From: Chromatiales bacterium
Lineage (GTDB): Bacteria > Pseudomonadota > Gammaproteobacteria > Thiohalospirales > Thiohalospiraceae
NCBI GenBank assembly: GCA_026982395.1
Contig: JALSHD010000173.1
Location: forward strand, 1-44,557
Direction of reading: 5' to 3'
DNA length: 44,557 nt
Made by a program: the position numbers and the translations under genes. The notes below the pieces were generated by a model that saw nothing but the letters and a program-made list of their open reading frames with translations, was not told the origin of the DNA and searched no databases. Position 1 is the first letter of the stretch. Each line of letters starts with the position of its first letter. Positions 1-44,557 of the stretch are shown piece after piece.

Positions 1-373
1 CTACCCCCTTGCTGCGCAGAGAGTCCCACACAATCCGGTTGGACGGGAACTCTTCATCGCTGCTGACGATATTGTCGCCCCGGTTCCACTCCAGTCCCCA
101 GGCGATTACGGACAGCCCTTCGGAGGTATTTTTGAGCAGAGCGATATCATCAGCAGCAGGGGCGTTGATGAGAGTGGATAGCTGTGCACGCAGCCGCGCT
201 TCTCTCTCTGCCCAACGAGGGTAGTTACGAGCTCCTTCGGCACCATTTTCCCGGGCGAAGGACTCCACCGCCCGGCAGGTGCGCTGTGGCCAGGGAGCTA
301 CGGCAGCATGATTCAGATAAACAAGATCCGGCTGCAAGGCAAACTCTTCGGCAAGTAACTGTTGTCGGTTCAT
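1..373 (-). CDS. Class V aminotransferase-family PLP enzyme, N-terminal part
   Basis: The reading frame opens at an ATG (373-371) and runs without a stop off the left edge, giving 124 codons of the N-terminus. The start of the protein contains DLVYLNHAAVAPWP, the usual opening of class V (cysteine desulfurase/isopenicillin epimerase-like) PLP enzymes. Further on come LLKNTSEGLSVIAWGLEW and SSDEEFPSNRIVW, typical of the cofactor-phosphate and substrate region of this fold. The catalytic lysine would lie beyond the window, so the substrate cannot be told. It begins 17 bases after the stop of the short CDF gene and is probably the last or a late gene of that operon. Family assignment is firm. 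A specific role such as cysteine desulfurase is not supported. Confidence 0.85.
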   Translation of the reverse strand, partial: MNRQQLLAEEFALQPDLVYLNHAAVAPWPQRTCRAVESFARENGAEGARNYPRWAEREARLRAQLSTLINAPAADDIALLKNTSEGLSVIAWGLEWNRGDNIVSSDEEFPSNRIVWDSLRSKGV

Positions 374-390
374 TCCGGTACTCTATCACG

Positions 391-1002
391 TCAGCCGCCA
401 ACCCGGTTTGCCATTGTCATGCTGGCATCCTTGATTATATGGATCCCGCCACGCACGACAATCACCGCAATCATCAGACCGATAACCAGATCTGGCCAGG
501 ACGAGTTCAGATAGCTTACCAGCACACCACCGGCAATGACCCCGGCGTTGGCGATGACATCGTTTCTGGAGAAGATCCAGCTGGCCCGCATATGCACCTC
601 TCCATGGCGGTGTTTGTGGATCAGCAGCAGGCATGCGCTGTTGGCCGCCAGCGCGATCAGCCCGACCACAATCATGAATGACGGCTCCGGCTCGCTGCCC
701 GTGATGGTACGGCGCAGAATGTCGAACAGTACACCGGCCCCAAGCAGTATCTGCAGTATGCCGCTCACGCGGGCAGCGCTTGCCTTCAGCCGCAGGCTCC
801 TGCCCACAGCGTACAGGGCGATGGCATAGACCGAGGCGTCGGCCAGCATGTCCAGCGAGTCGGCGATCAGGGCGGTGGAGTCAGCGACTATTCCGGCGCC
901 GAGCTCGGCCAGAAACATCACGCCGTTGATGGCGAAAAGTGCGATGAGCGTGCGGCGCTCCTCCCGGTTTCCGATCTCTATTTCACAACCGCAACCGGAC
1001 AT
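391..1002 (-). CDS. Short cation diffusion facilitator-like membrane protein
   Basis: A protein of about 203 residues made only of the six-helix membrane part of the CDF (cation efflux) family, without the usual C-terminal cytosolic domain. The N-terminus carries a Cys-rich motif, MSGCGCEIE. The helix 2 site reads DSLDMLADA (DxxxD), but the helix 5 region reads SRNDVIANAG where classical CDF zinc exporters have HxxxD, so metal ligation is expected to differ. The ATG (1002-1000) shares its A with the TGA of the upstream CDF gene (TGATG), indicating translational coupling; a TTG one codon earlier is also possible. I recall similar Cys-leading short CDF proteins near metal-resistance genes, so this looks like a genuine subfamily rather than a broken gene. 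Ion and direction of transport are unknown. Confidence 0.85.
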   Translation of the reverse strand: MSGCGCEIEIGNREERRTLIALFAINGVMFLAELGAGIVADSTALIADSLDMLADASVYAIALYAVGRSLRLKASAARVSGILQILLGAGVLFDILRRTITGSEPEPSFMIVVGLIALAANSACLLLIHKHRHGEVHMRASWIFSRNDVIANAGVIAGGVLVSYLNSSWPDLVIGLMIAVIVVRGGIHIIKDASMTMANRVGG

Positions 1003-1886
1003 CAACGGCAGACCCTGTTGCAGTGGTTGATCTCGAACTCCAGGGTCGAATGGGCGATGGCGAAGCGCTGTTCGAGCCCTTTTTTCAGGGCGCTCTTTAT
1101 CTGCTCGGTAGCGGCGAAATCGGCGATCACCACATGGGCCTCCAGGGCGTTTTCATGCTCGTCCAGCTGCCAGATATGAACATGGTGGACATTCCTTACC
1201 CCCTCGACCTGCTCCATGGTGGCGATCACCTCATCCACGGAGATCCCTTCCGGCGTTCCCTGCATCAATATGTGGATGGTCTGCGGCAGCATGGTGGCTG
1301 CCTGGTAGAGCACGTAGCCGGCGATCAGCAGGGTCAGGAGGGTGTCGCTCCAGTACCACTCATAGAGCAGGATCAGGCTGCCCGCGACAATGACCCCGAC
1401 CGAGGCCAGCGCATCAGAGACATTGTGCAGGAAGGCGGCGCGGATGTTCATGCTGTGCCTGGACATGGTGTAGGTCAGGATCGCGGTGGCGACGTCGATC
1501 ACCAGTGCAATCGCGGCCACGATGACTACCGTCCACCCCTCGATGATCTGCGGCTCATACATGCGCCACAGCGCCTCGTAGATCAGATAGAGTCCGACAA
1601 TCACCAGCGTGACCAGATTGATCAGCGCCGCGATCACCTCGGCCCGCTTGTAACCGAAGGTCTTGAAGTGGTCCGGCGGCTGTCTGCCGATACGGCGCGC
1701 CACCCAGGCGATCAGCAGTGACGCGGCATCGCTGAAGTTGTGCAGGGCATCGGCGATCAGGGCCAGACTGCCGGAGACGATGCCGCCCACCACCTGCGCC
1801 AGGGTCAGCAGCATGTTGATGGCGATGGCCCACCCCAGGCGGCGGTCGCCCATCGCCTCTACGTCGTGACTGTGGTCATGTCCCAT
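1002..1886 (-). CDS. CDF family zinc/divalent-cation efflux protein (CzcD/ZitB type)
   Basis: A 294-residue inner-membrane antiporter-type protein of the cation diffusion facilitator family. It starts with a His-rich metal-binding tail (MGHDHSHD). Helix 2 carries ADALHNFSDA and helix 5 carries HNVSDALAS, both with the HxxxD pattern that forms the transport site of zinc-type CDFs. After the six helices there is a C-terminal cytosolic domain with the MEQVEGVRNVHHVHIWQLD region, as in full-length CzcD and ZitB. A good AAAGGA ribosome binding site lies before the ATG. It follows the RND pump gene after a 155-base spacer holding an inverted repeat and precedes the short CDF with a one-base overlap. 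The likely role is moving Zn(II), perhaps Co(II) or Cd(II), from cytoplasm to periplasm, where the tripartite pump could take over. Confidence 0.92.
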   Translation of the reverse strand: MGHDHSHDVEAMGDRRLGWAIAINMLLTLAQVVGGIVSGSLALIADALHNFSDAASLLIAWVARRIGRQPPDHFKTFGYKRAEVIAALINLVTLVIVGLYLIYEALWRMYEPQIIEGWTVVIVAAIALVIDVATAILTYTMSRHSMNIRAAFLHNVSDALASVGVIVAGSLILLYEWYWSDTLLTLLIAGYVLYQAATMLPQTIHILMQGTPEGISVDEVIATMEQVEGVRNVHHVHIWQLDEHENALEAHVVIADFAATEQIKSALKKGLEQRFAIAHSTLEFEINHCNRVCR

Positions 1887-1941
1887 TCGTGTTTATCCTT
1901 TGTGGTCACTTGCCCTGCTGAGGCGCACAAGGCAATAGCAT

Positions 1942-2031
1942 GCACCATGAAGAGCATAAAAGACATGAAGGCATTTCGCCGGATATGCTGTCACAACTTG
2001 CCTTTTCAGCTCTTCATGCCCTTCATGGTGC
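1942..2031. repeat. Imperfect inverted repeat between czcA-like and CDF genes
   Basis: GCACCATGAAGAGCATAAA (1942-1960) is matched on the opposite strand by 2013-2031, with 17 of 19 bases pairing and about 52 bases between. The arms contain the CATGAAG word twice in slightly different registers. This looks like a dispersed intergenic repeat unit rather than a terminator, since no T tract follows on either strand. The transcript across it could fold and set a different expression or stability level for the CDF genes relative to the pump. Confidence 0.6.
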
Positions 2032-2041
2032 AAATAGCTCC

Positions 2042-5000
2042 CTACCGCATATCCGCCAGTTTACCTCTGGAGAACCAGGTATAAAGAGATGGCAGCACGA
2101 ACAGCGTCAGGAATGTCGCGGTCAGCAGTCCACCCACGATTACCGTGGCCAGCGGTTTCTGAATCTCCGCCCCGACGCCGGTGGAGAGCAGCATGGGGAT
2201 CAGCCCCAGTGCGGAGGTGATGGCGGTCATCAGTACCGGACGCAGCCGGGAGGTTGCGCCGCTGAACACCGCTTCGTTCACCGCCAGGCCGCCGGCGATG
2301 CGCTGGTTGATGCTCTCCACCATCACCACGCCGTTGAGTACCGCCACGCCGAACAGGGTGATGAAGCCGATGGAGCTGGGTACCGACAGATACTGGCCGG
2401 AGATGTAGAGCGAGAATACGCCGCCGATGACTGCCAGCGGCACGTTGACCAGGATGAGCAGCGCCTGTCCCACCGAGTTGAACGCAAAATAGAGCAGCAG
2501 GGCGATCAGCGCCAGTGACAGCGGCACCACCATGGAGAGTCTTTTCTGCGCCCGTTGCTGGCTTTCGAACTGGCCGCCGATATCCACCGAGTAGCCCGGC
2601 GGCAGCTCTACCTGGCTGTCGATGGCCTCTCTGATGTCGGCCACCACGCTGCCCATGTCGCGCCCCTGGACGTTGGCCTGGATCACGACCCGCCGCTGGA
2701 CATCGTCGCGGCGCACCTGCGGCGGACCCGACTCGATGCTGATTCGGGCGACATCCCCCAGCCGCACCCACGGCCCGGTGGGGGATTGCAGGCGCAGGTT
2801 GGCGATGGTGTCCGGATCGGCGCGGAACTGCGGGGCGAGGCGCACGTAGATATCGTAACGCTCGTTGCCGTTGATGATCTGTCCCGCCGCGCGGCCGCCC
2901 AGGCCATCCCTCACCACCGCCATCACATCGCCCACCGCCAGTCCGTAGCGGGAGAGCTGGCCCCGGTCCGGCCGGACCACCAGCTGCGCCTCTCCGGCGA
3001 TCTGCTCCATGGCCACATCCCTGGTGCCGGCGATCCCCTGGATAACCTTCTCGATCTCCTGCCCCTTCTCCGCCAGCACCGCCAGGTCGCGGCCAAACAG
3101 CTTGATGGCCAGCTGCGCCCGGACGCCTGACAGCAGCTCATCCACCCGGGTGGCGATGGGCTGGGAGAAGTTGAGCAGCAGGCCGGGGTGCTGCTCCAGC
3201 TTTTTCTCCATCAACAGCTGCAGCTCCTGCCGGTTGCTGGCGCTGGTCCACTCGCTGACCGGTTTCAGACCGATATAGATCTCGATGTTGTTGACCGGCT
3301 CCGGATCGCCGCCGATCTCCGGGCGGCCGATCCGGCTCAGGGCGTAGTTGACCTCGGGGAACTCCAGCAGCATCGCCTCCAGTTTGGGAGCCACCTCCAG
3401 GGTGGTCTTCAGGCTGGAGGAGGGGGCCAGGGTGACGCGCAGGTTGATGGTTCCCTCCTCGAGCTCGGGAACAAACTCGGTGCCCAGCCGGGGGAGCAGG
3501 GCGAGTGCAGCGATCAGCAGAAGCAGCGCACTGCCGGTTACCACCCTGGGCCTCTGCAGCGCCCAGCCGAGACCGCGCCGGTAGAGGTTGTCCAGCGGCT
3601 TCAGGACGAAGCTCTCCTTCTCCCGGATCCCGCTGCGGAACAGGTAGCTGGCCAGTGCGGGCACGATGATGAGCGCCACCAGCACCGCTGCCACAATCGC
3701 CAACATGATGCTGATCGCCATGGGTTGAAACAGCTTCGCCTCCACCCCCTCGAAGGTGAACAGCGGCATGAATACCACCAGGATGATGGAGGCGGCGAAG
3801 AATATCGGGCGCACCACCTCCTTGCCCGCCTCCTGCAGGCGCAGGGCGATGCCGTGGCGATCGTTTCCGACATCGTACGGATCGGGGTCGTCACCGCGAA
3901 CCAGCGCGCGCAGATCCTTCTCGTGCGCGGCGTCAGGGTGGGAGAGATGCTTGAACATGTTGTCCACCATCACCACCGAGCCATCCACCAGCATGCCGAT
4001 GGCGACCGCCAGCCCCCCCAGCGACATCAGGTTGGCGGAGAGCCCGAACCAGGCCATGATCATCAGCGCGATGCCGATGGAGATGGGGATGGAGATCAGC
4101 ACCAGGAAGGTGGCGCGCAGGTTCATCAGAAACAGCGCCAGTACCACGATGATGAACACGAAGGCCAGCAGCAGAGCGTTGACCACCGTCGTCACCGCCT
4201 GGCTGATCAGATCCGCCTGGTCATAGAACGCCTCGAAGCGCACTCCCTCCGGCAGCGCCTGCCGGATCAGGGTGGCGCGTTCGTTGATACCGTCGATGGT
4301 GGCCTTGGTGTTGGCGCCCATGCGCTTCAGCACGATACCTGCGACCACCTCGCCCAGCGCCTCCGGCTCGCCCCCGGCATTCCGGCGGGTCATGGTCACC
4401 GCCCCCTGGCGGATCTCGCTGCCCAGCTCCACGGTGGCTACCTGCGCCACCGTCACCACCGTCCCATCGATGGTCTTCAGCGGGATCTGGCGCAGCTCCT
4501 CCAGCCCCTGCTCGTCATGGCCGAGCCAGCCGACGCCGCGGATCACCAGCTGCTCCTGACCCCGATCCATGTACCAGCCGCCGGCATTGCTGTTGTTGTT
4601 CTCCAGCGCATCCACCACATCCTGTTGGCTCAGGCCGTAGGCCAGCAGCCGGGAGGGATCTAGGTTGACCTGGTACTGCCGGACATGGCCGCCGAATGAC
4701 AGCACATCGGTCACCCCGTCCACCGGCATCAGCAGCAGTTTGACCACCCAGTCATTGAGGCTGCGCAGCGCCATGGCGTCGTACCCGGCATCCTCGTCGG
4801 CCACCAGCAGATACTGATAGACCTGCCCCAGACCGGAGGTGTTGGGACCGATCTCGGGCGTGCCGACCCCTTCCGGGATCAGCTCTTTCGCCGACTGCAG
4901 CCGCTCGAACACCAGCTGGCGGGCGAAGTAGATATCGGTTCCTTCCTTGAACACCACGGTGATACCGGACAGGCCGGTCTTGGAGATGGAGCGCACCTCC

Positions 5001-5239
5001 TCCACGTCGGGCAGCGCATACATCACCGCCTCGATTGGGAAGGTGATCAGCTGCTCCACCTCCTCGGGCGCCAGCCCGGGGGCCTCGGTGTTGATGGACA
5101 CCTGCACATTGGTGACATCGGGAAAGGCATCCAGATTCAGTTTCGGAATAACAAAGAAGGCGGACGCAATCAGCGCCAGCAGGGCAATCACCACCAGCAA
5201 CCGGTTGGTGACCGACCAGTCGATCAGACGATTCAACAT
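2042..5239 (-). CDS. czcA: Heavy-metal efflux RND transporter, CzcA/CusA family
   Basis: A 1065-residue inner-membrane pump of the HME-RND family, the proton-driven part of a tripartite efflux complex. Length and layout match the family: a first helix (IDWSVTNRLLVVIALLALIA), a large periplasmic porter loop, helices 2-6, a second periplasmic loop, and a final helix group ending in FSRGKLADMR. The helix 4 motif reads AIGMLVDGSVVMVDN. Compared with the CzcA triad (DFG...D...EN), the first Asp is replaced and the last Glu is Asp, so the metal is not necessarily the Zn/Co/Cd of CzcA and the symbol denotes family only. Its start lies 14 bases after the membrane-fusion gene. The operon context with His-rich CzcB and two CDFs argues for a metal, not a drug, substrate. 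Confidence 0.93.
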   Translation of the reverse strand: MLNRLIDWSVTNRLLVVIALLALIASAFFVIPKLNLDAFPDVTNVQVSINTEAPGLAPEEVEQLITFPIEAVMYALPDVEEVRSISKTGLSGITVVFKEGTDIYFARQLVFERLQSAKELIPEGVGTPEIGPNTSGLGQVYQYLLVADEDAGYDAMALRSLNDWVVKLLLMPVDGVTDVLSFGGHVRQYQVNLDPSRLLAYGLSQQDVVDALENNNSNAGGWYMDRGQEQLVIRGVGWLGHDEQGLEELRQIPLKTIDGTVVTVAQVATVELGSEIRQGAVTMTRRNAGGEPEALGEVVAGIVLKRMGANTKATIDGINERATLIRQALPEGVRFEAFYDQADLISQAVTTVVNALLLAFVFIIVVLALFLMNLRATFLVLISIPISIGIALMIMAWFGLSANLMSLGGLAVAIGMLVDGSVVMVDNMFKHLSHPDAAHEKDLRALVRGDDPDPYDVGNDRHGIALRLQEAGKEVVRPIFFAASIILVVFMPLFTFEGVEAKLFQPMAISIMLAIVAAVLVALIIVPALASYLFRSGIREKESFVLKPLDNLYRRGLGWALQRPRVVTGSALLLLIAALALLPRLGTEFVPELEEGTINLRVTLAPSSSLKTTLEVAPKLEAMLLEFPEVNYALSRIGRPEIGGDPEPVNNIEIYIGLKPVSEWTSASNRQELQLLMEKKLEQHPGLLLNFSQPIATRVDELLSGVRAQLAIKLFGRDLAVLAEKGQEIEKVIQGIAGTRDVAMEQIAGEAQLVVRPDRGQLSRYGLAVGDVMAVVRDGLGGRAAGQIINGNERYDIYVRLAPQFRADPDTIANLRLQSPTGPWVRLGDVARISIESGPPQVRRDDVQRRVVIQANVQGRDMGSVVADIREAIDSQVELPPGYSVDIGGQFESQQRAQKRLSMVVPLSLALIALLLYFAFNSVGQALLILVNVPLAVIGGVFSLYISGQYLSVPSSIGFITLFGVAVLNGVVMVESINQRIAGGLAVNEAVFSGATSRLRPVLMTAITSALGLIPMLLSTGVGAEIQKPLATVIVGGLLTATFLTLFVLPSLYTWFSRGKLADMR

Positions 5240-5253
5240 GGTATCTCTCCCGG

Positions 5254-6519
5254 TCAGTGGTTGTGCGGATCGAAGCCGCCCTTGGCCATCTGGGACTGGA
5301 CGAAGAACGCCCCCTCGCCCACGATGGTGGTGCCCTCGGCGATGCCCTCGATCAGCATCCGGTCACCCGCCGTGGCCAGCACCTTCACCTCCTGCGGCTC
5401 GAAACGGCCGGGAGCGGTCTCCACGAACAGCTGCCAGTCGCCGTCGGGGCTGCGCAGGACGGCAGCCACCGGCACCACGATTCCCTCACGTTTCTCCTTG
5501 CCCTCGATCACAACATTGACAAACTGGCCGGGGTGGAGGGAGTCGTCCGGGTTGGCCACCTCCAGATGCAGGGCCAGGGTGCGGGTGGTCTCATCGAGGG
5601 TATGGCGGGCCTGGACAACCTTGCCATCCAGCCAGCGATTCCCCACCTGGATGCGGGCGGGTGAACCGAGGGTGACGCGGGCAGCGCTGTCAGGGGTCAG
5701 ACGGGCCTCTACCCAGAGCACGCTCTCGTCGCTGATCTCCATCAGCAGATGGCCGGGCTCCACCAGCTCTCCCACCACGAAGTCGTCACTGATGACGGTG
5801 CCGTCCTGAAACGAGAGCAGCTGGAACTCTCCGGTGGCGCGGGAGGCATCGCCGGTGCGGATCAGCGAGTCGATCTGTTTTTTGGTCATGCCGTAGGCGC
5901 TGACCCGGGCATAGGCCTGCTGCCAGGCGATCTGGGCGGCAACATAGCGCTTCTCCGAAACCACCTTGCGGCCCAGCTTCTTCACCCGGCGCAGCTCCAC
6001 GTTGGCCTCCATCAGATCCCCCTGCGCCTCCGCCATCTCCACGCTGGAGAGGGTGATCAGCGGCTCTCCCTTGCGGACATGATCCCCGAGCCGGACATGG
6101 CGCTCCATCACCTGGGCAGGAATGCGCGGGGTTATCCGGGTAGTGCGGTAGGCATCGAGCATCACCTCGCCGGGGGAGGTGATCGCCTCGCCCAGGGAGC
6201 TGCGCTTGACCACCATGGTCTCGATACCGGCCATTGCGCGCTGGGCGGCGGTCAGCTCGACATCGCTGGCCTCCTCTCCGTGCCCGTGACCATCGCCATG
6301 ATCATGCCCTCGCTCTTCGTGGCCATCGTCGCTGTGAGCATGCCCCTCCGCAGCGTGCTTGTGCCCTTCGCTGCCGTGATCGTCATGCCCCTCCTCGATC
6401 TCTATGCCGGAGAAGTCATCCATTCCGGCATCCTCCTGGTGGCCATGCTCCTTGCCGGCAAAAGCGGTGGTGGAGGCTGCCATGCCCAGCAATATCAATA
6501 GAATCAGTCTGTTTTTCAT
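5254..6519 (-). CDS. czcB: His-rich periplasmic membrane-fusion (adaptor) protein, CzcB type
   Basis: The adaptor links the RND pump to the outer-membrane channel. The chosen start is the ATG at 6519, giving 421 residues: it has a GGAG site overlapping the end of the upstream gene and opens directly into a signal peptide (MKNRLILLILLGMAASTTAFA). A longer frame upstream has no such support. Residues about 22-90 form an Asp/Glu/His-rich region with many HGH, HDDH and HSDDGH motifs, probably binding metal in the periplasm. Then come the barrel-sandwich halves (TSPGEVMLDAYRTTRI; RLGDHVRKGEPLITLSSVEMA), a coiled-coil hairpin, and the beta-barrel with QVGNRWLDGKVV. The gene lies four bases after the channel gene and 14 before the pump gene, in one operon. 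The His stretch suggests Zn, Co, Ni or Cu handling. Confidence 0.92.
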   Translation of the reverse strand: MKNRLILLILLGMAASTTAFAGKEHGHQEDAGMDDFSGIEIEEGHDDHGSEGHKHAAEGHAHSDDGHEERGHDHGDGHGHGEEASDVELTAAQRAMAGIETMVVKRSSLGEAITSPGEVMLDAYRTTRITPRIPAQVMERHVRLGDHVRKGEPLITLSSVEMAEAQGDLMEANVELRRVKKLGRKVVSEKRYVAAQIAWQQAYARVSAYGMTKKQIDSLIRTGDASRATGEFQLLSFQDGTVISDDFVVGELVEPGHLLMEISDESVLWVEARLTPDSAARVTLGSPARIQVGNRWLDGKVVQARHTLDETTRTLALHLEVANPDDSLHPGQFVNVVIEGKEKREGIVVPVAAVLRSPDGDWQLFVETAPGRFEPQEVKVLATAGDRMLIEGIAEGTTIVGEGAFFVQSQMAKGGFDPHNH

Positions 6520-6523
6520 TTCG

Positions 6524-7795
6524 TTACTCTCCGGAATTCCTGGTCTGTGCGGGGGACGAATCCAGCCACGGTTCGATCTGGCCGGAGGCTGCCAGCCAGG
6601 CAATGGCGGACTGCCATACCTCATTCAGCAGCATGGTTGCGGTTGCCTGGGTATCGATATTCTGTTTGGCCTGAATGAGAAAATCGGTGGCGGTCAGTTC
6701 TCCTGCCTGCCACATCTGCTCCAGCAGCTCCATCTGTTCGCGCTGCGCCTGCCGTCCGCCGGCTCTCCAGACCTGCCAGGCGTGGCTGGTGCTGTTGAAA
6801 CGACCCAGGGCGGCGTTGAGACGGGCCGCGGCCCGGCGTCGGGCATCGCGCCAGGCCTGCTCCGCGGCAGCAGCATCGTGTGCCGCGGCGCGCACCTCCT
6901 CCCGGTAGTTGTTGCGGACGAACAGCGGGATGCCGATGCTCAGTCCCAGCAGCTCATCCGACTCCTCGCGCCCGGCGCGGATGCCGATGGTCGGGTCGAT
7001 TTTTCCCTGTTTCCGGGCCAGTGCGATCCGGCCCTTGGCAGCTTCCATGCGGCTGCGCAGCACCGCCAGCTCCGGCAGGGTGTCGAGCAGCGCGGGATCG
7101 GCGCTCTGCGGCACCGGAACCAGATTTTCGGGCAGCTGCGGCCAGCTCTGCGCCGTCAGCCCGGTGACCGCCTGCAGCGCCGCTTCCGCCTCGGCCAGCC
7201 GGCTCTCGCTGGCCGCCTGCTCCATCAGCGCTTCGCTGTAGGCGACCTGGGCCAGCGTCACGTCCAGCGCCGCGATGTCACCCGCCGCCTGGCGCTTCTG
7301 TACCGTATCGAAGAACGCCTTCATCAACTGACTGCTGCGCTGCGCCAGCGCCCGCATCTCGCGGGCGGTGGAGAGGTCCGCCAGCGCGCCGAGCGTCTCC
7401 GCGGCGGTGTGCTGACGGATCTCCCGCAGCTGAGCTTCGGCCGCCTGAACATCCTGATCGGCAATCCGCACCAGCGCCCCGCGCTTGTCGCTCCAGTCGA
7501 TGGTCTGGCTCAGGCCGAGGCTGGTGGTGTTGACCCCGGTCTGCTCCGCATCCAGCTCCAGCATCGGATTGTGCAGCGGCCGGTCGGCCCCGGCGGCGCG
7601 CGCCCGGGCCGCATCGAGCGCCGCTCGCGCGCCCTGCACGGCCGGGCTCTCAGACCATACCCGCTGTATGAATGCCGGCAGCGCCGGGGTGCTGATTGGC
7701 AGAGCGGCCACTTCGGCCGCAGATTCTGTTTCTGCCCATATCGGCAGAGTGACGCACAGGCACAGGCCTGCGCAAAGAGCTGTTTTTGAAAACAT
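6524..7795 (-). CDS. czcC: Outer-membrane efflux channel (TolC/CzcC family)
   Basis: A 423-residue protein with a signal peptide (MFSKTALCAGLCLCVTLPIWAET). It has the two related outer-membrane efflux repeats of the TolC family, seen as long Ala/Glu/Arg-rich helices with NPMLELDAEQTG and TIGIRAGREESDELLGLSIGIPLFVRNNYREEV. The second of these, with its GLSIGIPLF segment, is typical of CzcC/CusC-like channels. The start at 7795 is chosen because AAGGA precedes it at a good distance and it opens the signal peptide; a frame beginning nine codons earlier exists. The stop lies four bases before the czcB start. The product would form the outer-membrane exit duct of the metal pump. Confidence 0.9.
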   Translation of the reverse strand: MFSKTALCAGLCLCVTLPIWAETESAAEVAALPISTPALPAFIQRVWSESPAVQGARAALDAARARAAGADRPLHNPMLELDAEQTGVNTTSLGLSQTIDWSDKRGALVRIADQDVQAAEAQLREIRQHTAAETLGALADLSTAREMRALAQRSSQLMKAFFDTVQKRQAAGDIAALDVTLAQVAYSEALMEQAASESRLAEAEAALQAVTGLTAQSWPQLPENLVPVPQSADPALLDTLPELAVLRSRMEAAKGRIALARKQGKIDPTIGIRAGREESDELLGLSIGIPLFVRNNYREEVRAAAHDAAAAEQAWRDARRRAAARLNAALGRFNSTSHAWQVWRAGGRQAQREQMELLEQMWQAGELTATDFLIQAKQNIDTQATATMLLNEVWQSAIAWLAASGQIEPWLDSSPAQTRNSGE

Positions 7796-7827
7796 GGCGT
7801 AAATCCTTGCAGATATAACCAACTACA

Positions 7828-7854
7828 CACCACCGGTTATCGGCCGCGGTGGTG
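7828..7854 (-). other. Hairpin between the small His-rich gene and czcC
   Basis: CACCACCG (7828-7835) pairs with CGGTGGTG (7847-7854) across an 11-base loop, in the 78-base gap between the first gene of the operon and czcC. No T tract follows on the minus strand, so it is more likely an RNA-stability or attenuation element than a full terminator. Confidence 0.45.
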
Positions 7855-7873
7855 CAAGCAATATCGGTAAGGA

Positions 7874-8191
7874 TCAGGCGATGGGAGGTCTCAGGTGGGG
7901 AGAGAGGTAACGGAAAGGGATGGCCGCCGCCGGGAAAGCATACACATCCCGGCCTGCCGCCATGACCGGGGTGGTGGTGTCATGGACGATCCCGGTCAGG
8001 TGCGCCGCCCCGTGACAGCCGTGGTTGTCATGGTGCTGATCACTGTCCGGGTGCTGACCGGCATCATCTGCCGCCAGGTCGAACGACGCCGCATCATGCC
8101 CCGCTATCGCCTCGGGATGGCTGTCCCACGCGAAGGCCATCCCCGAACAGAGGTGAACCAGCAGCAACAAGCAGAGCAATAGTTTTTTCAT
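7874..8191 (-). CDS. Small secreted His/Asp-rich protein leading the metal-efflux operon
   Basis: A 105-residue protein with a clear signal peptide (MKKLLLCLLLLVHLCSGMAFA). The mature part is rich in His and Asp (HPDSDQHHDNHGCHGAAH around residues 47-64) with a single Cys, and it ends in PFRYLSPHLRPPIA. Small proteins with such a His cluster and an RPPI-type tail are often found ahead of czc- or cop-type operons, but I know of no assigned function. It most likely binds metal in the periplasm. The gene has no convincing ribosome binding site, and the best promoter puts the transcript start within one or two bases of the ATG. It is first in the order small protein, czcC, czcB, czcA, CDF, CDF. 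Confidence 0.75.
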   Translation of the reverse strand: MKKLLLCLLLLVHLCSGMAFAWDSHPEAIAGHDAASFDLAADDAGQHPDSDQHHDNHGCHGAAHLTGIVHDTTTPVMAAGRDVYAFPAAAIPFRYLSPHLRPPIA

Positions 8192-8198
8192 TGGGGCT

Positions 8199-8228
8199 AA
8201 TGTAGGTGAAGCGTGGTTACACTGTCAA
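8199..8228 (-). promoter_or_regulatory. Predicted sigma70 promoter of the metal-efflux operon
   Basis: On the minus strand a perfect -35 (TTGACA, 8228-8223) is followed after 18 bases by TACATT (8204-8199). The transcript would begin near 8192-8193, right at the ATG at 8191, so the first gene may be read from a leaderless or nearly leaderless mRNA. The slightly long spacer would also suit a MerR-type activator, but no clear dyad is visible in it. Confidence 0.55.
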
Positions 8229-8404
8229 CATATAAATATAAGGACTTTGTCAAAAGGATACTCTCAATTACCGTTCGTGGCGAGGTTCCGATCCTTTCTT
8301 GCCCTAGTGGCATTATGCCTCACCAACCAAAAAATCCTCAGAATTTAACACACTCAGATAATTGAGAACGCCTCTGGCAGAGCAAGTTCCATATGCCGGT
8401 CAGA

Positions 8405-9877
8405 TTATCCCGCTTTTCTGGCCGGAGGCATTATCATATTAATCGCACCGTTGTCCTGCAGCAGTTTCGCCGTTTTGAGTGATAGGGCAGTATGAGGGTT
8501 TTCATCACGAATCATGAAGGATTCAAACCCGGAAAGTGCATCAGGGTTTTCCAGTAGATGATGGGAGATAATCAGCGACGCAGCACTCCAAACCTGTTTC
8601 AGATTGGCACGCCGTCCAATCAGACCTCCTCTTTTGCCATCATAATATTCTGCCCAGTCATCCTGCTCCAGCCGTTCAGCGGCCACTGCTACAGCACGCT
8701 TGGCAAGATCACGCCGGCCGGTGCGAATTGCTGCTCCGGTAAATGCCCACAACAGGCAAGGCCAATGGCCGCCATTATGGTATGACCAAGGCCTGTTTTT
8801 GGGATCACTTCCGGTTGTATAGGCCCACTCATCCCCCTCAACTGCCGGGTAACATATCTTCACCGGCATCTCGCCGATCATTTGGTCCCAGCGTAACTCA
8901 TACAGGCTCATGATCTGATCCGCCTGCGAGGATGTTGCCAGGCCAAACAGAACAGACAGAAGGTTCCCAAATGAAAAAAAACGGAAATCGATTCGGCTTG
9001 GGCCCAGATTCCCCAACAGATATCCAGCCTGTTTTGGTAACCAGCCATCAATCCAGTCGGGGATGGACTCCGGATATATATTAAGAACATTAGTTACATC
9101 ATGGCCGAACTCTTCACTTTGATATCGGTGAATTTCATTCAGCCTTTCGGTATCCAGCCAGTAGTAGATCCGCACATAGGAACGCAATGTCTGCAGCCGT
9201 TTTTTGCACATGGCGAGGAGACGATCATTTTCCTCTCCAGGCAACAATAACTCCTGCGTGGTAAACAGCATCCCGTAGAACAGCGCCTGTATTTCCAGCG
9301 GGTGGCCGTGCACTCCCATGCGCCGATCTATCATGAATGATGCATCGGGAACCAGGAGGGAAGGGGATGTCTCAAAGTTTTCCTTTAAATAGAGCTGCAG
9401 ATTAAGGCGCAAACCTTCTTGAAATTCCGGGCTGTGAGCCAGTTGCACGTCGCCAGTGGTGATAACATAAGCACGTAGCAATAGCGTCCACCACAATGCG
9501 GAATCTACCGGGGCAACACGGCCAATAGCCCTGTCACCAAAGTCCGCAGAGGGCATGTCATCTTCGTCACTGTCATTGGGAACCCGAAAACTTGCCGGCA
9601 TCAGCCCAGGGGCACGTTCATGACCCAGTATGATTGGCTGCTGTGCTCTTAATTCAAGCACCATGCGCAGAAAATTTTCTACGATTTCCGGTTTCCCCTC
9701 CATCAAAAACACCAGCGCAGAAGGAACAAAGTCACGAACAAAACATTCCGCATAGTTAGGGGCTACCAGAGCAGGATCCAAGGCTGCCAGCGTTCCTACC
9801 GGGTTACTTCCATGATGCAGGATGGACTGCTCCAGCAGTTCGTGGGCGGAGTCCAGAATGGTTTTCGGTATAGTCAT
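8405..9877 (-). CDS. Alkaline/neutral invertase, glycoside hydrolase family 100
   Basis: A 490-residue cytosolic enzyme expected to split sucrose into glucose and fructose. It has no signal peptide and the family's usual length. Motifs run in order: YAECFVRDFVPSALVFL (about residues 42-58), DFGDRAIGRVAPVDSALWW (112-130), VPDASFMIDRRMGVHGHPLEIQALF (176-200) and WAEYYDGKRGGLIGRRA (408-424). By comparison with the studied Anabaena and plant enzymes, D184 in MIDRRMG and E410 in WAEYYD are the likely catalytic pair. The gene stands alone: its neighbours are the metal operon (213-base gap) and an HDOD gene (85-base gap), and no sucrose synthase, phosphorylase or transporter gene is nearby. The family is best known in cyanobacteria and plants. 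The ribosome binding site is weak. Confidence 0.9.
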   Translation of the reverse strand: MTIPKTILDSAHELLEQSILHHGSNPVGTLAALDPALVAPNYAECFVRDFVPSALVFLMEGKPEIVENFLRMVLELRAQQPIILGHERAPGLMPASFRVPNDSDEDDMPSADFGDRAIGRVAPVDSALWWTLLLRAYVITTGDVQLAHSPEFQEGLRLNLQLYLKENFETSPSLLVPDASFMIDRRMGVHGHPLEIQALFYGMLFTTQELLLPGEENDRLLAMCKKRLQTLRSYVRIYYWLDTERLNEIHRYQSEEFGHDVTNVLNIYPESIPDWIDGWLPKQAGYLLGNLGPSRIDFRFFSFGNLLSVLFGLATSSQADQIMSLYELRWDQMIGEMPVKICYPAVEGDEWAYTTGSDPKNRPWSYHNGGHWPCLLWAFTGAAIRTGRRDLAKRAVAVAAERLEQDDWAEYYDGKRGGLIGRRANLKQVWSAASLIISHHLLENPDALSGFESFMIRDENPHTALSLKTAKLLQDNGAINMIMPPARKAG

Positions 9878-9962
9878 GAGGGTGTTTGATTCTCTTTATG
9901 TATGGTGTTGTTATCGTTGAGTGACGTTTAAACTTTAGGGCACCTACAGTTCGGGGTGAGCA

Positions 9963-11450
9963 TTATTTCCCGGCATGGCTGTCGAACTTCTCTATTGCTG
10001 CTGAAACAAAATCACATACATGCTGGAACTCCTTGTAGCGCTCTTCGTCAAGACAGGCTGCATTCCGGTGACAGTCACAATAAAACATCCCTATTGGACG
10101 ATCTTTCAGGAACATTGACCTGGCAAAAAAACTATCGGCATCCAACGCATTCAGTATTTCGGAGGGCAACAGCTTTTTGAATCTGTCTCTGTTTTCATCG
10201 TTGATCCAGATGCTGACGGGCCTCTCCATCAGCCGGGTAAACAGATGGGGAGGCTGGAGCTCCATATGGAAATGACTGAATTCTGCGCAATCTTCCGTAC
10301 TGCAAACAACTCTGGCTCTCAATCCCTTTTGATCGGGAGTGCAGGCTGCGAATACTACGCGATATAAACCTATTCCTCTGTGCATTCCCTGAACCGCCTG
10401 TTTCATGATGGCGGGAATCGCCGGTGGTTTGTCATGTTTTTCGCTTAACCAGCGAATCGTTTGTTCGAGCACCAGTGGCTGGGGTTCCATATAAACAGGA
10501 GAATGCTCGGCCGGAACGGGTTTTTCAATGGTTGTTTTTTTCCTGGCCGGTATTGAACTCCGGTTCATGGTGTTAATCCGGGGCGGGGGGGTGGTTACCA
10601 GGTATGCCGCAGCAGGAGTGGTTCCGAAAAGCTTATAGGTATTGGCAGCCGCCAGGGCGTTTTGATGGATAATATCTACCATATTGTGATAAGGAAGATG
10701 GAGAAGTTCTGCTGCTTCTTCAATGTATGAGATGGTTTTCTCGGAGTACCAGTCCTGCTCGGCTGATCGGGAAATTTTGTTTGCCAGCAAAATGGTTTTT
10801 ATGCGAGGCTTGTCGGAATTGTCCCGATTGAGGGAATCATGCACCAGTAAAGGCAATTTCCAGAGGTTGGCCAGTTCGATGGAGAGTGTGCAATAGGTAA
10901 AACCGAGGACATGGTGTTGGGCTGCTTCCCGCGACCGATAACCCGTTCCGTGAGTGAGATCTTCAATTTCTTCAGCCTTGTCCGGCTGGAAGGCCCATAC
11001 CGCCATTTCCCCCAGCTCATACAGCAGCGCAGCAGCAAAAACCTCCAGAGGAACCATATCGGCCCTCACTCTGGCCCATGCGGCAGCCTGCGTCGCAGTA
11101 TGGTAAGAGCGGCTGTAGGCGCGCAGCAATCCCTTTCCGGGCTCTTCCTCGGTTGCGGGATCAATGACGTAGAGCTTTCCCGGTATCGATTTCATCCGGT
11201 CCAGGCCAAGCATCATCGCGGCATGCTCAATCGTTGTTACAGGCATACCGAAATGTTGATGTTGCACACTGTTGGCGCAAGTAAACACATGGCATGTGAC
11301 TGCCGGATCACGGCAAACAACATCCGTCAGATATTCGAAAGGGTTGTCTTTTCGGTACAGCGCATCGAGATCGGTTATTGTTCTGTGCAACGCAGGCAGG
11401 TTCTTTCCCTTAATCCACCGTTTAATCCAGTTTTTTGGATTTTCACTCAT
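9963..11450 (-). CDS. HDOD-domain signalling protein with C-terminal GAF-like region
   Basis: A 495-residue protein. Residues about 15-260 match the HDOD domain, an HD-like fold usually without hydrolase activity: LPALHRTITDLDALYRKDNPFEYLTDVVCRDPAVTCHVFTCAN near the start, then IEHAAMMLGLDRMKSIPG and a helical part with LYELGEMAVW where active HD proteins would have His-Asp. A Pro/Lys-rich linker (about 280-320) leads to a C-terminal domain with a GAF-like pattern (RPIGMFYCDCHRNAACLDEERYKEFQHVCDFVSAAIEKF). It is divergent from motA-motB and has a consensus sigma28 promoter upstream, so it probably belongs to the late flagellar regulon and may tune motility or a second-messenger response. The molecular function is unknown. 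Confidence 0.85.
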   Translation of the reverse strand: MSENPKNWIKRWIKGKNLPALHRTITDLDALYRKDNPFEYLTDVVCRDPAVTCHVFTCANSVQHQHFGMPVTTIEHAAMMLGLDRMKSIPGKLYVIDPATEEEPGKGLLRAYSRSYHTATQAAAWARVRADMVPLEVFAAALLYELGEMAVWAFQPDKAEEIEDLTHGTGYRSREAAQHHVLGFTYCTLSIELANLWKLPLLVHDSLNRDNSDKPRIKTILLANKISRSAEQDWYSEKTISYIEEAAELLHLPYHNMVDIIHQNALAAANTYKLFGTTPAAAYLVTTPPPRINTMNRSSIPARKKTTIEKPVPAEHSPVYMEPQPLVLEQTIRWLSEKHDKPPAIPAIMKQAVQGMHRGIGLYRVVFAACTPDQKGLRARVVCSTEDCAEFSHFHMELQPPHLFTRLMERPVSIWINDENRDRFKKLLPSEILNALDADSFFARSMFLKDRPIGMFYCDCHRNAACLDEERYKEFQHVCDFVSAAIEKFDSHAGK

Positions 11451-11537
11451 AAATTTGCTCTTTGCTCTTCAGAGAACCAGTTCATCGTTCGATAACCTAT
11501 TCAACAGAATCAACCTGAAAAAAACCGGTCATACAGG

Positions 11538-11564
11538 TTATCGGCAAAACAGAGTAATGGTTTA
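11538..11564 (-). promoter_or_regulatory. Consensus sigma28 (FliA) promoter for the HDOD gene
   Basis: On the minus strand the sequence reads TAAA (11564-11561), 15 bases, then GCCGATAA (11545-11538), an exact match to the enterobacterial FliA consensus including spacing. Transcription would start near 11531 and give an untranslated leader of about 80 bases before the HDOD start at 11450. The sigma28 gene itself lies about 4 kb away in the same window. Confidence 0.8.
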
Positions 11565-11566
11565 GT

Positions 11567-11585
11567 TCCGCCGGATTATGGCGGA
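11567..11585 (+). other. Small hairpin just before the motA start
   Basis: TCCGCC (11567-11572) pairs with GGCGGA (11580-11585) across a 7-base loop. An AAAGGA ribosome binding site follows and then the motA ATG at 11607. It could act as a 5' protective or translational control hairpin; the stem is only six base pairs. Confidence 0.35.
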
Positions 11586-11606
11586 GATAAAGGAATCTCT
11601 TCAGAT

Positions 11607-12455
11607 ATGAAAATAATTGTCGGAATTTTGATTGTTTCGGCCAGTGTGGTGGGTGGTTACCTGATGGCTCACGGCAAACTGGCAGTTCTTTGGCAACCGG
11701 CCGAATACGTGATCATTTGCGGAGCAGCATTTGGCGCTTTTGTTATTGCCAACCCGGGTAAGGTTATTAAAAACACCATGACGAGCTTCACTGTCTTGAT
11801 GAAAGGCTCACCTTACAACAAGGCGATGTACATGGAGCTTTTGGCACTCATGTATGAACTGTTCAGCAAGGCACGAAAAGAGGGGGTCATGGCGCTCGAG
11901 TCACATATCGATGACCCCGGTAGCAGCGACATATTCAGCAAGTATCCCAAGGTCTCCGCCGACCATCATGCTATGGAGTTTTTGACTGATTATCTGCGTT
12001 TGATAGTAGGTGGAAACATGAACGCCTTTGAACTGGAAAATCTGATGGATATCGAGCTGGAGACTCATCATGCGGATGCACTGAAAACTAGTGATGCAAT
12101 AACTGCCGTTGGTGATGGTCTGCCCGGCTTCGGTATTGTTGCCGCGGTACTCGGGGTAATTATTACCATGGGCTCCATTGGTGGCGATCCGGCCGTACTG
12201 GGAGCGCATGTGGGTGCGGCGCTGGTCGGAACCTTTCTGGGAATCCTGCTTGCATATGGTTTCGTCGGGCCAATGGGAACGGCGGCCGGGGTGATTGCAG
12301 AAGAAGAATCCAAGTTCCTCGCCTGTATCAAGGTTTGCATCATGGCCACCCTCAACGGATATGCACCACCTATCGCTGTGGAGTTCGGCCGCAAGGCTAT
12401 CAGTCATGAGCATCGCCCCGGGTTTTCAGAGCTGGAAGAGCATGTAAAAGGATAA
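11607..12455 (+). CDS. motA: Flagellar motor stator protein MotA
   Basis: A 282-residue inner-membrane protein forming the proton channel of the flagellar stator with MotB. It has two N-terminal helices (MKIIVGILIVSASVVGGYLMAHG; YVIICGAAFGAFVI), a large cytosolic loop with LFSKARKEGVMALESHI (the charged rotor-contact region) and two further helices with GDGLPGFGIVAAVLGVI and LLAYGFVGPMG, which contain the conserved Pro residues of proton-type stators. The length agrees with the long MotA class of about 285 residues. motB follows after 47 bases, so the two form an operon. FliA being encoded nearby suggests class 3 control, but no good sigma28 site is visible on this strand. Confidence 0.96.
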   Translation: MKIIVGILIVSASVVGGYLMAHGKLAVLWQPAEYVIICGAAFGAFVIANPGKVIKNTMTSFTVLMKGSPYNKAMYMELLALMYELFSKARKEGVMALESHIDDPGSSDIFSKYPKVSADHHAMEFLTDYLRLIVGGNMNAFELENLMDIELETHHADALKTSDAITAVGDGLPGFGIVAAVLGVIITMGSIGGDPAVLGAHVGAALVGTFLGILLAYGFVGPMGTAAGVIAEEESKFLACIKVCIMATLNGYAPPIAVEFGRKAISHEHRPGFSELEEHVKG

Positions 12456-12502
12456 ATTTGTCGCTGACTGCATAAGGACGGTTAATTTGGAAATCGTGAA
12501 AA

Positions 12503-13567
12503 ATGGACAGTAATGCCGTACAACCAATTATTGTCAAGCGCGTCAAAAAAGGCGGACATGGCGGACACCATGGTGGTTCATGGAAGGTGGCCTACGCAGA
12601 CTTTGTGACCGCCATGATGGCGTTGTTCCTCCTGCTATGGCTGCTGGAGACTACGCCCAAGGAGGATTTGAAGGCAATGGAGGGTTATTTTCAGAGCCCC
12701 AGCATGATTCAGGCAGCGGGTGGAGCCAGTAGCGCGGTAATTGATATGGGAGGAGGGATGGATGCGCCCAAAGGGGAGGGCGGCACCATTCTCAAAACAA
12801 ACCCCAGGGATTCATCATCTGCCACAACTGAAGATACAGATAATCAGAATAAGGGCCGTGAATTTGATGCGTTGATGCAGAAGCTAAAGGAAAACATTCT
12901 GAATCACCCGACCCTGCACAGTTTCAGAGATCAGATCTATGTTGATATTACAGAAGAGGGACTTCGTATTCAGATAGTCGATCAGAAAAATCGCCCGATG
13001 TTCGACTCGGGAAAAGCCAAGCTTAAACCATACGCAAAAGTAATTCTGCGAGAGATAGGAAAGGTGATTTCCGAAGTTCCCAATATGATCAGCATTTCCG
13101 GACATACCGATTCCACACCTTACGCTGGAAAAAAGGATTATAGCAACTGGGAGTTGTCAAGCGATCGGGCCAATACCGCCCGGCGTGAGTTGATCGAAAG
13201 CACGATGGAGGAAGAGCGAATCGCCCGTGTTGTAGGACTTGCGGATTCCGTACCTTTCCTTCCGGATGAACCGGATGCGCCGATAAATCGCCGCATCAGT
13301 ATCGTGGTAACCGACAAAAAAATCGTGGACTCCTTTAATATCAAAGAGCACAAACCCGTTGCGGAGGAGCTTTCCGAACAACTGGAAACAGGGTCGGCCT
13401 TTACCCTGTCTGTGCCGAACAAGAAAAAGGACCAGTCCAGAGCGGAAGTTGAAATTGAAGGGAACAATAAGGGGATCACTCTTAACCTGGATGGGAAAGG
13501 GGAATTTGACGCAAATGCGCTGGAAGAGCGGCTCAGGAAATTGCTGGACAACCCGGAAGGTCACTAG
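12503..13567 (+). CDS. motB: Flagellar motor stator protein MotB
   Basis: A 354-residue protein that anchors the stator to peptidoglycan. The N-terminus has a basic, Gly/His-rich stretch (VKRVKKGGHGGHHGGSW). The single helix begins KVAYADFVTAMMALFLLLWLL and contains the proton-carrying Asp (about residue 34). A linker rich in Gly, Ser and Thr follows, then the OmpA-like peptidoglycan-binding domain with FDSGKAKLKPYAKVILREIGKVI, ISGHTDSTPY and the NWELSSDRANTARREL motif. About 70 residues after the OmpA domain (from about 285) form a polar tail of unknown role that is longer than in E. coli MotB. It follows motA and ends 27 bases before the end of convergent rsgA. Confidence 0.96.
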   Translation: MDSNAVQPIIVKRVKKGGHGGHHGGSWKVAYADFVTAMMALFLLLWLLETTPKEDLKAMEGYFQSPSMIQAAGGASSAVIDMGGGMDAPKGEGGTILKTNPRDSSSATTEDTDNQNKGREFDALMQKLKENILNHPTLHSFRDQIYVDITEEGLRIQIVDQKNRPMFDSGKAKLKPYAKVILREIGKVISEVPNMISISGHTDSTPYAGKKDYSNWELSSDRANTARRELIESTMEEERIARVVGLADSVPFLPDEPDAPINRRISIVVTDKKIVDSFNIKEHKPVAEELSEQLETGSAFTLSVPNKKKDQSRAEVEIEGNNKGITLNLDGKGEFDANALEERLRKLLDNPEGH

Positions 13568-13594
13568 AGGGTGGGGATCGGGGCATTACCGAAG

Positions 13595-14515
13595 TCAGGG
13601 AAGTTCCGACACCATGCGGTAATAGCTCTCCAGACGGCGCCGGTCTATTTCTTCCCGCTCCACTGCGGCAAGAACAGCGCATTGGGGTTCCGTCCGATGA
13701 GTACAGTCCCGGAAACGGCATTGTCCGTCAAACCTCCTGAATTCCACGAAGCCCCTGGCAATTTCGGCAAGCGACATCTTCCCCAACCCGAACTCGCGTA
13801 CGCCGGGGGAATCAATAACCCCTCCACCTTGCGGCAGGCGATAAAGCCGGGCGGTTGTGGTGGTATGCACTCCCTTGCCGCTCGCTTGCGAAAGTTCCGC
13901 TACTCTGGCGTTAATACCTGGCAGCAAGGCATTGATCAGGGATGATTTTCCGACACCGGATTCACCACTGAAAACTGAGTTTTTCCCCCTGATTACTGAA
14001 AGCAGATCATCGAGCCCCCTCTGTTTTTTTGTGCTGGCAAAAATCATCTGGTAACCAATTTTCGGGTAACCGGACAGGCGGCGCTTCAAGTCCACCAGCT
14101 CCTGTTCCGAAAGCAGATCCATTTTGTTAATCAACAGCAGGGGAGTAATGCCGGTATGTTCTGCAGCAACCAGATAGTGATCAATCAGATCATCATTGAT
14201 ACCGGGCGAAGGCGCTGTTACGACAATAATCCGGTCGATATTGGCGGCAACCGGTTTTATTCGGCCACAGGAATCCGGGCGGGAGAGGAGGGTGCGGCGC
14301 TCCAAAAACCGCTCTACCACGCCGTTTCCCCGATGATTTTCCCGCCAGATAACCCGATCCCCGCAAACAACTACGCCCAGGTTACGTCTTGCTACACAAC
14401 GGTGGATTTTTCCCTCCTTGCTTTCGACATCCAGAAAAGAGCCGTAGTTTGCAACCACAACCCCTTCCTGTTCAGGATGTGGGGAAATCTGAGATGAAGT
14501 GCTATTTTTCGTCAT
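13595..14515 (-). CDS. rsgA: Small ribosomal subunit biogenesis GTPase RsgA
   Basis: A 306-residue circularly permuted GTPase that helps late maturation of the 30S subunit. After an N-terminal OB fold (GVVVANYGSFLDVESKEGKIHRCVARRNL) the motifs come in the permuted order: G4 (NKMDLL), G1/P-loop (GESGVGKSSLINAL), G3 (DSPGVREFG). The C-terminus holds the zinc-binding Cys/His cluster (CRFRDCTHRTEPQC). It is somewhat shorter than the E. coli protein, mainly at the N-terminus. It is convergent with motB and divergent from orn, the usual rsgA-orn pairing of gammaproteobacteria. There is no clear ribosome binding site before the ATG. Confidence 0.95.
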   Translation of the reverse strand: MTKNSTSSQISPHPEQEGVVVANYGSFLDVESKEGKIHRCVARRNLGVVVCGDRVIWRENHRGNGVVERFLERRTLLSRPDSCGRIKPVAANIDRIIVVTAPSPGINDDLIDHYLVAAEHTGITPLLLINKMDLLSEQELVDLKRRLSGYPKIGYQMIFASTKKQRGLDDLLSVIRGKNSVFSGESGVGKSSLINALLPGINARVAELSQASGKGVHTTTTARLYRLPQGGGVIDSPGVREFGLGKMSLAEIARGFVEFRRFDGQCRFRDCTHRTEPQCAVLAAVEREEIDRRRLESYYRMVSELP

Positions 14516-14523
14516 GAAAAGGC

Positions 14524-14552
14524 AGGTTAGTCTCTGTTAAACTGGGTGGCAA
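14524..14552 (-). promoter_or_regulatory. Possible sigma70 promoter of rsgA
   Basis: On the minus strand TTGCCA (14552-14547) and TAACCT (14529-14524) are 17 bases apart, placing the transcript start near 14517, two bases before the ATG. The match is moderate, and like the metal-operon promoter it would give an almost leaderless message. Confidence 0.3.
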
Positions 14553-14587
14553 GTCAGATTGACACTATTTTCGGGAGATACATATAT

Positions 14588-15133
14588 ATGGAACCAAACC
14601 GAGACAACCTTATCTGGATTGATTTGGAAATGACAGGGCTGGATACTGTTCAGGATGTCATTATTGAAATAGCTACCGTCATAACCGACAGTCAACTGAA
14701 CATACTCGCCGAGGGACCGGTACTGGCGATCCACCAGGATGAAAAAATTCTGGCTGGCATGGATGAGTGGAACACCTCCCAGCATACCAAATCCGGCCTG
14801 GTGAACCGGGTTCGTAAAAGTAGCATAAACGAGGCTGAAGCAGAGGCACAGACATTAGCCTTTATCGAGCAGTATGTCCCTGCCGGAGCTTCACCCATGT
14901 GTGGCAATAGCATCTGTCAGGATCGGCGCTTTCTGGCCCGCTGCATGCCCCGGCTGGAGGCCTGGTTCCACTATCGCAATCTCGATGTCAGCACCCTCAA
15001 GGAGCTGGCGCGCCGCTGGGCACCAGAGGTTCACAAATCCTTTTCGAAAAACCCTACCCATCTTGCACTGGCTGATATCCACGACTCTATCCGTGAGCTG
15101 AATCATTACCGGGAACACTTCTTGCATCTTTAA
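14588..15133 (+). CDS. orn: Oligoribonuclease
   Basis: A 181-residue DEDDh-type 3'-5' exoribonuclease that degrades di- and short oligoribonucleotides, including pGpG from cyclic di-GMP turnover. The ATG at 14588 is chosen because the protein then begins [19 protein letters not shown] as in orthologues and a GGAG lies upstream; a GTG 14 codons earlier has no support. Motifs in order: IDLEMTGLD (Exo I), [11 protein letters not shown] (Exo II) and [12 protein letters not shown] (Exo III, with catalytic His and Asp). It is divergent from rsgA and precedes a small Cys-rich gene by seven bases. In a genome with a FliA/HDOD motility module its link to c-di-GMP removal is notable. Confidence 0.96.
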
Positions 15134-15140
15134 CTGCAAG

Positions 15141-15320
15141 ATGTCTGAAACCAAGCAATCTGAAAAAATTGACTGCTACAAATGCCAGCATTTTTACATT
15201 ACCTGGCAAGCATCGTTTCCTTACGGCTGCAGGGCGATAGGCTTTAAGTCCCGCCGCAACCCGGCCCAGGAAGTACTTCAGACATCTCATGTGCAATGCC
15301 TGCTTTTTTTGCACAAGTAG
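15141..15320 (+). CDS. Small Cys-rich conserved hypothetical protein (59 residues)
   Basis: An open frame from ATG 15141 to TAG 15318-15320 encodes 59 residues. It contains IDCYKCQHFYITW, then FPYGCRAIGFKSRR near the middle and VQCLLF near the end, four Cys in all, a pattern fit for a small metal site. From memory this matches a short conserved family (DCxxCxHFYxTWxxxFPxGCRAxGFKS) seen in Geobacter-like and proteobacterial genomes, sometimes mislabelled as uracil-DNA glycosylase. It has no glycosylase motifs and the function is unknown. It lies seven bases after orn and about 110 before fliA on the same strand, so it may be co-transcribed with both. The ribosome binding site is weak. Confidence 0.8.
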   Translation: MSETKQSEKIDCYKCQHFYITWQASFPYGCRAIGFKSRRNPAQEVLQTSHVQCLLFLHK

Positions 15321-15430
15321 CGCCGGAATATCGCCGCTCGGATACATGGGGTGTACGTTTTTCCGGCACATGTAGTTAACGCCCGTTGCGGGTCGTGCCT
15401 GCAAGGGGAAACAGCCGTGGAGTTAGTACA

Positions 15431-16156
15431 TTGGGAACAGCAGCAGCTTACAGCAATACAGAAGGGCAAGTCGCTAACATTTCAAATGAACTGGTGCAGA
15501 CTCATACGCCACTGGTGAAACGTATAGCACACCACTTGATAGGGCGATTACCAACCAGCGTAATGGCAGATGACATGATCCAGGCGGGAATGCTTGGTCT
15601 GCTGGATGCTGCCCGGCGCTATGACACCGGCCAGGGCGCCAGTTTCGAGACCTATGCAACACTGCGTATCCGTGGCGCCATGATTGACGAGTTACGCCGC
15701 AATGACTGGGCGCCAAAGTCGGTACATCGCAAGGCCCGCAATCTTTCGGCTGCCGTGCAGGTAGTCGAAAACCGTACCGGCCGGGATGCCCGTGATGAGG
15801 AGATAATGGCCGAAATGGGAATATCTTCAGAGGAGTATCACAAAATATTAAGGGACAGTTGCAACAGCAAGATTTTCAATTTCGATGATCTTGGAACGGA
15901 TACTGATCCCCTGAGCATGATTGCGGGAGGCAGCGCCAACCCCCTGGATGAGCTGGAAGATGAACGGTTTCGGCGCAGACTGACAGAAGCCATAGCTTCA
16001 CTGCCAGAGAGAGAGAGAATGGTGCTATCCATGTATTACGACAAAGAACTCAATCTACGGGAAATCGGACAAATTCTGGGAGTGAGCGAGTCACGGATAA
16101 GCCAGATCCTCAGTCGCTCGTATGCCAGACTGCGAGCCAGACTCAATGATTCTTGA
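15431..16156 (+). CDS. fliA: RNA polymerase sigma factor FliA (sigma28)
   Basis: A 241-residue sigma70-family factor for late flagellar and chemotaxis genes. Region 2 spans ELVQTHTPLVKRIAHHLIGRLP to YATLRIRGAMIDELRRNDWAPKSVHRKARNL, with the FliA hallmark RIRGAMIDELR. Region 3 holds GRDARDEEIMAEMGISSEEY, and region 4 holds LPERERMVLSMYYDKELNLREIGQILGVSESRISQILSRS with the helix-turn-helix. The start is uncertain: TTG at 15431 has GGAG eight bases upstream and gives the family's usual length, while the open frame extends 15 codons further up without support. It usually sits in flagellar operons with flhF/fleN; here its upstream neighbours are orn and a small Cys-rich gene. It should recognise the promoter at 11538-11564. 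Confidence 0.92.
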   Translation: MGTAAAYSNTEGQVANISNELVQTHTPLVKRIAHHLIGRLPTSVMADDMIQAGMLGLLDAARRYDTGQGASFETYATLRIRGAMIDELRRNDWAPKSVHRKARNLSAAVQVVENRTGRDARDEEIMAEMGISSEEYHKILRDSCNSKIFNFDDLGTDTDPLSMIAGGSANPLDELEDERFRRRLTEAIASLPERERMVLSMYYDKELNLREIGQILGVSESRISQILSRSYARLRARLNDS

Positions 16157-16361
16157 GAGAAAAGAATTCTGTCAGTTCCAGGTTATGGGCATTGAACGGA
16201 GCATTCAGGTGATATTTAACATAATACACATTATGCGAACCGAGGAATATCAAAGATTTGGCAAATCGTGAATTTTGTCAAGTTTTTTCTGCTCCGTCCG
16301 TTAATGAATCTAACTGTAACCGTTGATTGATAAATTTATAAAATAAAAAAGGAAATTCACA

Positions 16362-17222
16362 ATGGCGTCTTTATGTCCTGAAGATCTGATTCGGCAAAAT
16401 ATTGAGTTGGCTTCGATGCCGGAAATTATTGTACGGCTTAATCAGGCCGTGGATGATCCTTACAGTACCGCCAAGGATATCAGCGATATCCTGAGTGAAG
16501 ATCCGGCCTTGGCCGCACGCCTGCTACGGATTGTAAACAGCCCGTTTTATGGCTTTCCATCCCAAATCGACACCATTTCACTGGCGGTTACCGTTGTTGG
16601 CACCCAGCAACTGCGACTGTTGGCATTGGCCAGCTCCACTCTCCGCCAGTTTGCCAACCTGCCAAATCAGTTTGTAACCATGGAAACTTTCTGGCGGCAC
16701 AGCTTTTCTACCGCAGTTGTTTCCCGTATTATCGCAAAACTGTCCAGGGAACCGGATGAAGAACAGTACTTCATCGCAGGCCTGCTGCATGACCTGGGCA
16801 GCCTGATTATCTACAGCACCATACCTACCCTGGCGAAAGAAGCAATAACCCATGCCAAGCGGAAAGAGGTTCCGGTATATCAGGCAGAACGGGCAATTAT
16901 CGGTTTTGATCATGCTATGGTTGGTTCGGCCCTGTTGCGTCACTGGAATCTGCCTGAGGCACTGGTTGAGGCTGTGGCTTGTCATCATGAGCTGGGCGAT
17001 ATCAAAATCTGTCCCAAGCACAAGGCCGTCACCCATTTGGCAAATATTGTCGCCAACTCCATCAACCCCGGTTTGCTGTTGTACCGCCAGACTCTTGAGC
17101 CGGAACCACAGGCGTGGGAGCTGGCTGGCCTGGAATCCGACACCATTGATGAGGCACTGGACGATATAGAAAAAGAGATCAACGAAGCGATTTCTGCCTT
17201 TTCACTGAATAGTGTTGCATAA
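16362..17222 (+). CDS. HDOD-domain protein
   Basis: A 286-residue single-domain HDOD protein with AAGGA before the ATG. The opening has IELASMPEIIVRLNQAVDDPYSTAKDISDILSEDPALAARLLRIVNSPFYGFPSQIDTISLAVTVVG-type sequence, the standard HDOD signature (given here by its N-terminal LASMPEIIVRL and central LLRIVNSPFYG motifs). Unlike the first HDOD protein, it keeps the His-Asp pair in FIAGLLHDLG and a CHHELG motif later, so metal binding or hydrolase activity cannot be excluded. No extra domain is visible; the last 40 residues are acidic and helical. It lies 205 bases after fliA on the same strand, perhaps with its own promoter. A role near motility or second-messenger signalling is inferred from position only. 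Confidence 0.88.
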   Translation: MASLCPEDLIRQNIELASMPEIIVRLNQAVDDPYSTAKDISDILSEDPALAARLLRIVNSPFYGFPSQIDTISLAVTVVGTQQLRLLALASSTLRQFANLPNQFVTMETFWRHSFSTAVVSRIIAKLSREPDEEQYFIAGLLHDLGSLIIYSTIPTLAKEAITHAKRKEVPVYQAERAIIGFDHAMVGSALLRHWNLPEALVEAVACHHELGDIKICPKHKAVTHLANIVANSINPGLLLYRQTLEPEPQAWELAGLESDTIDEALDDIEKEINEAISAFSLNSVA

Positions 17223-17372
17223 TTTCGTTATAACCATATGAATGACATCATGCAGTTATTGGCTGTCAAACCGGTTCTGAAAGGAAGGAACTGACAGACC
17301 GCGCCTGTAATTTTTTTCTGCTTATCTCCCCGTTACCTGTTATCCTCCCTGCTTTCACTGCTTGTAGGTTAT

Positions 17373-17414
17373 TTGACACAAGTCAAGGCATTTAACGCAC
17401 GCGCCCCCCATACT
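17373..17414 (+). promoter_or_regulatory. FNR/DNR box and class II promoter of nosZ
   Basis: TTGAC-ACAA-GTCAA (17373-17386) is a fully symmetric FNR/DNR-type site. CATACT (17409-17414), four of six matches to the -10 consensus, lies at exactly the distance of a class II activator centred at -41.5, placing the start near 17421. The nosZ leader would be about 100 bases. The rest of the 301-base gap between the HDOD gene and nosZ shows no gene. The activator is probably the Dnr-like protein encoded at 29668-30354. Confidence 0.85.
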
Positions 17415-17523
17415 ACGCTCAGAAATTAATCGAAAGGTCGGTTCGATAAAGCAATAGCCTGAACAAACTATTGCAAGGCGTGATTTTTCTTCAGATTCCA
17501 CTAGGTTCAGGAGGATTTATCCA

Positions 17524-19515
17524 ATGAGTAACGATAAAAACAAGCAGTCTCTCCCCTCTCGTAATAACGAAGACTGTACATCAATCGAGGGATTGCAGGA
17601 GGATGTAAGTCGTCGAAAATTTCTTGGCATAGCCGCATTTACCGGGCTTGCCGGCGCCGGGCTATCAGTTGGACTGGCTTCCTGTGGAAAAGCCCCGGAC
17701 AAAACCACTTCCGATACTGCGCCTGCAGCCGGCGCTTCCCCGGCAAAGCAATCGGGCGGTTTGTCATATCACGTCGATCCCGGCCAGCTGGATACCTATT
17801 ATTCGATGTATAGCGGTGGGCACTCCGGCGATGTTCGCATCATCGGTGAACCTTCAGGCCGTGAACTGATGCGTATTCCTGTCTTCAATATTGACTGCAT
17901 GAGCGGCTGGGGCATTACCAACGAATCGAAAGCAATTCTGGGAACCGATCCTGATGGCAGTCTGAAATATACCACGGGTGATACCCATCATGTGCATGGG
18001 TCATACGAAGATGGAACTTATGACGGAAAATACTTCTGGGTAAACGACAAAATCCATTCACGTCTTGCCCGCATTCGCGGAGATGTAATGGTTTGCGACA
18101 AGATTACTGAACTTCCCAATGTCCAGGGGTTCCACGGTATATTTCCAGACAAGCGTGATCCCGTTGATGCCAGTATCAACCATACTACACGCGTTTTCTG
18201 TGGCAGCGAATTCCGCATTCCACACCCCAACGACGGCAGCAACATGGATGACACCGACGCCTATTATGGCTTGTTTACCTGTGTCGACGCCGAAACCATG
18301 GAGGTACGCTGGCAGGTCAAGGTAGATGGCAATATGGATCTCTGTGCCACCTCCTACGACGGCAAGTTGGCTGCAACCAACCAGTACAATACTGAAAACG
18401 GGGTTACCTTCCCCGGTATGATGTCTGCGGAGCGTGACGCCTGCGTATTCTTTAACATCGCCCGGATTGAGGAAGCCATCAAAGCCGGCAACGTTATCAG
18501 CAGTCCTGATGGTTCCGATGTACCTGTTGTTGATGGAACCAGGGCGGCAAATACTGATCCCAAAACCGCCGTAACCTGCTATGTACCCATCCCAAAAAGT
18601 CCTCACGGCGTCAATGCAAGTCCCGATGGAAAATATTTTGTCTGCTCCGGCAAGCTCTCCCCTACCGCCTCCGTCATCGAGCTTGACAGGGTACTCCAGT
18701 GGTTTGACGGTGAGTTGAAAGATCCTCGTGATGCAGTAATTGCAGAGCCGGAAATCGGTCTGGGACCACTACATACCTCTTTCGATGGCCGCGGCAACGC
18801 CTACACTACCCTGTTCCTCGACAGCCAGATAGTAAAATGGAACGTGGATGCAGCCATCAAGGCGTATCAGGGCGACAAGGATGCCAAGGTCATTATCGAT
18901 AAAATAGACGTTCACTATCAGCCAGGTCATCTCAATGCCTCCATGAATGAAACGAAGGAAGCGGACGGTCAGTGGCTGGTTATTGGTAATAAATTTTCCA
19001 AGGATCGTTATCTGCCTGTTGGTCCGATGCACCCTGAAAATGAACAGTTGATTGATATTTCCGGCGAAAAAATGCGCTTGGTTCACGAGACACCAGTCTA
19101 TCCGGAGCCACACGACTTCATTGTCATCAAACGCGATGTCATAAAGACCCGCCAAGTCTACAATATCGATGAGTTTCCCAACGCGATCAAGGATCAGAAG
19201 GACTCGAGAATAGAGCGTGACGGAAACAAGGTTACAATCTATCTGACCTCAATGGCACCAGCCTTCAGCATGACCGAGTTCAGGGTAAAACGGGGTGATG
19301 AAGTTACCGTTATTCTAACCAATCATGACAAGATCGAAGATTTGGGGCATGGATTTGCCATTCCCAAATACAACATCAACTTCGTAGTGAGTCCCCATGA
19401 AACAAAATCGGTGACTTTTGTCGCCGACAAGCCAGGGGTATATTGGTGCTACTGCACCCATTTCTGTCATGCGCTGCATCTTGAAATGCGTAGCCGGTTA
19501 CTGGTAGAAGCCTGA
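17524..19515 (+). CDS. nosZ: Nitrous oxide reductase NosZ, Tat-exported (clade I)
   Basis: A 663-residue periplasmic enzyme that reduces N2O to N2, the last step of denitrification. The N-terminus carries a twin-arginine signal, SRRKFLG at residues 29-35 followed by a hydrophobic stretch, marking clade I. The seven-bladed propeller holds the CuZ site: DTHHVHG (about 153-159) provides the first His ligands. The cupredoxin end has GHGFAIPKYNINFVVSPHE and the CuA motif CTHFCHALHLEM (C644, C648, H652, M655). The length is normal. An AGGAGG site precedes the ATG and an FNR/DNR box lies upstream. It is first in the order nosZ-R-D-F-Y-L, whereas pseudomonads have nosR first, and a strong stem-loop separates it from nosR. 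Confidence 0.98.
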   Translation: MSNDKNKQSLPSRNNEDCTSIEGLQEDVSRRKFLGIAAFTGLAGAGLSVGLASCGKAPDKTTSDTAPAAGASPAKQSGGLSYHVDPGQLDTYYSMYSGGHSGDVRIIGEPSGRELMRIPVFNIDCMSGWGITNESKAILGTDPDGSLKYTTGDTHHVHGSYEDGTYDGKYFWVNDKIHSRLARIRGDVMVCDKITELPNVQGFHGIFPDKRDPVDASINHTTRVFCGSEFRIPHPNDGSNMDDTDAYYGLFTCVDAETMEVRWQVKVDGNMDLCATSYDGKLAATNQYNTENGVTFPGMMSAERDACVFFNIARIEEAIKAGNVISSPDGSDVPVVDGTRAANTDPKTAVTCYVPIPKSPHGVNASPDGKYFVCSGKLSPTASVIELDRVLQWFDGELKDPRDAVIAEPEIGLGPLHTSFDGRGNAYTTLFLDSQIVKWNVDAAIKAYQGDKDAKVIIDKIDVHYQPGHLNASMNETKEADGQWLVIGNKFSKDRYLPVGPMHPENEQLIDISGEKMRLVHETPVYPEPHDFIVIKRDVIKTRQVYNIDEFPNAIKDQKDSRIERDGNKVTIYLTSMAPAFSMTEFRVKRGDEVTVILTNHDKIEDLGHGFAIPKYNINFVVSPHETKSVTFVADKPGVYWCYCTHFCHALHLEMRSRLLVEA

Positions 19516-19549
19516 TTGGCATCCCGCTCAACGCTGGCAACAGCCGCCT

Positions 19550-19582
19550 CTCCTGACGGGGAATAAAACTCCCCGTCAGGAG
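19550..19582 (+). terminator. Strong stem-loop after nosZ
   Basis: A perfect 13-bp stem (CTCCTGACGGGGA at 19550-19562 with its complement at 19570-19582) closes a 7-base loop 35 bases after the nosZ stop. There is no T tract behind it, so it may be a partial terminator or a 3' stabiliser that lets nosZ mRNA accumulate above the downstream nosR-L messages. Confidence 0.7.
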
Positions 19583-19673
19583 CATGCCGGTGCGTTGTTA
19601 CCTTTCATCAACAGTTTTCATTCTGTTTGCAATTTCAGTTTCGGCCACCATACCATTCGCCCTGTTTTAAAGC

Positions 19674-19679
19674 TATAAT
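19674..19679 (+). promoter_or_regulatory. Possible -10 box upstream of nosR
   Basis: TATAAT (19674-19679) is a perfect -10 hexamer about 60 bases before nosR. At a 17-base spacing the -35 position reads TACCAT, a poor match, and no FNR box lies at the class II position. If real, the promoter probably needs another activator. Confidence 0.3.
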
Positions 19680-19739
19680 TAAAACTCAAGTTTATACCAA
19701 GCCGATAAGCTGGTGAATGGTATCAGGTGAACTGCCTCC

Positions 19740-21956
19740 ATGTTTATTCATATATTGCAGATTAAACCCGACCCGTCTGAGGCCAAAAAAATTGCTGGCT
19801 CAATTATAAAATTTGTTTTGGGGTTAATATTATTATTTGCCCTGACTGCATCTGCAGCTCATGCAGGCTCATATGAGGCACCTCTTCCGGTAGAGCTTTC
19901 TATTGATCCCGATTTATGTGCTTATGCGCCCTGCCGGGATGTCATTGATGCTGACAGCTTTTCTCATCGAAAAGGACGACCCAGTTACGTAGAAGCCTAC
20001 AAATCTTTCGAAGAGAACAGGGAGCTGGTTGGTTATGTATTTCTGTCTACGGACATCGTTGATATTCCTGCTTACTCCGGAAAACCGGTAGTCACACTGA
20101 TTGGCATGGATACGAAAGGAATCATCACCGGAGTAAAGATTCTCCGTCATAGCGAACCTATCCTGCTGGTAGGGATCCCGGAGTCGGAACTGACCAAGTT
20201 TATCAAACAGTATGTAGGCAAATTTGCTGGCGACAAAATCGAAATCGGCAGCGCTCGCGAAGATGAGGGCTACATTGGAGTGGATGCCATCAGTGGCGCC
20301 ACCGTGACAGTCATTGCTCAGAACCAGGTAATTCTGCGGTGTGCCATCGAGATCGCCAAACAGGTAGGAATTATCGAACCTGTAGTCAGACCCCAGGCCA
20401 GATTCAAAGAACTTTCAGAACTGCGGGACTGGACTACTCTGGTAAAAGAAGGGAGTGTTCAACGCCTGACCGTACGGCACAAGGATGTTGGGGAAAAGGA
20501 TACTGGCAATCCATATATCGATCTCTATTTTGGCTATCTGAACGCCCCTGTAATAGGAAAAAGTATACTCGGTGAAAGAAATTACCGGCGCCTGATGAAA
20601 GATCTCGGACCATCGGATCATGCCATTTTTATCATCGCCAACGGAGATGCATCATTCAAGGGCTCCGGGTTTGTGCGTGGCGGCATTTATGACCGCATTC
20701 AGATTGCTCAGGATATGGAGACCGTTACCTTTCGTGATACCGATTATCTCCCCCTCTACCATATAGATTCTCCCGGAGCGCCGGATTATCGAGAGTCCGG
20801 GATATTTATTATTCGTAGCGAAACATTTAGTGCAGCCTATCCCTGGAGTCTGGTTTTTCTGGCCAACCGGCAGGACAAACAGAGCAAGGATATCAAGACC
20901 TTTATCAATTTTGACCAGGAGTACTGGATCCCCGGAACCTACCTGGAGGGCGGCAGGCCCGACTACAAGCGCCCTGATCCAACCTGGCTGACTGTCTGGA
21001 AGTCCAAAAATCCGGAGATCATTCTGTTCGTACTGTTATTGGCAGGAATAACCGCTTTCTACGCCCTGCGCGACAAGTGGGTGCGGCGCGCCAGTTACAG
21101 GGACAAACGCTGGATCTCAATACCAAAATATTTTTTCTGGATCAGCAGCCTGGGATTTGTCGGTTACTACACGATGGCGCAACCCAGTATCACCCATGTG
21201 ATGACCTGGTTCCATTCACTGATATACGGCTGGAAGTGGGAGCTGTTTCTTACTGACCCCATCATTTTCATCTTCTGGTGGTTTATCATCATAACGCTGT
21301 TTATCTGGGGGCGCGGTCTGTTCTGCGGCTGGTTGTGCCCTTACGGTGCACTCCACGAATTGACCTTCAAAATTTCCGGAGTCCTCGGCCTGAAAAAATA
21401 TCAGTTTGCGCTGCCCATGCCGTTGCACAACAAACTGAAGTGGCTAAAATACATCATCTTTCTGGGTTTGCTTGGGGTCTCCTTCTACTCCATCGGCATG
21501 GCCGAAAAACTGGCCGAGGTGGAGCCATTCAAGACCACTTTCCTGACCGGGGTCTGGGATCGCTCATGGCCCTTTACAGTTTACTGGCTGGTGCTGTTCG
21601 CTTTGGCCATGCTGATGGAACGCCCGTTCTGCAAATATCTGTGCCCACTCGGCGCCGGCCTTGCCATACCCTCCACTTTCCGGCTGTTTGGTCTCAAACG
21701 GAAAAAAGAGTGCCGGACATGCCACGCCTGCGCCAATGACTGCGGTTCACTGGCTATCGATGAACAGGGGAAAATCGATCAACGCGAATGCATGCTTTGT
21801 CAAAGCTGTATGATTCTGTATTATGATGACCACGCCTGCCCTCCTCTCTCCCGGGAGCGGAAGCAACGCGAAAAGGCTGGCTTGCCACTGACCAAAATTG
21901 GTCCGGACGGTTATTTCATTCCAATAAAAGAGGTCAAACCTGAAAACCGCAGTTGA
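19740..21956 (+). CDS. nosR: NosR, membrane flavo-iron-sulfur protein of N2O reduction
   Basis: A 738-residue polytopic inner-membrane protein thought to pass electrons to NosZ and needed for its maturation and expression. Order of parts: signal/first helix (about 20-42), periplasmic FMN-binding domain with VDAISGATVT (FMN bound covalently to Thr), several transmembrane helices from about 420, two CxxxCP motifs (CGWLCPYGALHE; CKYLCPLGAG), and from about residue 658 a cytosolic ferredoxin-like domain with CRTCHACANDC and CMLCQSC for two 4Fe-4S clusters. The length is in the normal range. It follows nosZ by 224 bases, including a stem-loop, and is followed by an unusual 223-base gap with a long hairpin before nosD. 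The ATG at 19740 has no strong ribosome binding site. Confidence 0.97.
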   Translation: MFIHILQIKPDPSEAKKIAGSIIKFVLGLILLFALTASAAHAGSYEAPLPVELSIDPDLCAYAPCRDVIDADSFSHRKGRPSYVEAYKSFEENRELVGYVFLSTDIVDIPAYSGKPVVTLIGMDTKGIITGVKILRHSEPILLVGIPESELTKFIKQYVGKFAGDKIEIGSAREDEGYIGVDAISGATVTVIAQNQVILRCAIEIAKQVGIIEPVVRPQARFKELSELRDWTTLVKEGSVQRLTVRHKDVGEKDTGNPYIDLYFGYLNAPVIGKSILGERNYRRLMKDLGPSDHAIFIIANGDASFKGSGFVRGGIYDRIQIAQDMETVTFRDTDYLPLYHIDSPGAPDYRESGIFIIRSETFSAAYPWSLVFLANRQDKQSKDIKTFINFDQEYWIPGTYLEGGRPDYKRPDPTWLTVWKSKNPEIILFVLLLAGITAFYALRDKWVRRASYRDKRWISIPKYFFWISSLGFVGYYTMAQPSITHVMTWFHSLIYGWKWELFLTDPIIFIFWWFIIITLFIWGRGLFCGWLCPYGALHELTFKISGVLGLKKYQFALPMPLHNKLKWLKYIIFLGLLGVSFYSIGMAEKLAEVEPFKTTFLTGVWDRSWPFTVYWLVLFALAMLMERPFCKYLCPLGAGLAIPSTFRLFGLKRKKECRTCHACANDCGSLAIDEQGKIDQRECMLCQSCMILYYDDHACPPLSRERKQREKAGLPLTKIGPDGYFIPIKEVKPENRS

Positions 21957-22058
21957 TCGGCACATTCTGATATCTGTTTACTGACATGCGAGCCACTGAC
22001 TCTGAATTACCCATTTACCTGCTGGATGAATCACGCTACGCTACGATGCGAATTGCAC

Positions 22059-22141
22059 ATTTGCGATGGTGCATGACTGCGTTGAAACCTCTTGGAGCAG
22101 TTATTCCAGGAGGTTTTGTCTTGCCCTGTACCATCGCAAAT
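22059..22141 (+). other. Long two-part hairpin between nosR and nosD
   Basis: The outer stem is ATTTGCGATGGT (22059-22070) paired with ACCATCGCAAAT (22130-22141), 12 perfect base pairs. The inner stem is AAACCTCTTGGA (22085-22096) paired with TCCAGGAGGTTT (22105-22116), 12 pairs with one G-U, closing an 8-base loop. Bulges of 14 and 13 bases lie between the two stems. It sits inside the nos transcript, ends 38 bases before nosD, and has no T tract. It could be a structured mRNA element that sets processing or translation of nosD, or a short inserted palindromic repeat. Confidence 0.75.
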
Positions 22142-22179
22142 ACACACTTCACACCGTTCAACTGCAGTTTCCAGGTTAA

Positions 22180-23445
22180 ATGAATCTGCAGATTGCCAGA
22201 AACATAGCGACAGTTCTGTTTCTGCTTTGCAGTCCATCTCTTTATGCCAAAGAGTGGCAGGTCAAGCCGGGACAGAGCATAGCTTCAGCTGTACAGGCAG
22301 CTGGGCCAGGGGATGTTATTGCGGTTGAGCGCGGCTATTACGAAGAACACCTGCTCATTGATAAACCTCTGACCCTGCGTGGACTGAAGCGCCCGACACT
22401 AAGCGGCAGCAATCGCGATGATGTCATCCGGGTCAAGGCGGAAGACGTGGTTATTGAAGGGTTCATCATCCGTGACAGCGGCAAGGATCTGACGGCCCAG
22501 AATGCGGGGATCTACATCGAACCGGGCGCTCATCGGGCAATAATACAAAACAATGACTTGGCTTATAACCTGTTCGGGATCTGGATCGAAACCGTGGATG
22601 GCGTCCAGGTTATCAACAACCTGATTACCGGGAAGCGCGATCTGCGCTCAGCCGATCGAGGTAACGGAATTCAGTTATACAACACCACAAACGCCCGGAT
22701 TATCGATAACAACATCAGCTTTTGCCGAGATGCCATTTATGTCGATATATCCAACTATGCAGTATTTCGTGGCAACAAGCTGCACCACCTGCGTTACGGC
22801 ACCCACTATATGAACTCCCACAACAACCTGTGGGAAAACAATGAAAGCTACCTGAATCGCGGCGGTCTGGCTCTGATGATGGTTCGAAACCAGATTGTAC
22901 GAAACAATATCGCATGGGGTAATACCGATCACGGAATTCTGCTGCGAACCATGCAGGACTCTACGCTGGAAAATAATGTTGTTGCCAGAAACGGCAAGGG
23001 GTTTTTCATCTACGACGCTGAATACAACACGATCAAAGACAATCTCGTTATCAACAACCGTATCGGACTCCACCTTTGGGCGGGTTCCATTAACAATAAC
23101 GTGGAGGGAAACGATTTTATTCACAATCAGAATCAGGTACGTTATGTTGCCGCACGCGATGAGCTGTGGGGCAAGAAACGGGGAAACTACTGGAGCAACT
23201 ATGTGGGCTGGGACCGTGATGCAAATGGTTACGGAGACGTCCCCTATGTGGCGAATGATGTGGTTGACCGCCTGATATGGCAGTATCCCTACATAAAACT
23301 GCTCATGAGCAGTCCGGCGGTACAGACCCTGCATATGATTGCACGGCAGTTTCCATTGTTGCGTTCCCCCAGTATTATCGACTTGAAACCCAATATGCAA
23401 CCTTATCACTCCGACTGGGGCCGCTGGTTTGAAAAAGATAATTGA
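22180..23445 (+). CDS. nosD: NosD, periplasmic copper-site maturation protein
   Basis: A 421-residue periplasmic beta-helix protein needed to assemble the CuZ cluster of NosZ together with the NosFY ABC transporter. It has a signal peptide (MNLQIARNIATVLFLLCSPSLYA) and then the repeated turns of a right-handed beta helix, seen as recurring hydrophobic-N-N patterns such as IIQNNDLAYNLFGIWIE, ARIIDNNISFCRDAIYVDIS and NTIKDNLVINNRIGLHLWAG. The region GNYWSNYVGWDRDANGYGD is typical of NosD near the end of the helix. The ATG at 22180 follows the preceding hairpin. Its last 17 bases overlap the start of nosF. Confidence 0.96.
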   Translation: MNLQIARNIATVLFLLCSPSLYAKEWQVKPGQSIASAVQAAGPGDVIAVERGYYEEHLLIDKPLTLRGLKRPTLSGSNRDDVIRVKAEDVVIEGFIIRDSGKDLTAQNAGIYIEPGAHRAIIQNNDLAYNLFGIWIETVDGVQVINNLITGKRDLRSADRGNGIQLYNTTNARIIDNNISFCRDAIYVDISNYAVFRGNKLHHLRYGTHYMNSHNNLWENNESYLNRGGLALMMVRNQIVRNNIAWGNTDHGILLRTMQDSTLENNVVARNGKGFFIYDAEYNTIKDNLVINNRIGLHLWAGSINNNVEGNDFIHNQNQVRYVAARDELWGKKRGNYWSNYVGWDRDANGYGDVPYVANDVVDRLIWQYPYIKLLMSSPAVQTLHMIARQFPLLRSPSIIDLKPNMQPYHSDWGRWFEKDN

Positions 23446-24370
23446 AGTCAACCAGGTTACTAAACGGTATGGCGAAATCCTCGCTGTAGACAACATCAAT
23501 CTGTCCATTAACAAAGGAGAAATTTTCAGCCTGATAGGGCATAACGGTGCTGGAAAAAGCACCCTGTTTAAAATGATGCTTGGCCTGCTTCGACCAGGCA
23601 GTGGCGAGATCCGGATTCAGGATAAGGCAGTTAACGGCGAACAGTTTCGCCAGGTAAAGCGCCGCATTGGTTATCTGCCGGAAAACGTAGTGTTTTATGA
23701 TCACCTGAGTGGCCTTGAGACCCTGCGTTTTTTAGGAGCCCTGAAGGGAGCAGATCCTGGATCCTGCGGGGCTTTGCTGGATAAGGTTGGATTACTGAAA
23801 GCAGCACGCCGACCCGTACGTGGCTACTCCAAAGGCATGCGGCAGCGGCTGGGGTTTGCCCAGGCGCTGCTGGGGGAGCCGGAACTCCTGTTTCTGGATG
23901 AGCCGACCACCGGTCTTGATCCGGCCGGAATTCGCGAATTTTACCAGTTCCTGAACGAACTGAAAGAGCAAGGTGTAACCATCATCCTCTCTTCACACAA
24001 CCTGGCCCAGATTCAGGAGCAGGTAGATCGTATTGCGTTGATGAAGCTGGGCAGTATTCTGACTACAGGCTCAGTACAGGAACTGCGGGAACAGCTGGAT
24101 CTGCCATTGCATTTACAGGTTTCACTACATTCAGTGGCTGAAGATTCTATGCGCCACCTCCTGGCGCAGTTCTCTGATTGCAAAACCCGCATCACCGACA
24201 AAACGATATCTATTTATTGTAGCCGCAAGCAAAAAATGCCTTTACTTGCCACCCTGTCTACACTGGATACCGTAGAAGATATTTCCATACAGGAGCCTTC
24301 GCTGGAAGATCTGTTTCTTGGCTATGTGGATGATTCGCCCTCCGGTCAACAAGCAACTGCACAGAACTGA
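23429..24370 (+). CDS. nosF: NosF, ABC-transporter ATPase
   Basis: A 313-residue cytosolic ATPase that with NosY forms the transporter supplying the periplasmic NosD step of CuZ assembly, thought to export a sulfur compound. Motifs in order: Walker A GHNGAGKST (about residues 37-45), Q-loop region RRIGYLPENVVFYDHLSG, signature YSKGMRQRLGFAQAL, Walker B LLFLDEPTTGLDP, and switch His in ILSSHNLAQ. The C-terminal 90 residues form the extra domain common in this subfamily. The start is a TTG at 23429, inside the end of nosD (17-base overlap); no ATG lies close enough to keep the first strand (IIEVNQVTKRYG), so a rare start and coupled translation are likely. Confidence 0.95.
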   Translation: MKKIIEVNQVTKRYGEILAVDNINLSINKGEIFSLIGHNGAGKSTLFKMMLGLLRPGSGEIRIQDKAVNGEQFRQVKRRIGYLPENVVFYDHLSGLETLRFLGALKGADPGSCGALLDKVGLLKAARRPVRGYSKGMRQRLGFAQALLGEPELLFLDEPTTGLDPAGIREFYQFLNELKEQGVTIILSSHNLAQIQEQVDRIALMKLGSILTTGSVQELREQLDLPLHLQVSLHSVAEDSMRHLLAQFSDCKTRITDKTISIYCSRKQKMPLLATLSTLDTVEDISIQEPSLEDLFLGYVDDSPSGQQATAQN

Positions 24371-24371
24371 T

Positions 24372-25190
24372 ATGTCAATTGAACTCAAACAGATTGGAAC
24401 TATTGCACAAAAGGAGTTCTGGGACCGCATTCGCAACAGATGGGTGCTGGCGGTAACCGCAATTTTTGTTTTCTTTGCCCTGGTTATTGCCTATTTTGGC
24501 GCATCCCAGGAAGGAGTAGTCGGTTTCAGCAGCATTGAATTAACCATTGCCAGTCTGGTAAGCCTGGCCATCTATCTGGTACCACTGATCGCCTTGATTC
24601 TGGGTTACGATGCCATTGTTGGCGAACGTGAACGCGGTTCGCTGGATCTTCTGCTGGCACTGCCGGTTACCCGGTTTGAACTGCTGATCGGGAAATATAT
24701 CGGTCTCTCTACCGCACTCACTTTTTCCATTGCAACCGGTTTCGGGCTGGTCGGCCTGTTTCTTTCCTACCAGATCGATCTGGGAGCACTCGGTCAATAT
24801 GCCGGTTTCATGCTCAGCACTATTCTGATGGGGATGGCCTTTCTGAGTCTCTCTTTCCTGATCTCTGTACTGGCAACCAACAAAACCATTGCCAGTGGAA
24901 GCGCCATCGCACTGTGGTTTTTTTATGTCCTCATCTACGACCTGATCCTGCTCGGGGTGCTGGTTGTTACCGAAGGACAACTGGGCGGTGATTTTTTCCC
25001 TTTTTTGCTACTGCTCAACCCGGCAGATATCTTTCGTATTCTTAATATTTTCAGTCTGGAACAGGTAAAAACACTTTATGGTCTGGCAACACTGTTTCCC
25101 GAATCGCTGGCCAACCTCTGGGTACTGGGTGGCAGTATGTTGTTCTGGATAGTGGCGCCGCTCGGAATGGCCTACTGGAAATTCAGGTAA
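24372..25190 (+). CDS. nosY: NosY, ABC-transporter permease
   Basis: A 272-residue inner-membrane permease partner of NosF. The ATG at 24372 is chosen since it comes one base after the nosF stop and starts the conserved MSIELKQIGTIAQKEFWDRIRNRWV; an upstream start within nosF is not supported. About six transmembrane segments are visible, including WVLAVTAIFVFFALVIAYFG, LVSLAIYLVPLIALILGYD and a final LWVLGGSMLFWIVAPLGMAYW. The cytosolic coupling segment GERERGSLDLLLALPVTR after the second helix pair is characteristic of ABC-2 permeases. nosL follows after nine bases. Confidence 0.95.
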   Translation: MSIELKQIGTIAQKEFWDRIRNRWVLAVTAIFVFFALVIAYFGASQEGVVGFSSIELTIASLVSLAIYLVPLIALILGYDAIVGERERGSLDLLLALPVTRFELLIGKYIGLSTALTFSIATGFGLVGLFLSYQIDLGALGQYAGFMLSTILMGMAFLSLSFLISVLATNKTIASGSAIALWFFYVLIYDLILLGVLVVTEGQLGGDFFPFLLLLNPADIFRILNIFSLEQVKTLYGLATLFPESLANLWVLGGSMLFWIVAPLGMAYWKFR

Positions 25191-25199
25191 GGAGATTCA

Positions 25200-25727
25200 A
25201 TGATGACTCAACAAAATAACAAGATGGTTTTTGCGTTTCCCGCAGTTCTTTTGCTGTTGATTGCAGTAGCAGGCTGCTCTGGTCAGGATACTCCGGTCAG
25301 GGCGCTGGAACCCGACCGAAGCTCAATGTGCGCCCTGGACGGGATGTTGCTGGTTGACTATCCCGGACCCAAAGGACAGATCCTGTATAACGACGGGGAA
25401 AGAGAGTTCTATTGCGATACGGTAGAACTGCTTTCTATCTACCTTCGTCCCGAGCAGCAACGGCGTATTCGCGCTATTTTTACCCAGGACATGGGCAAGG
25501 CAGACTGGAAAGAGCCCCGCGACCACTGGATCGATGCAACAAAAGCGTTCTATGTGCAGGGTAGCAAACTGCACGGCTCCATGGGACCAACGTTCGCCAC
25601 CTTTGCCGACAAGGAAGATGCCGAGTCGTTCGTCAAGGAGTATGGTGGAAAGCTGCTGCGCTTTGAGCAGATAACCATCGATATGGTAGATTTGCGAGGT
25701 GGTGCAAAACATGATCACTCAATGTAG
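25200..25727 (+). CDS. nosL: NosL, copper chaperone lipoprotein
   Basis: A 175-residue lipoprotein with the signal FAFPAVLLLLIAVAGCSGQ; the lipobox VAGC puts the modified Cys at about residue 26. NosL binds Cu(I) and delivers it for NosZ assembly. The family features are present: SSMCALDGMLLVDYPGP with the Cys and Met expected to bind copper, REFYCDTVELLSIYL, and GPTFATFADKEDAESFVKEYGGKLLRFEQIT. The C-terminal tail is His-rich (AKHDHSM). An AAGGAG site precedes the ATG. It lies nine bases after nosY, and two small unknown genes follow at 13 and 3 bases, evidently in the same transcript. Confidence 0.95.
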   Translation: MMTQQNNKMVFAFPAVLLLLIAVAGCSGQDTPVRALEPDRSSMCALDGMLLVDYPGPKGQILYNDGEREFYCDTVELLSIYLRPEQQRRIRAIFTQDMGKADWKEPRDHWIDATKAFYVQGSKLHGSMGPTFATFADKEDAESFVKEYGGKLLRFEQITIDMVDLRGGAKHDHSM

Positions 25728-25740
25728 GCGATGAACTCCA

Positions 25741-26004
25741 ATGGATAATTTTTACGAAAACCTTTCCCCTGAGGATGTACAAATTCTGGACAGCCTTTCG
25801 AAACTGCTGATTGAGCTCAGAGAGAGCCGCGCCGCCCTGCTGGATCGCTATGGGGTTGCTGACGATACCGCTCTTTTTGAAAAAATCCGCTCGGGTGATA
25901 TCGATGAACATCCGGCCTATGAGGTTTACCTTGGGGCAAAGCTGATAGAATCCACTCGCGAAGCGGTACGCAAAGAGTTGCGGGACTACATGTTGGAGAA
26001 ATAA
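25741..26004 (+). CDS. Small acidic helical protein, partner of the following gene
   Basis: An 87-residue protein predicted to be almost all helical: LSPEDVQILDSLSKLLIELRESRAALLDRYG, then a short motif FEKIRSGDIDEHPAYEVYLGAK and a basic-acidic C-terminal helix (REAVRKELRDYMLEK). I do not recognise a named family, though the RYGxxD...IRxGxxxEHPAYExYLGA pattern feels conserved. It has no signal peptide and no DNA-binding helix-turn-helix. It starts 13 bases after nosL and ends three bases before the next small gene, so the two are probably translated as a pair. If the next gene is a TumE-like toxin this would be the candidate antitoxin, but the usual TumA partner has a helix-turn-helix, which is not evident here. 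Confidence 0.8.
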   Translation: MDNFYENLSPEDVQILDSLSKLLIELRESRAALLDRYGVADDTALFEKIRSGDIDEHPAYEVYLGAKLIESTREAVRKELRDYMLEK

Positions 26005-26007
26005 CCA

Positions 26008-26358
26008 GTGACACTACAAGCAGAGCTTATTGATGAAATCATCAGCCACTATGGAGAACGGCTGACGGATACCCCGCAGCAGAGCTATGATGCAGTAACC
26101 CTCTCCTTTGCCAATGAGCTGGCAATGGAGATTCGCTTCGCCAGTGCAGATGAATACTCACTAAAATGGAGTGTGGCGGAAAAGGAGTTTCGTATCGATA
26201 CAGCGCCATTGCATCCAGAACTTGCCACCTTCCCGAATCATTTGCATCTCGGCAATGGAGAGGTGCGCGCTGATCCCTTTACCACCCCCGGCAATCCTCC
26301 GAGGGAGAATGTCAGAGCAATACTGGATTCCCTTCTGGAAAATCCGATAATAGAGTAG
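26008..26358 (+). CDS. Small protein resembling TumE/DUF6516 toxins
   Basis: A 116-residue protein starting at GTG 26008 with GGAG upstream. The middle has a beta-rich part (SFANELAMEIRFASADEYSLKWSVAE) and then FRIDTAPLHPELATFPNHLHLGNGEV. From memory, an RxDxxxxHPExxTFPxHxH arrangement is characteristic of the DUF6516/TumE toxin-like group; the remaining tail (ENVRAILDSLLENP) also fits. The evidence is motif recall only, so activity as a toxin is not shown. It follows the helical 87-residue gene after three bases at the end of the nos transcript, followed by a perfect hairpin. An alternative is a nos-associated accessory factor. Confidence 0.75.
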   Translation: MTLQAELIDEIISHYGERLTDTPQQSYDAVTLSFANELAMEIRFASADEYSLKWSVAEKEFRIDTAPLHPELATFPNHLHLGNGEVRADPFTTPGNPPRENVRAILDSLLENPIIE

Positions 26359-26383
26359 CCCCCGGTGCAGGCGGGCTATTTGT

Positions 26384-26410
26384 ACTCCATCAAAATGATA
26401 TTGATGGAGT
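26384..26410 (+). terminator. Perfect hairpin at the end of the nos transcript
   Basis: ACTCCATCAA (26384-26393) and TTGATGGAGT (26401-26410) form a perfect 10-bp stem with a 7-base loop, 25 bases after the last small gene and 24 before ygiQ. No T tract follows, so it may be a weak terminator or a 3' end stabiliser. Confidence 0.55.
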
Positions 26411-26434
26411 GCTGGTGCTAACAAAATACCCACA

Positions 26435-28582
26435 ATGCAAACCATCACCGGTCTATTCTCCTACCGAAAATTCTGGGCTCACCGTTTTGGCACGGCACCC
26501 TTCCTGCCCATGTCACGCAAAGAGATGGATGATCTCGGCTGGGATGCCTGCGATATCATTCTGGTAACCGGTGATGCCTACGTTGATCATGCCAGTTTTG
26601 GAATGGCGATCATTGGGCGTCTGCTGGAGGCGCAGGGATTCCGGGTCGGTATTATTTCCCAACCGGACTGGACCAGTACAGATGATTTTACCCGGCTAGG
26701 CAGGCCAAATCTGTTTTTCGGCATCACCGCCGGCAACATGGATTCAATGATAAATCACTATACCGCTGACCGGCGCATCCGCTCCAACGACGCCTATACG
26801 CCGGATGGTCTTGCAGGTAAACGGCCTGATCGGGCAGTTATTGTCTATTCCCAGCGTTGTCGGGAGGCTTATAAAGGGTTACCCATCATCATCGGCAGCA
26901 TCGAAGCCAGCCTGCGCCGTATCGCCCATTATGACTATTGGTCCGACAAGGTACGCCGCTCTATCCTGCTCGACTCCAAGGCGGATCTGCTGCTTTACGG
27001 TAACGCGGAACGCGCTGTAGTTGAGGTTGCACATCGGCTCGCCAGAGGAGAAAAAACAGCAGAACTCACCGACATTCGCGGTACCGCTTTTGTATATAAT
27101 GACCTGCCGGAGGGGTGGGAGGAGATTGATTCCAGCGAAATCGATACGACCGGCGCTCCTGCCCCACAAAAAAACCCTTACTCAGAGGTAACAAACTGCA
27201 CTCCAAACAGAGACCAGCCACTAGTAGAGAAACAGACCAGCATAAGCAGAAAGAAAACAACACTGGATCGCAGCCGGACCGTGATCCGTTTGCCTTCCTT
27301 TGAAAGCGTAAAACGTGACACCACCCTCTATGCCCATGCTTCCCGCATCCTGCATATCGAAACCAACCCGGGCAATGCCCGCGCCCTGCGGCAACAACAC
27401 GGCCAACGCTTTGTCTGGCTGAATCCCCCTCCCATCCCGCTTACCACGGCAGAGATGGATGCGGTCTATGACCTGCCTTTTCAGCGTGTCCCCCACCCGG
27501 CCTACCAGGGGAAAAAAATTCCGGCGTACGAGATGATCCGTTTTTCCATTCCCATTATGCGGGGCTGTTTCGGCGGCTGTACCTTTTGCTCGATTACCGA
27601 ACATGAAGGGCGTATTATTCAGAACCGATCGGAAACCTCCATTATCCGCGAAATCGAGACCATACGGGATGAGGTACCCGGCTTCACCGGCATCATCTCC
27701 GACCTGGGCGGGCCAACCGCCAATATGTACCGCCTGGCCTGCAAGGACCCGAAAATTGAAGCAGCCTGCCGCCGCCTCTCATGCGTCTATCCGGGCATTT
27801 GCAAGAACATGAGTACCGATCACAGTGCGTTGATTAAACTCTATCGCCGCGCCCGTTCACTGCCGGGGGTAAAAAAAGTACTGATTGCCTCCGGCCTGCG
27901 CTACGATCTTGCCGTTGAATCGCCGGAGTACGTAAAGGAGCTGGTCAGCCACCATGTCGGTGGTTACCTGAAAATTGCTCCGGAGCACACCGAGCAAGGG
28001 CCGCTCTCGAAGATGATGAAACCGGGGATCGGCAGCTATGACCGCTTCAAACAGATGTTCGACAGATTCAGCAAGGCCTGCGGCAAGGAGCAGTACCTGA
28101 TTCCCTACTTCATCGCCGCCCATCCTGGCACAACATTGGAGGATATGCTCAATCTCGCCCTGTGGCTGAAGAAAAACAGTTTCCGCCTTGACCAGGTACA
28201 GGCCTTTTTGCCCTCCCCGATGGCGACAGCCAGTGCGATGTATCACAGCGGCCACAATCCATTGCATCGAATCCGTCACAATAGCGAAAAGGTTGTCATC
28301 CCGAAGGGGCTGAAGATGCGCCGTCTGCACAAGGCCTTTCTGCGTTACCACGATGCCAACAACTGGCCACTGCTGCGAGACGCCCTGAAAGAGATGGGAC
28401 GCAGCGATCTGATTGGCAATGGCAAACGGCATCTGGTTCCCAGCTGGCAACCGCCGGGCACTGGAGGAAAACCGGAGGGACGCCGCCAAGGGAGCAAGGC
28501 CACTCCCCGAATCAGAACTTCCCGGCCCTTTCAACAGAAAACCAGATCTTCTACCTCATCAGGGAAAAAGAGAAAGCATTAA
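26435..28582 (+). CDS. ygiQ: YgiQ family radical SAM protein
   Basis: A 715-residue member of the UPF0313/YgiQ group. The N-terminal half is a cobalamin-binding-like domain ([35 protein letters not shown]), and the radical SAM cluster site reads [17 protein letters not shown] with C378, C382 and C385. Later parts include [19 protein letters not shown] and a basic, Ser/Thr/Pro-rich C-terminal tail from about residue 660. The reaction catalysed by YgiQ is not established. The family is widespread, and nothing in this neighbourhood gives a role. It is four bases from apaH, so the two are an operon. Confidence 0.95.
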
Positions 28583-28585
28583 AAC

Positions 28586-29416
28586 ATGGCCACTTACGCT
28601 ATCGGTGATATCCAGGGCTGTTTTGATGCCCTGCAACAGCTACTGGAGCAGATCAGGTTTGACCCGGACAATGACCAACTCTGGTTTACTGGGGATCTGG
28701 TCAATAGGGGGCCAAAATCTCTCGAGACCCTCCGTTTTGTCAAACAGCTGGGAGAACAGGCGATAACCGTTTTAGGCAACCACGATCTGCATCTGCTGGC
28801 TATTGATGCCGGATATAGCAAACTTCACAAGGGCAGCGACACCCTGGTACCTGTTCTAACTGCTCCCGACAAAGGGGAGCTACTGGAGTGGTTGCGCTAT
28901 CGGCCTCTGCTTCACTTTGATGCTGGATTAAATACCGCCATGCTGCATGCGGGACTGCCACCACAATGGGACATCAGCCAGGCACAGCAACACGCCAACG
29001 AAATTGAGACCGTGCTGCGCGGGAATAAATGGAGGAGTTTTTTCAAACATATGTACGGTAATCAACCCAACCGCTGGAGCGAGGAGCTGCAAAGCCGGGA
29101 TCGCCTGCGTTTTATCGTCAACTGTTTTACCCGGCTGCGCTATTGCACGACAAATGGAAAAATAGATTTTCGAGAGAAGGGAAAACCGGGTACCCAACCG
29201 CCAGGGCTGCTACCATGGTTTGAAATCCCCAGCCGGAAAAGTCAGGACACACGCATTATCTTTGGTCACTGGTCCACACTAGGTCTCTGCCAAACAGACA
29301 ATATCTGCGCAATAGATACCGGTTGTCTTTGGGGCGGCAGCCTCACTGCCGTACAACTTGATGATGAAATGACAACTACCAGCATCCCCTGCCTCGCACA
29401 GCGCACCCCAGGTTGA
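28586..29416 (+). CDS. apaH: Symmetrical diadenosine tetraphosphatase ApaH
   Basis: A 276-residue metallophosphoesterase that splits Ap4A to two ADP and also removes Np4 caps from RNA. The metal-site motifs stand in order: YAIGDIQGCFD (about residues 4-14), FTGDLVNRGP (33-42), VLGNHDLHLL (60-70), then the ApaH-type segments DFREKGKPGTQPPGLLPWFE and IIFGHWSTLGL. The length matches E. coli ApaH (280). It starts three bases after the ygiQ stop. A rho-independent terminator follows at 29513-29578. Confidence 0.96.
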   Translation: MATYAIGDIQGCFDALQQLLEQIRFDPDNDQLWFTGDLVNRGPKSLETLRFVKQLGEQAITVLGNHDLHLLAIDAGYSKLHKGSDTLVPVLTAPDKGELLEWLRYRPLLHFDAGLNTAMLHAGLPPQWDISQAQQHANEIETVLRGNKWRSFFKHMYGNQPNRWSEELQSRDRLRFIVNCFTRLRYCTTNGKIDFREKGKPGTQPPGLLPWFEIPSRKSQDTRIIFGHWSTLGLCQTDNICAIDTGCLWGGSLTAVQLDDEMTTTSIPCLAQRTPG

Positions 29417-29512
29417 CCTATATCAAGGATCTATACCGCTCACTATGGCGAAATAAGGCCATCATTTTGTTGGGTTGAAAACAAACCCTGCCGAGTGATA
29501 ATTCCTCCGTTT

Positions 29513-29578
29513 GGATCAGGGGAAGCAGATAGTGAATACCGATCATCCCACCTCCACTAACCCCTGATCCCTTTTTTT
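29513..29578 (+). terminator. Rho-independent terminator after apaH
   Basis: GGATCAGGGG (29513-29522) pairs with CCCCTGATCC (29561-29570), followed by CTTTTTTT (T run 29572-29578). Inside the long loop TAGTG can pair with CACTA to extend the structure. It is oriented for the plus strand; the minus strand, on which dnr ends nearby, has no T run. Confidence 0.8.
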
Positions 29579-29667
29579 CATTTACGGCAAGAGCCCGCTC
29601 CACGGCTGCATTATATGAGACTGGCTCGAACTGACTGATTTGTGATTAACGATAAACTATCGGCTAC

Positions 29668-30354
29668 TCAACTTCCAAAGCATCGCAACCCCCGTACATC
29701 CCGAATATGGATGGTACGCCCGTTCACAGTCAGCAGCCCCTGTTGACTCAATGTTTTCAGAATTCTGGAAAATGTTTCCGGTTTAATGGAAAGACGGGAA
29801 GCAAGGATCTGTTTGGAAGTAACAAGTTCAATATCCGCTGTCTCAGCCTTGCAGTCCTCAATCTGCTGAAGAAGATGGTGAACCAAGCGAAAAGTGGCGT
29901 TTTGTAACGTCAGGTTATCAATCTCGTTTACAAAAATATGTAACCGGTAACTCATATCCGCCATCAGACGAAAACAGGTTTCTCTGGAGTCATACAGAAT
30001 CTGCAGAAATATCGCACTGTCGACAGCCAATACATCACAGGGCATCAATGCCTCTGCATTTACCGGAAAAACCCGCTTTTTCATAAACAGGACCGCTTCA
30101 GCAAACGGCTGTCCGGCATGCACTACCTCAATGACATGCTCAGTACCCTCCATAGAAAGCCGCGACAGTTTTATCTGACCACTGCATAGACGAAAAAAAC
30201 GCTCTGCCGGTTGATCCTGCTGAAAGAGTATTTCCCCTTCCACCAGATGCAGAATACGGGAATGCCGGGCTACAAGTGTCAGCTGCTCTGGGCTAAGGGC
30301 CGAAAACAGAATATGCTTACGCAGCTCGCTTTCTACATCACGAAGACTCTTCAT
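29668..30354 (-). CDS. dnr: CRP/FNR-family regulator, Dnr-like
   Basis: A 228-residue transcription factor. The N-terminal cyclic-nucleotide-binding-type beta roll spans FSALSPEQLTLVARHSRILHLVEGEILF to FPVNAEALMPCDVLAV, then comes the long dimerisation helix and a C-terminal helix-turn-helix with VTSKQILASRLSIKPETFSRILKTLSQQGLL (about 180-210). There is no N-terminal Cys cluster as in FNR, so it is of the Dnr/NnrR type that senses NO, probably through heme. The recognition-helix SIKPETFSRIL is typical of Dnr. It lies next to cysG and the nir genes, and the FNR/DNR boxes before nosZ, nirC and itself make it the best candidate regulator of all three. The terminator of apaH faces it. Confidence 0.85.
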   Translation of the reverse strand: MKSLRDVESELRKHILFSALSPEQLTLVARHSRILHLVEGEILFQQDQPAERFFRLCSGQIKLSRLSMEGTEHVIEVVHAGQPFAEAVLFMKKRVFPVNAEALMPCDVLAVDSAIFLQILYDSRETCFRLMADMSYRLHIFVNEIDNLTLQNATFRLVHHLLQQIEDCKAETADIELVTSKQILASRLSIKPETFSRILKTLSQQGLLTVNGRTIHIRDVRGLRCFGS

Positions 30355-30479
30355 ACGGAGAATTCAATTTCCATTTAAACATGCATCAATATGGCTCAAC
30401 AGCCGCAAAATCTGGCCTGCCCATCACCTCGATTGTAGTCCCACAGTTCCATTGGGATAAAATATATCTACCTTGATAT

Positions 30480-30493
30480 TTGACGTAAATCAA
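30480..30493 (-). promoter_or_regulatory. FNR/DNR box upstream of dnr
   Basis: TTGAC-GTAA-ATCAA (30480-30493) is a good FNR/DNR site with one asymmetric base. It lies 126 bases before the dnr start and beyond the end of cysG. The -10 candidate on the minus strand is TATCCC (30459-30454), a weak match two bases off the class II spacing, so the promoter itself is uncertain. It would allow autoregulation or FNR control of dnr. Confidence 0.65.
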
Positions 30494-30511
30494 AATTTGA
30501 AACGGAAAGAT

Positions 30512-31894
30512 TTACGCATGATACCAGTTTAGCTTGTCTCGTAACCTGACAACCTCCCCCACAATAATCAACGTTGGTGGTTTGGGTTGCTCTTTCTCTG
30601 CAATCGCTGGAAGTGTTGACACAGTTCCGGTAAAAACACGTTGCAAGGGTGTTGTACCCTGCTGCACCAGGGCAGCAGGCATATCAGGGGGGACGCCGTG
30701 AGCCAGCAGCTCACGGCATATTACAGGCAGCCCGATCAGCCCCATGTAAAACACCACCGTCTGCTGGGGTTGGGCCAGCATATCCCAGTTCAAATCCAAA
30801 CTGCCATCTTTCAGGTGACCTGTCACGAATACAGCTGCATGGGCATAATCACGGTGGGTAATGGGAATTCCAGCGTAGGAGGCACAGCCTGATGCGGCGG
30901 TAATACCGGGAACAACCTGAAAAGGGACTCCTTCTTCCGCAAGCGTGTCGATCTCCTCGCCCCCACGACCAAAAATAAAAGGATCACCTCCCTTGAGACG
31001 CACTACCCGCTTGCCCTGTTTTGCCAATCGCACCAGTGTTTGGTTGATATCTTCCTGACGCATGACATGGTGGCTGTTCTCCTTTCCCACATAGATACGC
31101 TCCGCATCACGCCTGACCAGGTCCAGAATCGGTTCGGCAACAAGGCGGTCGTAAACCACCACATCTGCACGCTGCATCAGACGCAAGGCCCGAAAAGTGA
31201 GCAGATCCGGATCACCAGGCCCGCCACCAATCAGATAGACCTCACCAACCCCGCCTGAGGGCTCTTTTCTGGCAAGGGCGGCTTCCATCAGTCTGTCCGC
31301 CTCATCAAGATGACCGGAAAACACCCGTTCGGCCACACCGCCCTGCATGATCTCCTCCCAGAAACGGCGCCGATCAGCAGCATCGGAGAACTGCTCTTTC
31401 ACCCGATCCCGAAAACGGCTTGCCAGCTCTGCCAACCGGCCATAACCAGCGGGAATCAACGATTCCAGACGGGCCCGGATAAGGCGCGCCAGTACCGGCG
31501 AAGCTCCTCCGGTTGATACCGCTGCAATCACGGGAGAGCGATCGATAATGGATGGCATGATAAAACTGCTAAGGGCGGGTTGGTCCACCACGTTAACGGG
31601 AATGCGAAGCTGTTGCGCCTGTGCGGAAAGCTGTCTGTTCACGGCAGCATCGTCGGTTGCTGCAACAACCAGGCAGGCTGCATCCAGATCCTCCGGAGCA
31701 TATTCCCGTTGTTCATGGGCAATCTCTCCTCGCTGTTTCAGTTCAGCAAGTGTCGGCCCCAAGGCAGGAGAAATCACTTTAATCTGTGCCCCCGCCCGCA
31801 ACAAAAGGTTAACCTTGCGGGCGGCAACCTCTCCCCCGCCAATAACGATGCAGGATTTTGTTTTTACATCAAGAAATATCGGTAGTAGATCCAT
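30512..31894 (-). CDS. cysG: Siroheme synthase CysG (three activities)
   Basis: A 460-residue fused enzyme. The N-terminal part is precorrin-2 dehydrogenase/sirohydrochlorin ferrochelatase: CIVIGGGEVAARKVNLLLRAGA is the NAD-binding turn and AVSTGGASPVLARLIR carries the catalytic Ser region. The C-terminal part from about residue 218 is uroporphyrinogen-III C-methyltransferase: GEVYLIGGGPGDPDLLTFRALRLMQRADVVVYDRLV, GKENSHHVMRQEDIN and the SUMT motif RLKGGDPFIFGRGGEE. It makes siroheme from uroporphyrinogen III in three steps. It sits between nirN and dnr, where a stand-alone nirE (the methyltransferase) is often found in nir clusters, so here it probably serves heme d1 synthesis, and perhaps sulfite or nitrite reductase siroheme too. 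Confidence 0.96.
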   Translation of the reverse strand: MDLLPIFLDVKTKSCIVIGGGEVAARKVNLLLRAGAQIKVISPALGPTLAELKQRGEIAHEQREYAPEDLDAACLVVAATDDAAVNRQLSAQAQQLRIPVNVVDQPALSSFIMPSIIDRSPVIAAVSTGGASPVLARLIRARLESLIPAGYGRLAELASRFRDRVKEQFSDAADRRRFWEEIMQGGVAERVFSGHLDEADRLMEAALARKEPSGGVGEVYLIGGGPGDPDLLTFRALRLMQRADVVVYDRLVAEPILDLVRRDAERIYVGKENSHHVMRQEDINQTLVRLAKQGKRVVRLKGGDPFIFGRGGEEIDTLAEEGVPFQVVPGITAASGCASYAGIPITHRDYAHAAVFVTGHLKDGSLDLNWDMLAQPQQTVVFYMGLIGLPVICRELLAHGVPPDMPAALVQQGTTPLQRVFTGTVSTLPAIAEKEQPKPPTLIIVGEVVRLRDKLNWYHA

Positions 31895-32021
31895 GAGGGA
31901 TAGAAAATTTTGTTATCAAACCGGGAAACGCAACCCGCTTACCAAAGGAGTCTCCTCATTATACCCGTCGGCTACCGGAATTTCTTAGGGTAAAGTCAAT
32001 GAATGGTATTAAAATCAGGAA

Positions 32022-32162
32022 ACAGAGGACACGAAGGGGGTATTCAGCCATTTCTTGCTCACCAGACAGCTCTGTGTTCTCCGTGTCTCTGGGGTGAATC
32101 CGCTTATCTGGTTTGCACCACAGAGACACAGAGGATACGGAGGGGGGATGTTCAGTCATTTA
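32022..32162. repeat. Intergenic repeat cluster between cysG and nirN
   Basis: Two similar copies of a repeat, at 32022-32053 and 32128-32162, share ACAGAGGA(C/T)ACG(A/G)AGGGGG and then TTCAG(C/T)CATTT. Between them an imperfect inverted pair lies at 32070-32096 and 32116-32142, with 22 of 27 positions matching (CTCTGTGT-like words paired with CACAGAG-like words). The CACCACAGAGACACAG word type is a common dispersed intergenic repeat in many bacteria. Apart from this repeat the 284-base gap shows no gene or terminator. Confidence 0.65.
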
Positions 32163-32178
32163 GAGATCTCGGTGTTCT

Positions 32179-33696
32179 CTAATGGCTGGTACCACTGGAG
32201 CGAGTCAGTTTGTTATGCACGTTATATTTTCCAGACGGTTTTCGCATCGGGATGCGTTTGAGCTCTTTCAGCGTACGACTGTCATAAACTATCAGGGCAC
32301 CCTCCTTGTCCCAGATACTCAGCAGTGCCCGGGAGCCATCTTTGGTAAATTCAACATGGGCTGATACCTTGCCTGGCACCGGGCGCAGGGTTTTTACTAT
32401 TTTCAGGGTGCGCTTGTCGATAATATGCATTGCATCACGGTCGGGACCAAAAAAAACATCCACCCAGGCATAGGGGCTGTTCTCGTGGCTGCGCATGAAA
32501 AACCCTGGCCCCAGCGTATCGATACGTTTGATGGTCTTCCAGGTGGTCATATCGATGATGCTGACCACCCCTTCCTTCATGTTAGGGGTCGCCAGAACCG
32601 GGCGGTCCCGATACTGCCAGGTGATTCCCGAACCCAGATGCGGCATTCCGGGTAAATCCAGCTTGTGAACCACCTTCCCAAGGTTCAGATCGACCAACTG
32701 GCTGCTGCCACTGCGGGAAGTCCCTATAATCAGACTGTAATCCGGATTGAGAAAAAAATCGTCCAGATAATCATCTGTTTTAATACGCCGGATGGGAGGG
32801 GGTGTTTTGATGGCAGAGGCAAGCGTCGAATAGGAAATTTCCCATACTTCAGGTATGTCCTTGAGCGCTACAATAAAACTTTTCCTGGGCTCAGCCGCAT
32901 AGACCGCACTGACCCGGGAGCTGTGGCCGTTGTTGTCAGTTACCGGGATAACCCTGAGCGGCGTGAGATCCCGCCCATCCAGCACCGTCAGAGTGTGCGG
33001 CAGGTAGTTGGCCACCACCACATAACGGCCATCGGAGGAGACTGCCATATTCCGGGTGTTGATACCGGCACGGATCTCGGCTACATATTTGAGATTGTAG
33101 ATATCAAACTTGCTGATCCAGCCATCCCGTGAGGCAAAGAAAACATAGCGGCCATTGTTGCTGTATTTCGGTCCGCCATGAAGGGCAAAGCGGGTTGGAA
33201 AACGGTGAATGGGGATGAATGTATCGCCATCCAGCAGCGTTGCATGGTGATCTGCCAGCTCCACCACGATAAACAGGTTCTGCAGATCGGCTGAAAACAG
33301 TGGCTTGTCGGGCAGCTGTTCGGGCCGGTGATACACGATATGGCTGGCGCGTATCTGCTCCATACCCCACTCCGGGATACGCTTCAGCGGGGTGTAGATA
33401 TACTCCACCAGCGACTGAATCTCTGCCTTGCTCAGCTTGTCATGAAAAGCGGGCATCTGGGTTGCCGGAGAACCGTTTTCAATTACCGATATTGCCGCCT
33501 TTTTCTTCAACCGCTTGAGGTTTTGCGGCAACAGGGCCGGACCCATGGCGCCAAGTCGATCGGTACCATGGCACTCGGCACAACTCTTCTTGTACAGAAA
33601 CTCCGCATCAATATTTTTGTTTTCAGCGACAACAGAACTCCCGCAACAGAGAACAAAAATCATTGAGAAAAACAGACTGCTGATGGCTGTTTTCAT
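32179..33696 (-). CDS. nirN: NirN, c/d1-type cytochrome of heme d1 synthesis
   Basis: A 505-residue periplasmic protein with a signal peptide (MKTAISSLFFSMIFVLCCGSS), a cytochrome c domain (CAECH at residues 39-43, likely Met ligand M81 in QMPAF) and a long eight-bladed d1-type propeller (FALHGGPKYSNNGRYVFFASRDGWISK and GMPHLGSGITW carry the expected His ligands). It closely follows the NirN pattern rather than NirS: the c domain begins at the N-terminus without the NirS-type extension, and the wording ADHHATLLDGD and RAGINTRNMAVSSDGRYVVVANYLPH matches NirN as I recall it. NirN is the dehydrogenase that completes the acrylate side chain of heme d1. It starts nine bases after nirJ and is the last gene of the nir operon. 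Confidence 0.93.
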   Translation of the reverse strand: MKTAISSLFFSMIFVLCCGSSVVAENKNIDAEFLYKKSCAECHGTDRLGAMGPALLPQNLKRLKKKAAISVIENGSPATQMPAFHDKLSKAEIQSLVEYIYTPLKRIPEWGMEQIRASHIVYHRPEQLPDKPLFSADLQNLFIVVELADHHATLLDGDTFIPIHRFPTRFALHGGPKYSNNGRYVFFASRDGWISKFDIYNLKYVAEIRAGINTRNMAVSSDGRYVVVANYLPHTLTVLDGRDLTPLRVIPVTDNNGHSSRVSAVYAAEPRKSFIVALKDIPEVWEISYSTLASAIKTPPPIRRIKTDDYLDDFFLNPDYSLIIGTSRSGSSQLVDLNLGKVVHKLDLPGMPHLGSGITWQYRDRPVLATPNMKEGVVSIIDMTTWKTIKRIDTLGPGFFMRSHENSPYAWVDVFFGPDRDAMHIIDKRTLKIVKTLRPVPGKVSAHVEFTKDGSRALLSIWDKEGALIVYDSRTLKELKRIPMRKPSGKYNVHNKLTRSSGTSH

Positions 33697-33705
33697 AACA
33701 GGTTA

Positions 33706-34887
33706 CTACCTTGATGGAGTGCAGGACATCTCCCGCTCACACTCGTCCGTAATACCAATTTCCCGATCGGTCAGATAGCAGGCCGGGTCTTCGGCCCAGG
33801 GATCACCTGTCAGTTGCAATGCACGCACCCGAGTGTTTCCGCCGCAAATATCAAAGTAGCTACAACGGCTGCAGCGACCACCGATGTTTCGTGGCCGGGC
33901 CTTCAGGCCAGCCATAATGGGATCGGATCTGTCCATCCAGATCTCGGAAAAGGGGCGTTCCCTGACATTTCCCAAACTGTAGTGCCACCACATGGTATCC
34001 GGATGTACATTGCCCAGATTATCAATGTTGCTGATATTGACCCCGGAGCTGTTGCCACCCCACTGGATCAGTCTGGCCCGAATATGCTCTGCCTGGGCGG
34101 GAAAACGTTTCATTACCCACTGAAGCAGATAGACACCATCAGCATCATTATTGCCGGTAACAAACTCGCTGTTTTTCTCTTTTTGCACATCTGACAATGC
34201 TCGCTCAAACAGCAGATCCATCGCTTTGCGGGTGGTATTGAGAAAAGCATCTGACTCACGATTTTTATTGCCACGTCCAGCATAGTTCAAATGAGAAAAA
34301 TAGAATTTATCCACGCCCTCCTCATCCATGAGATTCAGCAGAAAAGGCAGCTCTGCCGCATTGTCTTCGGTCATGGTAAAACGCAGCCCTACCTTGATTC
34401 CCCGTTCCCGGCATAATCTCAACCCCCGCAAGGCAGAATCATAGGAACCCTTTTTGCGCCGGAATGCATCGTGGGTTTCACGCATACCATCGATACTGAT
34501 ACCGACATAATCAAACCCGACAGCATCTATCTTGTTGATATTTTCGCTGTCAATCAGGGTGCCGTTGGTGGAGAGGGCGACATAAAACCTTTTCTGTTTG
34601 GCTCGGTTGGCGATGTCAAAAATATCCGGCCGTAACAGGGGTTCACCCCCCGAGAGAATCAGTACCGGCACATGGAAATCGTGCAGATCATCCATTACCC
34701 GGCACACCTCGTTAAAACTGAGCTCACCGGGGAAATCCTTGTCTGCAGAAATTGAATAGCAGTGTTTGCAGGTAAGGTTGCAACGGCGTACCAGATTCCA
34801 GATTACCACCGGCCCCGGCGGTTGGCGCTGCGGAGACAGGGGGGCAGGTTCTACCAGTTCACGCATGAAATTTGATATACGGAACAT
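33706..34887 (-). CDS. nirJ: NirJ, radical SAM enzyme of heme d1 synthesis
   Basis: A 393-residue cytosolic enzyme that replaces the propionates of didecarboxysiroheme with keto groups. The radical SAM motif reads CNLTCKHCY (C36, C40, C43), followed by GGEPLLRPDIF. The C-terminus has the second cluster Cys pattern (CSRCSYFDICGGNTRVRAL and DPACYL). It lies six bases after nirH and nine before nirN. The start ATG at 34887 gives the family's usual length. Confidence 0.95.
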   Translation of the reverse strand: MFRISNFMRELVEPAPLSPQRQPPGPVVIWNLVRRCNLTCKHCYSISADKDFPGELSFNEVCRVMDDLHDFHVPVLILSGGEPLLRPDIFDIANRAKQKRFYVALSTNGTLIDSENINKIDAVGFDYVGISIDGMRETHDAFRRKKGSYDSALRGLRLCRERGIKVGLRFTMTEDNAAELPFLLNLMDEEGVDKFYFSHLNYAGRGNKNRESDAFLNTTRKAMDLLFERALSDVQKEKNSEFVTGNNDADGVYLLQWVMKRFPAQAEHIRARLIQWGGNSSGVNISNIDNLGNVHPDTMWWHYSLGNVRERPFSEIWMDRSDPIMAGLKARPRNIGGRCSRCSYFDICGGNTRVRALQLTGDPWAEDPACYLTDREIGITDECEREMSCTPSR

Positions 34888-34893
34888 TACTGT

Positions 34894-35391
34894 TTATCTC
34901 TCTCCCATAATGCGCAATCCGGTTTTTTTGAGTATCTGTTTGCTGAACAGAATCTCATAAGCACGACCATGTTCACCAAGTAACCCGGCGATAATCTCCA
35001 CTTTTTGTTCCACTTCCGTTCGATCACGGCCATGAACCATAGCGAACAGATTATAGGGCCATTCAGGAAGATGGCGCGGCCGATGGTACGCATGGCTGAC
35101 GAAATCGAGATCGCCAATCAGGCGTCCACACCGAGTGACCTGCTCATCCGGCACGTCCCATACCGACATGCCATTTCCACGAAATCCCAGCGTATAGTGG
35201 TTGGGTACCGCACCAATCCGGCGAATTACCCCGCTCTCCAGCATACGCTGCATACGCCGCATAATCTCCCCGGCTGTTACCCCAATCTCCTGGGCAAGAT
35301 GCTGATATGGCTCCGGCACCAACGGCAAACCCGCCTGGGTAGCGACAACAATGCGCCGATCCAGCTCATCCAGAATGTCGGTATCCGTCAT
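34894..35391 (-). CDS. nirH: NirH, siroheme decarboxylase subunit (Lrp/AsnC fold)
   Basis: A 165-residue protein with an N-terminal winged helix (ILDELDRRIVVATQAGLPLVPEPYQHLAQEIG) and an AsnC-type ligand/catalytic domain holding SHAYHRPRHLPEWPYNLFAMVHG. NirD, L, G and H together decarboxylate siroheme to 12,18-didecarboxysiroheme in heme d1 synthesis. By the HxYxRPRxLPEWPYN motif, NirH belongs with NirL in one half of the four-protein set. The gene ends six bases before nirJ and starts three bases after nirG. Confidence 0.92.
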   Translation of the reverse strand: MTDTDILDELDRRIVVATQAGLPLVPEPYQHLAQEIGVTAGEIMRRMQRMLESGVIRRIGAVPNHYTLGFRGNGMSVWDVPDEQVTRCGRLIGDLDFVSHAYHRPRHLPEWPYNLFAMVHGRDRTEVEQKVEIIAGLLGEHGRAYEILFSKQILKKTGLRIMGER

Positions 35392-35394
35392 TGA

Positions 35395-35847
35395 TCAGCC
35401 ACTCCGGATTTCAAATTTCAGCCCCACAAAAAACTCCTCCTTTTTCGGCATATTGTAGACCGGATAGCCAGTAACCTGCTCAATCCCGGCAAGCACCTGC
35501 GCTATACGTTGAGGTGTTTCGGTAGCCAGCACGAACCACATATTGAGCCGGTGATCCCGCGCGTAGTTGTGAGCCACTTCAGGGAACGCATTGACCTGTT
35601 CGGCAATCCGGTCAAAATCGGCATCCGGGATCTGCATCGCGCACAGGCTCAGGCCACCACCCATCTTTACCGCGTTAAACATCGGACCGAAGCGGGAAAG
35701 CTGATTTTTCTCCAGCATCCGCTCCAGGCGCTGCAACAGCTCGGACTCTTCAATTCCGAACTGGGCCGCCATGTTGGCATAAGGGTGATCGCAAATGGGA
35801 AAGCCGTCCTGCAAGCGGTTGATGATGGCGCGGTCGATACTGTCCAT
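35395..35847 (-). CDS. nirG: NirG, siroheme decarboxylase subunit
   Basis: A 150-residue Lrp/AsnC-fold protein with a winged-helix start (SIDRAIINRLQDGFPICDHPYANMAAQFGIEE) and the motif HNYARDHRLNMWFV in the AsnC domain. This motif places it with NirD in the other half of the decarboxylase set. It probably pairs with NirH, next to it, as NirD pairs with NirL. It begins two bases after nirL and is followed by nirH after three. Confidence 0.92.
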   Translation of the reverse strand: MDSIDRAIINRLQDGFPICDHPYANMAAQFGIEESELLQRLERMLEKNQLSRFGPMFNAVKMGGGLSLCAMQIPDADFDRIAEQVNAFPEVAHNYARDHRLNMWFVLATETPQRIAQVLAGIEQVTGYPVYNMPKKEEFFVGLKFEIRSG

Positions 35848-35849
35848 AC

Positions 35850-36326
35850 CTATCGGTAGTGTCCGCCACGCTGTTTGAAACGGCGGCCGCTGAACAGCAC
35901 CTGATGGTTGATCTCTTCCAGTTCCAGCTCGGAAACCATCTGCTCTATTGAGGCCAGCACGGCACTACGGCTCAGACCATGAATCATACAGAAAAGATTA
36001 TAGGGCCACTCCGGAAGGCGTCTGGGCCGCTGGTAACAGAGTGTGATACAGCGCCGGGAGCCAAGCAGGGCTCCCACCTCGTCCAGTCTTTCATCCGGAA
36101 CATCCCATACTACCATCGCGTTGGCGGTATAACCCAGCTCACGATGCCGTACTACTACTCCCATCCGTTTGATAATGCCCTTTTTGCGCATTTCACTGAT
36201 GCGGCAAATAACCTCGCCCTCCCCCATCCCCAACTGCCGGCCAATCTCGGCATAGGGATGGCTGACCAGAGGCAGCCCATCCTGGATGGATGCGATCAGC
36301 TGATAATCTTTTTCGGTCAGCACCAT
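35850..36326 (-). CDS. nirL: NirL, siroheme decarboxylase subunit
   Basis: A 158-residue Lrp/AsnC-fold protein (DYQLIASIQDGLPLVSHPYAEIGRQLGM at the start; CYQRPRRLPEWPYNLFCMIHG in the AsnC domain). Its first ten bases overlap the end of nirD, so translation is coupled. It resembles NirH more than NirD or NirG, consistent with duplication of a D-L pair into G-H. Confidence 0.92.
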   Translation of the reverse strand: MVLTEKDYQLIASIQDGLPLVSHPYAEIGRQLGMGEGEVICRISEMRKKGIIKRMGVVVRHRELGYTANAMVVWDVPDERLDEVGALLGSRRCITLCYQRPRRLPEWPYNLFCMIHGLSRSAVLASIEQMVSELELEEINHQVLFSGRRFKQRGGHYR

Positions 36327-36838
36327 AGCGGAAAACCAAGATCAATATGGAAAGACCTGACCAACGGCAGACTCATCACCGGCAGGCCGGAATAGTTCTC
36401 TATTTCAGCCAGCACCTGCTCCAGTCGTTCCTGATCCGGGGTTGTTATTACAAACCAGAGATTAAGCTGGTGGTCGCGTTCATAGTTGTGATTAACCTCA
36501 TCATAGGCACTGATGTAAGCAGCGATGCTTTCCAGGTGCTCGGCCGGGACAGCCATCGCCGCCAAGGTGCTGGTACCGATCCGCCGCGGCTTGAATACAG
36601 GACCAACCCGGCTGATAAACCCCCTCTCCTGCAGGGACTCCAGGAGATACAGCACCTGCTCTTCACTAGTATCCAGACGCTGCGCTATCTCTGCAAAGGG
36701 GGTGGGCGACAAGGGAAAATCATGTTGAAACTCATTCAGCAGACGTCTCTCCAGTAGCGTCAGGGGTATTCCTGCATCTTGTCCTGGGAATTCGACAGGT
36801 GGATGCAGCAGTTCAGCAATGTGAGATTCAACAGCCAT
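36317..36838 (-). CDS. nirD: NirD, siroheme decarboxylase subunit
   Basis: A 173-residue Lrp/AsnC-fold protein; the start ATG at 36838 lies one base after the nirF stop (TGACATG), and a frame opening upstream inside nirF is not supported. It has the winged-helix region LTLLERRLLNEFQHDFPLSPTPFAEIAQRLDT and NHNYERDHQLNLWFVI. It is the first of the four decarboxylase genes and overlaps nirL by ten bases. Confidence 0.92.
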   Translation of the reverse strand: MAVESHIAELLHPPVEFPGQDAGIPLTLLERRLLNEFQHDFPLSPTPFAEIAQRLDTSEEQVLYLLESLQERGFISRVGPVFKPRRIGTSTLAAMAVPAEHLESIAAYISAYDEVNHNYERDHQLNLWFVITTPDQERLEQVLAEIENYSGLPVMSLPLVRSFHIDLGFPLWC

Positions 36839-36839
36839 G

Positions 36840-38021
36840 TCACAACCCCGTTTTATGTGCGCGGGCAGTGAAAAAGATCCCGCTGGGTTTATCTGCCGGA
36901 AGCGAATCAATTAGCTCCAGGGAGTGGGTATCATAGATCTTGACCCGGTCCTGATCGCGCACTGAAATCCACACCTCCTCACCGCGGGGCGTAAACTCCA
37001 TATGCAAGGCACCTTTGCCGGGTTTAAAGGTTTTGATGATTTTCAGGGTTTCGGTATTGATGACCTGAATGGTGTCATTGTTCGGGAAGGCGAAATTCAC
37101 CCAGATCTGACGGCCATCCGGTCGGGCCATTACAAATATCGGCTGGCCATGCACCTGTATCCGCCCTGCCTCTCTCCAGTCACGGCTGTTGACCACCAAC
37201 ACCTCATGGTGGCCCACGGCGGGCAAAAATGCCCGTTCACCCGCAAAAGCCCACCCCTCCAGGTGCGGCATTTTATAGACCGGCAGCTTTTGCTCCCCTT
37301 TTCCATAATGATCCAGAATGCGTCGTGCTCCTTGCTTTGGATGCCAGAGATCGAGCAGTACAAGCCCATCTTCACCAAACAGCCCGGCGATATAATAACG
37401 GCCATCCGGTGATATCAGGGCATCATAAGGTTGCCGGCCAATATTCCTGAAGCGCTGGATCGCTGGAGAACGAGGATTACTCAGATCCGCAACCCATATC
37501 TCACCGCTGTCGAACAGACTGAACACAAAACGCTGGCCCGGCGCATCAACCAGCCCAACCGTCTTGGAACCCTTTCCTTTGCTGATACGGGTGGCCGGAA
37601 TGTCTGCAACCAATTCGAGATCATCAGCTGAAAAAACCTTTACTCCCCCCGGTTCATAATTGGATACAGCAATCAGCCTGCCATTCTGCGAAATTGCCCC
37701 GCCGATACTGTTGCCCCCTTGTACCACGCGCTTTACCAGTATGCCGCAGAGCAAATCAATCTTGGAAAGCCCCCCATCACGGCCAAAGATATAGGCGTAC
37801 CGGGCATCCCTCGAATAGACAGCAGAGGCATGAGACAGATCACCCAGCCCCTTGACCTGAAACAGCGATGTATGTTTTGTGGTGTCCACCACAACGAGAC
37901 TGCCTGCTCCTCGTTCAATAACAACACCCAAGTCACCCGTACCACGAACCAGACACTCACCCGCATGTGTCATGTTGACCAAAAGAAGAAGAAAAAGAGG
38001 AAAAAAAACTCGGTGTTTCAA
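36840..38021 (-). CDS. nirF: NirF, heme d1 synthesis propeller protein
   Basis: A 393-residue periplasmic protein related to the d1 domain of nitrite reductase, needed for a late step of heme d1 synthesis. The start is a TTG (38021-38019) sharing four bases (TTGA) with the nirC stop; GGGGG lies upstream and it opens a signal peptide (KHRVFFPLFLLLLVNMTHAGE). The longer open frame upstream overlaps nirC and is unlikely. The propeller has repeated blades such as DARYAYIFGRDGGLSKIDL, GGAISQNGRLIAVSNYEPGGV and ISPDGRYYIAGLFGEDGLVLLD, and a conserved KMPHLEGWAF near residue 280. It has no heme c motif. nirD follows after one base. Confidence 0.93.
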   Translation of the reverse strand: MKHRVFFPLFLLLLVNMTHAGECLVRGTGDLGVVIERGAGSLVVVDTTKHTSLFQVKGLGDLSHASAVYSRDARYAYIFGRDGGLSKIDLLCGILVKRVVQGGNSIGGAISQNGRLIAVSNYEPGGVKVFSADDLELVADIPATRISKGKGSKTVGLVDAPGQRFVFSLFDSGEIWVADLSNPRSPAIQRFRNIGRQPYDALISPDGRYYIAGLFGEDGLVLLDLWHPKQGARRILDHYGKGEQKLPVYKMPHLEGWAFAGERAFLPAVGHHEVLVVNSRDWREAGRIQVHGQPIFVMARPDGRQIWVNFAFPNNDTIQVINTETLKIIKTFKPGKGALHMEFTPRGEEVWISVRDQDRVKIYDTHSLELIDSLPADKPSGIFFTARAHKTGL

Positions 38022-38347
38022 GGGCGAACCCCCGCTTTCAGACGCGCAGCCAGCCAATTGGCATCCTGCTCGGACAGGAAAGGCTGCCAAGGGGGCATTG
38101 GAGTACCCGGTCTACCATGAAGAATGGTAAATGCTACCTGCTCAACAGAGTAAAACTGGAGCTGTACAGGCTTGAGAGCCGGGCCGAGCCCTCCCTCCAG
38201 ACGCATCCCGTGACACGATCCACAATCATGTTTAAGCAGGTAATTCAGCTCTTTCTGGCGTTGAAGATCGGGGGCTGCGGTAACTTCCAGGCAGATCAGA
38301 GACAACGCTATCACCGTTATCCGTCTGAATATTTTGGACCCAGGCAT
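38018..38347 (-). CDS. nirC: NirC, small periplasmic c-type cytochrome
   Basis: A 109-residue mono-heme cytochrome c with a signal peptide (residues 1-25) and the heme motif CGSCH (C42, C45, H46), with M84 (GTPMPPW) as likely sixth ligand. The ATG at 38347 is preceded by GGAGAG; an upstream start nine codons earlier is possible. NirC is thought to donate or accept electrons for NirS or NirN. It is the first gene of the nir operon, directly behind an FNR box. In pseudomonads nirS and nirM precede it; neither is present here. Confidence 0.9.
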   Translation of the reverse strand: MPGSKIFRRITVIALSLICLEVTAAPDLQRQKELNYLLKHDCGSCHGMRLEGGLGPALKPVQLQFYSVEQVAFTILHGRPGTPMPPWQPFLSEQDANWLAARLKAGVRP

Positions 38348-38411
38348 CTGCTTTACTCTCCAGGCGAAAATCAAATCAACACCAAAACATGGCGTTACCG
38401 TCTTGTTTTGA

Positions 38412-38454
38412 AATGTACCAATTCACCTGTTATGGGTTCCTTGATATCGATCAA
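38412..38454 (-). promoter_or_regulatory. FNR/DNR box and promoter of the nir operon
   Basis: TTGAT-ATCG-ATCAA (38441-38454) is a perfect FNR/DNR site with extra symmetric bases (CC before, GG after). On the minus strand TACATT (38417-38412) is a good -10 at the class II distance; transcription would start near 38405, about 58 bases before nirC. The rest of the 299-base gap toward the glycosyltransferase holds no other gene or terminator that I can see. Confidence 0.88.
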
Positions 38455-38646
38455 GGTGACCAGGAGAGAACCAAATAAAATATGTTTTTTACATATAAGT
38501 TATTCGTTTTTCTCCTCTGCGCCCCTCAATATTATACGGGCGACCGTGGCGCAACCGGTCAGGGGGAGCCATTGCTTCCGGCAAACGACGAACCAAAACG
38601 TGATATAGCTAATCATGCAGCATTACTCTGCCTTGAGGTTCAGGCT

Positions 38647-39405
38647 TTAGAGGTGCCCTAAAGAGCCTAACCGCAGACACCACTGTTTCAGTGTTGTAAA
38701 CACGATGCCCTGTTGCTCCAGTTTCCGGCTCGAGGTAATAAGCGGTCGGTGCGGAAATACAGGACGCCCTCTCTGCCTGAGGCATTTGTTCATGGCGATA
38801 TCTTCCTGCAGCGGGATGTCGGGGTAGCCGCCAACCTGTTCAAACAACGCCCGCCGCATGAACAGCCCCTGTTTTCCTGTCGCGATCCCGGTAAGCCGGG
38901 AACGCCAGCTCATGGCTCGCTCCACTAATCGTAACAGCCGTTGATGTCCGGAGAGACGCACTTCAAAGCAGCCCCACTCCCTGTTTTCCAGGGCGGAAAA
39001 TATCAGTTGGGCGGCGTGATCCGGCAGCAGGCTGTCGGCATGCAGGAACAGCAGTGTCTCGCCCCACGCATGTTGTGCGCCAAGATTCATCTGCCGGGCA
39101 CGTCCCGGAGGGCCCTCGATAATCTGGTCCACCAGCTCGCGTGCGAGTTCTACGGTATCGTCGTTGCTGCCGCCATCCACCAAAATCACCTCATGCCCTT
39201 CAGCTCGCAACGGTTGAAGTGTCAGCAGGGTGGGAACAATCCGGGCCGATTCATTCAGCGCCGGGATGATAACAGAGAGCTGTTGCTCCGGATCAAGGTA
39301 GACAGAGGTGGATAGTAACTGTTCGGAACCGGTCTCTTGAGTTGAGCGACGCGGCAGAACACGTAGCTTGAGCACGCTGCGGGTTTTGTATCTTCGCAGT
39401 CTCAC
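38647..39405 (-). CDS. Family 2 glycosyltransferase (TIGR04283 type)
   Basis: A 252-residue GT-A fold transferase. LSVIIPALNESARIVPTLLTLQPL opens the nucleotide-binding part, VILVDGGSNDDTVELARELVDQ holds the first acidic residues, FLHADSLLP is the DxD-like site, and the middle has GCFEVRLSGHQRLLRLVERAMSWRSRLTGIATGKQGLFMRRALFEQVGGYPDIPLQEDI-type sequence, the usual pattern of the TIGR04283 group. That group is associated with arsenosugar synthesis in some genomes, but no arsenic gene is nearby. The last few residues expected after LKQWCLRLG appear lost: the usual YFLGV-like tail is replaced by SLGHL and a stop. The start is uncertain (GTG at 39405; conserved sequence begins near residue 43). 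It follows malQ by 15 bases. Confidence 0.82.
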   Translation of the reverse strand: MRLRRYKTRSVLKLRVLPRRSTQETGSEQLLSTSVYLDPEQQLSVIIPALNESARIVPTLLTLQPLRAEGHEVILVDGGSNDDTVELARELVDQIIEGPPGRARQMNLGAQHAWGETLLFLHADSLLPDHAAQLIFSALENREWGCFEVRLSGHQRLLRLVERAMSWRSRLTGIATGKQGLFMRRALFEQVGGYPDIPLQEDIAMNKCLRQRGRPVFPHRPLITSSRKLEQQGIVFTTLKQWCLRLGSLGHL

Positions 39406-39420
39406 CGGTTTGTACCTGAT

Positions 39421-40887
39421 TTAGCTCCGGTCATAAAGATGAACCAGACCGGACAGATGAGAAGAGAGATCCGGACGCACCTGTTCCCACTCAAACCGCC
39501 ACTGCCAGTTTCCCTCCACGGTGCCCGGCGTATTCATGCGGTGTTCCCCATTCAGCTCCAGCACATCCTGCATTGGCAGCATGGCAAGACAGGCTACCGA
39601 AGCCAGGGCAGCACGAATCAGCGGCCATGGCATCTCTTCCCCGGGGTGTCCCAGGTAGGCGGAGATGTGGCCTTTTTCCGCCTCCGACAGTGATGCATAC
39701 CAACCCAATGTGGTGTCGTTGTCGTGGGTGCCGGTATAGACCACCGATTTTTTTTCATGATTGTGCGGCAGATAGGGATTGCTCGCATCCCCCCCAAAGG
39801 CGAACTGCAGGATTTTCATACCAGGCAAGTCAAACCGGTTGCGTAGTGCATCTACCTCTGGCGTGATTACTCCCAGGTCTTCTGCAACCAGTGGCAATGC
39901 GTGAAATGCGTCATACAGCGCGCTCAACAACGCCTCCCCCGGTGCCTTGACCCAGTGCCCTTCCATGGCGGTTTCGGCACTGCCGGGAATCTCCCAACAC
40001 GCCTCAAAACCACGGAAATGATCAATACGCACAAAGTCAAACAACTCAAGCTGGGTGCGCATCCGCGCTATCCACCAGGCAAACCCGTCCTCCTGCATCT
40101 GCTCCCAGCGATACAGGGGATTCCCCCAAAGCTGGCCGGTAGCGGAAAAATAGTCAGGCGGGACGCCGGCAACTGTTTGTGCATTACCATGTGCATCAAC
40201 GGTGAAATATTCGCGATGGGCCCAGACCTCGGCGCTGTCATGGGCAACAAAAATGGGCATGTCACCAAACAGCCGTACGCTGTGCTGCCGGGCGTAATCC
40301 CTCAGTTCGTGCCACTGCCGAAAAAAAATATATTGCTGAAAGTTGATCGAATCGATCACATCTTTCAAACGGATACGGGCCTGTTCCAGCGCCTTTGGCT
40401 GGCGATCGCGCAATGCTTCCGGCCACTGCGGCCATGCCTGTTCGCCGAACTCCCGGCGCAACGCCATATACAGGGAAAAATCATCCAGCCAATCCGCATT
40501 GCGGGAGGCAAAAGCGCGCAGCTCCTGCTTCTCCTGTTCTGTGGCACGTTGTTGAAACCCTTCCCACGCCCGCTGCAAACAAGCCATCCGATAGTCACTA
40601 AAGGAGTCATGCAAATTTTTTTCCGGCAGTTCGAGCCACCCTCTGTCCTGCAGCCACTGCAGGCTGATCAGAATGGGGTTGCCCGCATGTACCGAAAGAC
40701 ACTGGTAGGGAGAACCATCATCATGGGTTGGTCCCAGCGGCAAAACCTGCCACACGAAAACCCCGCTCGCAGACAGAAATTCGATAAACCGGTATGCTTC
40801 TGGCCCTAAATCACCATTCCCGATCCCGCCAGGCAACGAAGTGATATGCAGCAGAATTCCGGCGCGTCGATTATCCGAAAAAATCAT
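39421..40887 (-). CDS. malQ: 4-alpha-glucanotransferase (amylomaltase)
   Basis: A 488-residue GH77 enzyme that moves alpha-1,4-glucan segments between maltodextrins. Family motifs: GILLHITSLPGGIGNGDLGPEAYRFIEFL at the start, VWQVLPLGPTHDDGSPYQ, the catalytic region FVRIDHFRGFEACWEIP (nucleophile Asp), VAEDLGVIT (acid/base Glu) and YTGTHDNDTTLGWY (stabiliser Asp). It is the bacterial-length form without extra N-terminal domains. It starts six bases after the glgC stop and ends 15 before the glycosyltransferase, so glgC-malQ-glycosyltransferase is one operon, likely for glycogen turnover. Confidence 0.96.
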   Translation of the reverse strand: MIFSDNRRAGILLHITSLPGGIGNGDLGPEAYRFIEFLSASGVFVWQVLPLGPTHDDGSPYQCLSVHAGNPILISLQWLQDRGWLELPEKNLHDSFSDYRMACLQRAWEGFQQRATEQEKQELRAFASRNADWLDDFSLYMALRREFGEQAWPQWPEALRDRQPKALEQARIRLKDVIDSINFQQYIFFRQWHELRDYARQHSVRLFGDMPIFVAHDSAEVWAHREYFTVDAHGNAQTVAGVPPDYFSATGQLWGNPLYRWEQMQEDGFAWWIARMRTQLELFDFVRIDHFRGFEACWEIPGSAETAMEGHWVKAPGEALLSALYDAFHALPLVAEDLGVITPEVDALRNRFDLPGMKILQFAFGGDASNPYLPHNHEKKSVVYTGTHDNDTTLGWYASLSEAEKGHISAYLGHPGEEMPWPLIRAALASVACLAMLPMQDVLELNGEHRMNTPGTVEGNWQWRFEWEQVRPDLSSHLSGLVHLYDRS

Positions 40888-40893
40888 GTAGCA

Positions 40894-42165
40894 CTACCGG
40901 ACATGGTGTACTTGCTGACCAAGCATTTCGGGGATAACCAATACAACCCCCTCTTCACTGACATAAAACCGTTTCTCGTCCTCTTCGCGGTTTTCACCTA
41001 TCACCATACCCGCCGGAATTTCGCATTTTTTATCGATAACCGCCTTGCGAATACGGCAGTTTTCTCCAATATTGACATCGGGAAGAATAACCGAATCCTC
41101 GATATTGGACCATGACTCCACCACCACATTGGAAAACAGCAGTGAGCGGCGCACGGTCGCTCCGGAGATAATACAACCGCCGGAGGTGATGGAGTCCACC
41201 GCCATACCCCGTCGGTCATCATCATCAAATACAAATTTTGCCGGGGGAACCTGGCGCTGGTAAGTCCATATCGGCCAGTCCTGATCATAGAGATTCAGTT
41301 CCGGCGTGACGCTGATCAACTCCAGGTTGGCCTTCCAGTAACTGTCCACTGTTCCCACATCACGCCAATAGCTCTGCCCGCCGGTGGATGAATCGGCAAA
41401 TGGATAGGCAAATACACGATATTTATTGAGCAGACCGGGAATAATGTCTTTCCCGAAGTCACGGCTGGAGCCGGGCGTATCCGCATCTTTTATCAACTGT
41501 TCAAAAAGAAATTCCGTATTGAATATATAGATCCCCATGGAGACCAGTGACACATCCTCCGAGCCCGGTTTCGGCGTGGGGTTGTCCGGCTTCTCCTCAA
41601 AACTGACAATCTGACTGTCATCATCAATTCCCATCACACCAAATGCACTTGCCTCCGCCAGCGGCACCTCGATACAACCGACCGTGATGTCTGCCTCTCT
41701 CTCCACATGAAGGGCAAGCATGGGGCCGTAGTCCATTTTATAGATATGATCTCCGGCAAGGATAAGAACATAGTCCGGATTGTGACGGCGAATGATATCC
41801 AGATTCTGGTAAACCGCATCTGCAGTACCAGCATACCATGCAGCTTCAATCCGCTGCTGCGCCGGCAACAACTCAACAAATTCACCAAAATCACCCCGCA
41901 ATGAACCCCAACCCTGGCGGATGTGACGGATCAGGGAGTGCGCTTTATATTGAGTCAAAACACCAATGCGCCGTATCCCGGAGTTAATGCAGTTCGAGAG
42001 CGGAAAATCGATAATACGAAACTTGCCGGCAAACGGCACCGCCGGTTTTGCCCGCCACATGGTCAGCTGTTTAAGTCGTGAACCCCGCCCTCCGGCCAAA
42101 ATAAGTGCAAGCGTGTTGCTGGTAAGACGGCTGACAAATCGTGACTGGCGGTTGAATTGCATCAC
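40894..42165 (-). CDS. glgC: Glucose-1-phosphate adenylyltransferase
   Basis: A 423-residue enzyme making ADP-glucose, the committed step of bacterial glycogen synthesis. [60 protein letters not shown]-type sequence opens the protein, with the nucleotide motif [28 protein letters not shown] holds the metal-binding Asp; [12 protein letters not shown] and [10 protein letters not shown] follow, and the C-terminal left-handed beta helix with [14 protein letters not shown] is present. It has a strong AAGGAG site. It is divergent from glgB across a 103-base spacer and is followed by malQ after six bases. glgA and glgP are not in the window. Confidence 0.96.
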
Positions 42166-42268
42166 GCAATCTCCTTGTTATTGCAAGAACAGGTAACTTT
42201 CATTCCTTGATACAGCATCGGCCAAATCCATGTTAACCTTAGCGCCATTGAAACAGAGGATTTCTATT

Positions 42269-44464
42269 GTGGACGACCCCCGATATCTAAACGATACCAT
42301 AGCATTGGCGCCAGACCTACTAAAGATCATTGAGGCGCGCCATCATGATCCTTTTTCGGTTCTTGGACGCCACACCAACGGCAAGCAGGAGACCATACGC
42401 GCCTTTATTCCTGAAGCCGTATCTGTGCATATTGGCAGCAAAGACGGCCTCCAACTGGAACGCATCGCCAACACCGATCTGTTTGAATGGAGTGGCCCGA
42501 CAGGCACGATTAAAAAACAGTACCGTTTGTGCTGGAGTGATGCGGGAGATCAAACCCGGTGCATCATCGATCCCTACCAGTTTGCGCCACAGATCTCGGA
42601 GTTTGATCTGCATCTGTTTGGTGAAGGCAGGCACTGGCATATCTATAATATTCTTGGTGCCCACCCGGTCGAAATCGAAGGGGTAAAGGGAGTACGCTTC
42701 GCAACCTGGGCGCCGAATGCCGAACGCATCAGCGTGGTGGGTGATTTCAACCGCTGGGATGGACGCTGCCACCCGATGGCCGTACATGGCGCCAGCGGGA
42801 TCTGGGAGCTGTTCATCCCCGAACTGGAACCGGGTACGCTTTACAAATTCGAGATCCGCAATCGCCACAGCGGTGAAATACTTCTGAAAACCGATCCTTA
42901 CGGCCAACAGTTTGAGCTTCGTCCAAGCACTGCCGCCATCATTCGGAGTGATGAACCCTACATGTGGCAGGATGCCGACTGGATCAAACAGCGCGCCGAC
43001 GCAGATTGGCAGCACAGTCCAATGTCAGTCTATGAGGTACACCCGGGCTCCTGGCGGCGCGACGAAAACGGTAATTTTCTCAACTACCGGGAGCTGGCAA
43101 TACAGCTGGTGGAGTATGTCAGCGAATTGGGATTCACGCATATTGAACTGCTCCCCATCACCGAACATCCACTGGATGCCTCCTGGGGCTACCAAACCAC
43201 CGGCTACTACGCACCCACCAGCCGTTTTGGTACTCCCGACGAGTTTCGCTTCTTTGTCGACTACTGCCACCAACACGGCATCGGGGTGCTGCTCGACTGG
43301 GTACCGGCCCACTTCCCCAAGGACAGTCACGGAATTGCCCGTTTCGACGGCACCGCCCTGTACGAACATGAAGATCCGCGCCGGGGAGAGCATCGCGACT
43401 GGGGTACCCTGATCTACAATTTTGGCCGCAATGAAGTTAAAAACTTTCTGCTTGCCAGCGCCATGTACTGGCTGGAGGAGTTTCATATCGACGGACTGCG
43501 TGTGGATGCCGTCGCCTCCATGATCTACCTGGACTACTCCCGCGAAGAGGGAGACTGGATCCCCAATATTTACGGTGGCAATGAAAATCTGGAGGCGCTG
43601 GAGTTTCTGCGTGAACTGAATACCATGGTTCATGGCCAACACCCGGGCGCACTGGTGATTGCCGAAGAGTCCACCTCCTGGCCGCAGGTCAGCCGCCCGG
43701 TCTGGCTGGGGGGGCTGGGTTTTTCCATGAAGTGGAACATGGGCTGGATGCACGACACGCTGCAATATATGAGCAAGGATCCGATACACCGGCACTATCA
43801 CCATGACCAGCTCACCTTTGGCCTGCTGTATGCCTTCACCGAAAATTTCATGCTGCCGTTCTCCCATGATGAGGTGGTGCACGGCAAAGGCTCCATGCTC
43901 AATAAAATGCCCGGAGACGAGTGGCAACGTTTTGCCAATCTGCGTCTGCTGTATACCTATATGTACACCTATCCGGGCAAGAAACTGCTGTTCATGGGTA
44001 ACGAATTCGGCCAGGGTGTCGAGTGGGACTTCGCCCATGCGCTGGACTGGTATGTGCTCGACTTTCCCTTGCACCAAGGGGTAAAACGGCTGTTGAGCGA
44101 TCTGAACCGCAGCTACCGATCCACCCCTCCCCTGTTCCGTCATGAGTTTGAACATCAGGGGTTCGAGTGGCTGGATTGTCACGACTCCGATCAGTCAGTA
44201 CTGAGCTATCTGCGCAAAGACGGTGATGACTTTGTTGTGGTTGTGCTCAACTTCACTCCCATAGTACGTAACAACTACCGCCTCGGGGTACCGGCTCCCG
44301 GTTACTATCAGGAGCTGATGAACTCGGATTCTGCCCACTACGGCGGCAGTAATACCGGTAATGGCGGCGGAACAGGCAGCGAACCGATTCCCTGGATGGG
44401 ACAGCCTCACTCCATCGAGCTGACTCTGCCCCCGCTTGCCGGACTGGTATTCAAACTGGCTTGA
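42269..44464 (+). CDS. glgB: 1,4-alpha-glucan branching enzyme
   Basis: A GH13 enzyme of about 731 residues that introduces alpha-1,6 branches into glycogen. The start is taken as GTG 42269, with GAGGA eight bases upstream; an ATG 13 codons earlier has no ribosome binding site. An N-terminal domain ([25 protein letters not shown]) and a CBM48 domain ([25 protein letters not shown]) precede the catalytic barrel: [10 protein letters not shown] (nucleophile Asp), [10 protein letters not shown] (acid/base Glu), [14 protein letters not shown] (stabiliser Asp). The length matches E. coli GlgB (728). It is divergent from glgC-malQ, and a 7-bp tandem repeat begins two bases after the stop. Confidence 0.97.
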
Positions 44465-44466
44465 GT

Positions 44467-44532
44467 CAGGGTGCAGGGTGCAGGGTGCAGGGTGCAGGGT
44501 GCAGGGTGCAGGGTGCAGGGTGCAGGGTGCAG
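44467..44532. repeat. 7-bp tandem repeat (CAGGGTG) downstream of glgB
   Basis: Nine perfect copies of CAGGGTG (44467-44529) and a partial copy (CAG) begin two bases after the glgB stop. Such pure heptamer arrays change length easily by slippage. It lies outside any gene that can be seen, but the window ends 25 bases further on, so what it precedes is unknown. Confidence 0.9.
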
Positions 44533-44557
44533 AAAATGGTAGAATTCCTCGAAAAAA

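Follow-up and report, generated by a model that had tools for sequence, protein, structure and literature searches.

We detected a putative sigma-28 (FliA-family) promoter upstream of a gene for an HDOD-GAF protein, at positions 11538–11564 on the minus strand of the 44,557-nucleotide stretch of Chromatiales DNA analyzed here (the window), and we put the probability that it is a real promoter, placing this gene in the late flagellar regulon, at about 0.85 to 0.9. The site is an exact consensus, TAAA-N15-GCCGATAA: the −35 element TAAA lies at 11561–11564 and the −10 element GCCGATAA at 11538–11545, with a spacer of 15 bases between them (minus strand from 11564 to 11538, TAAACCATTACTCTGTTTTGCCGATAA), and 12/12 specified bases match. 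Between the promoter and the start codon (ATG at 11450) of the HDOD reading frame (9963–11450, minus strand) lie 87 bases, a suitable promoter distance. A preliminary description of this DNA had claimed a full consensus on the minus strand, 80–90 bases before an HDOD gene divergent from motA–motB, and each of these points held. A search for sigma-70-type promoters at 11300–11700 found none.

Base composition predicts about 0.004 exact copies of the motif in the window, where one was observed, and about 0.23 in the 2.72-Mb genome, where there are 10; the reversed pattern, used as a control, has no exact copy in the genome. Looser matches are common (12 in the window with up to two mismatches, 2.45 expected), so weak matches mean little, while an exact one does count. 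Seven of the 10 exact genomic sites fall within about 130 bases upstream of a reading frame, and their targets are this HDOD gene, fliA (with its site inside the end of fleN), flgM, and MCP-type, porin-like, glycogen phosphorylase, and dUTPase-like genes; flgM and FliA were identified by NCBIfam, and the MCP, porin, phosphorylase, dUTPase, and fleN names come from reading translations. The exact motif thus occurs far more often than expected and picks out known late flagellar genes, in a regulon that we sampled through pattern search only. The other three either run antisense within a gene or stand well away (458 bases) from a gene start, so an exact match alone does not prove gene control. 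Compared with FliA late flagellar promoters of the E. coli type (TAAA-N15-GCCGATAA), the elements and spacing are identical and are conserved here too; other copies in this genome precede flgM, fliA, and the MCP gene, whereas the predicted target at this locus is an HDOD-GAF gene.

Exact sites in relatives likewise precede flgM, fliA, and MCP genes, as well as pilin-like genes. Those before type IV pilin-like genes (loci L101, L102, L121, and L125, in three congeners) have partly shared spacers. The glycogen phosphorylase gene glgP was considered as a conserved sigma-28 target and rejected, its exact site occurring only in two sibling genomes. Next to the HDOD gene, a weaker sigma-28-like site (9911–9937, minus strand, 10/12) lies before a gene for a GH100 neutral invertase; it is present in three congeneric genomes including this one, matching 11/12 in one of them, and the others are without it.

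Conservation within the genus and a site facing motA

We compared the intergenic region between the HDOD gene and motA across the genus, using seven genomes besides the window's own. The region is complete in five genomes (own included), and the HDOD promoter matches at 12/12 bases in all five; the search of related genomes for this promoter before the orthologue, proposed in the preliminary description, therefore returned it wherever the region was complete. Pairwise identity over these five is 100% for the motif and 59% for the spacer, and the only invariant runs of at least five columns in the alignment are GCCGATAA and TTATCGAAC. The claimed link to the late flagellar regulon is accordingly upheld as far as sequence conservation goes, and its expression side stays a prediction. 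In one congener, G006 (96% complete), neither motA nor this HDOD gene was found, for which an assembly gap is a possible cause.

The second invariant run, TTATCGAAC, is GTTCGATAA when read toward motA, and it suggests that motA probably has a weaker sigma-28-type promoter of its own, facing that of the HDOD gene, at 11469–11495 on the plus strand (TCAG-N15-TTCGATAA). The −10 run GTTCGATAA is invariant in the five complete regions and is also present in a sixth, truncated one; the −35 element is poorer (TCAG, with TAAA in one congener), and the whole site reaches a 10/12 match in one congener. A permutation test of the motA-facing motif gave 36/1000 in the genus and 0/1000 outside it. If both promoters are used, the predicted HDOD and motA transcripts would overlap at their 5′ ends, over a few tens of bases. 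We also considered TCAGAG-N12-GTTCGATAA as a second consensus class, one for the second sigma factor described below, and rejected it: with one mismatch allowed it occurs only before motA, in 3/7 genomes.

A second FliA-family sigma factor beside motAB

The genes on the far side of the intergenic region include a FliA-family sigma factor. Reading rightward, motA (11607–12455, plus strand; TIGR03818, E 6e-121) and motB (12503–13567, plus; NF006548, E 9.7e-106) are followed by three conserved neighbors: rsgA (13595–14515, minus; NF008931), an exonuclease-family gene assigned as orn by family and position (14546–15133, plus; Pfam RNase_T and synteny), and a reading frame for a small Cys-containing protein (15142–15321, plus; from sequence, and by tblastn in congeners). 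The sigma factor gene itself, which we call fliA2, occupies 15431–16156 on the plus strand; its reading frame opens mechanically at 15386, and the likely start is a TTG at 15431. The genome encodes two FliA-family genes along with flgM. The preliminary description had placed fliA itself in this window, which is right as to family, since FliA2 scores 298 bits against the NCBIfam FliA model NF005413 (cut-off 201), but not as to the gene: the canonical fliA is on contig C164, between fleN and cheY and with its own exact sigma-28 site, and FliA2 is a paralogue from a separate clade.

The two proteins are identical at 124 of 236 aligned residues, and in a tree FliA2 and its relatives form a group apart from the fleN–fliA–cheY copies. 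Both types are carried by 6/7 sampled congeners and by 3/4 other family members, the fourth of which (G008) has, at the cut-off used, the second type alone, and FliA2 is linked to motAB–rsgA–orn across the family. Region 4.2 reads SQILS in FliA2, where Leu replaces the usual His, and SQIHS in FliA1. The two resemble each other in region 2.4, so both copies could read the HDOD promoter. Titles and abstracts in the open-access literature yielded no previous description of a second FliA linked to motAB.

Downstream of the sigma factor gene is a second HDOD gene (16362–17222, plus; 286 aa; Pfam HDOD, E 7.1e-65), which appears to have a conserved sigma-28-like promoter at 16278–16304 on the plus strand (TCAA-N15-TCCGTTAA), 57 bases before its ATG. 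The spacing of 15 is kept in 6/6 genus genomes, and 2/1000 permuted motifs were as good; the evidence is weaker than for the first gene.

Several other features of the window were observed. Between the small reading frame and fliA2 (15322–15430) is a conserved inverted repeat, GCCGGAA...TTCCGGC, possibly an RNA hairpin. Between fliA2 and the second HDOD gene (16214–16241, plus) lies a dif-like sequence, ATTTAACATAATACACATTATGCGAACC, conserved in six genus genomes and matching the E. coli dif site at 26/28 bases, where shuffled sequences give an expectation of 0; the replication terminus probably lies within the window. Positions 1–8000 have a G+C content of 0.62–0.65, compared with about 0.50 elsewhere in the window, and carry RND efflux and cation efflux genes; this segment looks like an acquired metal-efflux island.

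The HDOD-GAF protein and its linkage to stator genes

The product of the first HDOD gene is a protein of 495 aa with an HDOD domain followed by a GAF fold, in agreement with the HDOD-GAF-like label it had been given. Pfam HDOD (PF08668) matches residues 18–207 (E 1.7e-20; 73.8 bits, cut-off 22.9). In an AlphaFold model (mean pLDDT 83.9), the N-terminal part matches HDOD structures and the C-terminal part matches GAF domains, including phytochrome GAFs and the GAF-like piece 3oov (sequence profile 2.7e-6; Foldseek TMt 0.71); the Pfam GAF models themselves gave no match. The conserved H, HD, and D metal ligands of an active HD phosphohydrolase are not retained: in place of the HD doublet this protein has YE, family members vary at these positions, and the last ligand, an Asp, is absent. 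The GAF part, in turn, keeps GxFYxD unchanged across 29 sequences. This combination fits a soluble, probably non-enzymatic protein that senses or binds rather than catalyzes.

HDOD proteins have been connected with motility before. SadB controls motility and swimming and binds c-di-GMP (PMC6543031), PSPTO_4229 alters swimming (PMC11813219), as do PFL_0554 and PFL_5871 of P. protegens (PMC11004494), and in passages of two of these papers, loss of Campylobacter Cj0248 (1vqr), Xanthomonas GsmR, or PSPTO_4229 changes motility (PMC11004494, PMC11813219), with none of the three reported there as sigma-28-dependent or stator-linked. The window protein shares the HDOD domain with Pseudomonas SadB (PDB 9qzk; Maqu_0641, 3mem) but differs in architecture: SadB has a YbaK-like domain and then HDOD, whereas the window protein has HDOD (from residue 18) and then GAF, with no YbaK-like N-terminal domain, and there is no global fold match to the SadB structures (TM about 0.3). 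The proteins 1vqr and PSPTO_4229 are shorter, at 297 and 273 aa. A search of the open-access literature turned up no previous description of an HDOD-GAF family controlled by sigma-28 or linked to stator genes, and no useful paper on PA4955.

Scanning the HDOD alignment against 84,980 species genomes yielded 80 loci, and in 33 of these, in gamma- and betaproteobacteria, motA and/or motB is close to the HDOD relative (17 in the divergent arrangement seen here, 16 collinear). Of the divergent loci, 13 lie outside the genus, and in these the sigma-28 motif beats all 1000 permuted motifs in both directions; near-consensus sites face the HDOD gene in some of these loci and motA in others, and in Thiohalomonas denitrificans an exact 12/12 site faces motA. 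The collinear order, in Sulfuricella-like betaproteobacteria, is motA, motB, one gene without an assigned family, and HDOD. At the Sulfuricella locus this intervening gene encodes a 301-aa protein with no Pfam match (L139:6081-6986), and the other collinear loci have a gene-sized gap at its position. Sigma-28 control of these collinear operons was considered and rejected, the motif before motA being not clearly enriched (39/500); linkage of the genes thus extends further than the promoter does. Many HDOD relatives do not adjoin motAB, for instance in Thiodiazotropha and Aromatoleum. A Pseudomonas counterpart (PA4955 or PFL_0554) was also sought and set aside, there being no Pseudomonas among the 80 loci.

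Alternative readings and biological meaning

That the match is chance or non-functional sequence is very improbable: the genome does hold some antisense and distant copies, but the excess of 10 copies over an expected 0.23, with none in the control, and the invariance of the motif in five congeneric genomes despite a diverged spacer both speak against it. A real promoter might still be read mainly by FliA2, encoded 4 kb away, making motAB, the two HDOD proteins, and perhaps other genes a separate module. The separate, supported clade of FliA2, kept in 6/7 congeners and four other family members with its motAB–rsgA–orn linkage, is in keeping with this, as are its altered region 4.2 and a locus (L188) where a FliA gene and an HDOD relative are divergently arranged and a near-consensus site is present; we nonetheless find it doubtful, as the HDOD promoter is the canonical consensus common to flgM and fliA of the main cluster, and the genomes of the genus do not hold repeated copies of a second consensus elsewhere. 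The fuller version, a duplicated sigma-28 system in which an old motAB-linked paralogue would control a small module of stator genes and two HDOD proteins apart from the main FliA regulon, is more unlikely again.

The sigma-28 promoter does not in itself say what the HDOD-GAF protein acts on. The preliminary description took the promoter to predict action on motor or second-messenger output rather than on chemotaxis, which does not follow: exact copies of this promoter also stand before an MCP gene, flgM, and fliA, so the promoter cannot tell the two apart. The product might instead regulate flagellar gene expression or chemotaxis, a reading to which we give a smaller but appreciable chance; GsmR and SadB, both HDOD proteins, have an effect on flagellar gene expression (PMC6543031), and the sigma-28 regulon includes chemotaxis genes, but the repeated linkage is to motAB and not to che or fle genes. 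We lean toward a motor role because HDOD relatives are linked to motAB in many lineages.

Sigma-28 acts once the hook-basal body is complete and FlgM has been exported. In our proposed account, FliA would use the site at 11538–11564 in cells, and the HDOD-GAF gene would be transcribed at a late stage of flagellar assembly, together with the divergent motAB; the GAF domain would sense a small ligand, perhaps a nucleotide or similar, and the HDOD domain would relay this state through protein contact, with the MotAB stator, or stator expression or regulation, as the most likely target. We hold this combined account, late sigma-28 transcription of a sensing protein that tunes the stator or its regulation, to be somewhat probable, and its motor step on its own to be about evenly balanced.

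HDOD proteins occur widely; effects on motility are known for several, by a mode of action that is unsettled. Tying an HDOD-GAF family to the late sigma factor and to stator genes would point to MotAB as a concrete, testable target for such proteins and to late assembly as the time when they act. Within this family, the retention of a FliA paralogue beside motAB also invites the question whether a dedicated sigma factor serves the stator genes; were the duplicated system real, motor output could be adjusted independently of flagellum building.
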